Shown piece by piece: positions 1 to 64,000 of a stretch of 64,000 bases of DNA. A program made the translations under genes and the position numbers. This stretch comes from Roseomonas haemaphysalidis. GTDB taxonomy: Bacteria; Pseudomonadota; Alphaproteobacteria; Acetobacterales; Acetobacteraceae. The stretch spans positions 310,001-374,000 of the forward strand of contig NZ_CP061179.1 of NCBI RefSeq assembly GCF_017355405.1, written 5' to 3'. The notes beneath the pieces are model-generated. The model saw only the letters and a program-made list of their open reading frames with translations. It was not told the origin of the DNA and ran no database searches. Within the stretch, counting starts at the first letter, position 1, and each line of letters opens with the position of its first letter.

Positions 1-2
1 CG

Positions 3-3000
3 GCGACGCTGGGCGGCGGCGTGAGCTTCAACTACGCCACGGCGCAGAAGTACTTCGGGTTGCTCTGGGGATCAGTCGACTCCGGCAATACCATCACGTT
101 CTACAACGGCCTGGTTCAGGTGGGGGTGATCACGGGTTCCACCGTGAGCAGCAGCCCCAACGGGTCGCAGGGCGCAGACGGGTCTTACTTCGTCAACATC
201 AATTTCACGGACACCTCCTTCACCCGGGTGGTGTTTTCCACCCCGTCGCCAGCCTTCGAATTCAACGCGATCGCCTATAGCGCCAGCACCGTTCCCACCA
301 CGCCCAATCAGACCGGCACGCCGACCGTGACCACCGCCACGGACTCCGGCACCGGCAAGGTCGTGGGCTATGACAGCGCCCCCGCCACGCTCGGCGGCAC
401 GGTCTTCCTGGACGCCAACGCGGACGGGCTGGCTGCGGCCTCGGACGCCGCCGTTTCCGGCGTGACAGTGCGGCTGATGAACTCGGCGGGTGCCGTGGTC
501 AGCACCGATGTCACGGATTCCACCGGCGCCTACAAGTTCAACAATGTTGCGGCCGGCAACTACACCGTGACGGTGGTGGCGCCGTCCGGGGACCGCTTTT
601 CGCCCACGGCTGCTGCGGCGACGGGCAGCAAGGTGGATAGCGGCGGCTTGGCCAGCGTGTCCGTCACGGCCGGCAGCAGCAACACCATCAACGCCGGCGT
701 CTACGTGCCTGCCAGCATCAGCGGTACCGCCTTTGTCGATGCCAACGGCAACGGCGTGCAGGATAGCGGCGATACACTGCTGGCTGGCGCCACGGTGCAG
801 CTGCTGAACAGCGCCGGAACGGCGATCACCACCACCACCACCGCAAGCAACGGCACCTACAGCTTCACGGGCGTGACGCCGGGTGATTACGTGGTGGCCT
901 TCACAGCGCCATCCGGACGCGTCTTCACGGCGCGCGACCAGGGCACGAACGATGCGATCGACAGTGACGTAGGCACCAACGGGCGCACCGGCACCATCAC
1001 CCTGGCCTCCGGCGGCAGCGCCAGCAATGTCTCGGCCGGTGTTTATACGCCGGTCAGCATCAGCGGCGTCGCCTTCCAGGATCGCAACGCCGACGGCCTG
1101 CAGGGCACCGGCGATACCCTGCTCGCGGGCGTGGCCGTGCAGCTCCTGGATGCCAGCGGTGCGGTGGTGGCCAGCACCACCACCGCCACCAACGGCGCCT
1201 ACAGCTTCACCAGCGTCGCGCCCGGCACTTACCAGGTCAGCTTCACCGCGCCCGGCGGCACGGTGTTCACGCTACGTGACCAGGGCACCAACGACGCCAT
1301 CGACAGCGATGTCGGCAGCAACGGGCGCAGCGGCTCCATCACCCTGGCGTCCGGTGGCAGTGCGGCCAACGTCTCGGCCGGTGTCTACACGCCCGCCACG
1401 ATCAGCGGTGTGGCCTTCACCGACAACAACGCAGACGGCGTGCAAAGCAGCAGCGATGCCGTGCTGGCGGGCGTTGCCGTGCAATTGCTGGATGCCAGCG
1501 GTACGGCGGTCGCTAGCACCACGACCTCGGCCACCGGGGCATACAGCTTTTCGGGCGTGCGCCCCGGTACCTACCAGGTGGCCTTCACCGCGCCCGGCGG
1601 CACGGTGTTCACGCTGCGCGACCAGGGCACCAACGATGCCATCGACAGCGATGTCGGCACCGACGGCCGCAGCGCCAGCCTGGTGCTGGCTTCCGGCGAC
1701 AGCATCGCCAACCTGTCCGCCGGCGTTTACACGCCTGCCAGCATCAGCGGCGTGGCCTTCACGGATACCAACGCTGACGGCGTGCAGGGCGCGGGTGACG
1801 CCGTGCTCGCCGGCGTGGCGGTGCGGCTGCTCGATGCCGGCGGCGCCGTTGTGGCCACCACCACCACCGCCGCCAACGGTGCCTACAGCTTCAATGGCCT
1901 GAAGCCCGGAACCTATGAGGTCGGTTTCGCCGCGCCCGCCGGCACGGTGTTCACCGCGCGCGACCAGGGCAACAACGACGCGACGGACAGCGATGTCAGC
2001 AGCGCGGGATTGAGCGGTAGCCTGACCCTGACCTCCGGGGCGAGCATCGGCAACCTGTCGGCCGGGATCTACACGCCCGCCACCATCAGCGGCACCGCCT
2101 TCACCGACAACAACGCCGATGGCGTCCAGGGTGCGGGCGATACGGTGTTGGCCGGCACGACGGTGCAGTTGCTGGATGCCAGCGGCGCCGTGGTCGCGAC
2201 CACCACAACCTCCGCCGCCGGGGCCTACAGCTTCACCGCCATCCGGCCCGGCACTTACCAGGTTGCCTTCACCGCGCCGAACGGCACGGTGTTCACCCTG
2301 CGTGACCAGGGGACCAACGACGCTATCGACAGCGATGTCGGCGCCAATGGGCGGAGTGCCGCGATCACGCTGGCGTCCGGCGGCAGCGCCACCAACATCT
2401 CTGCGGGCGTTTACACGCCGGTCAGCATCAGCGGCGTCGCGTTTCTGGACAGCAACGGCAACGGCATCCAGAACACCACGGATACGCTGCTGACGGGCGT
2501 GGCTGTGCAACTGCTGGATGCCAATGGAGGCGTGGTGGGCAGCACCACCACCTCCGCGACTGGAACCTACAGCTTCACGGGCGTCGCGCCCGGTACCTAC
2601 CAAGTGGCCTTCACCGCGCCCGACGGCACGGTCTTCACGGCACGCGATCAGGGTGGCAATGACGCGATCGACAGCGATGTGGGCAGCAACGGGCGAAGCG
2701 CCACATTCACGCTGACTTCAGGCGGCAGCGCGGCCAATGTCTCGGCCGGCGTCTATGCGCCGGTCAGCATCAGTGGTACCGCCTTCGTAGACCGCAACGC
2801 GGATGGCGTACAAGGCCCGAGTGATACCGTGCTGGCGGGCGTGCCTGTGCAATTGCTGGACGCCAGCGGCACCGTGGTCGCGAACGCCACGACCTCGGCC
2901 ACCGGTGCCTACAGCTTCACGGGCGTGGCGCCCGGGACCTACCAAGTGGCCTTCACGGCGCCCAGCGGCACGGTGTTCACCCTGCGCGATCAGGGCACCA

Positions 3001-6000
3001 ACGACACCATAGACAGCGACGTGGGCGCCAACGGGCGCAGCGGCGCCATCACCCTGGCATCCGGCGGCAGTGCCACCAACGTCTCGGCGGGCGTCTATGC
3101 GCCGGTCAGCATCAGTGGCACAGCCTTCGTGGATGGCAACGGCAACGGCCTGCAGGACCCGGGCGATGCCGTGCTTTCCGGAACCACCGTGCAGCTCCTG
3201 GATGCCGGCGGCGCGGTGGTGGCCAGCACCACCACCTCCTCCACAGGGGCTTACAACTTCGCGGGCGTGGCGCCCGGCACCTATCAGGTGGGCTTCACCG
3301 CGCCTGCCGGAACGGTGTTCACGGCACGCGACCAGGGCACGAACGATGCGATCGACAGCGACGTAGGCACCAACGGGCGCACCGGCACCATCACCCTGGC
3401 CTCCGGTGGCAGCGCCAGCAATGTCTCGGCCGGTGTTTATACGCCGGTCAGCATCAGCGGCGTGGCGTTCCAGGATCGCAATGCCGATGGCCTGCAGGGC
3501 ACCGGCGATACCCTGCTCGCGGGCGTGGCCGTGCAGCTTCTCGATGCCGGCGGTGCCGTGGTGGCCAGCACCACCACCGCCACCAACGGCGCCTACAGCT
3601 TCACCAGCGTCGCGCCCGGCACATACCAAGTCAGCTTCACCGCGCCGGATGGCACGGTGTTCACGCTACGTGACCAGGGCACCAACGACGCCATCGACAG
3701 CGACGTGGGCGCCAACGGGCGCAGCGGCAACCTCACCCTGGCCTCCGGCGGCACCGCCACCAATGTTTCGGCCGGTGTCTACACGCCCACCGGCATCAGC
3801 GGCGTCGCGTTTCTGGACAGCAACGCGGATGGCTTGCAGGGGCCGGGCGACACGCTGCTGGCGGGTGTGGCGGTGCAGTTGCTGAATGGCAGCGGCGCCG
3901 TGGTGAGCAGCACCACCACTTCCTCCACCGGTGCCTACACCTTCGCCGGCGTGGGGCCGGGCAGCTACCAGGTCGCCTTCACCGCACCGGATGGCACGGT
4001 GTTCACGCTTCGCGACCAAGGCACCAATGATGCCATCGACAGCGATGTCGGTGCCAACGGCCGTAGCGGCACCATCACCCTGGCATCGGGCGACAGTGCT
4101 GCCAACGTCTCGGCCGGCGTGTATGCACCCGTCAGCGTTGGTGGCGTGGCCTTTATCGACAACAACGGCAACGGCATCCAGGACGCGGGTGACGGCCTGG
4201 CCGCCGGCGTGGCCGTGCAGCTCTTGAACGGCAGCGGCGCCGTGGTGGGCAGCACCACCACCTCCTCCACCGGGGCTTACAGCTTCGCGGGCGTGGCGCC
4301 CGGCACCTATCAGGTCGCGTTCACCGGCCCCGCTGGCACGGTGTTCACCGCCCGCGACCAGGGCACGAACGATAGCATCGACAGCGACGTGGGCACCAAC
4401 GGGCGCAGCGGAAGCGTCGTGCTCAGCTCGGGGGGCAGCAGCGGCGCCGTATCGGCGGGCTTCTACACGCCGGCTGCTATCAGCGGTGTCGCCTTCACGG
4501 ACAGCAACGGCAACGGCATCCAAGACACGGGCGATGCCGTCTCGGCCGGCGTGACGGTGCGGCTGACCGACGCCAATGGCGCGGTGCTGGGCACCACCAC
4601 CACCTCGGCCACCGGGGCCTACAACTTCGCCGGACTGGCGCCGGGCGCCTACCGCGTGGCTTTCACCGCACCCAACGGCACGGTGTTCACGGCACGCGAC
4701 CAGGGCAGCAACGACAGCATCGACAGCGATGTCGGCGCCGATGGTCGCAGCAGCGTCATCAACCTGCAATCGGGCGCCAGCGTGGGCAACGTCTCCGCTG
4801 GCGTCTACACGCCCGTCACGATCGGCGGCGTCGCGTTCACCGACAACAATGCCGACGGCGTACAGGGCACGGGGGATGCCGTGCTGGCGGGCGTGGCGGT
4901 GCGGCTGCTGGATGGCACGGGCGGCATCGTCGCCAGCACCACCACCGCGGCCAATGGCGCCTACAGCTTCGCCGGCGTGGCGCCGGGTACCTACAAAGTG
5001 GCTTTCACGGCACCTGACGGCACCGTGTTCACGCTGCGCGACCAGGGCAGCAACGACGCCATCGACAGCGATGTCGGCAGCGATGGCCGCAGTGCGCTCT
5101 TCACTCTGCCGTCAGGCGGCAGCTCCGCCAACCTGTCGGCTGGCGTCTACACGCCTGCCAGCATCAGTGGCACTGCCTTCGTGGACAGCAACGGCAACGG
5201 CGTCCAGGATGCGGGCGACGCGGTGCTGGCCGGGACCACGGTACAGCTTCTGAACGGCAGCGGCGCGGTGGTGGGCACCACCACCACCGCCGCCAATGGC
5301 ACATATAGCTTTGCGGGGTTGCAGCCCGGGCGCTACGAGGTGGCCTTCACCGCGCCCGCCGGTGCTATCTTCACGGGTCGCGACCAGGGCAACAACGACA
5401 GCCTGGACAGCGACGTCGGCGCCAATGGCCGCAGCGGGTTGATCACGCTGGCATCCGGCTCCTCCGTCGGCAATCTCTCGGCCGGCGTATACACCCCGGG
5501 CCGGGTCAGCGGCATCGCGTTCACCGATACCAACGCGGATGGCATCCGCAACGGTGACGAGCCGGTGCTGGCGGGTGTCGCAGTGCGGCTGCTGGACAGC
5601 AACGGCGCGGTGGTCGCCAGCACCACCACCGCCGCCAATGGCACCTACAGCTTCGGCAGCATCGTGCCCGGTACTTATCAAGTGGCCTTCACCGCGCCCC
5701 GCGGCACGGCCTTCACGGCGCGCGACCAGGGCACCAACGACGCTGTCGACAGCGACGTCGGCGGTAACGGCGAAAGCGCGCCCTTCACGCTGGTGTCGGG
5801 TGGCAGCGTGTCCGACCTTTCCGCTGGCGTGTTCACCCCCGGGCTGGCGCAGCTTGGTGGCTATGCCTGGATGGACGCCAATGGCGATGGCATCCACGGC
5901 AGCGATGAGGTTGCGCTGCAGGGCGTCATGGTGCGGCTGCTGGATGCAAGCGGCAAGGCTCTCGGCCCGGTCACAACGACAGATGCTTCCGGCTTCTTCA

Positions 6001-8147
6001 GCTTCACCGGCCTCAGCGCCGGCAGCTACCGCGCGGGCTTCGCGCCACTGCTCGGCAGCACGTTCACGCTCGCTGACCGTGGTGGAAACGAGGCGTTGGA
6101 CAGCGATGTCACCGGGGCGAACGGCGTATCCAGCCTTCTGGTGCAGCTTGGCAACGGCACGGTGGACAACCGCAGCACTGTGGGGCTGGTGATTGACCTA
6201 CGGCAATCACCCAGCTACGCGCCCAGCGTCAATCTTGGCGATGGCGACAACAACTTCTCCAGTGGCACCGACAGCCCGGCGGTGGTGCATGGCAACGGCG
6301 GCAACGACATCCTGCAGGGCCGGGGTGGCAATGACACGCTGTACGGCGATGCCGGCAACGACTTCATCAACGGCCATGAGGGCAATGATGGCCTGAATGG
6401 TGGCGACGGTGACGACAACGTCCAGGGCCAGGAAGGCGACGACCTGATCCTCGGCGGTGCCGGCAACGACATCGGCGAGGGCGGCCTCGGCAACGACGTG
6501 CTGCTCGGCGGCCCCGGCAACGACAACATGCAGGGCGAGCTGGGCGACGACATGCTGTTCGGCGGCACTGGTGACGACATCATGGTCGGCAACGAGGGCA
6601 ACGATCTGCTGGCCGGCGGCGCGGGCAACGACTCCCTGCCCGGAGGGCCCGGCAATGATGTGGTCATCGGCGGCCGTGACAACGGACGGCTGGTGCTCAA
6701 CGCCGCCGGACAGCTCGGCGGCTTCGTGGTGGGCGACCTGATCGAGGGTAATGAAGGTGCCGATGCCTTCGTCTACCAAGCGGGCGATGGCGTCGACTTG
6801 ATGCTGGATTTCAATCCGGCCGAGGGTGACACGTTGACCATCTATGGCCACACCGCCTTCAGCGCCATCGGCCGCCTGCCGGACGGGCGCATGGCGCTCT
6901 ACCTGGGTCCGAACTCCGGCTTCGTGATCAACAACGACATCTTCCGCGACATCCCCGCCGGCAGCCCGCTGCCAGGCATCCGCTTCGTCCAGAGCTTGGC
7001 CGACGCCCCGGGGGATATCGTGGGTGGCGACATGGTGATCCCGATCCTGGCACGGAACTGGCTGTCCAAGTTCCAGGGGCTGGGGCCCATCACGGTTTCG
7101 CAGGACTTCCCGGCACTGGATCAGACTGTCTCGCCCCAGGATCTGACGAACGTCACCTTCGACAACTATCTGCAGCTGTCCAGCACCAACGACTCCGTGA
7201 CGCTGCCGGCCGGAAACAACTGGGTGGATGCCGGTTCCGGCTACGACGTCATCACCGCGCCCGGCGGGTTCCGCGGCGTCGGGCACGCCCTGCTGCCCGG
7301 CGGCCTACGGCTCGACATCGGTAGCAGCACCGACCTGATCACAGGCGGGGAGGAGGTGCGCTTCGCCGACGGCACGCTGTTCCTGTCCCCCGACAGCAAT
7401 GCGGCGCAGGTGTTCCGGCTTTACGATGCGGCGCTCGGTCGCACGCCGGACCAAGGCGGCTTGAATACCTGGATCGCGCAACTGGATTCGGGCGCGCCGC
7501 TGATCAACCTGGCTGACGCGTTCCTGGGCAGCGCGGAATTCGGGCAGCGCTACGGCAACCTCAGCAACCAGGACTATGTCACGCTGCTGTACCGCAACGT
7601 GCTGGACCGGGCGCCGGACGAGGGCGGCTATGCACTGTGGAACTCAGTTCTCGCGGCCGGCGCCAGCCGGGCGCAGGTGCTACTGTCCTTCAGCGAAAGC
7701 GCGGAAAACAAGGCTGCCCAATTGCCAACGACTTCGGCCGGCATCTGGGACCTGTCGGAAACCGCGGCCCAGATCGCCCGGCTCTACGACACCGCCCTGG
7801 GCAGGCTTCCGGACGTGGCCGGGCTGAGCTTCTGGCGCGGCAACATCGAATCCGGTGGCTTCACACTCAATGGCGTCGCCGAGGCCTTCGTGAACTCGGC
7901 TGAGTTTCAAGCGCAGTACGGCAGCCTGTCCAACCGTGCCTTCGTTGAGCTGGTCTACCAGAATGCGCTGGACCGCAACGGCGACGCGGCGGGCATCGAC
8001 TTCTGGACCAACAACCTGGACAGTGGTGCGTTCAGCCGCAGCGGGGTGGTGCTCGGCTTCTCGGAAAGCGTGGAACACCAGGCACTGACCGCGCCCAATA
8101 TCGTCAGCGAGGACCCGGGCCGCTTCGGCATCCTCTTCACCTCGTAG
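3..8147 (+). CDS. Giant SdrD-B/RTX/DUF4214 secreted surface protein, 5' truncated
   Basis: Very large secreted, probably cell-surface or biofilm protein. The frame is open to the window edge (codons before the GTG at 21 read ATLGGG), so the true start lies upstream; numbering here counts from 21. Residues about 1-95 (FGLLWGSVDSGNTITFYNG) resemble the exosortase-associated Npun_F0296-type domain. Seventeen SdrD-B-like Ig repeats follow (about 122-2055), each with an SISGxAFxDxNxDGxQ opening and an RDQGxNDAIDSDVG strand. Fourteen RTX nonapeptides (GGxGxDxxx, 2091-2216) predict calcium binding and type I secretion. A serralysin-C-like FVYQAGDGVDLMLDF segment follows, then two DUF4214 domains (2460-2567 and 2582-2688). 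No type I exporter genes are in the window. The family-level call is firm; adhesion is inference. The protein ends at a TAG at 8145. Confidence 0.9.
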   Translation, partial: ATLGGGVSFNYATAQKYFGLLWGSVDSGNTITFYNGLVQVGVITGSTVSSSPNGSQGADGSYFVNINFTDTSFTRVVFSTPSPAFEFNAIAYSASTVPTTPNQTGTPTVTTATDSGTGKVVGYDSAPATLGGTVFLDANADGLAAASDAAVSGVTVRLMNSAGAVVSTDVTDSTGAYKFNNVAAGNYTVTVVAPSGDRFSPTAAAATGSKVDSGGLASVSVTAGSSNTINAGVYVPASISGTAFVDANGNGVQDSGDTLLAGATVQLLNSAGTAITTTTTASNGTYSFTGVTPGDYVVAFTAPSGRVFTARDQGTNDAIDSDVGTNGRTGTITLASGGSASNVSAGVYTPVSISGVAFQDRNADGLQGTGDTLLAGVAVQLLDASGAVVASTTTATNGAYSFTSVAPGTYQVSFTAPGGTVFTLRDQGTNDAIDSDVGSNGRSGSITLASGGSAANVSAGVYTPATISGVAFTDNNADGVQSSSDAVLAGVAVQLLDASGTAVASTTTSATGAYSFSGVRPGTYQVAFTAPGGTVFTLRDQGTNDAIDSDVGTDGRSASLVLASGDSIANLSAGVYTPASISGVAFTDTNADGVQGAGDAVLAGVAVRLLDAGGAVVATTTTAANGAYSFNGLKPGTYEVGFAAPAGTVFTARDQGNNDATDSDVSSAGLSGSLTLTSGASIGNLSAGIYTPATISGTAFTDNNADGVQGAGDTVLAGTTVQLLDASGAVVATTTTSAAGAYSFTAIRPGTYQVAFTAPNGTVFTLRDQGTNDAIDSDVGANGRSAAITLASGGSATNISAGVYTPVSISGVAFLDSNGNGIQNTTDTLLTGVAVQLLDANGGVVGSTTTSATGTYSFTGVAPGTYQVAFTAPDGTVFTARDQGGNDAIDSDVGSNGRSATFTLTSGGSAANVSAGVYAPVSISGTAFVDRNADGVQGPSDTVLAGVPVQLLDASGTVVANATTSATGAYSFTGVAPGTYQVAFTAPSGTVFTLRDQGTNDTIDSDVGANGRSGAITLASGGSATNVSAGVYAPVSISGTAFVDGNGNGLQDPGDAVLSGTTVQLLDAGGAVVASTTTSSTGAYNFAGVAPGTYQVGFTAPAGTVFTARDQGTNDAIDSDVGTNGRTGTITLASGGSASNVSAGVYTPVSISGVAFQDRNADGLQGTGDTLLAGVAVQLLDAGGAVVASTTTATNGAYSFTSVAPGTYQVSFTAPDGTVFTLRDQGTNDAIDSDVGANGRSGNLTLASGGTATNVSAGVYTPTGISGVAFLDSNADGLQGPGDTLLAGVAVQLLNGSGAVVSSTTTSSTGAYTFAGVGPGSYQVAFTAPDGTVFTLRDQGTNDAIDSDVGANGRSGTITLASGDSAANVSAGVYAPVSVGGVAFIDNNGNGIQDAGDGLAAGVAVQLLNGSGAVVGSTTTSSTGAYSFAGVAPGTYQVAFTGPAGTVFTARDQGTNDSIDSDVGTNGRSGSVVLSSGGSSGAVSAGFYTPAAISGVAFTDSNGNGIQDTGDAVSAGVTVRLTDANGAVLGTTTTSATGAYNFAGLAPGAYRVAFTAPNGTVFTARDQGSNDSIDSDVGADGRSSVINLQSGASVGNVSAGVYTPVTIGGVAFTDNNADGVQGTGDAVLAGVAVRLLDGTGGIVASTTTAANGAYSFAGVAPGTYKVAFTAPDGTVFTLRDQGSNDAIDSDVGSDGRSALFTLPSGGSSANLSAGVYTPASISGTAFVDSNGNGVQDAGDAVLAGTTVQLLNGSGAVVGTTTTAANGTYSFAGLQPGRYEVAFTAPAGAIFTGRDQGNNDSLDSDVGANGRSGLITLASGSSVGNLSAGVYTPGRVSGIAFTDTNADGIRNGDEPVLAGVAVRLLDSNGAVVASTTTAANGTYSFGSIVPGTYQVAFTAPRGTAFTARDQGTNDAVDSDVGGNGESAPFTLVSGGSVSDLSAGVFTPGLAQLGGYAWMDANGDGIHGSDEVALQGVMVRLLDASGKALGPVTTTDASGFFSFTGLSAGSYRAGFAPLLGSTFTLADRGGNEALDSDVTGANGVSSLLVQLGNGTVDNRSTVGLVIDLRQSPSYAPSVNLGDGDNNFSSGTDSPAVVHGNGGNDILQGRGGNDTLYGDAGNDFINGHEGNDGLNGGDGDDNVQGQEGDDLILGGAGNDIGEGGLGNDVLLGGPGNDNMQGELGDDMLFGGTGDDIMVGNEGNDLLAGGAGNDSLPGGPGNDVVIGGRDNGRLVLNAAGQLGGFVVGDLIEGNEGADAFVYQAGDGVDLMLDFNPAEGDTLTIYGHTAFSAIGRLPDGRMALYLGPNSGFVINNDIFRDIPAGSPLPGIRFVQSLADAPGDIVGGDMVIPILARNWLSKFQGLGPITVSQDFPALDQTVSPQDLTNVTFDNYLQLSSTNDSVTLPAGNNWVDAGSGYDVITAPGGFRGVGHALLPGGLRLDIGSSTDLITGGEEVRFADGTLFLSPDSNAAQVFRLYDAALGRTPDQGGLNTWIAQLDSGAPLINLADAFLGSAEFGQRYGNLSNQDYVTLLYRNVLDRAPDEGGYALWNSVLAAGASRAQVLLSFSESAENKAAQLPTTSAGIWDLSETAAQIARLYDTALGRLPDVAGLSFWRGNIESGGFTLNGVAEAFVNSAEFQAQYGSLSNRAFVELVYQNALDRNGDAAGIDFWTNNLDSGAFSRSGVVLGFSESVEHQALTAPNIVSEDPGRFGILFTS
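384..6190 (+). repeat. 17 tandem SdrD-B repeat units; units 2-16 have a 342-bp period
   Basis: The AGC-ATC-AGC-GGC opening of the repeats falls at 717, 1059, 1401, 1743, 2085, 2427 and on to 3453 and 5505, all spaced by exact multiples of 342 bases (114 codons). Unit 1 and unit 17 differ in length. Every unit encodes the same Ig-like fold, with a Ca-loop-like DxNxDG or DxNGNG segment. The repetition also creates long antisense ORFs that are artefacts. Confidence 0.9.
6291..6668 (+). repeat. RTX calcium-binding nonapeptide block (14 units)
   Basis: Fourteen consecutive nonapeptides of the form GGxGN/DDxUx (for example GGAGNDIGE, GGPGNDNMQ, GGTGDDIMV) can be read at residues 2091-2216 of the giant protein. 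RTX blocks form parallel beta-rolls that fold on binding extracellular calcium and mark type I secretion substrates. The last unit decays into GGRDNG. Confidence 0.88.
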
Positions 8148-8166
8148 CGGCGGCTCGGCGGGGGCA

Positions 8167-8187
8167 CCCTGGCTTCAACGGCCAGGG
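8167..8187 (+). terminator. Possible terminator hairpin after the giant gene
   Basis: CCCTGGC and GCCAGGG form a perfect 7-bp stem around a 7-base loop, 20 bases after the stop codon. There is no U-tract, so the call is weak. A TATACT hexamer at 8192-8197 could be a -10 element for the next gene, without a convincing -35. Confidence 0.35.
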
Positions 8188-8222
8188 GCCCTATACTGGC
8201 GGCCTTAGTCCGGGGTCAGCCG

Positions 8223-9074
8223 TTGTCCGATCGTTTCAAGGTCCTGCTGCAATACGCGCTGCCCAAGCAGCGCCTCACCACCCTCGCCGGGCGTGTCGCG
8301 GGCGCGCAGGGCGGTCCGATGACTACCCGGCTGATCCGCTGGTTCGTGGCCCGCTATGGCGTGGACATGAGCGAGGCGGAGAACCCGGACATCGCCAGCT
8401 ATTCCAGCTTCAATGCCTTCTTCACCCGCCCCCTCCGGCCCGGTGTCCGGCCCCTGGCGGCGGCCGACTTCGTGTGCCCGGTGGATGGGGCGATCAGCCA
8501 GTTCGGCGCGATCGACGACCACCACATCCTGCAGGCCAAGGGCCACCGCTTTTCCACCACGGAACTGGTGGGCGGGGATGCCGCGCTGGCTGCGCGCTTC
8601 CGCCACGGCGGCTTCGCCAACCTGTACCTGTCGCCACGCGACTACCACCGCCTGCACATGCCCTGCGACGGCCGCCTCACGCGCATGGTCTACGTGCCCG
8701 GCGCGCTGTTTTCGGTGAACCCCGTCACCGCGCGCGGCGTGCCCAACCTGTTTGCGCGCAATGAGCGCGTGGTCTGCGTCTTTGAATCCCCCGAGCACGG
8801 GCCCTTCGTGATGGTGCTCGTGGGCGCGACCATTGTCGGCAGCATGGCGACGGCCTGGCACGGGGTGGTGAACCCGAAGCGCACCGGAACCGTGTCCGCA
8901 TGGGACTACGCGGGCCAGGACATCCTGCTGCGCAAGGGCGAGGAAATGGGGCGCTTCCTGCTCGGCTCCACGGTGGTGATGCTGTTCCAGCAGAATGCCA
9001 TCGCGTTCAACGAGGCGTGGCGGCCGGAACGGGCGGTCCGCCTGGGCGAGCGGATGGGCGACCGCCCCGCCTGA
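8223..9074 (+). CDS. psd: Phosphatidylserine decarboxylase, long E. coli-type
   Basis: Decarboxylates phosphatidylserine to phosphatidylethanolamine at the inner membrane. The 283-residue product follows E. coli Psd almost end to end: FKVLLQYALPK at the N-terminus, CPVDGAISQ (D88), the catalytic SPRDYHRLHMP segment (H142, H145) and the LGST self-cleavage motif at 247-250, where Ser249 becomes the pyruvoyl group. The TTG at 8223 is chosen because homology starts there and no ATG lies nearby; the first internal ATG would remove conserved residues. The E. coli-like long form is less usual in alphaproteobacteria, which mostly carry a shorter Psd. No partner gene such as pssA is adjacent. Confidence 0.93.
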   Translation: MSDRFKVLLQYALPKQRLTTLAGRVAGAQGGPMTTRLIRWFVARYGVDMSEAENPDIASYSSFNAFFTRPLRPGVRPLAAADFVCPVDGAISQFGAIDDHHILQAKGHRFSTTELVGGDAALAARFRHGGFANLYLSPRDYHRLHMPCDGRLTRMVYVPGALFSVNPVTARGVPNLFARNERVVCVFESPEHGPFVMVLVGATIVGSMATAWHGVVNPKRTGTVSAWDYAGQDILLRKGEEMGRFLLGSTVVMLFQQNAIAFNEAWRPERAVRLGERMGDRPA

Positions 9075-9275
9075 CGCCGCAGGCCGTTGCGCAAATCACC
9101 GGTCTATCTGCGCATTTCGTGCAGAATTTTCGGATCTACGGCGCGAAGCGCTGCCTATATTTGCGTGGTTCGCGCAAAACTGGTTTGACTCGGCGCGCGC
9201 TCCGGTCAATGCACCTCGCCTGAAGTCCGCCCACCCAGGCCGGACCATACGCAGTGCCGAGGATCGTCCATCCCC
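9075..9275 (+). promoter_or_regulatory. Control region of the kdgT operon with TGCGCA/TTTCG motifs
   Basis: This 201-base intergenic stretch carries a TTTGCG-N7-CGCAAA inverted repeat at 9160-9178, a TTGCGCAA palindrome near 9086, a further TGCGCA near 9110 and two TTTCG words near 9116 and 9128. DeoR-family regulators often bind clustered TTTCG-like or short inverted sites, and a DeoR gene closes this operon. No clean -35/-10 pair is visible. The regulatory role is inference. Confidence 0.4.
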
Positions 9276-10262
9276 ATGCAAATCCCCATCAAGCGCGCGA
9301 TCGAGAAGGTTCCGGGGGGCATGATGGTCGTGCCGCTGGCCCTCGGCGCCATCATCGCCACGCTGTTCCCGGCCACGCCGAAGTTCTTTGGCTCCTTCAC
9401 CGGGGCGCTGTTCACCGGCTCGCTGCCCATTCTGGCGGTGTTCTACGTTTGCATGGGCGCCAGCATCGACTTCAAGGCCACCCCCTACATCCTGAAGAAG
9501 GGCGGCACGCTGCTCGGCACGAAGGTCGGCATCGCGGCCCTGCTCGGCATCATCGTCGGACAGTTCCTGGGCGAGGCACCGGTGGCCAGCGGCGTGTTCG
9601 CCGGCCTGTCGACGCTCGCCATCGTCGCGGCCATGAATGACACCAACGGCGGCCTGTACATGGCCCTGATGGGCCAGTACGGCGAGCCGCGCGACGTCGG
9701 TGCCTATACCGTGATGACGCTGGAATCGGGACCCTTCCTGACCATGGTGACGCTGGGCGTCGCCGGGCTTTCGGCGTTTGAATGGCCGGTGCTGGTGGGC
9801 GCCATCCTGCCGCTGCTGGTGGGCATGCTGATCGGCAACCTGGACCGCGAGATGCGCGAGTTCCTGAGCCGCGCCATTCCCGTGATGATCCCCTTCTTTG
9901 CCTTCGCCCTCGGCGCCGGGCTGGACCTGACCAAGGTGTGGCAGGCGGGGCTGCTGGGCCTCGGGCTCGGCGTCGCGGTGGTGGTGATCACGGGCACCGC
10001 CCTGTTCCTGATGGATCGCGTGATCGGCGGATCGGGCGTCGCCGGCATCGCCGCGGCCTCCACCGCCGGCAATGCGGCGGCGGTGCCCGCCATCGTCGCC
10101 GCCAACAACCCGGCCTATGCGGACGCCGCGCCCGCCGCCACAATCCTGGTGTCGGCCTGCGTCATCGTCACGGCCATCCTGGTGCCGCCGGTCACCGCCT
10201 GGGTGGCGCGCCGCGTCGGCCCCGCGCGGCTCGGTGCCCGGTCCGGAACGGGCGAGGCATGA
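9276..10262 (+). CDS. kdgT: 2-keto-3-deoxygluconate permease family transporter
   Basis: Inner-membrane proton symporter of the KdgT family (328 residues, the family's usual size). It is hydrophobic throughout with about ten predicted membrane segments. The N-terminus ([20 protein letters not shown]) and the [15 protein letters not shown] and [19 protein letters not shown] stretches are characteristic. Its stop overlaps the start of the sugar-acid kinase gene (ATGA), and pdxA2 follows. The natural substrate is therefore probably a four-carbon aldonate such as D-threonate rather than, or in addition to, 2-keto-3-deoxygluconate. No KDG kinase or aldolase gene is nearby. Confidence 0.9.
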
Positions 10263-11512
10263 CCCGCGACTGGCTGATCCTGGCCGATGACCTGACCGGC
10301 GCCGCCGATTGTGGCATCGCCTTCGCCCGGCGGGGCCTGCGGGCCTCGGTCGGCTGGCACGGCGTGGACATGGCCGCCGGCGCGCAGGTGGTGGCGATCG
10401 ACGCCGACAGCCGCCGCCTGCCCCCGGAGGAGGCCGCCAGGCGCCACGCGGGGCTGCTGCGGGCCCGCCACGCGCCCGGCATGGGGCTGATCAAGAAGAT
10501 CGACTCCACGCTGCGCGGCCAGCCGGCCGCCGAGCTGGCCGCCACCCTTGCGGCGCTGCGTGGGGCCGGGCGCCCGGCGCTGGCCATCGTGGCGCCGGCC
10601 TTTCCCGCCACGGGCCGCACGACCGAAGAAGGCCGCGTGCACGTCAACGGCCAGCCGCTGGAAGACACGCCCCTCTGGGCGCGCGATCACACCTACGGCA
10701 GCGCGCTGCTGCCCGAGGTGCTGCGCTCGGTCGACCTGGACGCCCGGGTGCTGCCCCTCGCACTGGTGCGCCAGGGCGATGCGGCGCTGGCGGCAGCCCT
10801 GCGCGACGCCCTGGCCGAAGGGCTGGACGCGGTTGTATGCGACGCCGTGGCGCTAGGCGACCTCGACATTCTCGCCCGCGCCAGCCTGCCACTGGCGGAG
10901 CGGGTGGTTTGGGTCGGCTCGGGCGGCATCGCCGCCGCGCTGGCCGCCGCCCTGCCGGATGCCGCCCCGGCGCCCGGTGCCATGCCCCCCGCGCTCCGCG
11001 GCGGCGTGCTCGTGGTGGTTGGCAGCATCGCCGAGGCATCGCGTGGCGCCGCCGCGCGCCTGGTGGCCGAGGCGGCTGCCACGCGCTTCGACATCCCGCC
11101 CGCGCTGCTGCGCGCTGGCCCCGCCGACCCGCGCTGGGCCCCGCTGGCCGGGGGCATCGGCGCCTCGCTTGCGGCTGGCCAGGACACGCTGGTGATGATC
11201 GCCGACGACCCCGGTGCCGACCTGGCGCAGGGCGCCGCCCTGGCCGAGGCGCTGGCCGGGCTGCTGGCGCCCGCCGCCGCCCGGATGGGCGGGCTGTTCG
11301 CCACGGGCGGGGAAACCGCCTGCGCGCTGCTGACGCATCTGGGCGTCAACGGCATCCGCCTGCTGGACGAGGTCGAGGCCGGCGTGCCGCTCGGCGTCAC
11401 CCAGGGGGCGCTCCAGGTGCCGGTGATGACCAAGGCCGGCGCCTTTGGCAACGACGCAACCATTCTCCGCAGCCTGCTCCGGCTGCGCCAGCTTTGCAGG
11501 ACCGCCGCATGA
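10259..11512 (+). CDS. dtnK: Four-carbon acid sugar kinase (D-threonate kinase type)
   Basis: Phosphorylates a four-carbon sugar acid at O4, giving for example D-threonate 4-phosphate. The 417-residue protein has the DUF1537 two-domain layout: an N-terminal substrate domain with [12 protein letters not shown] (about 7-18) and KKIDSTLRG (about 78-86), and a C-terminal nucleotide-binding domain with [13 protein letters not shown] (about 345). It overlaps kdgT and pdxA2 by ATGA. In Cupriavidus and related bacteria a DUF1537 kinase paired with PdxA2 converts D-threonate to dihydroxyacetone phosphate and CO2. The pairing supports D-threonate here, but a related acid such as L-threonate or D-erythronate cannot be excluded. 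Confidence 0.82.
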
Positions 11513-12528
11513 CCCCTCACGACACCCGCCCCATCGTCGCGATCACCATGGGCGATGCCGCCGGCATCGGGCCGGAGATCATCATGAAGGCCCTGGCGCG
11601 CGAGGACGTCTACGCCATGTGCCGCCCGCTGGTGGTGGGCGACGCCACGCGCCTGCGCGAAGCGGGCGCGGTGGTGCGCGGCACGCTGCAGGTGCGCGCG
11701 CTGCAGACCCCCGACGGCGCGCGCTATGAGCGCGGCACCGTGGACTGCATCGACCTGGGGCTGATCCCGGACGGCTTTCCCTTCGGCCAGCTGTCGCCGG
11801 TGGCCGGCGAGGGCGCCTTCCGGTTTATCGAACGCGCCACCCGGCTGGTGGAGGCCGGCGAGGCGGATGCCATCTGCACCGCGCCGCTGAGCAAGGAGGC
11901 GTTGCACGCCGCCGGCCACAAGTACCCCGGCCACACGGAACTGCTGGCGCACCTGACCGGCACGCCCGAGGTGTCCATGATGCTGGTGGCGCCCAAGCTG
12001 CGCGTGATCCACGTCACCACCCACATCGGCCTGATGGACGCCATCCGGAAGATCGAGCCGGGGCTGGTGGAGCGCGTGATTGCCCGCGGGCGGGACACGC
12101 TGGTCAAGGCCGGCATCGCCGAGCCCCGCATCGGCGTCTGCGGCATCAACCCCCATGCCGGCGAGAACGGGTTGTTCGGCCAGGGCGAGGAGGAGCAGAA
12201 GATCATCCCCGCTGTGCAGGCCTGCACCGCCAAGGGCTGGGACGTGACCGGCCCGCTGCCCGCCGACACGCTGTTCTTCCGCGCCGCCAGGGGCGACTTC
12301 GATCTGGTGGTGGCCATGTACCACGACCAGGGCCACGGCCCGGTCAAGGTGATGGGGCTGGAGGCGGGGGTGAACATCACCATCGGCCTGCCGGTGGTGC
12401 GCACCTCGGTCGACCACGGCACCGCCTTTGACATCGCCGGCAAGGGCATCGCCGACGACGGCTCGCTGGTGGAGGCCTTGAAGCAGGCCGTGGACCTGGC
12501 ACCCAAGCGCGACCGCGCGGCGGCCTGA
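11509..12528 (+). CDS. pdxA2: PdxA2, 4-phospho-threonate dehydrogenase (decarboxylating)
   Basis: NAD-dependent dehydrogenase of the PdxA family (339 residues). PdxA2 members oxidise and decarboxylate D-threonate 4-phosphate to dihydroxyacetone phosphate instead of making pyridoxal precursors. Family motifs are intact: ITMGDAAGIGPEI at the N-terminus, the metal-site histidines in GHTELLAHL, AMYHDQGHGPVK and DHGTAFDIAG. The start overlaps the kinase stop (ATGA). A catabolic PdxA2 is preferred over biosynthetic PdxA because of the kinase, the permease and the sugar-type DeoR regulator in the same operon; sequence alone does not separate the two well. Confidence 0.85.
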   Translation: MTPHDTRPIVAITMGDAAGIGPEIIMKALAREDVYAMCRPLVVGDATRLREAGAVVRGTLQVRALQTPDGARYERGTVDCIDLGLIPDGFPFGQLSPVAGEGAFRFIERATRLVEAGEADAICTAPLSKEALHAAGHKYPGHTELLAHLTGTPEVSMMLVAPKLRVIHVTTHIGLMDAIRKIEPGLVERVIARGRDTLVKAGIAEPRIGVCGINPHAGENGLFGQGEEEQKIIPAVQACTAKGWDVTGPLPADTLFFRAARGDFDLVVAMYHDQGHGPVKVMGLEAGVNITIGLPVVRTSVDHGTAFDIAGKGIADDGSLVEALKQAVDLAPKRDRAAA

Positions 12529-12603
12529 CGCGCGGGGCGTGCCTTTCGCCCCGGTCCGGCCTAAGGGGGGCCGGGCACCGGGAAGTTGAGGAGGCACGGC
12601 GCC

Positions 12604-13359
12604 ATGCGGCTGAGAAAGGAACGGACGGACGCGATCCTGCAGGCGATCGCCGCGGGAAATGCCGACGTGGACGGGCTGGCCGCCCGCTTCGGCGTGTCCG
12701 CCTCCACCATCCGGCGTGACCTGCAGCACCTGTCCACGCGGCGTGCCATCACCCGCACCTATGGCGGCGCGGTGCTGGCCGCGCCGGCGCCGGAACAGAG
12801 CCTGCGCAAGCGCGAAGGCCAGCACCGCGCCGCCAAGGCCGCCATCGCCGCCGCCGCGCTGGCGGAGATCCGCGAAGGCGAAACGCTGATCCTCGACGGT
12901 GGCTCGACGGTGGAAGCGCTGGGCCGCTTGCTGGGTGGCCGGCGGCAGCGGGTGATCACCAACAACCTGCCGCTGATCCCGGTGCTGACCGGCACGCTGG
13001 GACTGGAGCTGGTTGTGCTGGGCGGCACGGTGCGGCCCATCAGCATGGGCACCACCGGCCCCCTGGCCGAGCAGGCGCTGCGGCAGATGACCGCCGACAA
13101 GGTGTTCACCAGCGCCGACGGCGTGGTCGCCGGGCGCGGGCTGTGCGAGGCGACGCTGGAACAGGCCTCGCTCAAGGCCCTGATGACGGAACAGGCCGCC
13201 GAGGTCTTCGTGCTGGCCGACAGCTCCAAGCTCGGCCGCGCCAGCCAGCCCTGCTGGACGCCGTTCCATGCCGGCTGGACCCTGGTGACGGATGCGTCGG
13301 AGCCGCTTTGCGCGCCATTCCAGGCGGCTGGGCTGCGGGTGATCCGCGTGCAAGGCTAG
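12604..13359 (+). CDS. DeoR/GlpR family transcriptional regulator
   Basis: Cytoplasmic repressor-type regulator (251 residues). The N-terminal winged helix (VDGLAARFGVSASTIRRDLQHL, about 20-45) is followed by the DeoR sugar-phosphate sensor domain, with ILDGGSTVEALG and TSADGVVAGRGLCEATL. It lies 75 bases after pdxA2 and probably controls kdgT-dtnK-pdxA2, sensing a phosphorylated four-carbon acid. The ATG at 12604 is chosen because GAGGAG (12588-12593) sits the right distance upstream; a TTG at 12586 would overlap that ribosome site. Confidence 0.88.
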   Translation: MRLRKERTDAILQAIAAGNADVDGLAARFGVSASTIRRDLQHLSTRRAITRTYGGAVLAAPAPEQSLRKREGQHRAAKAAIAAAALAEIREGETLILDGGSTVEALGRLLGGRRQRVITNNLPLIPVLTGTLGLELVVLGGTVRPISMGTTGPLAEQALRQMTADKVFTSADGVVAGRGLCEATLEQASLKALMTEQAAEVFVLADSSKLGRASQPCWTPFHAGWTLVTDASEPLCAPFQAAGLRVIRVQG

Positions 13360-13409
13360 ATCGGGCTGGCCCGGGCGGGCAGGAACCTTTAGAGAACATC
13401 TCCGACGCC

Positions 13410-15671
13410 ATGCCCGACACCCAGATCGTCATCACCGAGAAAAGCAGCCAAGCCAAGGACGTGCGCGCCGCCGTCGGCGGCCGCTACGGCACCGTGCTGC
13501 CTGCCGAGGGCCACCTGTTCGACCTGGTGGAGCCGGAGGAAGCGGTGCTCGCCTGGAAGCGCTGGGCGCCGGTGCTGCTGAAGCCGGAAGGGCTTTATGC
13601 CACCAAGCCCGCCTCGGGCGGCAACAAGGCGGCCAAGCTGAAGGCCATCAAGGCCGCGCTGAAAGGTGCCGGCTGCGTGTGGCTGGCAACCGACTGCGAC
13701 CGCGAGGGGCAGCTCATCGGCCAGGAGATCCTGGAGCACCTGAAATACCGCGGCCGGGTGATGCGCGTAATCTTCACCGCCCAGGACCCGCAAACCATCC
13801 GCGCCGCCTTCGCCGCCGCGAAGCCTAATGCGGAATACGCCCGCCTCTACGCCGCTGCCGTGGCGCGGCGGCAGGCGGACCAGATCTACAACCTGTCGCT
13901 GACCCGCACCGCGACCGTGACGCTGGCGCGCGGCGTGCGCAGCGTGATCGGCGTCGGGCGGGTGAAGACGCCGACTTTGGCCATCGTCTGCCGCCGCGAG
14001 CTGGAGATCCGCGACTTCCGCCCGCAGGACTACTTCGAGGTGGTGGCAACGGCCGAAGTGGCGGGCGGCGAACTGCGCCTGCGCCACGCGCCCAAGGAAC
14101 GCATCCTGAAGCGCGAGGACGCAGAAGCCATCGCCATGCTGGCCGAGGGCTTCGCGGGGCCGCTGGCCGTCAAGGTGGAGGACAAGCGGCAGGGTCCGCC
14201 GCGGCTGCACGACCTGCCTTCCCTGCAAAAGCTCTGCGGCTCGCGCTTCGGCTGGTCCGCCGCGCGCACGCTGGAGGTGGCGCAGCAGCTTTATGACGGC
14301 GAGGGCAAGAAGGTGATCACCTACCCCCGCGCCGAAACGCGTTACCTGCCCGAAAGCCTGATGCCGGACGTGCCGCGCATCGTCGCCGGGCTGCAAGCCG
14401 GGCGGGCCTTCGCGGCCATTCCGGTGCCCGACCCGCCGGTGACGCGGCGCGGCGCTGCCGGTGCGTTTCACGACAAGGGGCTGGAAGGCGCCAGCCACCA
14501 CGCCGTCATCCCCAACGTCAACACGGTGGACACGCTGCGCGAGGTCTGGCCACGCCTTTCGGCGGACGAGCGCAAGCTGTTCGACGTGATCGCGCGCTCC
14601 TACCTGGCCGCCATGATGCCGGATTTCCGTTACCGGCAGACCACCGCCACGCTGGATGTCCAGGGCCATGTGTTCCGTGCCGCCGGGCGGCAGCCGATCG
14701 AGCTGGGCTGGCGCGCCGCCTTTCCCGAATGGACGCCGGCGGAGGAGAAGGGCGAGGACGCGCAGCTGCTGCCCCCGCTGCGCGACGGCGAGGCCGCCCG
14801 GCTGCGCGACGCCGCCGTGGACGCCAAGCAGACCCGCCCGCCGCCCCGCTACAACGAGGGCACGCTGATCGAGGCCATGCAGAACGCCTGGCGCTTCGTG
14901 GAAGACGAGGCGCTGCGCGAGCGGCTCAAGGAAGCCAAGGGCATCGGCACCCCCGCCACGCGGGCCGAGGTGATCCGCGGCCTCAAGGCGCAGGACTTCC
15001 TCGTGGCGGAAGGCAAAAACATCGTGCCCACCGCGCGCGGCCTGTCCTTGCACGGGGTGCTGCAACAGGCCGATCCGGCGCTGGTGGACCCCGGCGTGAC
15101 GGCGCAGATGGAGCGCCTGCTGGACGAGGTGCTGCTGGGCACGGAGGAGATGTCCGGCGCCATCGATGCCGTCTGCGCCCAGGCCAGCCGCATCATCGGG
15201 CGGTTGCAGGAAGGCGCCGGGACCGTCGATCCCGCCCTGCTGGGCAGCGCCGGCCCGCCCGGCGGCCCGCGCCCGCCGACACCGGCGATGAAGCGTTTCG
15301 TGGACAGCTTGGCGAAGCAGAAGGGCATCGCCCCGCCGCGGGGCCATGCCGGGTCCGCCGCGCTGTGCCGCGCTTTCCTGGACCAGCACGCGCCGAACCG
15401 GACGGCGGCGCCGGGCGAACCGCCTGCCCCGGATGCTCCGAAGGCGCGCAAGGCACCGGGCGGCCGTGCCAAACGGCCCGGTGCCCCCGGCCGCCGCAAG
15501 GGTTCCGCGGCTTCCGCCGCGCCGGACCGCGGCGCGGATGAAACACCGTTGCGGATTCCCTTCGGCAACAAGGAAGCCGCCCTGCAGTTGGGTGCGCGAT
15601 ACCGCAGCGGGGGGTGGTATGCACCCGCCGGGCTGGACCTCGCGGGCTTTCGCGAACGCGGTTGGTTGTAG
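13410..15671 (+). CDS. topB: DNA topoisomerase III with C-terminal DUF5710
   Basis: Type IA topoisomerase (753 residues) that relaxes and decatenates DNA. The Toprim domain starts at once (IVITEKSSQAKDV) and holds the acidic DCDREGQ motif near residue 95. The nucleophile Tyr312 sits in ITYPRAETRYLPES, and TPATRAEVIRGL is present in the distal catalytic part. No zinc fingers are seen. The tail has the usual topo III C-terminal segment (CRAFLDQH), a basic Ala/Lys/Arg linker and a final IPFGNKEAALQLGARY...GGWYAP module matching DUF5710, more often seen on plasmid primases and topoisomerases. The ATG at 13410 starts homology; the longer upstream frame overlaps deoR and is not used. Confidence 0.92.
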   Translation: MPDTQIVITEKSSQAKDVRAAVGGRYGTVLPAEGHLFDLVEPEEAVLAWKRWAPVLLKPEGLYATKPASGGNKAAKLKAIKAALKGAGCVWLATDCDREGQLIGQEILEHLKYRGRVMRVIFTAQDPQTIRAAFAAAKPNAEYARLYAAAVARRQADQIYNLSLTRTATVTLARGVRSVIGVGRVKTPTLAIVCRRELEIRDFRPQDYFEVVATAEVAGGELRLRHAPKERILKREDAEAIAMLAEGFAGPLAVKVEDKRQGPPRLHDLPSLQKLCGSRFGWSAARTLEVAQQLYDGEGKKVITYPRAETRYLPESLMPDVPRIVAGLQAGRAFAAIPVPDPPVTRRGAAGAFHDKGLEGASHHAVIPNVNTVDTLREVWPRLSADERKLFDVIARSYLAAMMPDFRYRQTTATLDVQGHVFRAAGRQPIELGWRAAFPEWTPAEEKGEDAQLLPPLRDGEAARLRDAAVDAKQTRPPPRYNEGTLIEAMQNAWRFVEDEALRERLKEAKGIGTPATRAEVIRGLKAQDFLVAEGKNIVPTARGLSLHGVLQQADPALVDPGVTAQMERLLDEVLLGTEEMSGAIDAVCAQASRIIGRLQEGAGTVDPALLGSAGPPGGPRPPTPAMKRFVDSLAKQKGIAPPRGHAGSAALCRAFLDQHAPNRTAAPGEPPAPDAPKARKAPGGRAKRPGAPGRRKGSAASAAPDRGADETPLRIPFGNKEAALQLGARYRSGGWYAPAGLDLAGFRERGWL

Positions 15672-15684
15672 AGGCGCGCCCCTG

Positions 15685-17055
15685 TCAGTGCCGTAGCAGG
15701 GGGTGCGCGGCCAGAGCCGCCAAAGCCTCCGTCATTGTTGGGCGGGCGGCGACGGCGGGCTGCACGCAGTCCTGCTCCAGCCGGCGCAACGCCACGTCGT
15801 CCAGGCCGGAACAAGCCACCAGTTCGCCCAGCAACAGGCCCCAGGCCCGCGTTTCCAGGCGCCGCAGCGCCTCGCCCGCTGCACCATCCGGCAGGAACGA
15901 GGCGGCTCCGAAGTCGCTCAGCACCGCCGCGCCGGTGGTGCCGTCCCACAACAGGTTGTGGCCATACAGGTCGCCGTGCAGCACCCCGCGCGCATGCAGG
16001 TGCGCAGCGGCGGCGGCGGCATCATGGGCGATGCGCAGCGCCACGGCCGGGGCCAGCCGCATTGCAGGTGGGTAAACGTCGCGGCTGCAGCTTTGCAGGC
16101 TCGGCGGCCCGGCCAGCACGCGCCACTGCGCGGGCAGGAGCGGCATCAGCAGCCCGTCCCGCCCCTCGGGGTGCCCCACCACCCGGCCCAGCGCGCCGGT
16201 GAGCTGCGGGTATGGCCCGGCCCGCAGGCAGGCGGCCATTTCCCGTTCCGGCAACCCGTCGCTGGTCATGCGCCCCTTGAACAGCTTCAATGCCGCCGCA
16301 AGGGGGCGTGCCGTGCCAGGGGCTGTCCACAGCACTTCCCGCACCTCGCCCGACGCGCCCTCACCCAGCCAGCGCCCGGGTTGCAGCTCGGCCCAGGGAA
16401 TGGCGGAGGTCTGATCTGTCACCGCAGGGTCCAGCGGATTGCCGGCCCAGGCGAGCCAGGCCAGCCGGGGCAGCGAGGCGAGCCAGGGTGGCAGCGTGTC
16501 GAAAGCATTGGCAGACAGGCGCAGCAGTTCGAGCCGCGCGGCGCCGGCCAGGCTGTGCGGCAAGTGCCGCAGCCGGTTGCCAGCCAGCATCAGCTTCTGC
16601 AAGGCGGGGCGCTCGCCCAGCGCGGCAGGCAGTGTTTCGATGCGGTTGTCGGTCAGCGTCAACCAACGCAACTGCGGCGGCAGCGCCTCGCCCGGCACGT
16701 CGCGCATTCCGCAGCCCCGAAAGCCAAGCTGGCCGAGCGCCGCGCAGCCACCGAGGCCCACCGGCAGCCGGGGCATGGGATTGCCGGACGCGAACAACAC
16801 GCCCAACCGCCCGAGCCGCCCGATGTCTTCCGGCAAGTCGGTCAGCGCGTTGCCGCTGACATCCAGCACCTCCAGCGAGGCGGCGAGGCCGAAGACCTCG
16901 CGCGGGAACTCGCGCAGGCCGAGGCCGGGCAAGTGTAGTTCCCGGACGCCGGCCAGCTCGCCACGCCGCAGGGCGGCCAGGGTGGCCGCGGCGTCGCGCC
17001 CGGCTGATCCTGCCCCGGGCGTACCCTGGATGTCAGCCGCCTGCGATACCCGCAC
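15685..17055 (-). CDS. Leucine-rich-repeat protein with C-terminal protein kinase
   Basis: Predicted cytoplasmic signalling protein (456 residues). The first half holds about seven LRR units (LEVLDVSGNALTDLPEDIG, LQKLMLAGNRLRHLPHSLA). The second half is a eukaryotic-like kinase: glycine loop LGEGASGEV, the Lys in AALKLFK, a catalytic loop reading HGDLYGHNLLW (HGD rather than HRD) and LSDFGAA as DFG. It has no membrane segment. The GTG at 17055 is backed by AGGAGG eight bases upstream. Substrate and partners are unknown. It converges with topB, 13 bases apart, and shares an AT-rich upstream region with the small gene at 17319. Confidence 0.87.
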   Translation of the reverse strand: MRVSQAADIQGTPGAGSAGRDAAATLAALRRGELAGVRELHLPGLGLREFPREVFGLAASLEVLDVSGNALTDLPEDIGRLGRLGVLFASGNPMPRLPVGLGGCAALGQLGFRGCGMRDVPGEALPPQLRWLTLTDNRIETLPAALGERPALQKLMLAGNRLRHLPHSLAGAARLELLRLSANAFDTLPPWLASLPRLAWLAWAGNPLDPAVTDQTSAIPWAELQPGRWLGEGASGEVREVLWTAPGTARPLAAALKLFKGRMTSDGLPEREMAACLRAGPYPQLTGALGRVVGHPEGRDGLLMPLLPAQWRVLAGPPSLQSCSRDVYPPAMRLAPAVALRIAHDAAAAAAHLHARGVLHGDLYGHNLLWDGTTGAAVLSDFGAASFLPDGAAGEALRRLETRAWGLLLGELVACSGLDDVALRRLEQDCVQPAVAARPTMTEALAALAAHPLLRH

Positions 17056-17318
17056 CCCTTCGACCTCCTGGTTTCGGGCAGGGTGTTACCATGGGCCGGG
17101 GCGCCGCGGACCCCATGCGCGGGTTGCCAGGGCCGCAAACCGATGGCGCGAGTACCGATGGATGCGCAGAGAGATAATTTATGGGGATCAATTTACTCGA
17201 AGTGATAAATAGTTTTACCAAAGTATAAATACAGTCATTTCATTGTCTCTGCAAAACGTCACACATTGTGCGACAGGTCTGGTCTAGAACTGCCTCGCCC
17301 GTTTGTAGGAGAGGCTCC
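17056..17318. promoter_or_regulatory. AT-rich divergent promoter region
   Basis: A 263-base divergent intergenic region between the LRR-kinase gene and the 91-residue gene. By my count 51 of the 70 bases from 17171 to 17240 are A or T, in sharp contrast to the surroundings. It includes TATAAAT at 17224-17230 and GATAAAT near 17203 as possible -10 elements, but no confident -35. It could serve one or both promoters or bind a nucleoid protein. Confidence 0.45.
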
Positions 17319-17594
17319 ATGGCTTATGTCGAGTTGTCCTATTACCGGGATTGCGCGCTGGAACTGCGCGAATACGGCGATGCCGGTTGGGCGGTGCATA
17401 TCTACGACCCCAGCCTGCGGCCGCAGGCGCGCAAGATCGGCGTCGTCACCACCACCCAGGCTGCGGCGCTGCCGGGGGTGATGGCGGAAGCGCGCGCGGC
17501 GGTCGACGCGCATCTCGGCCCGGCGGCGCCGCTCGACCTGCCCATGCAGCGGGCAGCCGCCACCCCGCGAGCCGGCCAAACGGCAGCCCGCTGA
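17319..17594 (+). CDS. Small protein of unknown function (91 aa)
   Basis: Not recognised. The product starts MAYVELSYYRDCALELREYG and continues with a compact region (GWAVHIYDPSLRPQARKIGVVTT) that looks like a small beta-rich fold, then an Ala/Pro-rich tail. There is no signal peptide or membrane helix. The ATG at 17319 is preferred over an upstream in-frame start because GGAGAGG lies directly before it. It stands alone behind an unusually AT-rich region and is followed by the convergent RidA gene, 16 bases on. Confidence 0.6.
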   Translation: MAYVELSYYRDCALELREYGDAGWAVHIYDPSLRPQARKIGVVTTTQAAALPGVMAEARAAVDAHLGPAAPLDLPMQRAAATPRAGQTAAR

Positions 17595-17610
17595 CGCGCC
17601 GCCGCGACGC

Positions 17611-18009
17611 TCATGCCGGCGCGGGAATGCGCGCGATGACCTTGATCTCGAAGTCGAAGCCGGCGAGCCACGTGACGCCCACCGCCGTCCAGTTGGGATA
17701 AGGCGGCGGGCCGATCACCGTGTCCCGCACGGCCATCATGGCGCTGAACTGCCGCTCCGGGTCGGTGTGAAAGGTGGTCACGTCCACCACGTCGTCGAAG
17801 CTGCATCCCGCCGCCCGCAGCACCGCGGCAAGCCGGTCGAACGCCAGTTGGACCTGCTTGGTGTAGTCAGGCTCCGGCAAGCCGTCTTCGCGACTACCCA
17901 CCTGCCCTGACACGAACAGCAGGTCACCGGAGCGGATGGCGGCGGAATAGCGGTGGTTGTCGTAAAGGGCCTGTCGGCCGGGCGGGAAGACGGCATCACG
18001 TTTGGCCAT
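17611..18009 (-). CDS. RidA family (YjgF/YER057c) protein
   Basis: A 132-residue RidA-superfamily protein. Classic RidA hydrolyses reactive enamine/imine intermediates; subfamily members deaminate other compounds. The YDNHRYSAAIRSGDLLFVSGQVG, CSFDDVVDVTTF and FEIKVIARIP segments match the fold. The catalytic Arg of true RidA (near the C-terminal E in RVAVEA-type motifs) is not evident, so this is probably a divergent subfamily. Start ATG at 18009 with AAGGAAA upstream. It is transcribed divergently from a TetR gene across three matching operators, so its expression is very likely under that regulator. Confidence 0.82.
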   Translation of the reverse strand: MAKRDAVFPPGRQALYDNHRYSAAIRSGDLLFVSGQVGSREDGLPEPDYTKQVQLAFDRLAAVLRAAGCSFDDVVDVTTFHTDPERQFSAMMAVRDTVIGPPPYPNWTAVGVTWLAGFDFEIKVIARIPAPA

Positions 18010-18068
18010 GTCGGTTTCCTTGCGGCGATCGCGCCGGAACCCCTGTTCCGGCGTCGGGGATGCGTTCA

Positions 18069-18138
18069 TATACGTCCCGTATGAAACCAGATTGCCGCAT
18101 ACGGCCCGTATGTCAACTGACATACGGGCCGTATGCGG
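18069..18138. promoter_or_regulatory. Three TetR-type operators in the ridA/tetR divergent region
   Basis: Two perfect 15-base palindromes, CATACGGCCCGTATG (18098-18112) and CATACGGGCCGTATG (18121-18135), lie 23 bases apart. A third copy, TATACGTCCCGTATG (18069-18083), matches at 13 of 15 positions, 29 bases upstream of the middle one. The inner pair also forms one larger inverted repeat with perfect 21-base arms around AC (18095-18138). Tandem palindromes at a TetR gene are typical of autoregulated, inducible control. Confidence 0.82.
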
Positions 18139-18154
18139 AGAAACGGAGTTACCG

Positions 18155-18757
18155 GTGGCCCTTGGGCAGCGTGCGCGAACCATGCAGGAAACCCGGGACA
18201 GGCTGATCCAGGCTGCCCGCGCGGCCTTTGCGGAAAAGGGGTTCGCGGCATCGTCCATGGATGAGCTGACCGCCGCCGCCGGGCTGACGCGCGGCGCGCT
18301 GTATCACAACTTCGGCGACAAGAAGGGCCTGCTGCGCGCGGTGATCGAACAACTCGATGCAGAGATGCTGGCCAAGGCCCGAAAGGCACGAAACAGCGCG
18401 CACACCCCCTGGCTGGGCTTTCTGGCCGAAGGCGTGGCCTATATCGAGTTGGCGCTGGAGCCCGAGATCCAGAGGATCATGCTGCTGGATGGACCCGCCG
18501 TCTTGGGCGACCCCTCGCAATGGCCGGGGCAGAATGCCTGTCTGCAAACCACCACCGATAGCATCGCCGCGCTGATCGAGGCGAAGACCCTGCGCCCCGT
18601 GGATGCCGAGGCCGCGGCGCGATTGATCAACGGAGCGGCGCTGAACGCCGCCCTTTGGGTGGCCGCGTCGGCGGACCCGCGCGCCGTGCTGCCCAAGGCC
18701 GTGGAGGCCTTCCGCTGCCTGGCTTCCGGCCTGCTGGCGCCCGGCGCCGGCGGATGA
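18155..18757 (+). CDS. TetR/AcrR family transcriptional regulator
   Basis: Ligand-responsive repressor of about 200 residues. The N-terminal helix-turn-helix reads TRDRLIQAARAAFAEKGF...MDELTAAAGLTRGALYHNFGDKKGLLRAV, a textbook TetR domain; the C-terminal ligand domain is not assignable. The GTG at 18155 is chosen: GGAG at 18145-18148 is six bases upstream, whereas the ATG at 18110 lies inside the operator palindrome and the ATG at 18182 has no ribosome site. It likely represses itself and the divergent RidA gene. The stop overlaps the next start (ATGA), so the protease gene may be co-regulated. Confidence 0.88.
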   Translation: MALGQRARTMQETRDRLIQAARAAFAEKGFAASSMDELTAAAGLTRGALYHNFGDKKGLLRAVIEQLDAEMLAKARKARNSAHTPWLGFLAEGVAYIELALEPEIQRIMLLDGPAVLGDPSQWPGQNACLQTTTDSIAALIEAKTLRPVDAEAAARLINGAALNAALWVAASADPRAVLPKAVEAFRCLASGLLAPGAGG

Positions 18758-19503
18758 ACTTTCGCCCGGTCCTGCGGTGTCTGGTCATGGCCGGCCTGTG
18801 GCCCCTGTGCCCCGCCGCCGCCGAGCCGCTGATCCCCCGCGCCGAGCTCCCCGGGCTCGGCGAGCATGACGCGCGCCAGACGGTGGACGCCTCCGCCGCC
18901 CCCTGGCGCAGCCTGGGGCGGGTGCAGACCGAGCTCGGTCAGCGCTGCACCGGCACGTTGATCGCGCCGGACCGGGTCCTGACGGCGGCGCATTGCCTGA
19001 CCGCGCGGCGGCGGGACCAGCTGGTGCAACCCGGCTCCGTGCATTTTCTGCTGGGCTATGCGGCGGGGCGTTTCCAGGCCCACCGGAGGGTGGTGTCCTT
19101 TCAGGTCGGGCCAGGCTTCTCGCCGGCGCAAAGCGGCCCCGCCGGCGCCGACTGGGCGATCCTGCGGCTGCAATTGCCGCTCGACGCGCCCACCTTGCCG
19201 CTGCGCCCGGCGGCGGCCGGCGACCAGATTGTGCTGGGCGGCTACCAGCAGGACCGGCCGGAAGTCATCATGGCCGACAACCATTGCCAACTGCTGCAGA
19301 TGGGGCGGCTGGCCGGGCTGACGGTGGTGGCGCATGGCTGTGCCGGCACCCGTGGCGCCAGCGGCGCGCCCCTGCTGCGCGACAACGGCAACGGCGACTG
19401 GTCCGTCGCCGGCATCGCCGTTGCCGCCAGCCGGCACCAGGCCGGCGGCATCGGTGTTCCGGCCCAGGCCATCCGGCCTTCGGACACAAACAGGCCCCCC
19501 TGA
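18754..19503 (+). CDS. Secreted trypsin-like serine protease
   Basis: Chymotrypsin-fold (S1) protease, 249 residues. A signal peptide (about 1-23, ending CPAAA) predicts export. The triad is readable: His80 in LTAAHC, Asp133 in GADWAILRL and Ser203 in RGASGAPLL. The serine motif GASGAP departs from the usual GDSGGP but is seen in other bacterial S1 members. Several Cys pairs could form disulfides. The start overlaps the TetR stop (ATGA), suggesting one transcript. The substrate is unknown. Confidence 0.86.
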   Translation: MNFRPVLRCLVMAGLWPLCPAAAEPLIPRAELPGLGEHDARQTVDASAAPWRSLGRVQTELGQRCTGTLIAPDRVLTAAHCLTARRRDQLVQPGSVHFLLGYAAGRFQAHRRVVSFQVGPGFSPAQSGPAGADWAILRLQLPLDAPTLPLRPAAAGDQIVLGGYQQDRPEVIMADNHCQLLQMGRLAGLTVVAHGCAGTRGASGAPLLRDNGNGDWSVAGIAVAASRHQAGGIGVPAQAIRPSDTNRPP

Positions 19504-19506
19504 CGT

Positions 19507-19626
19507 TCAAAGCTTGCCGCGCATCGGCGCCTTGACTTCCGGCGCGGACAAGGCGGGCGCCGGCGGATCTCCGGCACAACCGCGCGCCAGCGGCACTGCC
19601 AGGCCGAGCAACAGCAACGCCAGCAA
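19507..19626 (-). CDS. Possible 39-aa lipoprotein-like small ORF
   Basis: Directly after the OmpW stop, in the same frame, a TTG start (19626) would give a 39-residue peptide: a hydrophobic run LALLLLGLAVPLA, a lipobox-like RGC and a Pro/Ala-rich tail. It looks like an entericidin-sized lipoprotein. No good ribosome site is visible and TTG is a weak start, so it may be chance. It converges with the protease gene. Confidence 0.25.
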   Translation of the reverse strand: MLALLLLGLAVPLARGCAGDPPAPALSAPEVKAPMRGKL

Positions 19627-19641
19627 CCAGCGGCGCCAGGC

Positions 19642-20376
19642 TCAGAAGCGAAAGGACAGACCGACGGTGGTGACCACTGGGTTAGGCTGCACCTCCACCC
19701 GCACGGGTGCCAGCCCGTGCGAGGTCGGCGCCATGCCCTTGCCGTCGAACGACAGCCAGATCTTGCGGGCGTCCAGGTAAAGCGACAGGCGTTCCGTCAG
19801 CCGCAGATCGACGCCGGCCTGCAACACCGGGCCGAAGCTGTCGGCGATGCGCAGATCCGGCAGGCTGCCACCGCGGGTGCGGAACACGAAGGTGTAGTCG
19901 AGGCCGCCGCCGACATACGGGTCGATCCAGCCCTGGCCGAAGGGGTGGAACTGCAACCCGGCGATCACCGAGCCATAGGTCACCTTGCGCAGGACACCCA
20001 GGCGCTCCAGCGCACCTTCCCCCTGCAGCGACACGGTGGGCGGAATGCCGGCCAGCAGCGACATGCTCCACAGCGGCGAAAAGCGCCAACCGGCCTCGGC
20101 GGTGGCCACCGCATGGCTGTCGAATGCCACCCTGGCATTGTCGATGGCAGTGCCGCGCGTGCTGGCGCTGCCGCTCGTCCTGTAATCGACCACGCCGGCG
20201 CCGAGACGCACGAAGTAGGGAAACACCTCGGCCGGCGCGAAGCCAGGTTGAGCCGGCCGTGGGTCAGGCTGGGGCGTTTGCGACGCGGCGGACCCGGCGG
20301 CGAGCCACCAGGCCACCCCGCCCGCCAAGCAACAGCGGTACGACCGTCCGGTCAGGCGACGGAACTGAGCTGGCAT
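19642..20376 (-). CDS. OmpW-family outer membrane protein
   Basis: A 244-residue protein with a signal peptide (cleaved near AAGSAAS) and a predicted eight-stranded beta-barrel ending in the aromatic LSFRF motif required for outer-membrane assembly. Stretches such as VRLGAGVVDYR, WRFSPLWSMSLLAGIPP and IDPYVGGGLDYTFVF fit OmpW. OmpW proteins form narrow hydrophobic channels, often linked to stress or small hydrophobic solutes. It is expressed alone from a locally AT-rich upstream region (about 20465-20510). Confidence 0.8.
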   Translation of the reverse strand: MPAQFRRLTGRSYRCCLAGGVAWWLAAGSAASQTPQPDPRPAQPGFAPAEVFPYFVRLGAGVVDYRTSGSASTRGTAIDNARVAFDSHAVATAEAGWRFSPLWSMSLLAGIPPTVSLQGEGALERLGVLRKVTYGSVIAGLQFHPFGQGWIDPYVGGGLDYTFVFRTRGGSLPDLRIADSFGPVLQAGVDLRLTERLSLYLDARKIWLSFDGKGMAPTSHGLAPVRVEVQPNPVVTTVGLSFRF

Positions 20377-20506
20377 GGCGGCACCGATCGACGGATGAAA
20401 AAAAGCTGGCCGCCAGGGCGCGTGGCGGGTGACCGGGCAATATGGCGCCCAGCCCCGTCAGGCAATCCGTAAATTTCTTCTGGTGTAAAATACTTCCCTA
20501 TTTATT

Positions 20507-22747
20507 TCATACACCGATCGCAGCCTTCACCCGCTCCCGCGTCAGCGGCACGTCGCGCAGCCGCAACCCCGTGGCGTCCAGGATGGCATTGCCGATGGAC
20601 GCGCCGGTCGGGCCCTGCCCCGTCTCGCCCGCGCCCAGAAAGGGCATGCCCGGCCGCTCGACGATATGCACCTCGATGCTGTCCGGCACCTCCTGGAACC
20701 GCAGGATGGGATAGGTGGACCAGTCCACGCTGGTGATGGCGGCATCGTCCCAGGTGGTGCTTTCATACAATGTCCAGCTGGCGGATTGCAGGATCGCGCC
20801 TTCCACCTGGTTGCGCAGCCCGTCCGGGTTGACGACCTGCCCGCTGTCCACCGCCGCCACGGCGCGCAACAGCCGCACGCGCCCGGTTTCATGCGACACC
20901 TCCACCTCCGTCGCCACGGCGCAATAGGCGGCAAGGTTCTTGTAGCGCGCGAAGCCGAAGCCGTAGCCCCGGCCTCGCGGCGCCCGCTGCCCCGGCTTCC
21001 AGCCGAAGCGGGCGGCGGCGGTCTCGATCACCTCGCGCGCCCGCGCATCCTCCATGTGTTGCAACCGGAAGGCCACGGGGTCGGTGCCGGCGGCGCGTGC
21101 CAGATCGTCCATGAAAGTCTCGATGGTGAAGACGTTCATGTAGGCGCCGAGCGAGCGCATGGCCGACGTATGCAGCGGCATGTCCCGCAGGAAGTGGTGC
21201 ACCACCCGCCCGCCCGGCAGGTGGTACAATGGAATGCCGTTGCGGTCCCCGGCGCCTTCCGGCTGCGGCGCGGGCTTGGGCTCGGGCATCGGGAACGGCT
21301 CGGCCACCAGGCGCGCGGCCAGCAGCGCGCCGGCCGACCCGGGGCGCATGTTGTGCGAGGAACTCCACACGCCGTAGTCCCAGTCGACAATGCGGCCGCC
21401 GGCATCCAGCGCCGCTTCCACCTCCGTCACCATGCCGGGGCCCTGGGGTTCCCAGCCGTTTTCCTGTTCGCGCATCCATTGCAGCCGCACCGGCCGCCCC
21501 GGCACGGCGCGGGCGATCAGGGCCGCATCCGCCGCCGCGTCGTCCGCGCCGTTGTGGCCGTAGCAGCCGGATCCCTCGGCATGGATCACCCGCACCTTGT
21601 CGGGCGGCAGGCGCAGCATCTCAGCGATGGCGGCGCGGTCGGGATAGACGCCCTGGGTGTGGCTCCACACCGTCACCGCGCCGTCCACCCAATGCGCCAG
21701 CGCACAGGATGGGCCGATCGAGCCATGCGCCTGGTAGGCGCGGGTGTAGCGGGCGCGCAGGCGCTTGGCGGCCTGCACCGGCCGGCGATTGTCCAGAATG
21801 GCGATATCCTCCGAGGGCAGTGCCTGCAGCACCCGGAAGATCTCATCCTGCTTCGCCAGGGGCGGGCCAGGCTGCCACTGCGCGGCGGCGGACAGCGCGC
21901 GCATCGCCTTGATGGCCTGCCATTCCTTGGCGGCGACCACGGCCAGAAAATTGCCGTCGCGCACCACGGCCACCACGCCCGGCATGCGTTCCACCGCGCC
22001 GCTGTCCAGCGCCCGCAGCGTGGCGCCGGGGCCGGCGGGGCGCACCACGCGGGCGTGCAGCATGCCGTCCGGCCGCATGTCCTGCACATAGGCCGCGCCG
22101 CCCGTCACCTTGCCGGGGATGTCCAGCCGCTGCACCGGCGTGTTCATCACCGTGAAGCGGCCCGGGTCCTTCAGTTGCGCCCCGGGCACGGCGCGGCCGC
22201 TCAGCGCCTCGGCCTGCACCAGCCCGCCGTAGTCCAGCCGCTGGCCCGCGGGGCCCAGCACCGCGCCGTCCTCGGCACGGCAGGTGGCCGGGTCGGCGTT
22301 CCACCGCGCAGCGGCTTCCGCGACCAGGATGGCGCGCACCTGCGCCGCCGCGTTGCGGATGGCGGTGCCGCTGTCCTGCATGGAGTGGCTGCCCGCGGTG
22401 TAGCCCTCGTTCGGCGTGCGGCCGGTGTCGGCGGTCACCATGGTGATCCGTGCGGGGGGGACTTCCAGCTCCTCCGCCGCCACCTGCATCAAGGCGGTGC
22501 GGATGCCCTGGCCCAGCTCGGCCTTGCCGGTGAACACGGTCACCGCGCCGTCAGCCCCGATGCGGATCCAGCTGTCCAGCTCCGGGCTGGATTGCAGGCT
22601 GCCCGGCAGGCCGGGCGTGCCGTCCGGCACCTGCGACGCCGCCGGATGCGCCAGCGAGAAGCCCAGCACCAGCGCCCCGGCGCCCGCCAGCACGCCGCGG
22701 CGGGACAGCACCGGGCCGGCGGGGGGCGGCTGCCTTTGCGCGCTCAT
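20507..22747 (-). CDS. Molybdopterin-binding subunit, aldehyde/isoquinoline oxidoreductase type
   Basis: Large catalytic subunit (746 residues) of a periplasmic xanthine-dehydrogenase-family enzyme, like IorB or acetic-acid-bacterial AldH. A Tat signal (SRRGVLAGAGALVLGFSL) predicts folded export with cofactor. The Mo-binding core is seen in AYVQDMRPDGMLHARVVRP, SGCYGHNGADDAAADA and the C-terminal GAGETGQGPTGASIGNA, whose Glu708 matches the catalytic Glu of the family. Its start overlaps the 2Fe-2S gene (ATGA). With the iron-sulfur and cytochrome subunits it should oxidise an aldehyde or N-heterocycle and pass electrons to the respiratory chain. The substrate is unproven. Confidence 0.87.
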   Translation of the reverse strand: MSAQRQPPPAGPVLSRRGVLAGAGALVLGFSLAHPAASQVPDGTPGLPGSLQSSPELDSWIRIGADGAVTVFTGKAELGQGIRTALMQVAAEELEVPPARITMVTADTGRTPNEGYTAGSHSMQDSGTAIRNAAAQVRAILVAEAAARWNADPATCRAEDGAVLGPAGQRLDYGGLVQAEALSGRAVPGAQLKDPGRFTVMNTPVQRLDIPGKVTGGAAYVQDMRPDGMLHARVVRPAGPGATLRALDSGAVERMPGVVAVVRDGNFLAVVAAKEWQAIKAMRALSAAAQWQPGPPLAKQDEIFRVLQALPSEDIAILDNRRPVQAAKRLRARYTRAYQAHGSIGPSCALAHWVDGAVTVWSHTQGVYPDRAAIAEMLRLPPDKVRVIHAEGSGCYGHNGADDAAADAALIARAVPGRPVRLQWMREQENGWEPQGPGMVTEVEAALDAGGRIVDWDYGVWSSSHNMRPGSAGALLAARLVAEPFPMPEPKPAPQPEGAGDRNGIPLYHLPGGRVVHHFLRDMPLHTSAMRSLGAYMNVFTIETFMDDLARAAGTDPVAFRLQHMEDARAREVIETAAARFGWKPGQRAPRGRGYGFGFARYKNLAAYCAVATEVEVSHETGRVRLLRAVAAVDSGQVVNPDGLRNQVEGAILQSASWTLYESTTWDDAAITSVDWSTYPILRFQEVPDSIEVHIVERPGMPFLGAGETGQGPTGASIGNAILDATGLRLRDVPLTRERVKAAIGV

Positions 22748-23253
22748 CGCACCACGCTCCCGCTATCGCCCGCGGCCGGCGCCGCCGCCTCTGCCGTTTG
22801 CATCAGCCCGGCGGCGCGGCGCACGGCGCGCAGAATGCGCGCGTGGGTGCCGCAGCGGCACAGGTTGGACTGCAACTGGGCACGGATCTCGTCGTCCGTC
22901 GCGCGCGGGTTGCGCGCCAGCAGCGCCTGCGCCCGCATCATCATGCCGGGGATGCAGAAGCCGCACTGCGCCGCCTGCTCCTCGATAAAGGCGCGCTGCA
23001 TGGGCCCCGGTGCCTCGGCCGTGCCGAGCCCTTCCAGCGTGGTCACCTCGCGCCCCTGCATCAGCAGGACGGGCGTGACGCAGGAAAACACCGCCTGGCC
23101 ATCCACCATCACGGTGCAGGCACCGCATTGCCCCAGGCCGCAGCCATACTTGGCGGCGTGCAGCCCCAGCTCGTCGCGCAACACGTAGAGCAGGGGGGTA
23201 TCCGGCTCCACCTCCACCGTGTGCCGCTGCCCGTTGACGACCATGGTCACCAT
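22744..23253 (-). CDS. 2Fe-2S subunit of the molybdenum dehydrogenase
   Basis: Small electron-transfer subunit (169 residues; IorA/AldG type). It has both clusters: a plant-type site with Cys38, 43, 46 and 58 (CGLGQCGAC) and a helical site with Cys97, 100, 132 and 134 (CGFC and CRC). There is no signal of its own, consistent with export in complex with the Tat-tagged large subunit. The ATG at 23253 has GGAGGAAG upstream; an ATG three codons later is the alternative. It lies between the cytochrome and catalytic genes. Confidence 0.92.
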   Translation of the reverse strand: MVTMVVNGQRHTVEVEPDTPLLYVLRDELGLHAAKYGCGLGQCGACTVMVDGQAVFSCVTPVLLMQGREVTTLEGLGTAEAPGPMQRAFIEEQAAQCGFCIPGMMMRAQALLARNPRATDDEIRAQLQSNLCRCGTHARILRAVRRAAGLMQTAEAAAPAAGDSGSVVR

Positions 23254-23311
23254 GAGGAGCTTCCTCCGTAGGAAATGGGGGCCGCGCGGCCCGGGACACG
23301 TGGCGGGGTTG

Positions 23312-24736
23312 TCATGGCCGCGCCGGGTCGGCCGGCGCGTCGCGCGTGGTCACGGTGGGGCGGGCCGAAGGGCCGTGGTCGCGGCTCCGCGCCGCCCCCA
23401 CCGCTGCCGCCACGTTGTCCCAGGCCGGGCGGCCGCCGCCGAAGTCGGCGCGCAGGTATTGCGCCAGCATCGCGAGCTGGCGGTCATCCAGCGTGCCACG
23501 GAAGCCCGGCATGATCGGCGCCCGCTCGCCGGCCGAGGCCGGCAGCCCGTCCAGCACCACGTTCAGGAGGTTGCCCGGTGTCGGGCCGGTGATGCCCGTG
23601 CTCAGCGCCAGGTGCAGCCCGCCAAAGGGGAGCGGCCGCCCGGCCTCATGGCAGCCGGCGCAGGCGGCGGCGTAGATGGCGCGCCCCTCAGCCGCCGCGC
23701 CCTGGCCAGGCGGCACCGCCTGGCTGTCCCCGGCCGTGGGGCGCGAGCCCGGGCCGGCGGGCCGCGCCCGGTCCAGCGCTTTCGCCGCTTGGTCCTGCCT
23801 TTCGGCAGAGGGCGCGCCCATGCGCCCCACGACGTAGTGCGCGATGGCCCGCACATCCGCTTCCGGCACCGAAGCGAGGTTGCCCACCACGGGTGCCATG
23901 GAGCCACGCGCGATGCCGTGCTGCGCGTGCCAGCCCTGTTGCAGGTAGGTGGTCATGGACTGCTCGGTCCAGGGCACGGCGGCGGGCGAATCCACGTTCA
24001 GCGCATAGGCCTGCCAGCCCTCGGCCTCGCCGCCGGCGAAGTGGGCGTCGCCGCGCTCGGCGCCCAGGGCGTTGCGCGGCGTGTGGCAGGCGCCGCAATG
24101 GCCCAGCCCTTCCGCCAGGTATTCGCCGCGCGCCTGCAGCGCCGCCGCGTCGCCGCCCGCATCCGGCGCCACGGCGGCGGCCGGCACCGGCTTGCCGCCT
24201 TCCCGGAAGAACAGCAGCTTCCAGCCCGCCAGCACCCAGCGCTGGTTGAGGGGGAACGGCAGCTCATTGGGCGGCGGGGTGGCCGTCACCGGCTCGCGCG
24301 TCATCAGAAAGGCGTAGAGCGCGCGGTTGTCCTGGTCCGTGGTGCGGGTGAAGTGGTCGTAGGGAAAGGCGGGGTACAGGTGGCGCCCTTCCCGGTCGAG
24401 CCCCTGGCGCATGGACCGGGCAAAGGCGGCCTCGCTCCAGCGGCCAATGCCGGTGTCGGGGTCCGGCGTGATGTTGCTGGAATACACGGTGCCGAAGGGC
24501 GTCGGCATGGCCAGCCCGCCGGCGAAGATCTTGCCGCCCGGCGCCGAATGGCAGACGTTGCAATTGCCGATGGCGGCCAGCGTCGCGCCTTCGCGCACCA
24601 GCGCCGCGTCAAAGCTGGAAGCCGCGGGCGGCGGGACGGGCGCGATGGCCGGGTGCCAGGCATAGGCGGCAAAGCCACCGACCCCCACAAGCACCACCGC
24701 CGCAACCCCCACGGCCAGGTATCCACGTCGGCGCAT
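23312..24736 (-). CDS. Membrane-anchored triheme cytochrome c subunit
   Basis: Electron acceptor subunit (474 residues), AldF/AdhB-like. An N-terminal hydrophobic anchor (about 6-26) is followed by three CxxCH heme sites: CNVCH 59-63, CGACH 214-218 and CAGCH 359-363. Downstream Met residues in the family contexts (SSNITPDP, GSMAPVV) are likely axial ligands. It is the first gene of the three-gene minus-strand operon, 58 bases before the 2Fe-2S gene. It should carry electrons from the Fe-S subunit to ubiquinone or a terminal oxidase, as in acetic-acid-bacterial dehydrogenases. Confidence 0.9.
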   Translation of the reverse strand: MRRRGYLAVGVAAVVLVGVGGFAAYAWHPAIAPVPPPAASSFDAALVREGATLAAIGNCNVCHSAPGGKIFAGGLAMPTPFGTVYSSNITPDPDTGIGRWSEAAFARSMRQGLDREGRHLYPAFPYDHFTRTTDQDNRALYAFLMTREPVTATPPPNELPFPLNQRWVLAGWKLLFFREGGKPVPAAAVAPDAGGDAAALQARGEYLAEGLGHCGACHTPRNALGAERGDAHFAGGEAEGWQAYALNVDSPAAVPWTEQSMTTYLQQGWHAQHGIARGSMAPVVGNLASVPEADVRAIAHYVVGRMGAPSAERQDQAAKALDRARPAGPGSRPTAGDSQAVPPGQGAAAEGRAIYAAACAGCHEAGRPLPFGGLHLALSTGITGPTPGNLLNVVLDGLPASAGERAPIMPGFRGTLDDRQLAMLAQYLRADFGGGRPAWDNVAAAVGAARSRDHGPSARPTVTTRDAPADPARP

Positions 24737-24792
24737 CAGGGCTGGCCTTGTTCTGTGGATGGCAACCGGGCACGCGGCGCCCGGGCCGGCGG

Positions 24793-24808
24793 CCTCCCAC
24801 AGGGGAGG
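24793..24808 (-). terminator. Possible terminator of the CoA operon
   Basis: CCTCCC-ACAG-GGGAGG is a perfect 6-bp stem with a 4-base loop, 77 bases beyond the stop of the last Bug receptor gene. No U-tract follows, so it is only a candidate. Confidence 0.3.
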
Positions 24809-24884
24809 TCAAGCCATTAACGGCGGGACCGGCCAGAGGTTACCGCGCGTTCCACGCGGCAACCAGGGGAAGGCGCGGCGCCGG

Positions 24885-25850
24885 TCAGTCCGGCTTGATG
24901 TTGCCGTCGCGGATCACCTTGCCCCACAGCGCCGTGTCGGCCAGCAGCGTGTCGCGCAACACCGCCGCGTCGCCGGTCTGCACGGTCACGCCGCGCTCCG
25001 CCAGCCGGCGGCGCAGCCCCGCGTCATCCGTGGCGACGGTCAGCGCCCGGCCGAGCCGCCCTACCACCGCGTCCGGCGTGCCTGCGGGGGCGAACAGCCC
25101 CTGCCAGAACAGCGCTTCGAAGCCCGGCAAGGTGTCGGCCACGGGCGGGATCTCCGGCAGCACGGCCGAGCGCTCACGCGACGAGATGGCCAAGCCACGC
25201 GTCCGCCCCTCGCTGATCGGCGGCTGGGCTTCCAGCACCGCCGAGAACATCGCGTGCAACCGCCCCGCCTGCAGGTCGATCAGCGCCTGCGCGCCGCCGC
25301 GATACGGCACGTGCACTACCTGGAGGCCGGCCTGGCGCGACAGCATCTCCATGCAGAGGTGGTTCACCGCCCCGGTGCCGGAACTGCCGAAGTTCACCTG
25401 CCCCGGCCGCGCCTTGGCATAGGCGATGAAATCCGCGAGGTCGCGCACCGGCAGCGAGGGATGCACCTGCAGCACAAAGGCGCTGCGATAGGCGAGGCCG
25501 ACCGGGACCAGCGCTTCCAGGGGCTTTTGCGGCGGCAGCTCCGGCTGCAGCGCCGGGTTGATGGCGAGCGACGATGCGCCCATCAGCAGGGTGTAGCCAT
25601 CGGGCCGCGCCGCCGTCACCGCCTGGGACGCGATGGAGGTGGCGCCGCCCGTGCGGTTTTCCACCACCACCGGTTGCCCGAGGTCCTGGCTCATCCGTTC
25701 CACGATCACGCGGGTGCTGAGGTCGGTCAGCCCGCCCGCGCCGAACGGCGTGACGACCGTGACGGCGCGCACGGGGAAGTCCTGCGCCCGGGCGGCCGGA
25801 TGCGCGAGCATCGCGAGGCCGGTACCGAGCAGGATGCGGCGTGTGGTCAT
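24885..25850 (-). CDS. Bug-type (TctC) periplasmic solute receptor
   Basis: Periplasmic binding protein of the tripartite tricarboxylate transporter type (321 residues). A signal peptide (MTTRRILLGTGLAMLAHPAARA) precedes the fold: VVTPFGAGGLTDLSTR (carboxylate-binding loop), VVENRTGGATSIASQAV and INPAL. The ATG at 25850 with GGAGGG upstream is preferred to a longer frame starting MPRTRP. It is the last gene of the minus-strand CoA operon. No TctA or TctB membrane subunits are in the window, so it is an orphan receptor; its ligand is probably the acid degraded by the operon. Confidence 0.88.
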   Translation of the reverse strand: MTTRRILLGTGLAMLAHPAARAQDFPVRAVTVVTPFGAGGLTDLSTRVIVERMSQDLGQPVVVENRTGGATSIASQAVTAARPDGYTLLMGASSLAINPALQPELPPQKPLEALVPVGLAYRSAFVLQVHPSLPVRDLADFIAYAKARPGQVNFGSSGTGAVNHLCMEMLSRQAGLQVVHVPYRGGAQALIDLQAGRLHAMFSAVLEAQPPISEGRTRGLAISSRERSAVLPEIPPVADTLPGFEALFWQGLFAPAGTPDAVVGRLGRALTVATDDAGLRRRLAERGVTVQTGDAAVLRDTLLADTALWGKVIRDGNIKPD

Positions 25851-25940
25851 GTGGTGTCCCTCCCGCGGCCCGCGCTTCGGGCGGGTCCGCGGCACGGATT
25901 TAATGGCGCATCGACAGGGCGCGCAAATCGCCCCCCCCGG

Positions 25941-26909
25941 TCAGCCGGCCTTGAGGCCCAGGCGGCGGATCATCTCGCCATCGTCGCGGAACTGCTGCTG
26001 CGCCGCGCGGGCGTAGTCCTCGCTGTTCAGGTAGGCCACCGACATGTCCAGCCGTTCCAGCACGGCAAGATGCACCGGGTCGTTCATCGCATCGCGAAAG
26101 CCGTCCTGCAGCACGCGAATGACGGCGGGGTCCATGCCGGCGGGGCCGGCCAGGCCGTAGGGCGATTCCGACACAACGTCGATGCCCTGCTCGCGCAACG
26201 TCGGCGCATCGGGAAAGCGACGGGCGCGCTCGGCCCCCCAGGTGCACAGCAATCGCAGGCGGCCGTCCTTGACCAGTTCCGCCCAGCCGCTGGCATCCGC
26301 CGACACGGTGATCTGCCCGGCCAGCAGGGCCTGCAAATCCTCTGCCACGCCGCGGAACGGCACATGCGTCCATTCGATGCCGCGCGACAGCGCGATCTGC
26401 TCCATGGTGATGTGCAACGAAGTGCCGGTACCCGGCGAGCCGTAATTGACCTTGCCCGGATTGGCCTTGGCGTAGTCGAGCAACTCGGAAAAGCTGTGCC
26501 ACGGCGCATCGGCCCGCACCACCACGCCGAACAGGTAGCCGGTGAGCTGCAGGACCCAGGAGAAGTCCCTGGTCGGGTCGAAGGGCGGCTTGGCCACCAT
26601 CTGCGGGTAGCGGAACACCGAAACGGGCATCTGCGCCAGGGTGTAGCCATCCGGCCGGGTGCCGATCAGCGCCTGCGCGCCCAGGATGCCGCCGGCGCCC
26701 GAGCGGTTCTCCACCACCACCGGCTGGCCGAAGCGGCGGGACGCGGCATCGCACAGCGCGCGCATCTGCACGTCCGTGGTGCCACCGGGCGCGAAGGGCA
26801 CGAACACACGGACCGGCTTGGCCGGAAAGCGCTCCTGCGCCAGCCCCGGCCGCGCCAGCAGCGTGCCGGCGGCGGCGCCCAGCACGGCGCGCCTGGTTGC
26901 CTGTGGCAT
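25941..26909 (-). CDS. Bug-type (TctC) periplasmic solute receptor
   Basis: Second Bug receptor of the operon (322 residues), a diverged paralogue of the one that follows it. It has a Tat- or Sec-like leader (RRAVLGAAAGTLLARPGLA), then VRVFVPFAPGGTTDVQMRAL and VVENRSGAGGILGAQALI. It lies 48 bases after an acyl-CoA dehydrogenase gene and 90 bases before the next receptor. Start ATG at 26909 is backed by AAGGAA. Two receptors in tandem suggest uptake of related acids or sensing by one of them. Confidence 0.88.
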   Translation of the reverse strand: MPQATRRAVLGAAAGTLLARPGLAQERFPAKPVRVFVPFAPGGTTDVQMRALCDAASRRFGQPVVVENRSGAGGILGAQALIGTRPDGYTLAQMPVSVFRYPQMVAKPPFDPTRDFSWVLQLTGYLFGVVVRADAPWHSFSELLDYAKANPGKVNYGSPGTGTSLHITMEQIALSRGIEWTHVPFRGVAEDLQALLAGQITVSADASGWAELVKDGRLRLLCTWGAERARRFPDAPTLREQGIDVVSESPYGLAGPAGMDPAVIRVLQDGFRDAMNDPVHLAVLERLDMSVAYLNSEDYARAAQQQFRDDGEMIRRLGLKAG

Positions 26910-26957
26910 GATCTCGTTCCTTCCCTGTGGCCGCCCCGGTGTTCCGGGTGCGGGTGG

Positions 26958-28106
26958 CTACTCGGCTTCGACGATGTTGTCGGCCGCGCTGACAATGGCG
27001 AGGTGATGGTCGGTGTCGCCGAAGCTCTTCTCGATCATCGCGAGACGCTTGAAGTAATGGCCTGCCTTGTATTCCCAGGTCATGGCGATCCCGCCCTGGA
27101 GCTGCACCGCCTCCTGCCCCACCGTGCGGGCCGAGTTGTTGATCTGCACCTTGGCCGCGGAGATGGCCGCGCGCCGCCGCGTGGGGTCCGGCTCCTCCGT
27201 CATCATGGCGGCGTAGAGCGCCATGGAGCGCGCCTGCTCCACCGCCACCAGCATATCCGCCGCGCGGTGCTGCAAGGCCTGGAAGGAGCCGATGGCGACG
27301 CCGAACTGCTGGCGCGCCTTGAGGTATTCCACCGTGTTCCTTTGCAGCTCCTCCAGCGTGCCGACGGCCTCGGCGCAAAGCGCCGCGATGGCCACATCGG
27401 TCACGTGCTGCATCAGCGGCAGGCCCTGCCCGATCTCGCCCAGGACCGCCTCGGCCGGAACGTCATGGAAGTCGATCTCGGCGCTGCGCAGCCCGTCCTG
27501 CGTCGGCATGCCCCGGCGGGACAGGCCGGGCGCGGCGGCATCGACCAGAAACAGCGTGATGCCGTCCCGGTCGCGCCGCGCGCCGGCGGTGCGTGCGCTG
27601 ACCACCAGCTTGCCCGCGCTGTCGCCATGCAGAACGGCGACCTTGCGGCCGTCCAGCCGGAAGCCATCGCCATCCGCGCGCGCGGTGGTGGATACGTCGT
27701 GCAGGTCGAAACGCGAGCGCGGCTCCAGCTGCGCGAAGGCCAGCGTCAGTGAGCCCTCGGCCACCTGCGGCACCAGCGCCGCCCGCAGGGCATCGCTGCC
27801 GCCGAGCCGCAGGAAGCCGCCCCCGAGCACGACGCTGGCCATGTAAGGCTCCACCGCCAGGGCCCGCCCCATCGCCTCCATGACGATCATGGTTTCCACC
27901 GCGCCGCCGCCGATGCCGCCATCATCCTCCGCGAAAGGCAGCGCCAGCACGCCGAGTTCCGCCAGGCCCGACCACAGCGCGGCGCTGTAGCCCCGGGCGC
28001 CGGACTGGTACGCCTTGCGCTTCTCGAAATCGCCGTAGCGATCGGCCATGAAGCGGTCGATGCTGTCCTTGAGGAGCCGTTGTTCCTCGGTGAGGTTGAA
28101 GTCCAC
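26958..28106 (-). CDS. Acyl-CoA dehydrogenase family protein (partner subunit)
   Basis: FAD-dependent acyl-CoA dehydrogenase fold (382 residues): N-terminal MDFNLTEEQRLLKDSIDRFM, a middle beta domain, and C-terminal LQGGIAMTWEYKAGHYFKRL. The sequence is Ala-rich and poorer in conserved flavin-contact motifs than its neighbour, as in the non-identical partner of heteromeric (alpha2beta2) FadE enzymes. It lies 12 bases after the other dehydrogenase gene. The two probably form one enzyme introducing the alpha-beta double bond into the operon's acyl-CoA. Confidence 0.85.
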   Translation of the reverse strand: MDFNLTEEQRLLKDSIDRFMADRYGDFEKRKAYQSGARGYSAALWSGLAELGVLALPFAEDDGGIGGGAVETMIVMEAMGRALAVEPYMASVVLGGGFLRLGGSDALRAALVPQVAEGSLTLAFAQLEPRSRFDLHDVSTTARADGDGFRLDGRKVAVLHGDSAGKLVVSARTAGARRDRDGITLFLVDAAAPGLSRRGMPTQDGLRSAEIDFHDVPAEAVLGEIGQGLPLMQHVTDVAIAALCAEAVGTLEELQRNTVEYLKARQQFGVAIGSFQALQHRAADMLVAVEQARSMALYAAMMTEEPDPTRRRAAISAAKVQINNSARTVGQEAVQLQGGIAMTWEYKAGHYFKRLAMIEKSFGDTDHHLAIVSAADNIVEAE

Positions 28107-28118
28107 GCGTGGTTCCCT

Positions 28119-29306
<1,188 letters not shown>

Positions 29307-29318
29307 GCTCGGTCTTCC

Positions 29319-30497
29319 TTATGCCAGCTCGATCAACCCGGCAGCGCCCTGGCCGCCGGCGACGCACATGGTCACCACGGCGTATCGCGCGCGGCGCCGC
29401 CGGCCCTCCAGCAGCGCGTGGCCCACCATGCGCGCGCCGCTCATGCCGAAGGGATGGCCGATGGAAATGGCGCCGCCGTTGACGTTCACCTTGTCCGGGT
29501 CCAGCCCCAGCGTGTCGCGGCAATACAGCGCCTGCGAGGCGAAGGCCTCGTTCAGCTCCCACAGGTCGATGTCGTCCACCGTGAGCCCGTGCCGCGCCAG
29601 TAGGCGCGGCACGGCGAAGACCGGCGCGATGCCCATCTCCTCCGGCGCGCAACCGGCGACGGCCAACCCGCGGAAGATGCCCAGCGGCGCGAGGCCGCGC
29701 CGCGCGGCTTCCGCCGCCGACATCAGCACGCTGGCGCTGGCGCCGTCCGAAAGCTGGCTGGCATTGCCGGCGGTGATGAAGCGGCCTTCGCGCACCGGCT
29801 TTAGCTTGGCGAGCCCCTCGGCGGAGGTGTCGGGGCGGTTGCCCTCGTCCTTGGCCAGCGTCACCGCCTCCTGCCGCGCGTTGCTACCGTCCTTGTCGGC
29901 CACCTCGCGCATCGTGGCGATGGGCACGATCTCCTCGTCGAAGTGCCCGGCCTGCTGCGCGCGCGCGGTGCGGCGCTGGCTTTCCAGCGAGAAAGCATCC
30001 TGCGCCGCGCGAGAAATGCCGTAGCGCTCGGCCACCAGGTCGGCGGTGTCGATCATGGTGTCGTAGATGTGCGGTTGCTGCGCTTCCAGCCAGGCGTTGC
30101 GGTAGTGGTTCCGATTGACGTGCGGCTGCACCAGGCTGATCGATTCCACGCCGCCCGCCACGGCCACCAGCACCTTGTCGACGATGATGCGCTTGGCGGC
30201 GGCGGCGATCGCCTCCAGCCCCGAAGCACAGAAGCGGCTGACCGTCAGCGCGGCGGAGGAGACCGGTAGCCCGGCGCGCAGCGCGGCGTGGCGAGCGATG
30301 TTGCCGCCCGTGGCCCCCTCCGGATAGCCGCAGCCGAGGATCACCTCCTCCACCGCGTCATGCTCCACCCCCGCGCGCGAGATGGCGGCGCCGATGGCAT
30401 GCGCGGCGAGGTCGGCGCCGTGCGTGGCGTTCAGGCTGCCGCGATAGGCGCGGCCGATCGGCGTGCGGGCGGTGGCAACGATCACGGCATCGGTCAT
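29319..30497 (-). CDS. Acetyl-CoA acyltransferase (thiolase)
   Basis: Thiolase (392 residues) that cleaves 3-ketoacyl-CoA with CoA in beta-oxidation. All three active-site segments are present: Cys90 in SRFCASGLEAI, the His in IGHPFGMSGARM and the second Cys in CVAGGQGAAG. The start overlaps the acyl-CoA ligase stop (ATGA). It lies mid-operon between the CoA ligase and the dehydrogenases. Degradative direction is inferred from the neighbours. Confidence 0.92.
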   Translation of the reverse strand: MTDAVIVATARTPIGRAYRGSLNATHGADLAAHAIGAAISRAGVEHDAVEEVILGCGYPEGATGGNIARHAALRAGLPVSSAALTVSRFCASGLEAIAAAAKRIIVDKVLVAVAGGVESISLVQPHVNRNHYRNAWLEAQQPHIYDTMIDTADLVAERYGISRAAQDAFSLESQRRTARAQQAGHFDEEIVPIATMREVADKDGSNARQEAVTLAKDEGNRPDTSAEGLAKLKPVREGRFITAGNASQLSDGASASVLMSAAEAARRGLAPLGIFRGLAVAGCAPEEMGIAPVFAVPRLLARHGLTVDDIDLWELNEAFASQALYCRDTLGLDPDKVNVNGGAISIGHPFGMSGARMVGHALLEGRRRRARYAVVTMCVAGGQGAAGLIELA

Positions 30498-32146
30498 GCT
30501 TGCGGCTCCTGCGCGCGGTCGCGCTCTTCGGCGATGAGGGTGCTGGCCAGCAGCTTGCCGGCGGGCGAGCGCGGCAGGCTGTCGCGGATCTCCAGCGCGG
30601 CGGGCATCTCATGCCGGCCCAAGCGGTCGTGCAGGAAGGCCTTCAGTGCCTCCAGCGTCAGCTCCGCCGCACCGGGGCGCAGCGTGACGAAGGCCTTGGC
30701 GGACTGGCCGCGGTATGCGTCGGGGATGCCGATGACGATGGCCTCCACGATGTCCGGGTGCTCGTAGAGCGCGCTCTCCACGGCGGCGGGATAGACATTG
30801 AAGCCGCCGGAGATGATCATGTTCTTGCGCCGGTCCAGCAGCGAGAACAGCCCGTCGGCATCGAGACGCCCGAGGTCGCCGGTCAGGAACCAGCCGTCGC
30901 GGAAGGCCGCCGCCGTGTCCGCCGGCTTGTTCCAGTAGCCGGCGAAGACGTTGGGGCCACGGATGGCGATCTCCCCCGCCTCGCCCGGCGGCAGGGCGCG
31001 GCCGGGGTCGTCCATGGCAACAATGCGCATCTCGATCCCCGGCAAGGGCACGCCGATCACGCCGGGGCGGGAGGTCACGCCCACCGGCACGCGCGTGCCG
31101 GCCGGCGAGGTCTCGGTCATGCCCCAGCCGATGCGCAGCCGCTGGCCGAACAGCCGCTCCACCTTCTGTCCCACCTCGTGGGGCAGCGGCGCGCCGCCGG
31201 AAACGCAGGCGTGCAGGGCGGAAAAATCCGTCCGCGCCGCGTCTGGGTGGTTCAGCAGCGCGATCCACATGGTCGGCACGCCGGTCATCAGCGTCACGCG
31301 GTGCTGCGCGATGTCGCGCAGCACCGCGCCGGCATCGAAGCGCGGATGCAGGATCACCTCGTTGCCATCGGCCAGGTGCCGCAGCAGCACGGTGGTCAGC
31401 GCGTAGATATGGAACAGCGGCAGCACGCCCATCACGCGCTGCTCGCCCGGTACCATGCGCTCGCCGTCGTCCCAGTGCTGATAGATGCTGACGGCGGCTG
31501 TCAGGTTGCCATGCGTCAGCATGGCCCCCTTGGGCAGGCCGGTGGTGCCGCCGGTGTATTGCAACAGCGCCACGTCGCCCGGCGCGGCCTCGGGCCAGTC
31601 CGGCACGGGCGTGGCAGCGTCCAGCAGCGGCGACAGCGGTTCCAGCCCCGGCGGAAGGGTGGCGGGCTCGCCGCCCCAGCGGCTGTCCTCGCCCACCAGC
31701 ACGCGCGCGGCAGCGCCGGTTTCCCACAGCCACTCGGCCTGCGGCAGCAGGGTGGGCAGGTCGGTGGTCACCACCAGCCGGGCGCCGCTGTCCGCCAGCT
31801 TGTGCGCCAGCTCGCGCCGCGCATCCAGGGCGGACAGGTGCACCACCCGCGCGCCAAGGCCAGTGAGCGCGAAGAAGCACACCGGGTGCCACGGCGTGTT
31901 GGGCAGGAACAGCGCCACGGCCTGCCCCTTTTCGACCCCCAGGGCGCGGAAGGCACCGGCCGCCCGGGCCACCAGGGTGCCGAGATCGGTGTAGCTCAGC
32001 CGCTGGTCCCGATAGCGCAGCGCCGGGCGCGCGCCGCCGTTCCGCACCAGCCGCGCGAACATCTCCGGCAGCGTGCTGATGCGCAGCGGCGCATCCCAGC
32101 GGCACGCCGCGGGATAGGCACCCTCCCACGGGTGCGGCACTCTCAT
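30494..32146 (-). CDS. Acyl-CoA ligase (AMP-binding, FadD-like)
   Basis: ATP-dependent ligase (550 residues) that activates a carboxylic acid to its CoA thioester. ANL-superfamily motifs are all present: YTGGTTGLPKGAMLTHGN, GWGMTETSPAG, DGWFLTGDLGRLDADG, RRKNMIISGGFNVYP and the catalytic Lys in PRSPAGKLL. The ATG at 32146 overlaps the stop of the preceding gene (ATGA); a much longer upstream frame is rejected because it runs antiparallel to nothing real and overlaps that gene entirely. It supplies the entry step of the operon. Substrate chain length is unknown. Confidence 0.92.
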   Translation of the reverse strand: MRVPHPWEGAYPAACRWDAPLRISTLPEMFARLVRNGGARPALRYRDQRLSYTDLGTLVARAAGAFRALGVEKGQAVALFLPNTPWHPVCFFALTGLGARVVHLSALDARRELAHKLADSGARLVVTTDLPTLLPQAEWLWETGAAARVLVGEDSRWGGEPATLPPGLEPLSPLLDAATPVPDWPEAAPGDVALLQYTGGTTGLPKGAMLTHGNLTAAVSIYQHWDDGERMVPGEQRVMGVLPLFHIYALTTVLLRHLADGNEVILHPRFDAGAVLRDIAQHRVTLMTGVPTMWIALLNHPDAARTDFSALHACVSGGAPLPHEVGQKVERLFGQRLRIGWGMTETSPAGTRVPVGVTSRPGVIGVPLPGIEMRIVAMDDPGRALPPGEAGEIAIRGPNVFAGYWNKPADTAAAFRDGWFLTGDLGRLDADGLFSLLDRRKNMIISGGFNVYPAAVESALYEHPDIVEAIVIGIPDAYRGQSAKAFVTLRPGAAELTLEALKAFLHDRLGRHEMPAALEIRDSLPRSPAGKLLASTLIAEERDRAQEPQA

Positions 32147-34182
32147 GCTGCCGCCATGCGCGACAGCGCGTCGGACGGGCGCAGCGTGCTGTCGCCCGAG
32201 CGCGCCGCATGGCCTTCCAGCGCCCGCGCGACGCTGGCCGCACCCAGCACGCCCGCATGATACATCGGGCCACCGCGCCAAGCAGGCCAGCCGTAGCCGT
32301 GCAGCCAGACCACGTCGATGTCGCCCGGCCGCGCGGCGATGCCTTCCTCCAGGATGCGTGCGCCCTCGTCGATCATCGGGAAGATCAGCCGCTCGATGAT
32401 CTCCTGCCGGCCGATCGCGCGCCGCGCAATGCCCTGCTCGCCCGCGATGCACTCGATCAGCGTGTGCACCTCCGGGTCCGGCTCTCCCTGCCGCGCCCCG
32501 TCGGAATAGCGGTAGTAGCCGCGTCCGACCTTCTGGCCAATGCGCCCGGCCTCGCACAGCGCGTCGGCGACGGGCGCCTTCTTGCCGGTGGCTTTCCGCA
32601 CACGCCAGCCGATGTCGAGCCCCGCGAGGTCGATCATGGCAAACTGCCCCATGCGGAAGCCGAACTCGACCAGCGCGGCATCCACTTCCTCCGGCGCCGC
32701 GCCTTCCAGCAACAGGCGCTCGGCCTGCGCGGTGCGGCGGGCCAGCATCCGGTTGCCGACGAAGCCGTGGCAGGCGCCCACCACCACCGGCTGCTTGCCC
32801 AGCCGCCGCCCCAGCTCCACCGCCGTGGCCAGCGCTTCCGGCGTGGTCTGCGCGCCGCGCACCACTTCCAGAAGCTTCATGACGTTGGCAGGCGAGAAGA
32901 AGTGCATGCCCAGCACGTCGCCCGGGCGCGCGGTGGCCGCCGCCATGCTGTCGATGTCGAGGTAAGACGTGTTGCTGGCCAGCAGCGCGCCGGGCTTGGC
33001 CACGCGGTCCAGCGTGCCGAAGATCTCGCGCTTCAGGCCCAGTTCTTCGAAGGCGGCTTCCACCACCACGTCGGCTTCGACGGCGGCGTCCAGGCCAATC
33101 TGGCCCTGGATGCGGGCCAGGCGCCGGTCGCGTTCCTCCGCCGACAGGCTGCCGCGCCGGACAGAAGTGTCGTAATTCGCCCGCACGCGTTCCAGCCCCC
33201 GGTCCAGCGCCTCCTGCGAGGTTTCGATCACTGTCACGGGAATGCCGGCGTTGCTGAACACCATGGCGATGCCCCCACCCATGGTGCCGGCCCCGACCAC
33301 CGCCGCGCTGGCCACCGGCCGGGCGGCGGTGCCGGCGGGCAGACCCGGAACCTGCGCCGCCGCGCGCTCGGCAAAGAACACGTGGCGCAAGGCCTTGGAG
33401 CGCGCATCCTCCATCAGCCGCCGAAAGGTCTGCCGTTCGAATGCCAGGGCTTCGTCGAACGGTTTGCTGAAGGCCGCGGCGACGCAATCGATGCAGCCCT
33501 GCACGGCGGGGTTGCCGGCCGCCTGCTTGCCGAGGGCGGTGGCCGCGGCCTCGAAATCCTCGTGGGATCCCAGCCCGTCCCGGTCGCGGCTGCGCGGGGG
33601 CGGCGCGGCCAGGGCCAGGGCGCGCCGGCGCGCGGCGGGCAGCGCATCGTCCCCCGTCACCTCGTCCACCATCCCCAGGCGCAGCGCGTCCGCCGGGCCG
33701 AGGGTGGTGCCCTGCGCGATCAACGGCAGGGCCACGGCTGCGCCGATCAGACGCGGCAGGCGCTGCGTGCCCCCCGCGCCCGGCACCAGCCCCAGCTTCA
33801 CCTCCGGCAATCCCAGCCGCGCCTTGGGCCCGGCCACGCGGCCGTGGCAGGCCAGCGCCAGTTCCAGCCCGCCGCCCAGCGCGGCACCGTCGATCGCGGC
33901 CACCACCGGCTTGGCAGAGCGTTCAAAGGCGTCCACGACGTCCGACAGGGTGGGCGGCACCGGGGGCTTGCCGAACTCGCCGATGTCGGCGCCGGCGATA
34001 AAGGTGCGGCCCTCGGCCGCCAGCACAACGGCCCGCACCGCCGGGTCCGCCGTCGCAGCCGCCAGGGCATCCAGCAGGCCGGAACGCACAGCGGCGCTCA
34101 GGGCATTCACCGGCGGGCTGCCGATGCGGATCACCGCGACAGCATCCTCCACCAGCAGGCCGACGGGCCGGGCTTGCGTCAT
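32143..34182 (-). CDS. Bifunctional enoyl-CoA hydratase / 3-hydroxyacyl-CoA dehydrogenase
   Basis: Two-domain beta-oxidation enzyme (679 residues), FadJ/FadB-like. The N-terminal crotonase domain has AGADIGEF (oxyanion region) and the catalytic Glu pair in GGLELALACHGRVA and LGLPEVKLGLVPGAGG. The dehydrogenase domain begins near 295 with the NAD motif VGAGTMGGGIA, followed by SNTSYLDID, GMHFFSPANVM and the C-terminal helical part. It is the first gene of the operon; ATG at 34182 follows GGAGAGGAAA. It hydrates enoyl-CoA and oxidises the product before the thiolase step. Confidence 0.93.
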   Translation of the reverse strand: MTQARPVGLLVEDAVAVIRIGSPPVNALSAAVRSGLLDALAAATADPAVRAVVLAAEGRTFIAGADIGEFGKPPVPPTLSDVVDAFERSAKPVVAAIDGAALGGGLELALACHGRVAGPKARLGLPEVKLGLVPGAGGTQRLPRLIGAAVALPLIAQGTTLGPADALRLGMVDEVTGDDALPAARRRALALAAPPPRSRDRDGLGSHEDFEAAATALGKQAAGNPAVQGCIDCVAAAFSKPFDEALAFERQTFRRLMEDARSKALRHVFFAERAAAQVPGLPAGTAARPVASAAVVGAGTMGGGIAMVFSNAGIPVTVIETSQEALDRGLERVRANYDTSVRRGSLSAEERDRRLARIQGQIGLDAAVEADVVVEAAFEELGLKREIFGTLDRVAKPGALLASNTSYLDIDSMAAATARPGDVLGMHFFSPANVMKLLEVVRGAQTTPEALATAVELGRRLGKQPVVVGACHGFVGNRMLARRTAQAERLLLEGAAPEEVDAALVEFGFRMGQFAMIDLAGLDIGWRVRKATGKKAPVADALCEAGRIGQKVGRGYYRYSDGARQGEPDPEVHTLIECIAGEQGIARRAIGRQEIIERLIFPMIDEGARILEEGIAARPGDIDVVWLHGYGWPAWRGGPMYHAGVLGAASVARALEGHAARSGDSTLRPSDALSRMAAA

Positions 34183-34210
34183 AGCGTTTCCTCTCCGGCT
34201 TTTCACTTGT

Positions 34211-34229
34211 AATTCCGCATCGTGGAATT
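34211..34229. promoter_or_regulatory. IclR-type operator candidate
   Basis: AATTCC-N7-GGAATT forms a perfect 6-base inverted repeat in the divergent region between the beta-oxidation operon and the IclR gene. IclR regulators commonly bind GGAAT/ATTCC-like half-sites, so this is a good candidate for control of both directions. Direct binding is inference. Confidence 0.5.
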
Positions 34230-34317
34230 TAGTTCTGCCGATTACTGCAAGGCGTATCCGCCCGCCGGGCGGCTGGTCAAGCACTGCCTGCAGCCCCACG
34301 CCGAAAGGAATTCCCCC

Positions 34318-35127
34318 ATGCGCAAGCGCGCGGCCCCACCGCCGGAAGCCGCGGATGAGTCCGGGGATCGCCAGTTCATCCAGGTGGTGGCGCGCGCCAT
34401 GGCCGTGCTGCGCGCCTTCACGGCGGAGGACAGCGTGCTGGGCAACCAGGAGTTGGCGGCGCGCACAGGCCTGCCCAAGGCCACCGTGTCACGCCTGACC
34501 CACACGCTGACCGAACTGGGCCACCTCAGCTACCTGCCCCGCTTCGCCAAGTACCAGCTCGGGCTCGGGCTGGTGCCGCTGGGGCAGCTGGCGCTGGCCA
34601 ACCTGTCCATCCGCCAGGTGGCGGCGCCGCTGATGCGCCTGCTGGCCGAGGAAACCGGCACCTCCGTCTCGCTGGGCAGCCGCGAGGGGCTGTCCATGCT
34701 CTACATCGAGCACTTCTCGCCCCGCACCGCCGTGGCGCTGCAACTTGGCATTGGCTCGCGCGTGCCGCTGGGCCTGACCGCCATGGGGCGCGCCCACTAT
34801 GCCGTGGCGGGGGAGGCCGAGCGCGCGGCGCTGGACGCCCGCCTGGCGGAGGCCGAGCCGGACCGCTGGCCAGAGATCCGCGCCGGACTGCGCGAAGCGG
34901 TGGAGATGCACGCGGCGCTGGGCTTCACCGTGTCGGTCGGCGACTGGAACCGCACGGTGCATGCCGCCGGCGCCGCCTTCGCGCTGCCCAACGGCGGCGG
35001 GACCGTCGCGGTCAACAGCGGCGCGCCCGCCTTCATGCTGGGACGCGAGCGCATCCTGCACGAGATCGGCCCGCGCCTCGCCGCCGTGACGCGCCGCATG
35101 GAGGCCCTGGCGGGGCTGCGGCACTGA
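34318..35127 (+). CDS. IclR family transcriptional regulator
   Basis: Regulator of 269 residues. The N-terminal winged helix reads ARAMAVLRAFTAEDSVLGNQELAARTGLPKATVSRLTHTLTELGHL; the C-terminal IclR effector domain (about 100-265) includes SLGSREGLSMLYIEHF and VPLGLTAMGRAHYA. The ATG at 34318 with AAAGGAA is chosen; a GTG at 34222 would start inside the operator palindrome. Divergence from the CoA operon makes that operon its probable target, with the acid substrate or a CoA ester as effector. A Bug receptor gene follows 65 bases downstream. Confidence 0.9.
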   Translation: MRKRAAPPPEAADESGDRQFIQVVARAMAVLRAFTAEDSVLGNQELAARTGLPKATVSRLTHTLTELGHLSYLPRFAKYQLGLGLVPLGQLALANLSIRQVAAPLMRLLAEETGTSVSLGSREGLSMLYIEHFSPRTAVALQLGIGSRVPLGLTAMGRAHYAVAGEAERAALDARLAEAEPDRWPEIRAGLREAVEMHAALGFTVSVGDWNRTVHAAGAAFALPNGGGTVAVNSGAPAFMLGRERILHEIGPRLAAVTRRMEALAGLRH

Positions 35128-35192
35128 GGGCCTTGGCGGGGATGGCCCCCGCGCCCTAGGCTCTGCGCAACAAAAAAGCCGAGGGAATATCC

Positions 35193-36170
35193 ATGATCGC
35201 GCGCCGGCCCCTGTTCGGGGCAGCACTCGCCCTGCCCTTCATCCGCCCCGCCGCCGCCCAGGGCGGCGGCTGGCCCGACCGCCCGGTGCGGGTGGTCGTG
35301 CCCTTTCCGCCCGCCGGCTCCACGGACGTGATGACGCGCATTTATGCGGAGCAGCTGCAACAGCACATCGGGCAGAACTTGGTGGTGGAAAACCGCCCTG
35401 GTGCCGGCGGCAACATCGGCATGGACGCCATCGCCAAATCCACGCCCGATGGCTACACGCTGGGCATGGCGACGATCGGCCAGTTCTGCATCAACCAGTT
35501 TCTGTATTCCCGCATGCCGTGGGACATCGACCGCGACTTCGTGCCCGTGGCGCTGACCTACGAGCTGCCCAATGTCATGATCGCCAGCACCCAGCATTGT
35601 CCGGCGACGACGCTGGCGGAGTTCAATGCCTGGGCGGGCGCGCGGCCGCGCGGCATCACCTATGGCAGCCCGGGCGTCGGCACTACGGCGCACCTGTCCG
35701 GCGCGCTGTACACGCAGCGCCAGAAGCTGAGCGCCGAGCACGTGCCGTTTCGCGGCGCGGCGCAGATCATTCCCGCCATGCTGTCCGGCGACCTGACCTG
35801 CGCGATCGACAACCTCGCCTCCTACATCCCGCTGATCCAGGAAGGCCGGATGCGCGCCTTCGCGGTGACGGACGCGACGCGCTGGCCCAGCCTGCCGGAC
35901 ATCCCCACCATGGCGGAGGCCGGCGTGCCGGACTTCGTGGTCACCTCCTGGGCCGCGATGGTGGCGCCCGCCGGCACGCCGCGCCCGATCCTGGACAAGC
36001 TGAACGCCGCCCTGCGTCAGGTGACGGAGAATGAAGCGGTGCAGAAGCGCGCCCAGCAGGCCGGCACGCGCCTGCTGTGGTCCACGCCGGAACAGGCCGC
36101 CGAGCGCGGCCGCCGGGAGCGGCCGATGTGGCAGGATGCCGTGCGGCTGACCGGCGCGCGGGCCGATTGA
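35193..36170 (+). CDS. Bug-type (TctC) periplasmic solute receptor
   Basis: Periplasmic receptor (325 residues). A short leader (MIARRPLFGAALALPFIRPAAA) is followed by VRVVVPFPPAGSTDVMTRIYAEQL, VVENRPGAGGNIGMDAIA and YGSPGVGTTAHLSGAL, all typical of Bug proteins. It probably shares a transcript with the IclR gene. It is the third Bug receptor around this catabolic locus, again without TctA/TctB. Members of this family also act as chemoreceptor or two-component partners, so uptake is not the only possible role. Confidence 0.9.
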   Translation: MIARRPLFGAALALPFIRPAAAQGGGWPDRPVRVVVPFPPAGSTDVMTRIYAEQLQQHIGQNLVVENRPGAGGNIGMDAIAKSTPDGYTLGMATIGQFCINQFLYSRMPWDIDRDFVPVALTYELPNVMIASTQHCPATTLAEFNAWAGARPRGITYGSPGVGTTAHLSGALYTQRQKLSAEHVPFRGAAQIIPAMLSGDLTCAIDNLASYIPLIQEGRMRAFAVTDATRWPSLPDIPTMAEAGVPDFVVTSWAAMVAPAGTPRPILDKLNAALRQVTENEAVQKRAQQAGTRLLWSTPEQAAERGRRERPMWQDAVRLTGARAD

Positions 36171-36189
36171 GCGAGCGGCAGGGCGGGCG

Positions 36190-36975
36190 TCACGGCACGG
36201 TGTAGTCGGAGCAGTCCGGCAGCGGCCGGTCCGGCCGGTATTCGCCGGCCGCAGCGCTGAACACCATGCGGCGGGTGAAGCTGCAGGTCGTGTCGCGCCG
36301 GCGCACCAAGTCGGCCTGCCGCAGCGGCGGCATCTCGTTGGAGTCCTGCATGCGCGAGGCACCGCGCGGGTAAGCCCACGCCTTTGTGGCGTACACCAGC
36401 CCCGGCCGCGCCGCCGTGCCGCCGGGGGCCAGCGTCAGTGTGGCCGAGAACCCGTATTCGTCGTGGCAGGCGCCACGGCGCCGCCGCATGTCGCGTTCGC
36501 TGAAGCAGGCACGGATCATCAGCGACCCGGCGATCGGCACGGTCAACACCGGCTTCGCATCTGCTTCCCCCCGCGGCGACAGGTGGAACAACTGCAGCTC
36601 CGTGGCGCTGCCACCGCCGCCGGAATAGCCGGTGCTGCTTCGCACCTCGACCCCCGCCAGGAAGCCGCCGTCGCGCAGCGTCACCAGCGCCGGCCAGATG
36701 GCGAAGGTGTCGTCCGGCGCCCGGGCCGCCCGGGCCTGGCTGCCAGGGCGAAGCACGGGCGGCGGACTGTCGCCCGCCGGCTCGCCTAGCTGCACGCACC
36801 AAGTGGCGTCCGCGGTGCATTGCGTGCCGGGATCGGCGCCGCGCGGGGCCAGCGTCAGCAGCCGTTCGGCGGCGGGAGCCTCGGCGGCCATCGCGCCCGG
36901 CGCGGCCAGCAGGGCGATCAGCAGGATTCGGAGCAAGGCGGGGGTGTTCCGGGTCTGGTGTCGGATAACCGGCAT
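36190..36975 (-). CDS. Exported protein of unknown function (261 aa)
   Basis: Not recognised. The ATG at 36975 gives a Sec signal (about 12-28, ALLRILLIALLAAPGAMA) and a mature periplasmic protein of about 230 residues with six Cys, enough for disulfides. Segments TFAIWPALVTLRDGGFLAGVEV and ELQLFHLSPRGEADAKPVLTVPIAGSL suggest a beta-rich fold. A longer frame beginning MSSSNG is disfavoured because it hides the signal peptide. It converges with the Bug receptor gene and diverges from DUF1810. No enzyme motif is evident. Confidence 0.6.
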   Translation of the reverse strand: MPVIRHQTRNTPALLRILLIALLAAPGAMAAEAPAAERLLTLAPRGADPGTQCTADATWCVQLGEPAGDSPPPVLRPGSQARAARAPDDTFAIWPALVTLRDGGFLAGVEVRSSTGYSGGGGSATELQLFHLSPRGEADAKPVLTVPIAGSLMIRACFSERDMRRRRGACHDEYGFSATLTLAPGGTAARPGLVYATKAWAYPRGASRMQDSNEMPPLRQADLVRRRDTTCSFTRRMVFSAAAGEYRPDRPLPDCSDYTVP

Positions 36976-37073
36976 CAAGCGCCCGACAGGCGCCCTGGGG
37001 CAAGCGGCCGCGCGGCAACGACCGGCGCGGCGCCCCGTTTCATCCCGGGCGGAGCCGTTGGAGGACGACACAG

Positions 37074-37481
37074 ATGTTCGATGCGCAGCGGTTCGTGGCG
37101 GCCCAGGCGCCGGTGATCGAAGATGTGCGGCGCGAGTTGCGGGCGGGGCAGAAACGCTCGCACTGGATGTGGTTCGTGTTTCCGCAGATCGCCGGCCTCG
37201 GGCACAGCGACATGGCGCGGCGCTACGCCCTGCATTCGCTGTCGGAGGCGCGGGCCTACTTGGCGCACCCGGTGCTGGGGCCGCGGCTGGTGGAATGCAC
37301 CGGGCTGGTCAACGCCGTGCGCGGGCGCACCATCCGGGATGTGCTGGGCAGCCCGGACGATATGAAGTTCCGCTCCTGCATGTCGCTGTTCGCCGCCTTG
37401 AAGTCCGGCGAGCCGGTGTTCGACGAGGCGCTGAGACAATGGTTTGCTGGGCAGGGCGACCCGGGGGGCTACCCGGAATAG
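37074..37481 (+). CDS. DUF1810 family protein
   Basis: A 135-residue cytoplasmic protein matching DUF1810: FDAQRFVAAQAPVIEDVRRELRAGQKRSHWMWFVFPQIAGLG, then RYALHSLSEARAYLAHPVLGPRL and DDMKFRSCMSLFAAL. The family (calpastatin-like in older databases) has no established biochemical role. The conserved HWMWFVFPQ core suggests a small-ligand or nucleic-acid site. It stands alone and converges with rsgA, eight bases apart. Confidence 0.85.
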   Translation: MFDAQRFVAAQAPVIEDVRRELRAGQKRSHWMWFVFPQIAGLGHSDMARRYALHSLSEARAYLAHPVLGPRLVECTGLVNAVRGRTIRDVLGSPDDMKFRSCMSLFAALKSGEPVFDEALRQWFAGQGDPGGYPE

Positions 37482-37489
37482 CCGACCCG

Positions 37490-38557
37490 TCAGGGCTGCT
37501 TGAGGTCGCGCTTGCCGCTGAGATAAGCGCGCTGCATGCGTGCCTGGCGGCGCCCGGCGGCGTCCTGCGCCACGCGGTCCTTGCTTTGCGTGGACACCGC
37601 GAGTTCCTCGCTCAGCTTGCGGAAATGCGCCCAGCGCGCGGGGTCCAGCCGCCCGTCCTCCAGCGCCGCCTGCACGGCGCAGCCCGGCTCGCCCTGGTGC
37701 CGGCAGTCGCGAAAGCGGCACTGCGCCGAAAGCTGCTCGATGTCGTCGAACACGGTGCCGAGGCCCTCGTCGGCTTCCACCAGACCCACCTCGCGAATGC
37801 CTGGCGTGTCCAGGATCATGCCGCCGCCCGGCAGCAGCACCAGTTCGCGGAAGCTGGTGGTGTGCTTGCCGCGCCCATCCGCTTCCCGGATGCCCTGGGT
37901 GGCCATGCGTTCCTCGCCGAGCAGCGTGTTCACCAGGGTCGACTTGCCGACGCCGGAGGAGCCGATCAGCACGGCGGTCTCGCCCGGCCGGATGAGCCGC
38001 CTCAGCTCACCCAGTCCCAGGCCCTCGCGTGACGACACCGGCAACACCGGGCAGCCGGCCGCCACGGCGGCCACGGCCGCCGCCTGCTCCGCCACCCGGT
38101 CGCCCAGGTCCGCCTTGGTCAGCACCACCACCGGCTGCGCGCCGCTTTGCCAGGCGGCGGCCAGAAAGCGTTCCAGCCGCCGCGGGTTGAGGTCGGCGTT
38201 CAGGGAGCTGACCACGAACACCACGTCCACGTTGGCGGCGATCACCTGCACCGTCTGCAGGCTGTCCGCCGCCCGGCGCACAAAGGCGGTGCGGCGCGGC
38301 AGCACCGCCTGGATCACGGCCTTGGCCTCGCCCGGATTGGCGGACAGCGCCACCCAGTCGCCGGCCGCCGGGTGGCCGGCCTCGCGCGCCTCGTGGCGCA
38401 GCCGGCCCGACAGGCGGGCGGTCAGCGTGCCGCCCTCGGTCACGACCAGGGGCAGCTCGCGGCGGTGCACAATGATCCGCCCGGGCACAAGTCCGGCCCC
38501 GGCATGCGGCGCGAAGGCCTGCCGCAGCGCGTCGGACCAGCCGTATTGTTCGATCAA
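37490..38557 (-). CDS. rsgA: Ribosome small subunit-dependent GTPase A
   Basis: Circularly permuted GTPase (355 residues) that checks late 30S assembly. An OB-fold is followed by G-motifs in permuted order: LTKAD (G4), SSREG (G5), GSSGVGKSTLVN (G1) and DTPG (G3). A zinc site with Cys/His follows (CRFRDCRHQGEPGC). The TTG at 38557 is chosen because homologues start LEQYGW at this point and AAGGAA lies upstream; the ATG at 38641 would overlap the SDR gene. It follows the SDR gene by 58 bases. Confidence 0.9.
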   Translation of the reverse strand: MIEQYGWSDALRQAFAPHAGAGLVPGRIIVHRRELPLVVTEGGTLTARLSGRLRHEAREAGHPAAGDWVALSANPGEAKAVIQAVLPRRTAFVRRAADSLQTVQVIAANVDVVFVVSSLNADLNPRRLERFLAAAWQSGAQPVVVLTKADLGDRVAEQAAAVAAVAAGCPVLPVSSREGLGLGELRRLIRPGETAVLIGSSGVGKSTLVNTLLGEERMATQGIREADGRGKHTTSFRELVLLPGGGMILDTPGIREVGLVEADEGLGTVFDDIEQLSAQCRFRDCRHQGEPGCAVQAALEDGRLDPARWAHFRKLSEELAVSTQSKDRVAQDAAGRRQARMQRAYLSGKRDLKQP

Positions 38558-38615
38558 GGGCGGTGCTTCCTTCGGGAAGCCGGGTTGTAGCACCGCCCGC
38601 CCGGCAATCCGACCC

Positions 38616-39380
38616 TCAGCCCCCGCGCGCCTTGGCGGCAAAGTCGTTGAGCTGGGCCATGGTGGCGTCGAACCGCCCTTCCGCCTCGGCGAAGCGCAGG
38701 CCGCGCACGCGTTCCACCAGGATCTCGGCCGGCGTGGGTTGCCGCGCGAACAGCGCCATCACCTCATCCGCGAAGGCATCCAGCGGCTGGTAGCCGGGGC
38801 GGCTTTCCTGGCCGGGGGTGAGACCGGTCTGCACCGCCGGCGGCGCCAGCTCGATCACCTCCACCCGTCCCCGCAGCGCGGCGCGCAGCGACACCGTGTA
38901 GGAATGCATGGCCGCTTTGGTGGCGTTGTAGGTGGGCGTCGCCACCAGTGGCACGAAGGCAAGGCCGGAAGTGACGTTGACGATCGCCGCACCCGGCTGC
39001 GAGGACAGATGCCCGACCAGCCCGTCGATCAGCCGGATGGGGCCGAGCAGGTTGGTGGCGATGGTCTGCTCCGCATCCGACAGGTCCCGCGCCTGGTCCA
39101 GCGTCTCGAAGCGCATGATGCCGGCGTTGTTGACCAGCACGTTGACCGCCGGGTGCTCGGCCAACAGGCGCCGGGCGAAGTCGGCCACCCCCCCGGCGCT
39201 GTCCACGTCCAGTTCGATCGCGTGCATGTTGGCGCGTCCGGCGACGGTGTCCTCCAGCGCCGCCAGCCGCCGTCCGGCGACGATCACGGTGTTGCCCGCA
39301 TCGTGGAAGCGCTGCGCCAGGGCCGCGCCGATACCGGAGCCGCCGCCGGTGATCAGGATGGTGTTGCCGGTCGGGTTCAT
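38616..39380 (-). CDS. Short-chain dehydrogenase/reductase, DltE-like
   Basis: Classical SDR (254 residues): NAD(P) motif ITGGGSGIGAALA, NNAGIM, the catalytic Ser in VNVTSGLA and YNATK carrying Tyr and Lys. The C-terminal ERVRGLRFAEAEGRFD is typical of the DltE/YqjQ-like group. The ATG at 39380 has GGAG upstream. The substrate is unknown and there is no pathway partner; rsgA lies downstream on the same strand. Confidence 0.88.
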   Translation of the reverse strand: MNPTGNTILITGGGSGIGAALAQRFHDAGNTVIVAGRRLAALEDTVAGRANMHAIELDVDSAGGVADFARRLLAEHPAVNVLVNNAGIMRFETLDQARDLSDAEQTIATNLLGPIRLIDGLVGHLSSQPGAAIVNVTSGLAFVPLVATPTYNATKAAMHSYTVSLRAALRGRVEVIELAPPAVQTGLTPGQESRPGYQPLDAFADEVMALFARQPTPAEILVERVRGLRFAEAEGRFDATMAQLNDFAAKARGG

Positions 39381-39632
39381 GGTGCTGGCTCCAAACAAGG
39401 GGTGCGGGTGGCCAGGGCCACCCGTGCAGCAACGCCGCCGTCGGACCAGCAGCGGATCAAGGCTGCGCGAGAACCCGGCACGGCGGCATGGCGGCCCGGC
39501 GTTTTCGCGCGGTGCGATCATCACGTTTCAGCAAAATCGCGCTGGGGTGGCTTGCCCCACGTCGTCAATGCGGCAGCATCCACGGCCTCACTGCCGGCGG
39601 CGCCACGGCCCGCCTCTTCGAAAGGTTGGTTC

Positions 39633-39836
39633 ATGATCGCCCGGCGTTCCGTCCTCGCAGTGGCGACGACCCTCGCACTGGCGGCGGCGGGCTTCGCGGA
39701 GCCGGCGTCCAACGACCCCAACGGCTTGGCGTTCCGCGACGGCGTGCTGGACATCAACTGGCGCCCCTTCGCCAAGGTGGACGACGCGCAGCCACGCACC
39801 GGGGCACTGACCCAGCTGCTGGAAAAGAATCTTTGA
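39633..39836 (+). CDS. Small exported protein (67 aa)
   Basis: Not recognised. A signal peptide (MIARRSVLAVATTLALAAAGFA) is followed by a mature peptide of about 45 residues with no Cys (EPASNDPNGLAFRDGVLDINW, then a polar tail). AAAGG precedes the ATG. Its stop overlaps the TTG of the next gene (TTGA), so the three small exported proteins at 39633-40560 are translationally coupled. Confidence 0.6.
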   Translation: MIARRSVLAVATTLALAAAGFAEPASNDPNGLAFRDGVLDINWRPFAKVDDAQPRTGALTQLLEKNL

Positions 39837-40282
39837 GGCCGGCCCCGCCACGCGGCGGCCGCAGGGTCCTGGCCGCCGCCGCGCTGGCGCTGGCCACATC
39901 CCCGACCGCCGGTCGGGCTGCCCCTGAAAACGCCGGGTTGCAGGCATTCTGGCAAGACTTCCGCCGGGCCGTGCTGGCCGGTGACATGGCGGCGGTCACG
40001 CGGATGAGCCGGCTGCCGGTGGCCAGCCATGGCGAGCTGGACGACGAACCCGTGCTGCCGCTTTCCGCCAGCAGCCTGCCGACCGCCTTTCGCCGCCTGC
40101 TGCGGCGGGTGGATGACCCGGCCACCGGGCGCAGCGTGCTGGACCGCATCCGCGACACGCCGCAACCGCGCATCGACCCGCGCAACGCCGTGCCGGGCCA
40201 GGTGCGCGTGGACGACCTGGTGTTCGAGCGTGGGCGCGACGGCTGGCGGCTGACCATCTTGTACCGAGGACCGGACGAATGA
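39833..40282 (+). CDS. Small exported protein (149 aa), possibly NTF2-like
   Basis: Second of three coupled small exported proteins. The TTG at 39833 overlaps the previous stop and gives a signal peptide (RRVLAAAALALATSPTAGRAA). The mature part (FWQDFRRAVLAGDMAAVTRMSRLPV, VRVDDLVFERGRDGWRLTILY) has the helix-then-beta pattern of NTF2-like or SnoaL-like domains, which I infer from layout only. No catalytic residues are evident. Its stop overlaps the next start (ATGA). Confidence 0.55.
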   Translation: MRPAPPRGGRRVLAAAALALATSPTAGRAAPENAGLQAFWQDFRRAVLAGDMAAVTRMSRLPVASHGELDDEPVLPLSASSLPTAFRRLLRRVDDPATGRSVLDRIRDTPQPRIDPRNAVPGQVRVDDLVFERGRDGWRLTILYRGPDE

Positions 40283-40560
40283 CCACGCGCGGCCTGATGC
40301 TGGTCCTGCTGCTGGTGGCTCCACCGGCCCTGGCGGCGGAACTGCCGCACGAGGTGGCGGAGTTCGTTGCCCGCCGCGACCGCTGCGACCACTTCCGCGG
40401 CGAGGACGCCGAGAATCCCGCCCGCATCCGCGAGATCCAGCGCGGGCTGCGGGCGAACTGCGAAGGCACCGACGCGGCACTGGCCCGGCTGAAGCAGCGC
40501 TTCGCCGGCCATGCGGCCGCCCGCGCCGTGCTCGACCGCTACGACGACGCGGTGGAGTGA
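40279..40560 (+). CDS. Small exported helical protein (93 aa)
   Basis: Third coupled small exported protein. A signal peptide (MTTRGLMLVLLLVAPPALA) is followed by a compact helical region with two Cys: VAEFVARRDRCDHFRGED and LRANCEGTDAALARLKQRF. This CDHFRGE...CxGTD pattern occurs in small periplasmic proteins of other proteobacteria, of unknown role. The 3' end overlaps the convergent DUF2157 gene by 22 bases. Confidence 0.65.
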   Translation: MTTRGLMLVLLLVAPPALAAELPHEVAEFVARRDRCDHFRGEDAENPARIREIQRGLRANCEGTDAALARLKQRFAGHAAARAVLDRYDDAVE

Positions 40561-41552
40561 GGCGCCGCCGCGTCTTCCACCATCCAGCGTTCGTTGAGGC
40601 GCCACAACCCGACGGCGAAGATCAGCATCAGCACGCCGCCGCCCAGCAGGCTGAGCGGCGTGGCACCCAGCCGTTCGAACCACTGGGTGTAGAAATGAAT
40701 GCCGCCGAACACGCAGGCGAGGTTGAGCAGCCAGCGCCGGTTGCTGCGCCCGGCCCAGATCGCCGCGCCGAGCAGCGCCAGCGCCCAGGCGATGCTGAAG
40801 GCATCCGCCGGCACTGGCCGCCACAGCAGCCGGAGCAGCCACGCCGCGTTGTCGCCCCAGAGCGAACCGACCCAGAAGCCCAGGTTGACCAGCAGCAGCG
40901 CCGTGCGCGCCGCGATGTCGGCCAGCCGCGCCCCCGCCGCGCGCAGCCGCTCGGCCAGCCCGTGCGCCGCCGCCGCGAAGCCCGAGAACGCCAGCACGGT
41001 GAGCAGCGGTTCTTCCGTCCCCAGGGCATAGAAGGCGTGGCCATAGGCTGTGCCGCTGCCCAGCATGCCGCCCAGCAGCAGCACCGCCAGCGCCACCAGC
41101 AGGCCGCTGCCGGCCAGCACGGCGCAGCCCGCGAACAGCGCCGCCACCAGCAGAAACGCAATGCGCGAATCCAGCAGCGGCACCTCCTCCGCCGTGCCGT
41201 CCAGCGACAGTTGCCCGCCGCTTAGCACCAGGATGCTGGCGCCCAGCAACAGGGCCGCGACCAGCACCAGGATGGTCGCCAGGACGGCCCAGCGGCGGCG
41301 GCCGGACAGCACCAGCCACGCGCCGCAGGCCAGCATCGCCAGCCCCAGCGGCACCGCGGTCAGGATGCTGGGCAGCAGGGCCAGCACGCCGCCGCTCACC
41401 GCCAGCACGCCAAAGCCGATCAGGGCGTTGACCAGCAGCGAGCCGGTGTCGCGCCGGCCGAGGCGGGCCAGCCGGTCGTGCTCCTGCCGCGTGATCTGGC
41501 CGTCCTCCAGCAGCCGCGACAGGTCGAGCGTGACCTTTACCATCCCATCCAT
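40539..41552 (-). CDS. DUF2157 multi-pass membrane protein
   Basis: Inner-membrane protein (337 residues). The cytoplasmic N-terminus (LSRLLEDGQITRQEHDRLARL) and the following run of about nine or ten hydrophobic helices (for example LLVNALIGFGVLAVSGGVLALLP and WAVLATILVLVAALLLGASILVL) match DUF2157. The family is of unknown function. It ends with a helix before LNERWMVEDA. It diverges from the ATP-grasp cluster across a palindrome at 41607-41621 and overlaps the small exported gene at its 3' end. Confidence 0.8.
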   Translation of the reverse strand: MDGMVKVTLDLSRLLEDGQITRQEHDRLARLGRRDTGSLLVNALIGFGVLAVSGGVLALLPSILTAVPLGLAMLACGAWLVLSGRRRWAVLATILVLVAALLLGASILVLSGGQLSLDGTAEEVPLLDSRIAFLLVAALFAGCAVLAGSGLLVALAVLLLGGMLGSGTAYGHAFYALGTEEPLLTVLAFSGFAAAAHGLAERLRAAGARLADIAARTALLLVNLGFWVGSLWGDNAAWLLRLLWRPVPADAFSIAWALALLGAAIWAGRSNRRWLLNLACVFGGIHFYTQWFERLGATPLSLLGGGVLMLIFAVGLWRLNERWMVEDAAAPHSTASS

Positions 41553-41606
41553 ACCCTTCCGATATGCCGCCAGGGCCGGCGGCGCGGCTTTGCGGCAGAC
41601 TGATAG

Positions 41607-41621
41607 GGAAGTGACACTTCC
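41607..41621. promoter_or_regulatory. Operator-like palindrome upstream of the ATP-grasp cluster
   Basis: GGAAGTG-A-CACTTCC is a perfect 7-1-7 inverted repeat in the divergent region between DUF2157 and the first ligase gene. A TTGACA lies just after it (41628-41633), but no matching -10 is clear. It may bind a repressor controlling the eight-gene cluster; no regulator gene is adjacent. Confidence 0.45.
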
Positions 41622-41708
41622 GGCAAGTTGACATCACCCGCGCCAGATTGCCTTCTGCCCTGCAACGAACCACGCCGTCGGGACCGCCCGCCGTGCCCTG
41701 GGCAGGAC

Positions 41709-42890
41709 ATGCTGAGCACCGAACCCGCGCCAATGGCGGCCATCCGCCGCGCTCGCCTGCCCCGCGACGACCGCTTTGTCGCCGAGGCGGAGGCCCTGGG
41801 CTTCGGCTTTCATTCCCCGGACGGGCGCGAGTACTGGTGCCGCGATGCCTGCTACGTGCTGGACGCCCGCGTGGCGGAGCGCATGGCGGCGGCGGCCCGG
41901 GAGCTGGAAGCCATGATCGACGCCGCCGCCGATGCGGTGGTGCGGGCCGGCGACTACCGTGGCTTTGGCTTCTCCGATCGTCTAGCGCGGCTGGTGGAGG
42001 CCTCGCACCGCGCGGCGGAGCCGTCGCTCTACGGGCGCTTTGACTTCCGGCTGGCGCCGGATGGCGACATCAAGCTGTTCGAGTTCAATGCCGAAACCCC
42101 CGCCGCGCTGTTCGAGGCTGCGGTGGTGCAGCTCGCCTGGTTCGAACGCCAGGCACCGAACCTGCCCCCCGGCGCCGACCAGTGGAGTGCCATCGACGAC
42201 GCGCTGGTGGCCCGCTGGCCTGCCCTGCGGCTGCCGCCGCGCATCCACTTCGCCGCCGAGCGGAACCGGGACGACGAGATCGCCCAGGTGGCCTACCTGA
42301 TGGCCACCGCCCGCGCCGCCGGGCATGGCGCGGAATTCGTCGCGGTGGACGACATCTCCTGGCATGCGGGCCTCGGACGCTTTGTGTTGCCGGACGGCGG
42401 GCCGCTGGAAGCATGCTTCAAGCTCTATCCCTGGGACTGGATGGATGCCGAGGAAGGCGGGCCGCTGCTGCCCGCGCGCGGCACCCGGTGGATCGAGCCG
42501 GCGCGGCGCATGCTGCAGGCCAACAAGGCCATCCTGGCGGAGCTGTGGCGGATGTTCCCCGGCCACCCCCTGCTGCTGCCGGCCGCGCTGGAGCGCGGCG
42601 GGGTGGCGGGCGATGCCATCGGCAAGCCGGCGCTGGGGCTGGAAGGCCATGGCATGCTGGTGGACGCCGATGCCGGCGCCTCGACCGAGCGGGCGGAGGG
42701 GCTGCCACCCTCGCCCACCGTGTGGCAGCAATGGGCGCCGTTGCCGGCGCATGACGCGGGCGGCATGGCCGCCTATCCGGTGATGGGGGTGTGGTCCGTG
42801 GGCGGCCAGCCCTGCGGCCTGGGCATCCGCGAAGGAGACGGGCTGGTGACCACGCTGGAAGACCGCTTCGTGCCGCATATCCTGCTGTGA
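41709..42890 (+). CDS. Glutathionylspermidine synthase-like ATP-grasp ligase (YgiC/YjfC type)
   Basis: Predicted ATP-dependent amide ligase (393 residues), related to the synthetase half of E. coli glutathionylspermidine synthase and to YgiC/YjfC. The metal/ATP residues are intact: Arg110 and Asp112 in YGRFDF, Glu125 and Asn127 in LFEFNAETPA, and a Lys in IGKPALGLEGHG. There is no amidase domain. It should join a carboxylate to an amine (a peptide tail, polyamine or cell-wall amine), but the substrates are unknown. The ATG at 41709 is chosen; ATG at 41733 is possible. It is the first gene of the eight-gene envelope cluster, eight bases before its paralogue. Confidence 0.85.
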   Translation: MLSTEPAPMAAIRRARLPRDDRFVAEAEALGFGFHSPDGREYWCRDACYVLDARVAERMAAAARELEAMIDAAADAVVRAGDYRGFGFSDRLARLVEASHRAAEPSLYGRFDFRLAPDGDIKLFEFNAETPAALFEAAVVQLAWFERQAPNLPPGADQWSAIDDALVARWPALRLPPRIHFAAERNRDDEIAQVAYLMATARAAGHGAEFVAVDDISWHAGLGRFVLPDGGPLEACFKLYPWDWMDAEEGGPLLPARGTRWIEPARRMLQANKAILAELWRMFPGHPLLLPAALERGGVAGDAIGKPALGLEGHGMLVDADAGASTERAEGLPPSPTVWQQWAPLPAHDAGGMAAYPVMGVWSVGGQPCGLGIREGDGLVTTLEDRFVPHILL

Positions 42891-42898
42891 GGACCACC

Positions 42899-44059
42899 AT
42901 GCTTTCGCTTCGCCGGCTGCGCGCCCCCACCCCCGGCCCGTTTCGCGACCGGCTGCGCGCGCTGGGCCTGCTGGAGCCCGGCGCCGCCGGCGGCGCACCT
43001 TATTGGAACACGGAGGCTGCCTACGCCTTGACCGCCGACGAAGCCGCCCGCTGGCTGCAGGCCGCCGACACCGTGCATGCCCTGTGCCTGCGGGCGATCG
43101 ACGCGGTGATCGCGGCCGGCGACTACGCCCCCTTCGGCATCCAGAGCGCCAACATGGTTTCGGCCATCGAGCAAAGCTGGCGGGCGCGCGAAACCGCCTT
43201 TGTGGGCCGCATGGACTTCACCCTGGACGGAAACGGCGTACCCCGGCTGCTGGACTACGAGGCCGATGGCCCGGTGTGCATGCCGGAGGCGTCCTATCTG
43301 CAGTGGGAATGGTTTGAAAGCTGGAAGGCCGCGCATGGCGCCGGCGGCGAGGACCAGGAAAACCTGATCTACGAGAAGCTGCTCGACATGTGGCGCAAGC
43401 TGCGCCTGGGCGGTCGCCTGGCCATTGCCAGCGGCGGCGATGCCGACGGCGATGGCGCACCGCTGGACACCGCCGAGCGCTTCACCGCCGACTGGCTGGC
43501 CGACACGGCGGGCGAGGTGGGGCTGGACCTGCACCGCTGCGGCATTGCCCAGGTGGGATGGGACACAGAGGCGCTGCGCTTCACCGACGTCGGGGACGCG
43601 GTGCTGGAACTGCTGGTCAAGCTTTATCCCTGGCGTTGGATGGAGCGGGAACAGAACGTCGATGCCCTGCCCGCCAGCCGCACACGCATCCTGCCGCAGC
43701 CCTGGACACGCCTGCTGGCGGACAAGGCGCTGCTGGCGGTGTTGTGGACGATGTTTCCCGATTGCCCCTTTCTGCTGCCCGCGGCGCTGGAGCCCGGCGT
43801 GCTGGACGGGCCGGTGGTGAGCAAACCCCGCAGGGGCTGGGATGGCGAAGGCGTGTCGTTGCCTGGCCAGCCCGCCGCCACGGAGCATGGCCCCTTGCTG
43901 TGGCAGGCCCATTGCCCCCTGCCGCTGCTGGACGGCGTGCATGCCGCGCCCAGCGTGTGGATGATCGATGGCGCCGCCGCCGGGCTGTCGTTCCGCGAAT
44001 CCCCCATGCCCGTCACGCGCATCGATGCGCGCTTCGTGCCCCACATCCTCGCCCCCTGA
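42899..44059 (+). CDS. Divergent paralogous ATP-grasp ligase with altered metal site
   Basis: Second glutathionylspermidine-synthase-like protein (386 residues), colinear with the first, sharing the WNTEAAY, KLYPWRWM and FVPHILAP frames. Arg104 and Asp106 (GRMDF) remain, but the Glu-x-Asn metal pair reads Asp119-Tyr-Glu121 (LLDYEADGP), and the distal KPxxGREG-like loop reads KPRRGWDG. It may have a different substrate, bind a different metal or act as a non-catalytic partner. The ATG at 42899 is six bases after the first ligase stop. Confidence 0.83.
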   Translation: MLSLRRLRAPTPGPFRDRLRALGLLEPGAAGGAPYWNTEAAYALTADEAARWLQAADTVHALCLRAIDAVIAAGDYAPFGIQSANMVSAIEQSWRARETAFVGRMDFTLDGNGVPRLLDYEADGPVCMPEASYLQWEWFESWKAAHGAGGEDQENLIYEKLLDMWRKLRLGGRLAIASGGDADGDGAPLDTAERFTADWLADTAGEVGLDLHRCGIAQVGWDTEALRFTDVGDAVLELLVKLYPWRWMEREQNVDALPASRTRILPQPWTRLLADKALLAVLWTMFPDCPFLLPAALEPGVLDGPVVSKPRRGWDGEGVSLPGQPAATEHGPLLWQAHCPLPLLDGVHAAPSVWMIDGAAAGLSFRESPMPVTRIDARFVPHILAP

Positions 44060-44079
44060 GCCGGAGCCGCAGACCGCGC

Positions 44080-44505
44080 ATGCACGCCGTCGATATCCTC
44101 GACATCTTTCCCGCCACGCTGCTGGGCTTTCTGGTGGCTTTCACGCTGGGCGCGGCGTTCTGGGCGCTCGGCCTGATGCTGGTGTCCGCGGTGACGCCGC
44201 AAAAGGAACTGGCGCTGCTGCGCGCCGGCAACCTGCCCACCGCCATCGCCTTTGGCGGCAAGGCGGTGGGCATGGTGTTGCCCATCGCCGCCGTGGCGGG
44301 CAGCGCCGCCGGACCGCTGGACCAGGCCATCTGGTGCGCCGTGGCGGTGCTGGTGCAGTTGCTGGCGCACCTGTTGTTGTCCGCCCTGCTGCAGGGACGC
44401 CTGCGGGCGGAGATCGAGGCGGACGAGGTGGGCGGCGGCGCGGTGTTCATCGCCTTCATGCAGGTGGGCGCCGGCATTCTCAACAATGCCTGCATGGCGG
44501 GCTGA
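44080..44505 (+). CDS. DUF350 membrane protein (YjfL-like)
   Basis: A 141-residue integral membrane protein with four predicted helices in two similar halves (FPATLLGFLVAFTLGAAFWALGLMLVS, AIAFGGKAVGMVLPIAAVAGSAAG, and so on), matching DUF350. E. coli YjfL is this family and sits beside YjfM (DUF1190) and YjfC (ATP-grasp ligase), the same trio as here. Function is unknown; the association suggests an envelope modification system. It lies 20 bases after the second ligase. Confidence 0.87.
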   Translation: MHAVDILDIFPATLLGFLVAFTLGAAFWALGLMLVSAVTPQKELALLRAGNLPTAIAFGGKAVGMVLPIAAVAGSAAGPLDQAIWCAVAVLVQLLAHLLLSALLQGRLRAEIEADEVGGGAVFIAFMQVGAGILNNACMAG

Positions 44506-44508
44506 GCG

Positions 44509-45480
44509 GTGACGCACGCGCCGCCCCCGCGCCTTGGCCGTTCCCGCACCGTGCGGGCGGCGGCGCTGGTGACGGTGGGCCTTGCCGCGACAGCCTGCGA
44601 CGAAGCGCCGCTCCCCGACACGCCTCTGGACGCCGCCCAGCGCCTGGAAGCCTGCGAGGCGGCGCATCGGCGCCTGTCCGCCGACCCGGCGCGGTGCCAG
44701 ACGCTGGAACGCGTGGCGCAAAGCGAACAGGCGGCCACGCGCCCCCGCTTCACCCTTCGGGCGGATTGCGAGGCCAGCTTCGGCGCGGGGGCCTGCGAGG
44801 GCGGCGAACCCTCGGCCGGCAATCTGTGGCGGCCCGTGCTGGCCGGCTGGTTCGCCGACCCGCGAAGCGGCGACCGGCTGCCGGCCGTGCGGGACCGGCA
44901 AGGCGGCGTCTGGGCACTCGGCCCCCCGGGGCAGCAGCCGCAACCGGTCACGGACGGGCTCCTGCCGCCCAAAAGCGTCGGCCAGGATCTTGGCGGCACC
45001 AGCTTCGACCGCCGGGCGCCCGGCTATGACGACCGCGCGGACTGCGAAGCCGGCTGGGACCGCTGCGAGCCCACCGTCCTGCCCAGCCGGTTCACGGAAC
45101 AACAGGGCTGCGAGGCCGTGTGGACCCGCTGCCAGGAACTGTCGCTGCCCGGCACCCGCATCGCCAGCGGCGGCGGGTCGGGCGGCGTCGTCGGCGGCCA
45201 CGGCTGGTCCGGCCATTACAACCAGGTGTGGTTCAGCCACACCGGCTACGCGCCGCGCTGGCAGGGCTGGGGCTGGACCGCGGACCGCGCGCCCGCCGCA
45301 ACCTATCGTCCCGCCGGCGGCGGCGTTGCGCAGGCCTGGGACAGCGGCGCGCGGCGGCTGGCGCCGGCGCGCAGCCTGGCCAGCATCGCGGGCGATGGCG
45401 GCGCGCTGTCCAGCCGCACCGAAACCGTGTCCCGCGCCGGCTTCGGCGCGACGGGCCGGTCTTATTCCTCCGGAGGCTGA
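44509..45480 (+). CDS. DUF1190 lipoprotein (YgiB/YjfM-like)
   Basis: Predicted lipoprotein (323 residues). The signal ends in a lipobox, ATAC with Cys30. The mature part matches DUF1190: repeated acidic Cys segments (ADCEASFGAGAC, ADCEAGWDRCEP, QGCEAVWTRC), a NLWRPVLAGWFADPR core and a Gly/Ser-rich low-complexity tail. E. coli YgiB and YjfM occur with ATP-grasp partners YgiC and YjfC, which have been proposed to modify them. The GTG at 44509 starts three bases after the DUF350 stop. The exposed tail is a candidate modification target; this is inference. Confidence 0.83.
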   Translation: MTHAPPPRLGRSRTVRAAALVTVGLAATACDEAPLPDTPLDAAQRLEACEAAHRRLSADPARCQTLERVAQSEQAATRPRFTLRADCEASFGAGACEGGEPSAGNLWRPVLAGWFADPRSGDRLPAVRDRQGGVWALGPPGQQPQPVTDGLLPPKSVGQDLGGTSFDRRAPGYDDRADCEAGWDRCEPTVLPSRFTEQQGCEAVWTRCQELSLPGTRIASGGGSGGVVGGHGWSGHYNQVWFSHTGYAPRWQGWGWTADRAPAATYRPAGGGVAQAWDSGARRLAPARSLASIAGDGGALSSRTETVSRAGFGATGRSYSSGG

Positions 45481-45483
45481 GGC

Positions 45484-46107
45484 ATGATGCACGAGGCCGG
45501 GGCGGCCACCTGGATGTCCGCGGCGCAGCGGCGGCTTTTGCTGGCCTTGCTGGGTGGCGCCGCCGCGATGGGGTTGGTGGGCTGGGCGGTGCCGCCTGCC
45601 GGGGCAGCCTTCTGGGCGGCGCTGCTGGGGGGTGCCGCCGCCGGGCTGGTATTCGGCTGGTGGCTCGGCGGCGCCGCGGCCGGGCAGCGGCTGGACCGCA
45701 TGTTGCTGGGCCGCTTCGGCCCACCCGCGCCGGCCTGGGCGCCGTCCCACCCGGCGGCCATGGAGCCCTCCGCGCGCGAAGCGCTGGAACGCGCCGCGGT
45801 GCCGATGCTGCTGAGCCAGCTGCAGGAAGCCGGACGCAGCGGCGGCGCGCCGGCCACGGTGGAACCGCTGCTGGCCATGGCGCGCGACATCATGCGCCAG
45901 CCCGTGCCGCCTGCGCGCGAGATCACCCTCCTGGTGACCGCCCTGCCACCCATCGTCCAGGCCGCCGGGCGCAAGGACCGCGACGTGACCAGCGCCTGCG
46001 CGCTGTTGCAGGCCGCGCTGCGCAGCCGGGTGGAGGAACCCGACCTGTCGGCGCAGCTCGACAAGCTGCTGGCCGTTCCGGCCCGGCGTGGGCGGGGGCG
46101 GTCATGA
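45484..46107 (+). CDS. Membrane protein of unknown function (207 aa)
   Basis: Not recognised. Two predicted helices near the N-terminus (about 18-36 and 40-62, rich in Gly and Ala) are followed by a cytoplasmic helical domain of about 140 residues (ALERAAVPMLLSQLQEAG, ALPPIVQAAGRKDRDVTSACALLQAAL). GGAGG lies seven bases before the ATG. The stop overlaps the next start (ATGA). It is the fifth gene of the ATP-grasp cluster. Confidence 0.65.
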   Translation: MMHEAGAATWMSAAQRRLLLALLGGAAAMGLVGWAVPPAGAAFWAALLGGAAAGLVFGWWLGGAAAGQRLDRMLLGRFGPPAPAWAPSHPAAMEPSAREALERAAVPMLLSQLQEAGRSGGAPATVEPLLAMARDIMRQPVPPAREITLLVTALPPIVQAAGRKDRDVTSACALLQAALRSRVEEPDLSAQLDKLLAVPARRGRGRS

Positions 46108-46373
46108 GGCGGCAGGACCTGGACGGCGCCGTGCTGTGGATGCTGTCCGGCGCCCTGCTGCTGTTTGCCGCAGGCCTGCTGTTCGCCTTGTCCGCCTGGG
46201 ACCGGGCGGCCACCGACCGGGCCTATGTGGAAGCCGCGGCGCGGGCGGAGCACGCCGGCTCGCCCGCCCTGCGGGTCTGGGTGCCGCAACAGGATGCCAC
46301 GGCCACGGCGCGCCTGTGGCAGCAACAATGGATGCTGGACCAGCAGGGCGGCCAGCCGAAAGGCCGGCCGTGA
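46104..46373 (+). CDS. Small single-pass membrane protein (89 aa)
   Basis: Not recognised. One membrane helix (about 10-30, AVLWMLSGALLLFAAGLLFAL) with a short helical tail (AYVEAAARAEHAG, ATARLWQQQWMLDQQ). It overlaps the genes on both sides (ATGA before, GTGA after), so it is co-translated with them. Size and position suggest a small accessory subunit of the cluster's membrane complex. Confidence 0.62.
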   Translation: MRRQDLDGAVLWMLSGALLLFAAGLLFALSAWDRAATDRAYVEAAARAEHAGSPALRVWVPQQDATATARLWQQQWMLDQQGGQPKGRP

Positions 46374-46972
46374 TCGCCGCGCTCGCCCTGGTGCTGGGCC
46401 TGCTGCTGCTGGGCTACGGCATGCTGCGCACCCTGCGGGCGGGGCGGCGGAAGCTGGCGCGTGACGAGGCCACTTGCCTGCGCATCGCCGTGCCGCCGCG
46501 TCAGAACCACCCGGTGCTGACGTTGCGGCACGGTCGCGACGTGCTGTTCGGCCCGGTGCGGGCGCAGTGGAACGCGCCCGCCAGCACCGCCATGGCCTGC
46601 GGCAACGCCACCCGCGACCCTGCCCTGCCGGGCGGCGACGTGCCCGCCGGGCGCTACCGGGTGCTGGACGCCGCCGACCTGTCCGGCGCGGCGGAGCCAA
46701 TCCTCCGGGGACTGGGGCCGCTGGCGCTGATCCTGCGGCCGGACCATGGCGGGCGGGACATCCTACTGCATGGCACCCGGCGGCACGGGCCCGACTGCAA
46801 CGGCGTGGCCATCCTGAACCGCACGCTGGACGCTCTGCTGCAGCAGCTTGGCGACCCGCGCGGGTTGCGCGTGGAGATCGAGCGCCGGAACATCCGGCGC
46901 AACGGCTGGGGCGGCACCGGCCGCCCGCCCGGCACGGCGAACCGCCGGGCCGGCCAGACACGGAAAGGATGA
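46370..46972 (+). CDS. Membrane-anchored protein resembling a degenerate L,D-transpeptidase
   Basis: A 200-residue protein with an N-terminal anchor (MIAALALVLGLLLLGYGML) and a periplasmic or cytoplasmic domain. Its order of motifs recalls YkuD: GGDVPAGRYRV (like TPTGxFxI), ILLHGT with His134 and a following Cys143 in GPDCNGVAILN where transpeptidases have SHGCIRM. The loop is not canonical, so catalysis is uncertain and the assignment is my inference from layout. The GTG at 46370 overlaps the previous stop; the stop overlaps the DUF1176 gene. Confidence 0.55.
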   Translation: MIAALALVLGLLLLGYGMLRTLRAGRRKLARDEATCLRIAVPPRQNHPVLTLRHGRDVLFGPVRAQWNAPASTAMACGNATRDPALPGGDVPAGRYRVLDAADLSGAAEPILRGLGPLALILRPDHGGRDILLHGTRRHGPDCNGVAILNRTLDALLQQLGDPRGLRVEIERRNIRRNGWGGTGRPPGTANRRAGQTRKG

Positions 46973-48042
46973 CCCCTGGGATGTTGAAGCTTTGGCGGGG
47001 CGGAATGCCGCTGGCGGCCGCCCTGGCACTGGGCTGGGCGGGAGCCGCGGCGGCGGCGGAGCCGTCCTACGACACCTACGGCTCCTGGCTGATCGCCTGC
47101 GACAATGGCCTGACCTGCGAAGCCAAGGGCTTCGAGGACGGCGTGGCGGAACGGCCGGACCTGCGGCTGTCGCGGGCCGCCGGCCCCGACGCGGCCACCA
47201 CCGTGACGCTGACGGTGCCCTTCACGGCGGAGCGCGACGCGGTGCGCGTGGACGGGCGCCCGCTGAGCCTGGCCGCCCCGGCCTGGACCGTGAAGCAGGA
47301 AGACGGCCTCACCACCTTTGCCGCCGACCAGCCGGCGGCGGTCGCGGACATGCTGTCGCGCATCCGCGATGCGGCCACCCTGCAGGTCGGCACGGAGGAA
47401 GAAGGCGTGGTGCCGCTGGCCGGAATGATGGCCGCGCTGCTGCGGATGGATGAGCGCCAGGGGCGGCTGGATGGCGTAACCGCCCTGGTGCGCCGTGGCA
47501 CCGCGCCCGCCGCGCAGGTGCCCGCCGCGCCGACGCTGCCGGCGGTTCCGCGCTTCAGGCCCGCCACAGCGTTGAGCGAGGCACAGGGCAATGCCCTGAT
47601 CCGCCGCGCCAAGCTGGCCAGCGCCGCGCGCTTCAAGGCCGAGGAATGCGAGGAGAACGATGCGCAGGAGGCCGATGCCACCGGTGCCTTCGCGCTGGAT
47701 GAACGCAATGCACTGGTGATCCTGCCGTGCGGCATGGGCGCTTATCAGGGGTGGTCGCTGGTTTCCATCGTGCCGCGCACGGCGAACGGGGCACCCGTGC
47801 CTTTCCGGCCGGTCCTGCCGTTCCGGGGCAATACGCCGGAGAATTCCCTGACAGAGCCGTATTTCGATCCGGACACCGGCATCCTGGTGTTCAGTGCCAA
47901 GGGCCGGGGACTGGCGGATTGCGGCATCACGGCGGAATGGAGCTGGGACGGACGCCAGTTCCAGCTCAGGGGTGCCGCCTTCCAGGACGCCTGTGGCGGC
48001 AGCCAGCCCGGCGACTGGCCCACCCTGTACCGGTCACGGTGA
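46969..48042 (+). CDS. DUF1176 exported protein
   Basis: Periplasmic protein of 357 residues, last gene of the cluster. A signal peptide (LAAALALGWAGAAAAAEP) is followed by YGSWLIACDNGLTCEAKGF, the DUF1176 signature, and Cys-containing segments through to GRGLADCGITAEWSWDGRQF. The family function is unknown. The ATG at 46969 overlaps the preceding stop; an ATG at 46981 is an equally plausible start with better spacing to GGAAAGG. A strong hairpin follows the stop. Confidence 0.83.
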   Translation: MTPGMLKLWRGGMPLAAALALGWAGAAAAAEPSYDTYGSWLIACDNGLTCEAKGFEDGVAERPDLRLSRAAGPDAATTVTLTVPFTAERDAVRVDGRPLSLAAPAWTVKQEDGLTTFAADQPAAVADMLSRIRDAATLQVGTEEEGVVPLAGMMAALLRMDERQGRLDGVTALVRRGTAPAAQVPAAPTLPAVPRFRPATALSEAQGNALIRRAKLASAARFKAEECEENDAQEADATGAFALDERNALVILPCGMGAYQGWSLVSIVPRTANGAPVPFRPVLPFRGNTPENSLTEPYFDPDTGILVFSAKGRGLADCGITAEWSWDGRQFQLRGAAFQDACGGSQPGDWPTLYRSR

Positions 48043-48046
48043 CCCA

Positions 48047-48083
48047 GGGCCTTCGCGACCGGCAGCGGCCGGGCGCGAGGCCC
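48047..48083. terminator. Hairpin between convergent DUF1176 and SWIB genes
   Basis: GGGCCTTCGCG pairs with CGCGAGGCCC (one bulge), with an inner CCGGC-AGC-GGCCGG stem, five bases after the DUF1176 stop and 23 bases beyond the SWIB stop on the other strand. It lacks a U-tract but is placed as a two-way terminator. Confidence 0.42.
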
Positions 48084-48105
48084 CGGCGACTGCCTTCTGC
48101 CGGCG

Positions 48106-48522
48106 TTACTTCAGGTGCTGGGCGAGATGCTTGTTCATCTCGAACATCGTCACCTTGGACTTGCCGAACACCTTGCCCAGCTTGTCATCCGCCAGGATCT
48201 CGCGGCCATCCTTGGGGTTCTGCAGCTTGTGTTCCTTGATGTAGGCCCACACCTTGCTGACCGCCTCGCCCCGGGCGAGCTTGTCGGAGCCGACCACCGC
48301 CGCCAGATCCTCGGACGGCTGCAAGGGCTGCTGCAAGGCGTTGGGCTTGCGACCCTCGGCGGGTTGCGCGACCTTCTTGGCCTTTACCGGCTTGGCTTCG
48401 GCGGCACCATCCTTGGCCTTCGCCGGCTTGGCGGCGGCATCAGCCTTTTTCGCCTTCACCGGCTTCGCGGCGGCGTCGGAATCTTTCGGCTCAGACGTCT
48501 TAGAGGTCGTCTTGGTGGGCAT
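48106..48522 (-). CDS. SWIB/MDM2 domain protein with histone-H1-like tail
   Basis: A 138-residue protein. The first half is a Lys/Ala/Pro-rich H1-like repeat (KPVKAKKADAAAKPAKAKDG). The second half is a SWIB domain (LAAVVGSDKLARGEAVSKVW, IKEHKLQNPKDGREILADDKL, FEMNKHLAQHL). Similar proteins occur in Chlamydia and some alphaproteobacteria and are presumed chromatin-like or nucleoid-associated. The ATG at 48522 with AGGAG seven bases upstream is chosen over the GTG at 48528. No partner gene is adjacent. Confidence 0.88.
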   Translation of the reverse strand: MPTKTTSKTSEPKDSDAAAKPVKAKKADAAAKPAKAKDGAAEAKPVKAKKVAQPAEGRKPNALQQPLQPSEDLAAVVGSDKLARGEAVSKVWAYIKEHKLQNPKDGREILADDKLGKVFGKSKVTMFEMNKHLAQHLK

Positions 48523-48654
48523 GGCCACACTCCTGATCTGTCACCCGCGGCGCCTGCCGATAACATGTCGGCGCAGGCAGCAGCGTAACGACGCCAAGGC
48601 TAGGCAGTTTCCGCCGTTCGCAACAAGCAAAACCCACCGGCCCTGTTGCGCTCG

Positions 48655-49257
48655 TCACCGGTCCAGCCCGTCGCGCCATGCCAGGGCGCGCTGCTCCGGC
48701 GCCGCGTGGCCCGTGATGTCCGATACCACGGCCACGCAATCGGCCCCGGCCACGAGGCAACCGGGGGCACGCTCCAGCGTGATGCCGCCGATCGCCACCA
48801 GCGGCAGCGCGCCGATGCGGCGCTTCCATGCCCGCAGCCGGTCCAGCCCCTGCGGCGCCCAGGGCATCACCTTCAGCGTGGTGGGATACACCGGCCCCAG
48901 CGCCACGTAATCGGGCCCGGCCGCCAGCGCGGTGTCCAGCTCCGCCTCGGAATGCGTGCTGAGGCCGAGGCGGAGGCCGGCGGCGCGGATGGCCGCCAGG
49001 TCGGCGTCCCGCAGGTCCTCCTGCCCCAGGTGGACGGCATCCAGCTTCAGGTCGATGGCGACGCGCCAGAAATCGTTCAGCACCAGCAGGGCGCCGTGCG
49101 CGCGGCACAGCGCCGCCGCTTCCGCCGCCTGGCGGCGCAGCTCGGCGTCCGGCGCGTCCTTCAGGCGGAGCTGGATCAGCTTCGCCCCGGGCACGAGCCG
49201 CCGCACCCAGCCGAGGTCCGGCACCACGGGGTAGAAGCGGGACGGCAGGCGCATCAT
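48655..49257 (-). CDS. thiE: Thiamine phosphate synthase
   Basis: Couples HMP-pyrophosphate and thiazole phosphate to thiamine phosphate. The 200-residue TIM barrel has [44 protein letters not shown] and [12 protein letters not shown], the expected phosphate and pyrophosphate loops. The start overlaps the thiG stop (ATGA). It is the last gene of the riboswitch-controlled thiOSGE operon. Confidence 0.93.
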
Positions 49258-50036
49258 GCGAACACCGCCGCGCCCACCACGGGCGTGGAAGGCGAGGCCA
49301 TGTCGCGCGCCTCCATCGGGTCAGCCTCAAAGGCCAGGCGGCCGGACCGCACCGCCAGCGCCATGGCACGGGCCATGGCCACGGGGTCGCCGGCGCGGGC
49401 CACGGCGGTGTTCAGCAACACGCCATCGAAGCCCAGTTCCATGGCCGCCGCCGCGTGGGACGGCAGGCCGATGCCGGCGTCGACGATCAGCGGCACATCG
49501 GGAAAATGCGCGCGCAGGCTGCGCAGCCCGTAGGGGTTGTTGAGGCCGCGGCCGGAGCCGATGGGCGCCCCCCAGGGCATCAGCACCTCGCAGCCGGCAT
49601 CCAGCAGCCGGCCGGCCACCACCAAGTCCTCCGTGGTGTAGGGAAACACCTGGAAGCCATCGCGCGACAGGATGCGCGCGGCTTCCACCAGCCCGAAGAC
49701 GTCGGGTTGCAGGGTGTCGTCCTCGCCGATCACCTCCAGCTTGATCCAGGGCGTGCCGAACACCTCGCGCGCCATCTGCGCGGTCAGCACCGCCTCCTTC
49801 ACGGAATGGCAGCCGGCGGTGTTGGGCAGCACGCGCGGCCCGAGGCCGCCGACCAAATCCCAGAATCGCTGGCCGGCGCCCGCGCCCTCCTCGCCCGCCG
49901 CGCCTTCCCGGCGCAGCGACACGGTGACCACGCCGGCCTCCGCCGCCCGGATGGCCTCCGCCATCACCGCGGGCGAAGGATACAGCGCGGTGCCCAGCAA
50001 CAGCCGCGAGGACAGGTCGGTCCCATATGCCCGCAT
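49254..50036 (-). CDS. thiG: Thiazole synthase
   Basis: Builds the thiazole ring from deoxyxylulose phosphate, dehydroglycine and ThiS-thiocarboxylate (260 residues). The Schiff-base Lys99 is in [56 protein letters not shown] and [18 protein letters not shown] complete the barrel. It lies three bases after thiS and overlaps thiE. Confidence 0.95.
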
Positions 50037-50039
50037 GGT

Positions 50040-50237
50040 TCAGCCCCCCTGCATGGGGCCGAGGATCTCGACCACGTCGCCCTCGGCAAGCCGGCATTCG
50101 GCGCGGCGCGCGGCGGGCACGAACTCGCTGCGCAGCGCGGTGGCCACGCGCGGGCCGGTGTAGCCCAGCTCCTCCAGCACCTCGGCCAGGGTTGCCGCCG
50201 CCACGCTGCGGGGCTTGCCGTTGACGATGATATTCAT
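50040..50237 (-). CDS. thiS: Sulfur carrier protein ThiS
   Basis: Ubiquitin-like sulfur carrier of 65 residues (MNIIVNGKPRSV, VATALRSEFVPAARR) ending in the required Gly-Gly, which is adenylated and thiocarboxylated before sulfur transfer to ThiG. The start overlaps the thiO stop (ATGA). A dedicated ThiF is not in the window. Confidence 0.95.
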   Translation of the reverse strand: MNIIVNGKPRSVAAATLAEVLEELGYTGPRVATALRSEFVPAARRAECRLAEGDVVEILGPMQGG

Positions 50238-51241
50238 GCCGCTTCTCCTGGCAGGCCGGGGGTTGAGATGCCGAACACCGCCGCGGCGACCTGTTCGGCG
50301 AGCGAAGGCGAAAGCAGGAAGCCGTGCCTGAACATGCCGTTGACGCGCAGCACGCGGCCGTCACGGCGCAGCGCGGGCATGTTGTCGGGAAAGGCGGGGC
50401 GGATGTTGCTGGCGGCTTCCAGGATCTCGGCCTCGCCGAAGGCGGGGTGCAGCGCATAGGCGCCGTTCAGCAGCTCCATGGCGGATCGCGCGGTGATAGC
50501 GTGGCGCCCGGCACTCTCGATCATCGTGGCGCCCACCATGAACAGCCCTTCGCCGCGCGGTACGACGTAGAGCGGGATGCGCGGGTGCAGCAGCCGCACG
50601 GGGCGCGACAGCGACAGGCCGGTGCAGCGCAGCAGCAGCATCTCGCCACGCACGCCGCGCAGGTCGGGCAGCGCCGCCGCCGCAGCATGGCCGCGGCAGT
50701 CCACCACATGGTCGAAGCCGGCGGCATCGGCTTCCCTGAAGTCGCCTTCCCGGAACACCGCGCCACGGCCTTCCAGCGCCCCGGCCAGCGACAGCAGCGC
50801 CGCGCGCGGGTCCAGGTGCGCCTCTTCCGGAAAGAACAGCCCGTCGGCGAAGCGGCCTTCCAGCTCGGGTTCCAGCGCGGCGATGGCGGCAGCGTCGCAG
50901 CGGCGGTGGCCTGTGGTGCGGCGCGCGAAGCGGTCCAGCTCCCCCCGGTCCCGCCGCGCGGCCAGCAGCAGGCTGCCGCGGCGCAGCGTGCCCGGCACCC
51001 GCGCCGCCCACCAGCCGATGGCGGCGGCACCCGGCGCCACCAGCGCCGGCGGGGCATCGGCGGCCTCGCACCACGGCGCCAGCATGCCGCCCGCCACGTG
51101 GGAGGCCCGGCTGGCCGGTTCCGGGCGGTGCAGCACCGTGACGGCCGCGCCGCGCTCGGCCAGCACGGTGGCCACCGCCAGCCCGGCGACGCCGGCGCCG
51201 ATCACCAGAACCCGGGGGGCGGTATCCGCTGTCTCAGGCAT
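50234..51241 (-). CDS. thiO: Glycine oxidase ThiO
   Basis: FAD-dependent oxidase (335 residues) that turns glycine into the iminoglycine used by ThiG under oxygen. The dinucleotide motif VLVIGAGVAGLAVATVLAERG is at the N-terminus; AGGMLAPWCEA, HLDPRAALLSLAGAL and MFRHGFLLSPSLAEQVAA are DAO/ThiO landmarks. The ATG at 51241 with AAGGGAG is preferred to upstream alternatives. ThiO rather than ThiH indicates aerobic thiazole synthesis. Confidence 0.9.
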   Translation of the reverse strand: MPETADTAPRVLVIGAGVAGLAVATVLAERGAAVTVLHRPEPASRASHVAGGMLAPWCEAADAPPALVAPGAAAIGWWAARVPGTLRRGSLLLAARRDRGELDRFARRTTGHRRCDAAAIAALEPELEGRFADGLFFPEEAHLDPRAALLSLAGALEGRGAVFREGDFREADAAGFDHVVDCRGHAAAAALPDLRGVRGEMLLLRCTGLSLSRPVRLLHPRIPLYVVPRGEGLFMVGATMIESAGRHAITARSAMELLNGAYALHPAFGEAEILEAASNIRPAFPDNMPALRRDGRVLRVNGMFRHGFLLSPSLAEQVAAAVFGISTPGLPGEAA

Positions 51242-51315
51242 GGCCAGGGCTCCCTTGCGCTGGGCCATGCGGAATCGGGGGGAAAGAGAGCGGGCCTGGT
51301 GGCAGGCCGTTGTTT

Positions 51316-51402
51316 TCCATCCCTCCGCCGGCATGACCCGGATCAGGTTCGATGGGTTCGGCCTTGCCGTCTCAGCCCCCCGCGCGGAGGCACCCCAGGA
51401 AC
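51316..51402 (-). ncRNA. TPP riboswitch (THI element)
   Basis: Read on the minus strand, the leader of thiO has the THI-box signature in order: GGGGTGC, CTGAGA, ACCC, GAACCTGATC, CGGGTCATGCCGGCG and GAGGGA. Thiamine pyrophosphate binding should close expression of thiOSGE, most likely by hiding the thiO ribosome site or terminating early. It ends about 75 bases before the thiO start. Confidence 0.93.
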
Positions 51403-51412
51403 AACACCCCCA

Positions 51413-51441
51413 AGGTTAGCCGCTTCCGCCCGCCGCGCCAA
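51413..51441 (-). promoter_or_regulatory. Promoter of the thi operon
   Basis: On the minus strand TTGGCG (51436-51441) and TAACCT (51413-51418) are separated by 17 bases, just upstream of the riboswitch. This places transcription start near 51405, right where the aptamer begins. It lies only 12 bases from the stop of the upstream epoxide hydrolase gene, so read-through from there is also possible. Confidence 0.55.
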
Positions 51442-51452
51442 ATCCGGGGCGA

Positions 51453-52589
51453 TCAGCCCACCCGCGCCCAGGCCCGCAGGTCCTCCACAAACAGCTCCGG
51501 CTCCTCCAGCGCCGCGAAGTGGCCGCCACGGGGCATGTCGGTCCAGCGGCTGACGGCGTAGCCCCGTTCCACCCAGCTTCGCGGCGGCATGGGGTTGCGC
51601 GGGTCCGGATAGCGGGCGATGGCGGTGGGCACCTCCACGCGGCGCCCGGGCGGCACCTTGCGGACCTCCTCCGCCTGCGCGCCGGCGTAGTACCAGGCGG
51701 CGGTGGTGAAGGCATCGTTCATCACGTAGATCATGATGTTGGTCAGCAGCCGGTCCATGCCGAACACGTCCTGCACGGGTCGTCCCCGCAGGTCGGCCCA
51801 GTCGTGGAACCGCTCCACGATCCAGGCCGCCTGGGCCAGGGGGTTGTCCTGCATCGCATAGGCCAGCGACTGCGGCTTGGTGCCCTGCAGCCGGGCATAG
51901 GCGCCGAGCCGCTGCTGGCAATCCTCGATGGCCGCCATCCAGGCCTGTTCCTCCGGCATCTGCGGCGTGGTGTCGGGCTGGGTCAGCAGGTAGTTGAGGT
52001 GGATCGCCTCCACCGCCCCGGCATGGTCCAGCGCCAGCCAAGCGGACACGCCCGCGCCCCAGTCGCCGCCCTGCGCCCGGAAGCGCGGGTAGCCCAGGCC
52101 GCGCATCAGCGCCGCGAACAGCCGCGCGGTGGTGCGGGGGCCGATCGGCGCCGCCGGCTTGCCGGAAAAGCCGAAGCCCGGCAGCGAGGGGATCACCAGA
52201 TCGAAGGCATCCTCCGCCCGGCCGCCGTGCCGCGACGGAAAGGCCAGCGGCCCGATCACGTCCTGGAATTCCAGCACCGAGCCCGGCCAGCCATGCGTCA
52301 GCAACAGCGGCCGCCGCCCGCCGGCCTCGCCCACCACGTGGATGGCGTGGATCTCCATGTCCTCCACCCGGGCCATGAGCTGCGGGTGGCGGTTCAGCTC
52401 CGCGGCAGCGGCCGCGGCGTCGTAGCCATCGATCCAGCGATCGCGCAGCATGGCCAGGAAGTCCGGGTCGCAACCGTAGCGCCAGCCGGCTCCGACGGGT
52501 GCGCGGGGCAGCGGGGTGGCCTGCAGCCGCTCGCGCAGCCGGGCCAGGGCGGGCTCCGACCAGCGGACCTCGAAGGGGCGTGTTTCCAT
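51453..52589 (-). CDS. Epoxide hydrolase, microsomal type
   Basis: Alpha/beta-hydrolase (378 residues) that opens epoxides to diols. The N-terminal epoxide-hydrolase domain (PFEVRWSEPALARLRERLQATPLP...AELNRHPQ) precedes the catalytic fold: oxyanion HGWPGS, nucleophile Asp176 in QGGDWGAGVSAW and His357 in MPRGGHFAALEEPE. Lid tyrosines are in the FTTAAWYYAGA region. It diverges from the ClC gene. The physiological substrate is unknown; juvenile-hormone-like and styrene-type epoxides are typical of the family. Confidence 0.9.
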   Translation of the reverse strand: METRPFEVRWSEPALARLRERLQATPLPRAPVGAGWRYGCDPDFLAMLRDRWIDGYDAAAAAAELNRHPQLMARVEDMEIHAIHVVGEAGGRRPLLLTHGWPGSVLEFQDVIGPLAFPSRHGGRAEDAFDLVIPSLPGFGFSGKPAAPIGPRTTARLFAALMRGLGYPRFRAQGGDWGAGVSAWLALDHAGAVEAIHLNYLLTQPDTTPQMPEEQAWMAAIEDCQQRLGAYARLQGTKPQSLAYAMQDNPLAQAAWIVERFHDWADLRGRPVQDVFGMDRLLTNIMIYVMNDAFTTAAWYYAGAQAEEVRKVPPGRRVEVPTAIARYPDPRNPMPPRSWVERGYAVSRWTDMPRGGHFAALEEPELFVEDLRAWARVG

Positions 52590-52763
52590 GGTGGTTCCTT
52601 TCGCTTTGGCTGCTGCTGCAACGCTCGTGGCGGGCCGGATTTGCTTGGCGCCGGTGCGGACCGGCTGGCGCGGCGTCTGGCTGCCATGGCTTTACTTCGC
52701 GGCCCGGCGCGTGCAGGGCTCAGCTTCCGCAAGCCGCTTTCAGACACGGACCCCGCATTGCCC

Positions 52764-54092
52764 ATGCTGCCTGCCCTGACCCCCCGACGCCGCCGCCGCC
52801 TGCGCATCGTGTCCCGCAAGGGCGGGCGCCTCGCGCTGTTTGTCGCCGGGGGGCTGGTGGTGGGTGCTGCGGCGGTGGGCATCGCGCAGCTGGCGGACCA
52901 TGCCAGCGCGCTGTTCGCCGCCACCACGGCGGGGCGCCCCTGGCTGGCCCTGCTGCTGACGCCGCTGGCCTTTCTCGCCTCCGCCTTTATCGCCCGGCGC
53001 TGGTTTCCCAACTCGGGCGGCAGCGGCATCCCGCAGGCCATCGCGGCGCGGCGGCTGCACGGGCTGGCGGCGCGGGAGCGGCTGGTGTCGCTGCGCATCG
53101 CGGTGGGCAAGACCCTGCTGCTGGCGGTCGGGCTGCTGGGCGGCGCTTCCATCGGCCGCGAAGGGCCGACGGTGCAGGTCGGCGCCTCCATCATGTTCGC
53201 GGTGGGGCGGCTGTCGCCCCGCCGCCAGCCGGGGCTGATCATGGCCGGCGCGGGCGCGGGCGTGGCGGCGGCCTTCAACACGCCGCTGGCCGGCATCGTC
53301 TTCGCGATCGAGGAAATGGGGCGCTCCTTCGACGAGCGCACCAACGGCATCGTCATCAGCACCGTGATCGCGGCGGGCCTGACCTCGCTCGCCATCCAGG
53401 GGGACTACACCTATTTCGGCACCACCGGCGCGGCGCTGGGCGGGTCGTGGCAGGGGTGGCTCGCCGTGCCGCTGCTGGGCATCGCGGGCGGGCTGCTGGG
53501 CGGCGGCTTCAGCCGGCTGCTGGTGCTCTTCGCCGGCGGGCTGCCGGGCCGGGCGGGAGCGGCGCTGAAGCGGCACCCGCTGGTGGTCGCCACGGTGTGC
53601 GGGCTGCTGGTGGCGCTGTGCGGGCTGGCGTCCGGCGGGGCGGTGTTCGGCACGGGCTATGCCCAGGCGCAGGCCCTGGTGCAGGGCGACGGCGAGGTGT
53701 CCGCCGGCTTCGGCGTGCTGAAGCTGCTGGCCACGCTGCTGTCCTCCGTCAGCGGCATCCCGGGCGGCATCTTCGCGCCGTCGCTGTCCGTGGGCGCGGG
53801 GCTCGGGTCCAACATGGCGGCGCTGTTGCCCGGCGCGCCGGCGCAGGCCCTGATCGTGCTCGGCATGGTGGCGTATTTTTCCGGCGTGGTGCAGGCGCCC
53901 ATCACCGCCTTCGTGATCGTGGAGGAAATGACCGGCGACCACCACCTGGTGGTGCCGCTGATGCTCGCCTCGCTGATCGGCTTCGCCGCCTCGCGCCTGG
54001 TGTGCCGCGAGGGGGTGTACCATGCCCTGGCCCGCAACTTCGTGGCGGCGGAGGCGGCGCGCAGCCTGCCGCCCCCGCGCGGCGGCGCCTGA
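52764..54092 (+). CDS. ClC-type chloride/proton antiporter
   Basis: Inner-membrane ClC protein (442 residues) without CBS domains. Selectivity motifs are SGGSGIPQ (about 83-90), GREGPTVQ with gating Glu133, and GIPGGIFAPSLSVG. AAFNTPLAGIVFAIEEMG keeps the internal proton-path Glu (Glu184), so it should act as a 2Cl/H antiporter rather than a channel. The ATG at 52764 is chosen, with an upstream ATG at 52686 possible. It converges four bases from the TrkA gene, giving an ion-homeostasis group. Confidence 0.9.
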   Translation: MLPALTPRRRRRLRIVSRKGGRLALFVAGGLVVGAAAVGIAQLADHASALFAATTAGRPWLALLLTPLAFLASAFIARRWFPNSGGSGIPQAIAARRLHGLAARERLVSLRIAVGKTLLLAVGLLGGASIGREGPTVQVGASIMFAVGRLSPRRQPGLIMAGAGAGVAAAFNTPLAGIVFAIEEMGRSFDERTNGIVISTVIAAGLTSLAIQGDYTYFGTTGAALGGSWQGWLAVPLLGIAGGLLGGGFSRLLVLFAGGLPGRAGAALKRHPLVVATVCGLLVALCGLASGGAVFGTGYAQAQALVQGDGEVSAGFGVLKLLATLLSSVSGIPGGIFAPSLSVGAGLGSNMAALLPGAPAQALIVLGMVAYFSGVVQAPITAFVIVEEMTGDHHLVVPLMLASLIGFAASRLVCREGVYHALARNFVAAEAARSLPPPRGGA

Positions 54093-54095
54093 CCG

Positions 54096-54746
54096 TCAGG
54101 TGCGGGCCGCGAAGGCCTCCACCCTGGCGGTGGGGCCGGCGACGATCAGCAGGTCGCCTTCGCGGATCAGGGTTTCCGGCAGGCCGGGCTCGAACCCGCC
54201 GCGCAGCCGCTTGATGCCCACCACCGTGACGCCCTGCTCGCTGCGCCAGCCGCACTGCGCCAGGGTGCGGCCCACGGCGCCGCGCGGCGCGCAGGTCTTG
54301 ACGATGGCATAGCCGTCTTCCAGCTCGATGAAGTCGATCATCTTGCCAGTGACCAGATGCGCCACCCGCTCGCCCATGGTGGCCTCGGGGTAGATCACGT
54401 GGTGCGCGCCGGTGCGCTCCAGGATGCGGCCGTGCTTGCTGCCCAGCGCCTTGGCCCAAATGTCGGGCACGCCAAGCTCGTCCAGCGCCAGTACGGTCAG
54501 CACGCTGGCCTCGATATCCGTGCCGATCCCGACGATGGCGTGGCGGAAGTCATGCACGCCGAGCGAGCGCAGCGTGTCCCCGTTGGTGGCGTCCGCCTGC
54601 ACCACGTGGGTCAGCCGGTCGGCCCATTGCTGCACCAGCTCGGCGCTTTCGTCGATGCCGAGCACGTCGTGCCCGAGGCGCAACAGCGATTCCGCGACGG
54701 CGCCGCCGAAGCGGCCGAGGCCTATCACGGCGATGCCGTCGGTCAT
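54096..54746 (-). CDS. TrkA/KtrA-type potassium channel regulator
   Basis: Cytoplasmic RCK protein (216 residues). The N-terminal Rossmann RCK domain starts IAVIGLGRFGGAVAESLLRLGHDV, followed by VVQADATNGDTLRSLGV; the C-terminal RCK_C domain has RTLAQCGWRSEQGVTVVGIKR and LIVAGPTARVEAF. It gates the partner transporter in response to nucleotide. The ATG at 54746, ten bases after the transporter stop, is preferred to a TTG at 54764. Confidence 0.9.
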   Translation of the reverse strand: MTDGIAVIGLGRFGGAVAESLLRLGHDVLGIDESAELVQQWADRLTHVVQADATNGDTLRSLGVHDFRHAIVGIGTDIEASVLTVLALDELGVPDIWAKALGSKHGRILERTGAHHVIYPEATMGERVAHLVTGKMIDFIELEDGYAIVKTCAPRGAVGRTLAQCGWRSEQGVTVVGIKRLRGGFEPGLPETLIREGDLLIVAGPTARVEAFAART

Positions 54747-54756
54747 GCCAGAGCTT

Positions 54757-56079
54757 CTAGCCAACGATCGGTCGCTCCTCGGGAAAGCGGTACAGGCGGC
54801 GGGTGCGGCGCAGCGCCAGGGCAGTGACCACGGTGACGGTGCCGACGCGGCCGACGAACATCAGCAGCATCAGCAGCCATTGCGCGGCGGGCGGCAGGTC
54901 GCCCGTGATGCCCGTGGACAGGCCCACCGTGGCGAAGGCCGAGATCACCTCGAACAACAGCACGCCGGCCGGGTGGTCCGTCATCGCCAGCATCGCCAGC
55001 GTGCCGGCGACCACCACCAGCATGGCCAGCGTTGCCACCGTCAGCGCCTGGCGCTGGAGGTCGGGCGGGATGCGGCGGCGGAAAGCGGAAACGTCCGGGT
55101 CGCCGCGCACCTCGGCCCAGACGATCAGCCCCAGCACCAGAAAGGTGGACACGCGGATGCCGCCGCCGGTGCCGGCGCTGCCGCCGCCGATCAGCATCAG
55201 CAGGCAGCTCAACGCCAAGCTGCCCTGGGTCAGCGCGCCGGTGTCGCCCGCGTTGAAGCCGCCGGAGCGGGTCATGACGGCGTGAAAGGCGGCGCTCAGC
55301 AGCCGGCTGCCGGCATCCATCGCGCCCAGCGTGCGGGGGTTGTTCCATTCAAACAGCAGCACCCCCGCCGTGCCCGCGAGCAGCAGCCCCGCCGTGCCCC
55401 ACAGCGTCAGGCGGCTGTGCAGCGACAGGCGCCGGGGCTGGCGCATCACCTCCGCCATCACGGGAAAGCCGAGGCTGCCCACCACCACGGCCAGCGCCAG
55501 CGGCCCCAGCACCAGCGGGTCCGCAGCGAAGCGCGCCAGCCCGTCCGGGTACAACGAAAAGCCGGCATTGTTGAAGGCGCCCACGGCGTGGAAGACGCCG
55601 CTCCACCACGCCTCGCCCCAGTTCAGGCCGTGCGACAGGCGCAGCCGAAGCGCCAGCACGGCCGCGATGGCCAGCTCCACGCACAACGCCAGGGCCAGGA
55701 TCAGCCGCAGCACGGCCAGCACATCGCCCAGCGCCAGCACGCGCACCTCCGCCTGCGCCAGCAGCCGCGTGCCGAGGCTGAGGCGGCGGGTGACCAGCAG
55801 GCCCAGCAGTGTCGCCCCGCTCATGATGCCAAGGCCGCCGAGCTGCGCCAGCACCAGGATCACCCCCTGCCCGAAGCCGGACCAGTAGGTGCCGGTGTCC
55901 TGCACCGCCAGCCCCGTGACCGTGACGGCGGAGGTGGCGGTGAAGGCCGCCGCCAGCAGCGTGGCCCCCTGCCCGCCAGCATGCGCGGCGGGCAGCATCA
56001 GCAGCCCGGTGCCGAACAGGATGGCCAGCAGAAAGGCCAGCGGCAGCAGCCGCGCCGGGTGCCGCAGGCTGCGGTTCAT
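54757..56079 (-). CDS. TrkH/KtrB-type potassium transporter
   Basis: Inner-membrane cation transporter (440 residues) with four pore repeats: TSAVTVTGLAV, FNNAGFSLYP, MTRSGGFN and FATVGLSTGITG supply the filter glycines. The two M-helices around each loop are clear. The ATG at 56079 gives the usual KtrB start (NRSLRHPARLLPLAFLLAI); the much longer upstream frame is GC-rich noise. With the downstream RCK protein it forms a Ktr-like potassium uptake system. Confidence 0.9.
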   Translation of the reverse strand: MNRSLRHPARLLPLAFLLAILFGTGLLMLPAAHAGGQGATLLAAAFTATSAVTVTGLAVQDTGTYWSGFGQGVILVLAQLGGLGIMSGATLLGLLVTRRLSLGTRLLAQAEVRVLALGDVLAVLRLILALALCVELAIAAVLALRLRLSHGLNWGEAWWSGVFHAVGAFNNAGFSLYPDGLARFAADPLVLGPLALAVVVGSLGFPVMAEVMRQPRRLSLHSRLTLWGTAGLLLAGTAGVLLFEWNNPRTLGAMDAGSRLLSAAFHAVMTRSGGFNAGDTGALTQGSLALSCLLMLIGGGSAGTGGGIRVSTFLVLGLIVWAEVRGDPDVSAFRRRIPPDLQRQALTVATLAMLVVVAGTLAMLAMTDHPAGVLLFEVISAFATVGLSTGITGDLPPAAQWLLMLLMFVGRVGTVTVVTALALRRTRRLYRFPEERPIVG

Positions 56080-56305
56080 GCCGGCAGGCCGGCCCGGCCG
56101 GGTGGGGTCGCCCCGGGGGCTGCCATGCCGTCTTCTCCTGAAGGTGCCCGCCCGGCACCATCGCCACGCGGCGGCCATCATAGCCGCCGGGCCCTTTCTG
56201 TCAGCCGCCGGGTTGCGCGGCGGCGCCAGGCGCGCATGATCGCGCCATGACGCAGCATTCCGCCACGGCGCAGCCCCGCGCGCCCCGGGCACCGGGCCCG
56301 GGCCG

Positions 56306-57214
56306 ATGAACGCGCCGGCAGACCCGCCGCCCTGCGGCCCCGTGGGCTACATGCGGCGGACGCGGGATTACTACGCGGCGCTGGGCCACGCGCCCTACCG
56401 CTGGGCGCACCACGCCGAGGTGCCGTTCCACCCGCTGCCCCGGCCGCTGGCCGAAAGCCGCGTGGCGCTGGTGACCACCGCCGCGCGCTTCGACCCGGCG
56501 CGGGGCGACCAGGGGCCGGGCGCGCCCTACAACGCCCGGGCCAAGTTCTTCGAGGTGTATTCCGGCGACAGCGCGGCGGAACACGACCTGCGCATCTCGC
56601 ACATCGCCTACGACCGCCAGCACAGCCCGGCGACGGACCAGAACAGCTGGTTCCCGCTGCCGGCGCTGCGCCGCGCGGCTGCTGCCGGCCGCATCGGCAC
56701 GCTGGCGCCGCGCTTCCACGGCGTGCCCACCAATCGCAGCCAGCGCCATACGGTGGAGGTGGACGCGCCGGAATTGCTGCGGCGGCTGCGGCAGGATGGC
56801 GCGGATGCCGCCCTGCTGGTGCCGAACTGCCCCGTCTGCCACCAGACCTGCGCGCTGATGGCCCGCCACTTGGAGGCGCATGGCATCGCGACCGTGGTGA
56901 TGGGTTGCGCCAGGGACATCGTGGAGCATTGCGGCGTGCCCCGCCTGTTGTTCAGCGACCTGCCGCTGGGCAACGCCGCCGGCCTGCCGCATGACGTCGC
57001 CAGCCAGGACGCCACGCTGGAGCTGGCGCTGCGCGTGCTGGAAGCGGCGCCGGCCGCGCGCACCACCGTGCAGTCGCCACTGCGGTGGCCCGGCCACCCG
57101 GACTGGAAGGCGGATTACGCCAACATCGACCGCATTCCCCCCGCCGAGGTGGCCCGCCTGCGCGAGGAGTTCCTGCAACAGAAGGAAGTGGCGCGCGGCC
57201 TGCGCGGCGCCTGA
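56306..57214 (+). CDS. GrdB-like (glycine/sarcosine/betaine reductase B) protein, Cys form
   Basis: A 302-residue protein of the GrdB/PrdB selenoprotein-B family. The N-terminal half has GYMRRTRDYYAALGHAPYRWAHHAEVPFHPLPRPLAESRVALVTTAARF and HDLRISHIAYDRQ. The redox region is NCPVCHQTC with Cys175, 178 and 182, all normal Cys codons; true GrdB uses Sec there. No GrdA, GrdC or thioredoxin partner is in the window, so it is unlikely to be a working glycine reductase. It converges four bases from selO. Confidence 0.8.
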   Translation: MNAPADPPPCGPVGYMRRTRDYYAALGHAPYRWAHHAEVPFHPLPRPLAESRVALVTTAARFDPARGDQGPGAPYNARAKFFEVYSGDSAAEHDLRISHIAYDRQHSPATDQNSWFPLPALRRAAAAGRIGTLAPRFHGVPTNRSQRHTVEVDAPELLRRLRQDGADAALLVPNCPVCHQTCALMARHLEAHGIATVVMGCARDIVEHCGVPRLLFSDLPLGNAAGLPHDVASQDATLELALRVLEAAPAARTTVQSPLRWPGHPDWKADYANIDRIPPAEVARLREEFLQQKEVARGLRGA

Positions 57215-57218
57215 AGGC

Positions 57219-58691
57219 TCAGGTGCCGCAAAAGGTCATGTAGGGGCCGCCGCCGGGCGCGGGCGGCTCAACGAAGCGCTCCAGCCCAGGGCGCTCATCG
57301 AACGGGCGGGACAGGGCGTCCAGCAAAGCTTCGAAGGGCGCGAAGTCCCGCCGGGTGACGGCAGCTTCCAGCGCCGCCTCCACCTGATGATTGCGCGGGA
57401 TCACGGCCGGGTTCACGGCACGCATGGCGGCAGCGCGCTGTTCGGCATCCTGTGGTTCCGCCTCCAGGCGCGCGCGCCAGCGATCCATCCAGGCATCAAA
57501 GGCCGCCGGATCGGTGAACAGGGCACGAACCGCCGCGTCCTGACCCGCGGCCGCGTCCGCCAGGCGGCGAAACACCAGCGTGAAGTCGGCCTTGCCGGCA
57601 GCCATGGCGGTGAGCAGTTCCTGGATCAACGCGGCATCCCCGTCCTGCCCGGTGGACAGGCCGATCTTGCGACGCAGCCCGTCCAGATACGCGGCCTCAA
57701 AGGCGGGGCGGAAACCCGCCAGCGCCCCGTGCGCCGTGGCCAGGGCGGTGTCCTCGTCCTCCGCCAGCAGGGGCAGCATGGCCTCGGCCAGCCGCGCCAG
57801 GTTCCAGTGCGCGATGGCGGGCTGGTTGCCGTAGGCATAGCGCCCCGCATGGTCGATGGAGCTGAACACCGCTCCCGGGTCGTAGCCGTCCATGAAGGCG
57901 CAGGGACCGTAGTCGATGGTTTCGCCGGCGATGGAACAGTTGTCCGTGTTCATCACGCCGTGGATGAAGCCGAGCAGCAGCCAGTGCGCGATCAGCCGCG
58001 CCTGCCGCGCCACCACGCCCTGCAGCAGCGCGCGGTACGGTTCCTCCTCCGTTGCCGCCTCCGGGTAGTGGCGTGCGATCACGTGATCGGCCAGCAGGCG
58101 CAGCGCCTCCGTGTCCCGCCGCGCGGCAAAGAACTGGAACGTGCCCACGCGGATGTGGCTGGTCGCCACGCGGGCCAGCACCGCCCCGGGCAAGGCGGTT
58201 TCGCGCATCACCTCCTCGCCGGTGGTCACGGCGGCCAGGGCCCGGGTGGTGGGCACGCCCATTGCCGCCATCGCCTCGCTGACCAGGTATTCGCGCAGCA
58301 CCGGGCCCAGCGCGGCACGGCCATCGCCCCGGCGGGAAAACGGCGTCGGGCCCGCGCCCTTGAGCTGGATGTCGCGCCGCACGCCATCGAGGCCCACCAC
58401 CTCGCCCAGCAGAATGGCGCGGCCGTCGCCGAGCTGCGGCGTGAAGCCGCCGAACTGGTGCCCGGCATAGGCCGTGGCGATGGGCTGTGCGCCTTCGGCC
58501 ACGCGGTTGCCGGCCAGCACCGCCACGCCTTCCGCATCCGCCAGGGCCGCAGGGTCGATGCCCAGCAGCGTGGCCAGCGCGGCATTCACCCGGACCAGCG
58601 TTGGCGCGGCCACCGGCGTCGGGTCACATGGCGCGAAGAAGCGCTCCGGCAGAGTGATGTAGCTGTTGCTGAACGGAATGCGCAGGGTCAT
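57219..58691 (-). CDS. selO: SelO/YdiU protein adenylyltransferase
   Basis: Pseudokinase-fold enzyme (490 residues) that transfers AMP to protein hydroxyls, linked to redox stress. Diagnostic segments are [77 protein letters not shown] (catalytic and metal residues) and the C-terminal YMTFCGT, whose Cys488 replaces the Sec of animal SelO. The start is ATG at 58691. It may form a regulatory disulfide through the terminal Cys. Confidence 0.94.
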
Positions 58692-58741
58692 GCGGGGGGT
58701 CCCGGATTGTGGGCGTGATGCGGCGCGGAACGGTTCGCGCG

Positions 58742-58767
58742 CGGCCGGGTGGCGGAACCCCCGGCCG
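58742..58767 (-). terminator. Possible terminator of the LysR gene
   Basis: CGGCCGGG and CCCGGCCG form a perfect 8-bp stem around 10 bases, 53 bases beyond the LysR stop on the minus strand. No U-tract is present. Confidence 0.35.
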
Positions 58768-58820
58768 GTCCATGTGCGGCGGTGTTGCTCAGGTTGTGCG
58801 GCGCGGCCGCCGGGGCAAGG

Positions 58821-59735
58821 TCAGGGGGCTCGCCGCAGCGCCGCGGCTTCCCGCAGCGCGGTTTCCACCACCAGGGCGGCGAACTGGTCCACCACGGCGG
58901 GGCGGGGCTGCCAGGCGGGAAAGAACAACCCGTAGGGCAGGGGAATGGAGGCCGCGAAGGGCCGCATGGTCAGCTCCGGCGCCGGGGTGGACAGGGCGAC
59001 AAAGGGGTCCGACAGCGCGGCCCCCAGGCCCAGTGCCGCCATCTGGCACACCACCGCGCCATTGGATGCCTCGAACCGCGGGCGCGGCGTCAGCCCGGCC
59101 TCGCGGCAATGATGCTCCAGCCCCTGCCGCAGCATCGAGCGCGGATGCGTCACCACCAGGTCGTGCGCCACCAGCTCCGCCAGCCCCACTTCCGGCAGCA
59201 GGGCCAGCGGGTGGTCGCGGCGCATCACCACCACGGCTTCCACCGTGCAGACCGGCTCCACCTTCAGGCGCGGATGCTCGATCGGCAGCACGGTGACGCC
59301 GAGGTCGAAATGCTCCTGCTCCACCACCGCCTCGGCATCCAGGCGGATGCGGGTGTCCACCAGGGCGGTGAATTCAGGCACGCGCGCCGCCATGACACGC
59401 AGCGCCGGGCCCAGGATGATGCTGGCCACCTGCGGCGCCGTCAGAACCCGCAGGTGGCGGTCGTTCTGCCCGGCGCGAATGCCGGCGGCCAGCCGCTGCA
59501 GCCCGTCGTGCCCGGCCAGCACCCGCTCCGCCTGGGCATAGAAACGCGCCCCTTCGGCGGTGAGGCTGAGGCGGCGGTTTTCCCGGTTGAACAAGGCGAA
59601 GCCGAGGTCCGCTTCCAGCGCCGCCAGCAACCGCCCCACCTGGGGCTGCGTGCGGCCGAGCCGCAGCGCGGCCTGCGATACGGAGCCTGCTTCCACGAAG
59701 GCCCGCAGGGCGTCCAGCGACCTCAGATTGTGCAC
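58821..59735 (-). CDS. LysR family transcriptional regulator
   Basis: LTTR of 304 residues. The N-terminal HTH (LRSLDALRAFVEAGSVSQAALRLGRTQPQVGRLLAALEADLGFALF) is followed by the periplasmic-binding-like effector domain (LRVLTAPQVASIILGPALRVM, FDLGVTVLPIE). The GTG at 59735 has AAGGAGG upstream. It is divergent from the CocE-type hydrolase and should regulate that transcript. Confidence 0.9.
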   Translation of the reverse strand: MHNLRSLDALRAFVEAGSVSQAALRLGRTQPQVGRLLAALEADLGFALFNRENRRLSLTAEGARFYAQAERVLAGHDGLQRLAAGIRAGQNDRHLRVLTAPQVASIILGPALRVMAARVPEFTALVDTRIRLDAEAVVEQEHFDLGVTVLPIEHPRLKVEPVCTVEAVVVMRRDHPLALLPEVGLAELVAHDLVVTHPRSMLRQGLEHHCREAGLTPRPRFEASNGAVVCQMAALGLGAALSDPFVALSTPAPELTMRPFAASIPLPYGLFFPAWQPRPAVVDQFAALVVETALREAAALRRAP

Positions 59736-59867
59736 GACACCCGTCCTCCTTGTGCGGAAAGCGCATAAGATAGGCCATATAATGCATTTGACGCAGCCTC
59801 GTCGCGTCGAGCATGACGGCGCCATGACGACACAGCCGCCGTTCCCGGCGCGAGCAAGGCCCTGAGC
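59736..59867 (+). promoter_or_regulatory. LysR/hydrolase divergent control region with TATAAT
   Basis: A perfect TATAAT at 59776-59781 faces the hydrolase gene; TGCGGA at 59753-59758 is a weak -35 at 17 bases. The region is short and locally AT-rich, suitable for LysR binding, though no clear T-N11-A dyad stands out. Confidence 0.4.
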
Positions 59868-61691
59868 ATGTCCGACCGCGACCAAGACGGCGCTGCCTGG
59901 CGGCAGGCGCCTTCCAGCTACGCGGCCAGCCGCCCGCCCGAATTCGCGCTGCCGCCCGCGCCCGTGTCCCGCTACCTCCCTATGCGCGACGGCTGCCGCA
60001 TCGCGGCGGACGTGTGGCTGCCGGACGGGGCCACCGGCCCGGTACCGGCCATCCTGATCCTGACGCCCTATTACCGTCGCTTCCGGCTGCGGGACGGCGG
60101 CACGGGCGATGCCATCCCCAATGCGGGCAAGTTCGTCCGCCACCTGGTGCCGCGCGGCTTCGCGGTGGTGGTGGTGGACGTACGCGGCACCGGCGCCTCC
60201 TTCGGCACGCGCGACAGCTTCCGCTCGCCGCGCGAGCGCGAGGATTCGCGCGAGATCACCGATTGGGTGGTGGCGCAGCCCTGGTCGGACGGGCAGGTCG
60301 GGGCCACCGGCATCTCCTATCCCGGCGCGGCGTCCGACTTCCTGGCCAGCACCGGGCACCCGGCGGTTAAGGCGATCGCGCCGCTGTTCGCGGTGTGGGA
60401 CACCTACGCCGACAACTACTTCCCCGGCGGCATCGCGCTGAAGGCGCTGGCGAAGAGCTACGACGACCTGATGGTCGCCATGGACCACGACCGGCGCGAC
60501 CTGTTGCGCAACTACGTCTACTACGCCAACCCCGACCTCGCCGGCCCGCACCCGGTGGACGAGGACGCCGACGGCGCCCTGCTGGCCCAGGCGCTGCGCG
60601 AGCATGCCGGCAACTTCCGCCAGCCCGACTTCATGGCCGAGTTCCGCTTTCGCGAGGAGCCGCTACCCTACGACCCGGACTTCTCCTCCGCTTCCTTCAG
60701 CCCTTATTCCGTCGGCGCCGGCATCCGGCCGGACGTGGCGGTGCTGGCGGTGTCCGGCTGGATGGATGGCGCGGGCTACGCCAATGGCGCCATTGTCCGC
60801 TTCCTGACGTTGCGGAACAACCCGGTGCACCTGATTCTCGGGCCGTGGGACCATGGGGCGCGCTGCAACGTCTCGCCCTGGCGGCGGGAGCAGGCGCCGG
60901 AATTCGACCTGCTGGGCGCGGTGCTGCGCTTCTTCGACCACTACCTGCTCGGCCGCGACACCGGCCTGCAGGCCGAGGCGCCGGTGCACTACTTCAGCCT
61001 GCACGACGAGTGCTGGCGCGCCGCTACATCCTGGCCGCCACTGGACGACACGCTGCGCCTGCACCTGGCCGAGGGCAACGCCCTGGCCGAGGCCCCCGGC
61101 CCCGCGGGCGCCGACGAGGCGCGAGCCGATTTCAGCTGGGGCAGCGGCGACGGCACGCGTTACGAGCGCATCGCCGGCATCAATAGCACCACCTATTATG
61201 CCGACTGGGCGGCGCGGCAGGCCGCGCTCCCCGGCTGGTCCTCGGCGCCGCTGGAGCGGGACATGGAGCTGGCGGGCCACGGCCTCGCCGACCTGTGGCT
61301 GGAATCGAGCGAGCCGGACGCCGCGATCTTCGCCTATCTTTCCGAAGTCGAGGCTGATGGCAGCGTGCGCTACGTGACCGAGGGGCTGCTGCGCGCGCTG
61401 CACCGCGCCGAAAGCCCGGCACCCGCCGAATACCGCACCACCTGGCCATTCCGCACCTTCAGCCGCCGGGACGCCACGCCGCTGGTACCGGGCGAGGCCA
61501 CGCGCCTGCGCATCCCGCTGCTGCCCACCGCCTGGGTGTTCCGCCAGGCCAGCCGCATCCGCCTGTCCCTTTCCGGCGCGGATGCCGACCACGCGGCGCA
61601 GGTGCCGCATGGCCGCCCGCCCCGCCTGCGCCTGTTGCGTGGCGGCGACCGGGCCTCGGCCCTGGAGCTGCCGCTGCGGGCCCTTTCATGA
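59868..61691 (+). CDS. CocE/NonD family hydrolase (X-Pro dipeptidyl-peptidase S15 type)
   Basis: Alpha/beta-hydrolase of 607 residues acting on esters or acyl-peptides. The nucleophile Ser150 sits in TGISYPGAAS, the acid is in SGWMDGAGYANG and the His in LGPWDHGARC. The C-terminal jelly-roll (DLWLESSEPDAAIFAYLSEVEADGSVRYVTEGLLRALHR) is the usual CocE lid domain. There is no signal peptide. The stop overlaps the start region of the next gene, which encodes a solute receptor, so the two probably form an uptake and cleavage pair. The substrate is unknown. Confidence 0.9.
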   Translation: MSDRDQDGAAWRQAPSSYAASRPPEFALPPAPVSRYLPMRDGCRIAADVWLPDGATGPVPAILILTPYYRRFRLRDGGTGDAIPNAGKFVRHLVPRGFAVVVVDVRGTGASFGTRDSFRSPREREDSREITDWVVAQPWSDGQVGATGISYPGAASDFLASTGHPAVKAIAPLFAVWDTYADNYFPGGIALKALAKSYDDLMVAMDHDRRDLLRNYVYYANPDLAGPHPVDEDADGALLAQALREHAGNFRQPDFMAEFRFREEPLPYDPDFSSASFSPYSVGAGIRPDVAVLAVSGWMDGAGYANGAIVRFLTLRNNPVHLILGPWDHGARCNVSPWRREQAPEFDLLGAVLRFFDHYLLGRDTGLQAEAPVHYFSLHDECWRAATSWPPLDDTLRLHLAEGNALAEAPGPAGADEARADFSWGSGDGTRYERIAGINSTTYYADWAARQAALPGWSSAPLERDMELAGHGLADLWLESSEPDAAIFAYLSEVEADGSVRYVTEGLLRALHRAESPAPAEYRTTWPFRTFSRRDATPLVPGEATRLRIPLLPTAWVFRQASRIRLSLSGADADHAAQVPHGRPPRLRLLRGGDRASALELPLRALS

Positions 61692-61714
61692 CCCCGACCC
61701 TTCAGGAGACGCCC

Positions 61715-63310
61715 ATGCGCCGCCGCCACCTCCTCGCCGCCGCCGGCGCCCTGGCCACCACCGGCTGGGGGGCGCTTGCGCCGCGCCCGGCGCGGGCCGC
61801 CGGCACTGCCCTGCAGATCGGCCTGGGCGGCGCCTTCACGACCATGGACCCGCATTTCTACCACGCGGTGCCCAACCACACGGTCGCGATGCACATCTAC
61901 GAGCGGCTGATCAACCGCGCGCCGGACGGGCGTCTGATCCCGGGCCTGGCCACCGAGTGGAAGCCGCTGTCCGACACGCTCTGGGAATTCAAGCTGCGCC
62001 CCGGCGTGAAGTTCCACGACGGCGGCGACTTCACCGCGGACGACGTGGTCTTCACCTTCCAGCGCGCGCGTGACGTGCCCAACAGCCCCGGTGGCTTCGG
62101 CGGCTTTCTGCGCGCGGTGGAGCGGGTGGAGGTGATGGACCCGCTGACCATCCGGCTGCACACGCCCGTGCCGGCGCCTGACCTCGGCCCCAACCTCACC
62201 TATGTCGGGATCGTGTCCCGCCGCGTGGGCGAGGGCGCCACCACGGCGGACTACAATTCCGGCAAGGCGGCGGTCGGCACCGGTCCCTACAAGTTCGCCT
62301 CCTACACCCCCGGCAACCGCGTGGAGCTGGCGCGCAACGATCTCTGGTGGGGTCCGAAGCAGGGGTGGGAGACGGTCGCGCTGCGGCTGCTCAGCAACCC
62401 CGCCGGCCGCACCGCCGCGCTGTTGTCCGGCGACGTGGACCTGATCGACACCCCCTCCGTCAGCGATCTGCCGCGCCTGCGCGGCGACGCGCGCGTGCAG
62501 GTGGAGGCCATTCCCGGCATTCGCCTGATCTACCTGGTGCCCGACCTGTCGCGCGAGGGTGAAAGCCCCTTCGTGACCGATGCCGGCGGCACGCCGTTGC
62601 CGCGCAATCCGTTCCGTGACCTGCGGGTGCGCCAAGCCCTGTCCATCGCCCTGCAGCGGGACGCCCTGGCCGACCGCGTGATGCTGGGCACCGCCACGCC
62701 CACCGGCCAGTGGATGCCGCCGGGCGCCTATTCCTACGCCCCCAAGGTCGCACCGCCACAGCTCGACGCCGACCGCGCCCGCAAGCTGCTGGCCGAGGCC
62801 GGGCTGCCGGACGGCTTCCGCCTGGTGTTGCACACGCCGAACGACCGCTACCCCAATGACGCGCGGCTGGCGCAGGCGGTCGCGCAGATGTGGACGCGCA
62901 TCGGCGTGCAGACCACGGTGGAGGCGATGCCGTGGTCCACCTACGTGGCGCGTGGCGGGCGGCAGGAGTTCTCCATGGGCCTGTGGGGCTGGGGCAGCGC
63001 CACCTTCGAGGGTGGCTACATGCTGAGCCAGTGCTTCGCGTCCCACAACAAGGACCGCAGCCTCGGCCTGTACAACTACGGCCGCTTCAGCGACCCAGAA
63101 CTGGACGCGATGATCCTGCGGGCCACCTCGACGGTGGATGAGGCCGCGCGTGAGGCGCTGCTGATCGAGGCAACGGAGAAAGCCGCCGCCGCCGTGCCGG
63201 TGATCCCGATGCTGATGCTGCAGAACCTGTGGGCCGTGCGCAAGGGCATCGACTTCTCGCCGCGCTCGGACGAGCGGACGCTGGCGGTCGACGCGCGGAT
63301 GGCGGGCTGA
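61715..63310 (+). CDS. ABC transporter substrate-binding protein, peptide/oligopeptide type
   Basis: SBP family 5 periplasmic receptor (531 residues). A Tat-like leader (RRRHLLAAAGALATTGWGALA) precedes LINRAPDGRLIPGLATEWKPLSDTLWEFKLRPGVKFHDG and FTADDVVFTFQRARD, hallmarks of DppA/OppA-type proteins. The ATG at 61715 with AGGAG seven bases upstream is chosen over the ATG at 61688 that overlaps the hydrolase stop. No permease or ATPase genes are nearby. The ligand is probably the hydrolase substrate or a related peptide. Confidence 0.9.
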   Translation: MRRRHLLAAAGALATTGWGALAPRPARAAGTALQIGLGGAFTTMDPHFYHAVPNHTVAMHIYERLINRAPDGRLIPGLATEWKPLSDTLWEFKLRPGVKFHDGGDFTADDVVFTFQRARDVPNSPGGFGGFLRAVERVEVMDPLTIRLHTPVPAPDLGPNLTYVGIVSRRVGEGATTADYNSGKAAVGTGPYKFASYTPGNRVELARNDLWWGPKQGWETVALRLLSNPAGRTAALLSGDVDLIDTPSVSDLPRLRGDARVQVEAIPGIRLIYLVPDLSREGESPFVTDAGGTPLPRNPFRDLRVRQALSIALQRDALADRVMLGTATPTGQWMPPGAYSYAPKVAPPQLDADRARKLLAEAGLPDGFRLVLHTPNDRYPNDARLAQAVAQMWTRIGVQTTVEAMPWSTYVARGGRQEFSMGLWGWGSATFEGGYMLSQCFASHNKDRSLGLYNYGRFSDPELDAMILRATSTVDEAAREALLIEATEKAAAAVPVIPMLMLQNLWAVRKGIDFSPRSDERTLAVDARMAG

Positions 63311-63315
63311 GCTCG

Positions 63316-63346
63316 GCCCGGCACCCGCGCCTGGCGCAGGCCGGGC
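63316..63346 (+). terminator. Terminator hairpin after the substrate-binding protein gene
   Basis: GCCCGGC and GCCGGGC form a perfect 7-bp stem, beginning six bases after the stop codon, with a 17-base inner region that can pair further. No U-tract follows. Confidence 0.42.
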
Positions 63347-63547
63347 GGATCAGCCCCTGTGCCCCCGTGCCGGTCCGCAACGCTGCAAAGCCCGCGGTCC
63401 CCACCTTGCTCCTGGGCAGCATAGCCCGGAGGATTGTAGCTGACTGATCGCGTTGCGCTTTGAAAGGAGTGCCGTCCCCGGCCAACTTTCTCCACCAGGG
63501 GGACGGCCTTCCCTGAGGAGCCCTGAGAAACACTAAGGAAACAATCG

Positions 63548-64000
63548 ATGCGCGGCATGGTGGTGGCGGCACAGCCGGAAGCGGCGGAGGCGGGCGTGGA
63601 GGTGTTGCGCGCGGGCGGCAACGCGGTGGACGCGGCCATCGCCTGCGCCTTCAGCCAGGGCGTGGTGGACCCGCAGATGTGCGGCATCGGCGGCTTCGGC
63701 GCGATGCAGGTCTGCATGCCCAGGCGGGGGGTGCACACGGTGCTGGAGTTCTTCGCCCGCGCGCCGCTGTCGGCGACGCCGGAGATGTGGGCGGACCGTT
63801 TCATCGGCCAGTCGCGCGACGGCTTCGTGTTCCTGCTCGACGACCAGCGCAACGACATCGGCTACGGCGCCGTCGGCACGCCGGGCAACGTGGCGGGCTA
63901 CACGGAAGCATTGCAGCGCTTCGGCAGCATGCCGCTGCGGGAGGTGATGCGGCCGGCCATCGCGCAGGCGCATCGTGGCGTCATGGTGCGGCCCTACATG
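63548..64000 (+). CDS. Gamma-glutamyltransferase, 3' truncated by window end
   Basis: N-terminal 151 residues of a gamma-glutamyltransferase-family hydrolase. The opening GMVVAAQPEAAEAGVEVLRAGGNAVDAAIACAFSQGVVDPQMCGIGGFGAMQV is diagnostic of the family; the self-cleavage Thr and the small subunit lie beyond the window. AAGGAAA precedes the ATG. It has no signal peptide at this start, so it may be a cytoplasmic variant. It lies 237 bases after the receptor gene and may or may not share its transcript. Confidence 0.88.
   Translation, partial: MRGMVVAAQPEAAEAGVEVLRAGGNAVDAAIACAFSQGVVDPQMCGIGGFGAMQVCMPRRGVHTVLEFFARAPLSATPEMWADRFIGQSRDGFVFLLDDQRNDIGYGAVGTPGNVAGYTEALQRFGSMPLREVMRPAIAQAHRGVMVRPYM

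Follow-up and report, generated by a model that had tools for sequence, protein, structure and literature searches.

Organization of the locus

The analysed window is a stretch of 64,000 nucleotides of Roseomonas haemaphysalidis (NZ_CP061179.1). Positions 41709-48042 hold eight open reading frames, all on the + strand. The gaps between g1 and g5 are, in order, 8, 20, 3 and 3 bp, and the last three junctions are 4 bp overlaps. The tight packing of eight genes noted in the preliminary description is thus borne out. Genes g1 (41709..42890) and g2 (42899..44059) encode ATP-grasp ligases of the GSP_synth family (PF03738, E 8.8e-98 and 5.8e-75). They are followed by g3 (44080..44505), coding for a DUF350 membrane protein of the YjfL family (PF03994, E 1.7e-24), and g4 (44509..45480), coding for a DUF1190 lipoprotein-like protein (PF06693, E 6.4e-15). 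Further downstream lie g5 (45484..46107) for a membrane protein of no known family, g6 (46104..46373) for a small single-pass membrane protein, g7 (46370..46972) for a membrane-anchored protein with a YkuD fold and g8 (46969..48042) for a DUF1176 protein (PF06674, E 5.4e-70). The products of g5, g6 and g7 matched nothing in Pfam, and nothing in NCBIfam below E 0.1.

The order of the seven genes g1-g7 (two GSP_synth ligases, DUF350, DUF1190 and three small membrane proteins) is kept in the Roseomonas group. Among the genes that had been described as additions to a known core, the second ligase and the collinear g5, g6 and g7 accompany this core in Roseomonas-group loci. DUF350 shows 68-86% identity across these loci. 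Alignments reveal a hydrophobic hairpin followed by an Ala/Leu-rich part in g5, and a conserved element W[ND]xAxxDRA[FY]V followed by AA in g6. The inclusion of DUF1176 in the cluster had to be given up: the position after g7 could be read in eight other loci and is occupied by DUF1176 in 0/8, and no match to g8 at E 0.01 is present in any other Roseomonas-group locus compared. Among these loci it adjoins the unit in the window only, and we regard g8 as adjacent to, but outside, the conserved unit.

The ligases g1 and g2

Both ligases score far above the PF03738 cut-off of 29.3 bits (g1 328 bits, g2 253 bits), and neither of the two proteins (393 and 386 aa) contains a fused amidase domain. 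The g1 protein resembles the solved structures of YjfC (7uk6, E 1e-57) and YgiC (7uk8, E 1.9e-56). Its active site is canonical, with all six of the residues R316, D318, E330, N332, K498 and K533 (E. coli Gss numbering) kept; we take these to be the metal- and ATP-site residues. In g2 two of them are altered (E330D and N332E). Related loci have the same pair of exchanges in 11/11 of their g2-type ligases, compared with 0/159 among other stand-alone ligases. At each of positions 391 and 392 an acidic residue, presumably for polyamine binding, is kept in 158 of these 159 ligases; g2 has lost one acidic polyamine-site position. Since metal-site positions are lost, g2 may be inactive, and its sequence is read as that of a diverged or regulatory partner of g1.

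E. coli YgiC and YjfC bear the RefSeq name of peptide-spermidine ligases, and the title of a 2023 study by Pederick reportedly calls them so as well. A physiological peptide substrate for YgiC or YjfC is not named in the portions of the literature that were searched.

The DUF1190 protein and its C-terminal tail

The g4 protein has 323 residues, and its PF06693 match spans residues 45-115 only. It has a lipobox-like ATAC motif and is probably an exported lipoprotein. Its C-terminus, SRAGFGATGRSYSSGG, fits the pattern [VI][ST]R[GA]G[FY]G...G/S. The last 15 residues (RAGFGATGRSYSSGG, encoded at 45433..45477 of the + strand) form the predicted substrate tail, in which the motif and the terminal residue are those of tail proteins from several phyla. 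A tail of the form RAGFG[SA]TG...GG is present in all 44 near relatives of g4 examined, none of which has an Asp or Glu among the last 16 residues. In E. coli, both YgiB (beside YgiC) and YjfM (beside YjfC) bear the tail.

The general consensus is [VI][ST]RGGFG, then a Ser/Gly-rich, Asp/Glu-poor stretch that mostly ends in Gly or Ser. Conservation is strictest in RGGFG, which lies 7-51 residues from the C-terminus. The 157 unique tails terminate in Gly (98), Ser (49), Glu (7), Thr (2) or Ala (1). The statement that all tails end in GG is too strong, as this holds for 96/157 only, with GS, SS, AS, GE and further endings in the others. Asp and Glu together make up 1.8% of residues after the motif vs 5.7% before it, and 128/157 tails have neither after the motif. 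Because the selection of this set involved a composition filter biased against Asp/Glu, the statistics were repeated without the filter. The resulting 127 tails gave nearly the same picture (last residue Gly 77, Ser 45, Thr 2, Glu 2, Ala 1; Asp plus Glu 1.7% after vs 5.6% before the motif). Among the 157 tail proteins a hydrophobic segment is found in 112 and a lipobox-like motif in 121. When a ligase reading through into the downstream DUF1190 protein was modelled with AlphaFold2 to look for docking of the tail, the tail was disordered (pLDDT ~30); this tail is an atypical one and that part was modelled without an alignment.

In precursors of graspetide-type RiPPs, rings are formed through Asp/Glu side chains of the core peptide. 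Since the tails are poor in Asp/Glu, as the 128/157 tails and the near relatives of g4 illustrate, side-chain rings of this kind are disfavoured.

A description of the tail was not found among the matches listed for DUF350, DUF1190, YjfC/YgiC/YgiB/YjfM, amidoligases and RGGFG in the partial literature covered, and an earlier one may exist. The same partial literature yielded no settled function for DUF1190 proteins.

Pairing of tail and ligase across bacteria

Tail and stand-alone ligase are paired. In 125/133 ligase-sampled clusters a tail protein is encoded on the same strand no further than 1.5 kb away, compared with 5/133 for the opposite strand. Among the eight clusters missing a nearby tail, four have a tail elsewhere, two are unreadable and two are tail-less in the sequence covered. 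The latter are L137 and L221, of which L221 is covered for only ~1.5 kb upstream. With the strict motif and a distance of up to 300 bp, hits were obtained for 128/171 on the same strand, 14/171 with the reversed motif and 2/171 on the opposite strand. With a loose pattern the reversed motif is of no use as a control (47-63/171), since it occurs within tails of the RGGFGG kind.

The association is also seen from the side of DUF1190. The sample comprised 67 DUF1190 loci. A tail is present in 61 of them; 59 of these contain a ligase, and in the other two cases a ligase is found at a distance of 2.9 and 3.7 kb. The six loci without tail are all without ligase in the locus (Fisher p 1e-8 for tail vs ligase). 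One ligase locus with its own tail protein, L193, contains an extra weak DUF1190-like match (E 1e-8) that has no tail. Beside fused Gss-type synthetases, E. coli gss included, a tail within 1.5 kb was found in 0/11 cases.

Tails with the same motif and terminal residue occur beside GSP_synth ligases in several phyla. The AdoMet_dc and Spermine_synth families are among the neighbour genes of the surveyed loci, and families for both spermidine synthase and AdoMet decarboxylase are encoded in the genome analysed here.

A pseudo-L,D-transpeptidase encoded by g7

The preliminary description called g7 transpeptidase-like. This is correct for the fold, since the YkuD fold is present, although a Foldseek search alone gave weak matches (best E 3.7e-3). 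It does not extend to an active enzyme. A motif of the type SxGC[IV]R presumably carries the catalytic Cys of YkuD L,D-transpeptidases. At the position of this Cys all 42 aligned sequences of the g7 family have Gly, and a Cys close by is found in the window's protein only, two residues earlier. Since the membrane helix has positive charges on its C-terminal side in 42/42 sequences, the domain is predicted to be cytosolic. A role of g7 as active L,D-transpeptidase was rejected on both grounds, despite the right fold. At least 47 relatives of g7 were obtained in a wider search, and those with an organism name are all of Roseomonas type. Among 150 genomes surveyed, a fourth, weak match to g7 (G066, E 5.5e-4, with an internal stop) was taken as chance.

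Proposed mechanism and alternatives

It had been suggested for this cluster that the lipoprotein receives an amide modification at the expense of ATP. This is the best reading of the data, and the pairing with the ligase points to the C-terminal tail of DUF1190 as the site. We propose that the cluster is the Roseomonas-group form of a widespread module, whose ligase links the C-terminal carboxylate of the tail to a polyamine, and we consider this explanation reasonably probable. Export, C-terminal amidation, polyamine donor, timing and cellular function are what we infer in the following scheme. The module would consist of a stand-alone GSP_synth ligase of the YgiC/YjfC type and a probably exported, often lipobox-bearing tail protein, whose RGGFG the ligase would recognise. 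With ATP, the ligase would activate the C-terminal carboxylate of the tail, usually the only carboxylate after the motif, and an amide would be formed; its amine partner would be spermidine or another polyamine related to it. Limitation of the last residue to Gly, Ser, Glu, Thr or Ala, together with the depletion of Asp/Glu, points to the terminal carboxylate. Since the tails are presumably exported and the ATP-dependent enzyme is cytosolic, the modification would have to come ahead of export and is placed before or during it. In the envelope, the lipoprotein would then expose a tail made cationic by its polyamine cap; anionic LPS, phospholipid and wall material are possible binding partners. 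Points against the mechanism are this need for modification ahead of export, the disordered tail in the AlphaFold2 model, the tails that end in Ser or Glu, the clusters L137 and L221 without a tail protein, the tail-less DUF1190-like match of L193 and the altered metal site of g2. In the Roseomonas group g2 would act as the diverged or regulatory partner, and DUF350 and g5-g7 may form a membrane complex around the ligase module.

The pairing and the small terminal residue would suit any acyl donor. The amine could be supplied by a lipid, by the Lys of a protein or by the wall, and the ligase would tether the lipoprotein; the hydrophobic segments and lipobox-like motifs of most tail proteins are in line with this. 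However, the acidic polyamine-site positions are kept in the ligases, YgiC and YjfC of E. coli carry a spermidine-ligase annotation, polyamine genes are found among the neighbours, and periplasmic amines are out of reach of a cytosolic enzyme. We consider tethering unlikely. A docking or feedback element is another explanation for RGGFG, with the tail protein anchoring or regulating the ligase and a small peptide-polyamine conjugate as the product. It would account for the strictest conservation lying at a distance from the C-terminus while terminal residues vary. Such a motif, however, has no need of the C-terminal end of an exported protein, and both the depletion of Asp/Glu after it, which points to the terminal carboxylate, and the restriction of the last residue to five amino acids (157/157, and 127/127 without the composition filter) speak against it. 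This explanation appears just as improbable.

The YkuD fold of g7 is the argument for a modification of peptidoglycan by the ligases together with g7, and cell-wall material had indeed been named as a target in the preliminary description. This variant is disfavoured by the Gly in place of the catalytic Cys and by the predicted cytosolic location of the domain. Moreover, the named relatives of g7 among the matches listed are restricted to Roseomonas-type organisms, whereas the ligase-tail pair is widespread. We consider modification of peptidoglycan very improbable.

Polyamine capping of the tail may reach well beyond this locus. Stand-alone GSP_synth ligases across bacteria would then be enzymes dedicated to protein modification, each capping the C-terminus of its cognate exported RGGFG-tailed lipoprotein with spermidine or a related polyamine, and the Roseomonas-group form would be elaborated with two ligases and a pseudo-transpeptidase scaffold; in this general form we give the proposal an even chance. 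If true, C-terminal polyaminylation of envelope proteins is a widespread post-translational modification, and polyamine metabolism is tied to the handling of envelope stress, for example by the systems reported together with PspA. For E. coli K-12 the tail supplies a candidate substrate encoded beside the ligase, in two chromosomal genes.

Comparison with known systems

The locus had been put forward as an undescribed system, which holds in part only. PMC11237479 already reports PspA-linked operons with a GSP-like ligase, DUF350, a DUF1190 lipoprotein and polyamine genes, all features in common with the present system, and calls DUF1190 a metal-chelating lipoprotein. The part of that paper covered here makes no mention of a tail conserved at the C-terminus, of ligases in tandem or of proteins resembling g5-g7.

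The E. coli yjfIJKLMC and ygiBC loci share the ligase family and a DUF1190 partner with the same kind of tail, and yjfLMC also the DUF350 protein. As previously stated, yjfLMC and ygiBC hold the core only. In contrast, the window has tandem ligases upstream of DUF350 and DUF1190 and three additional membrane proteins, and its DUF1190 protein is longer (323 aa vs 223 and 212 aa in E. coli). In agreement with the preliminary description, YjfI and YjfJ (PspA family) are missing; by Pfam, no gene of these types or of the YjfK type is among the eight.

YkuD L,D-transpeptidases differ from the presumably cytosol-facing g7 protein in possessing the catalytic Cys. The bifunctional glutathionylspermidine synthetase/amidase Gss belongs to the same synthetase family as g1 and g2 and couples the carboxylate of a C-terminal Gly with spermidine. 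Its amidase is fused, with open frames of ~620-656 aa, whereas g1 and g2 are shorter and unfused. The 11 Gss-type synthetases sampled have no tail protein within 1.5 kb, and none of the 159 other stand-alone ligases retains Gln 582 of Gss.

Gene content and conservation of the cluster

All eight plus-strand genes at 41709–48042 (g1–g8) are present and packed as in the preliminary description, with intergenic gaps of 8, 20, 3 and 3 bp followed by three 4-bp overlaps. Pfam recovers GSP_synth twice (PF03738; the ligases g1 and g2), DUF350 (g3), DUF1190 (residues 45–115 of g4 only) and DUF1176 (g8). For the membrane proteins g5, g6 and g7, Pfam gives no match and NCBIfam nothing better than E 0.1. 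At E 0.001, g1 and g2 are the only GSP_synth genes and g4 is the only DUF1190 gene in the 4.9 Mb genome. Of 150 genomes surveyed in the family, this one included, 21 contain GSP_synth, 6 contain DUF1190 and 4 contain g7 (one match weak).

We compared twelve Roseomonas-group genomes: the window, G104, G107 and nine named records. The order g1–g7 is identical in nine of them, counting G107, where the genes are split over two contig ends, and also L088 and L090, where g6 and g5, respectively, fall below the BLAST cut but ORFs at the right place align. The remaining three loci are interrupted by contig ends (L085, L091) or an assembly gap (L092). DUF1176 has no match in the other eleven genomes at E 0.01, and is absent after g7 in all eight other loci where that position is readable. 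The collinearity of g1–g7 and the lack of g8 in relatives define a seven-gene unit; DUF1176, previously counted as a member, only adjoins it locally. Presence of the cluster varies even among genomes of one genus: G016, from the genus of the window's source and rated 100% complete, has no GSP_synth match.

Two further minus-strand features were noted in the window. The region 48106–48528 encodes a small basic Lys/Ala/Pro-rich protein with AKPVKAKK-type repeats and then a less repetitive C-terminal part, and 48655–51268, judged by eye, is presumably a thiamine operon (thiE, thiG, thiS, thiO).

The two ligases

g1, the only query used, matches YjfC and YgiC, for which structures are solved (7uk6, 7uk8), and retains all six residues R316, D318, E330, N332, K498 and K533 (numbering of E. 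coli glutathionylspermidine synthetase/amidase, Gss). The PF03738 protein g2 has at most 36% identity to the g1 type. In g2 itself, and in 11/11 g2-type relatives versus 0/159 other stand-alone ligases, E330 is replaced by Asp and N332 by Glu; the g2 type has also lost the acid at position 391. In Gss, the six residues belong to the metal and ATP sites and the acid at 391 to the polyamine site. The replacements imply that g2 is either changed in substrate or metal use, or else inactive.

A conserved C-terminal tail and its carriers

The N-terminus of g4 resembles a signal sequence and contains a lipobox-like Cys; the protein terminates in SRAGFGATGRSYSSGG, its last 15 residues being a tail of [VI][ST]R[GA]G[FY]G type. 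There are at least 50 g4 matches. Six (P0092–P0097) were set aside as distant, short or broken, five of which nonetheless contain RxGFG. The nearest 44 among the matches listed (P0048–P0091) all have RAGFG[SA]TG and a terminal GG, and their last 16 residues are free of Asp and Glu. Their mean majority share is 0.91 over the last 17 positions versus 0.51 over the preceding 43, counted ungapped from the C-terminus, so that length differences depress the latter figure.

Among 157 unique tails, picked with a composition filter, the core positions are R (137), G (125), G (157), F (148) and G (155), mostly preceded by [VI][ST] and followed by a median of 11 residues (range 7–51) with 57% Gly+Ser. 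Asp+Glu amount to 1.8% after the motif versus 5.7% in the preceding 80 residues, and the last residue is G (98), S (49), E (7), T (2) or A (1). A repeat set of 127 tails, selected by strict motif within 300 bp without that filter, gave 1.7% versus 5.6%, no Asp/Glu after the motif in 103, and the ends G (77), S (45), T (2), E (2) and A (1). As a baseline, 41% of other ORFs above 150 residues, many of which are not real genes, end in one of these five residues and 0.9% in GG.

The carriers include DUF1190 proteins as well as short proteins with a signal-like start (several of 80–120 residues) in records of Streptomyces, Actinomadura, Chitinophaga, Verrucomicrobiaceae and Planctomycetales. A loose lipobox pattern is present in 121/157 and a strongly hydrophobic segment in 112/157. 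A variant lacking the last core Gly (SRGGFTSPNN..., SRGGFKSSNS...) and keeping the end SSGG lies immediately upstream of the ligase in L253 and L254. A Glu-ending sub-type (..GGGGE, ..SGSE, ..GGVGE) occurs in L043, L044, L105, L115, L117 and L163, possibly reflecting a different acceptor chemistry.

Association of tail and ligase

Sampling 398 genomes of the phylum yielded 67 DUF1190 loci, the window's own being excluded. The tail is present in 61 and missing in 6. The ligase lies within the fetched locus in 59 of the 61 tail-bearing loci, and 3.7 and 2.9 kb off in tail-bearing G450 and G496, respectively; none of the six tail-less loci contains one (Fisher p 1e-8, related genomes not being independent). 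Of the genomes with tail-less loci, G235 and G514 lack GSP_synth genome-wide, and G527 and G335 have it elsewhere, adjoining its own tail protein. The tail-less, ligase-less proteins are L197, L198 and L200 (three copies in G335), L196 (G527), L195 (G235) and L199 (G514). A weak extra DUF1190 match without tail (L193), left out of the count, lies in a ligase-bearing locus.

Sampling by ligase yielded 133 clusters, which contain 145 unique full-length ligases. They came from 13 family-survey stretches, the best 80 of 582 genome-contig matches (the set closest in sequence to the ligases of the window; sampling outside Pseudomonadota is non-random), 40 stand-alone loci of 69 places, the window and E. 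coli. With a tail rule requiring G, S, E, T or A as last residue, itself derived from the 157 tails, a tail ORF lies within 1.5 kb on the same strand in 125/133 clusters versus 5/133 on the opposite strand, and within 300 bp in 113/133 versus 1/133. Three of the eight misses (L228, L231, L233) have a tail protein on the other strand 2.6–3.6 kb off (read in L178, L172, L170), one (L041) has it on contig L040, and L085 and L092 meet a contig end and an assembly gap, respectively. No tail protein was found in the loci L137 and L221, the latter being short. Under a stricter definition of the motif (RxG[FYL]G within the final 45 residues), 128 of 171 stand-alone clusters, DUF1190-sampled ones included, have a match within 300 bp on the same strand, compared with 14 for the reversed motif and 2 on the opposite strand. 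Next to fused Gss-type synthetases, a same-strand tail ORF within 1.5 kb was found in 0/11, and one within 4.5 kb on either strand in 1/11.

Proposed chemistry

The tail is probably the substrate of the ligase. In the GSP_synth family, ATP-grasp ligases link an activated carboxylate to an amine; for Gss, these are the Gly carboxylate of glutathione and an amine of spermidine. The C-terminus is the sole carboxylate after the motif in 128/157 tails. RefSeq gives the name peptide-spermidine ligase to YgiC and YjfC of E. coli, as does the title of a 2023 paper by Pederick. The genome studied here has one AdoMet_dc-family and one Spermine_synth-family gene, near each other; among neighbour proteins of 34 loci (150 of 193 picked proteins scanned) these families match 3/150 and 4/150. 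One of the 150 is an R2K_3 ATP-grasp protein (PF14243) near a GSP_synth cluster. Taken together, the family chemistry, the lone restricted terminal carboxylate, the YgiC/YjfC names and the polyamine genes make putative polyamine amidation of the tail C-terminus the most economical reading, which we prefer. PMC12506659, citing Sui 2012, describes YgiC as lacking Gss activity.

The signal-like N-termini of the carriers suggest export, so the ligase step would have to occur before or along with it. Speculatively, a cationic polyamine cap could bind anionic envelope material. In a predicted single-chain fold, with the ligase read through into the downstream DUF1190 gene, the tail is disordered (pLDDT about 30), which is compatible with docking or with none.

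Comparison with known systems

E. coli YjfM ends in SRGGYGRSSSARGHWGG, and both it and YgiB (29 C-terminal residues, letters not shown) carry this type of tail. Our literature search, whose coverage stopped short of the papers likeliest to discuss ligase substrates, returned no description of the seven-gene tandem-ligase form or of a widespread tail as probable substrate. The preliminary description had proposed a candidate undescribed system; this may hold for the seven-gene tandem-ligase form but not for its core, because operons with ligase, DUF350 and DUF1190 are already published (PMC11237479).
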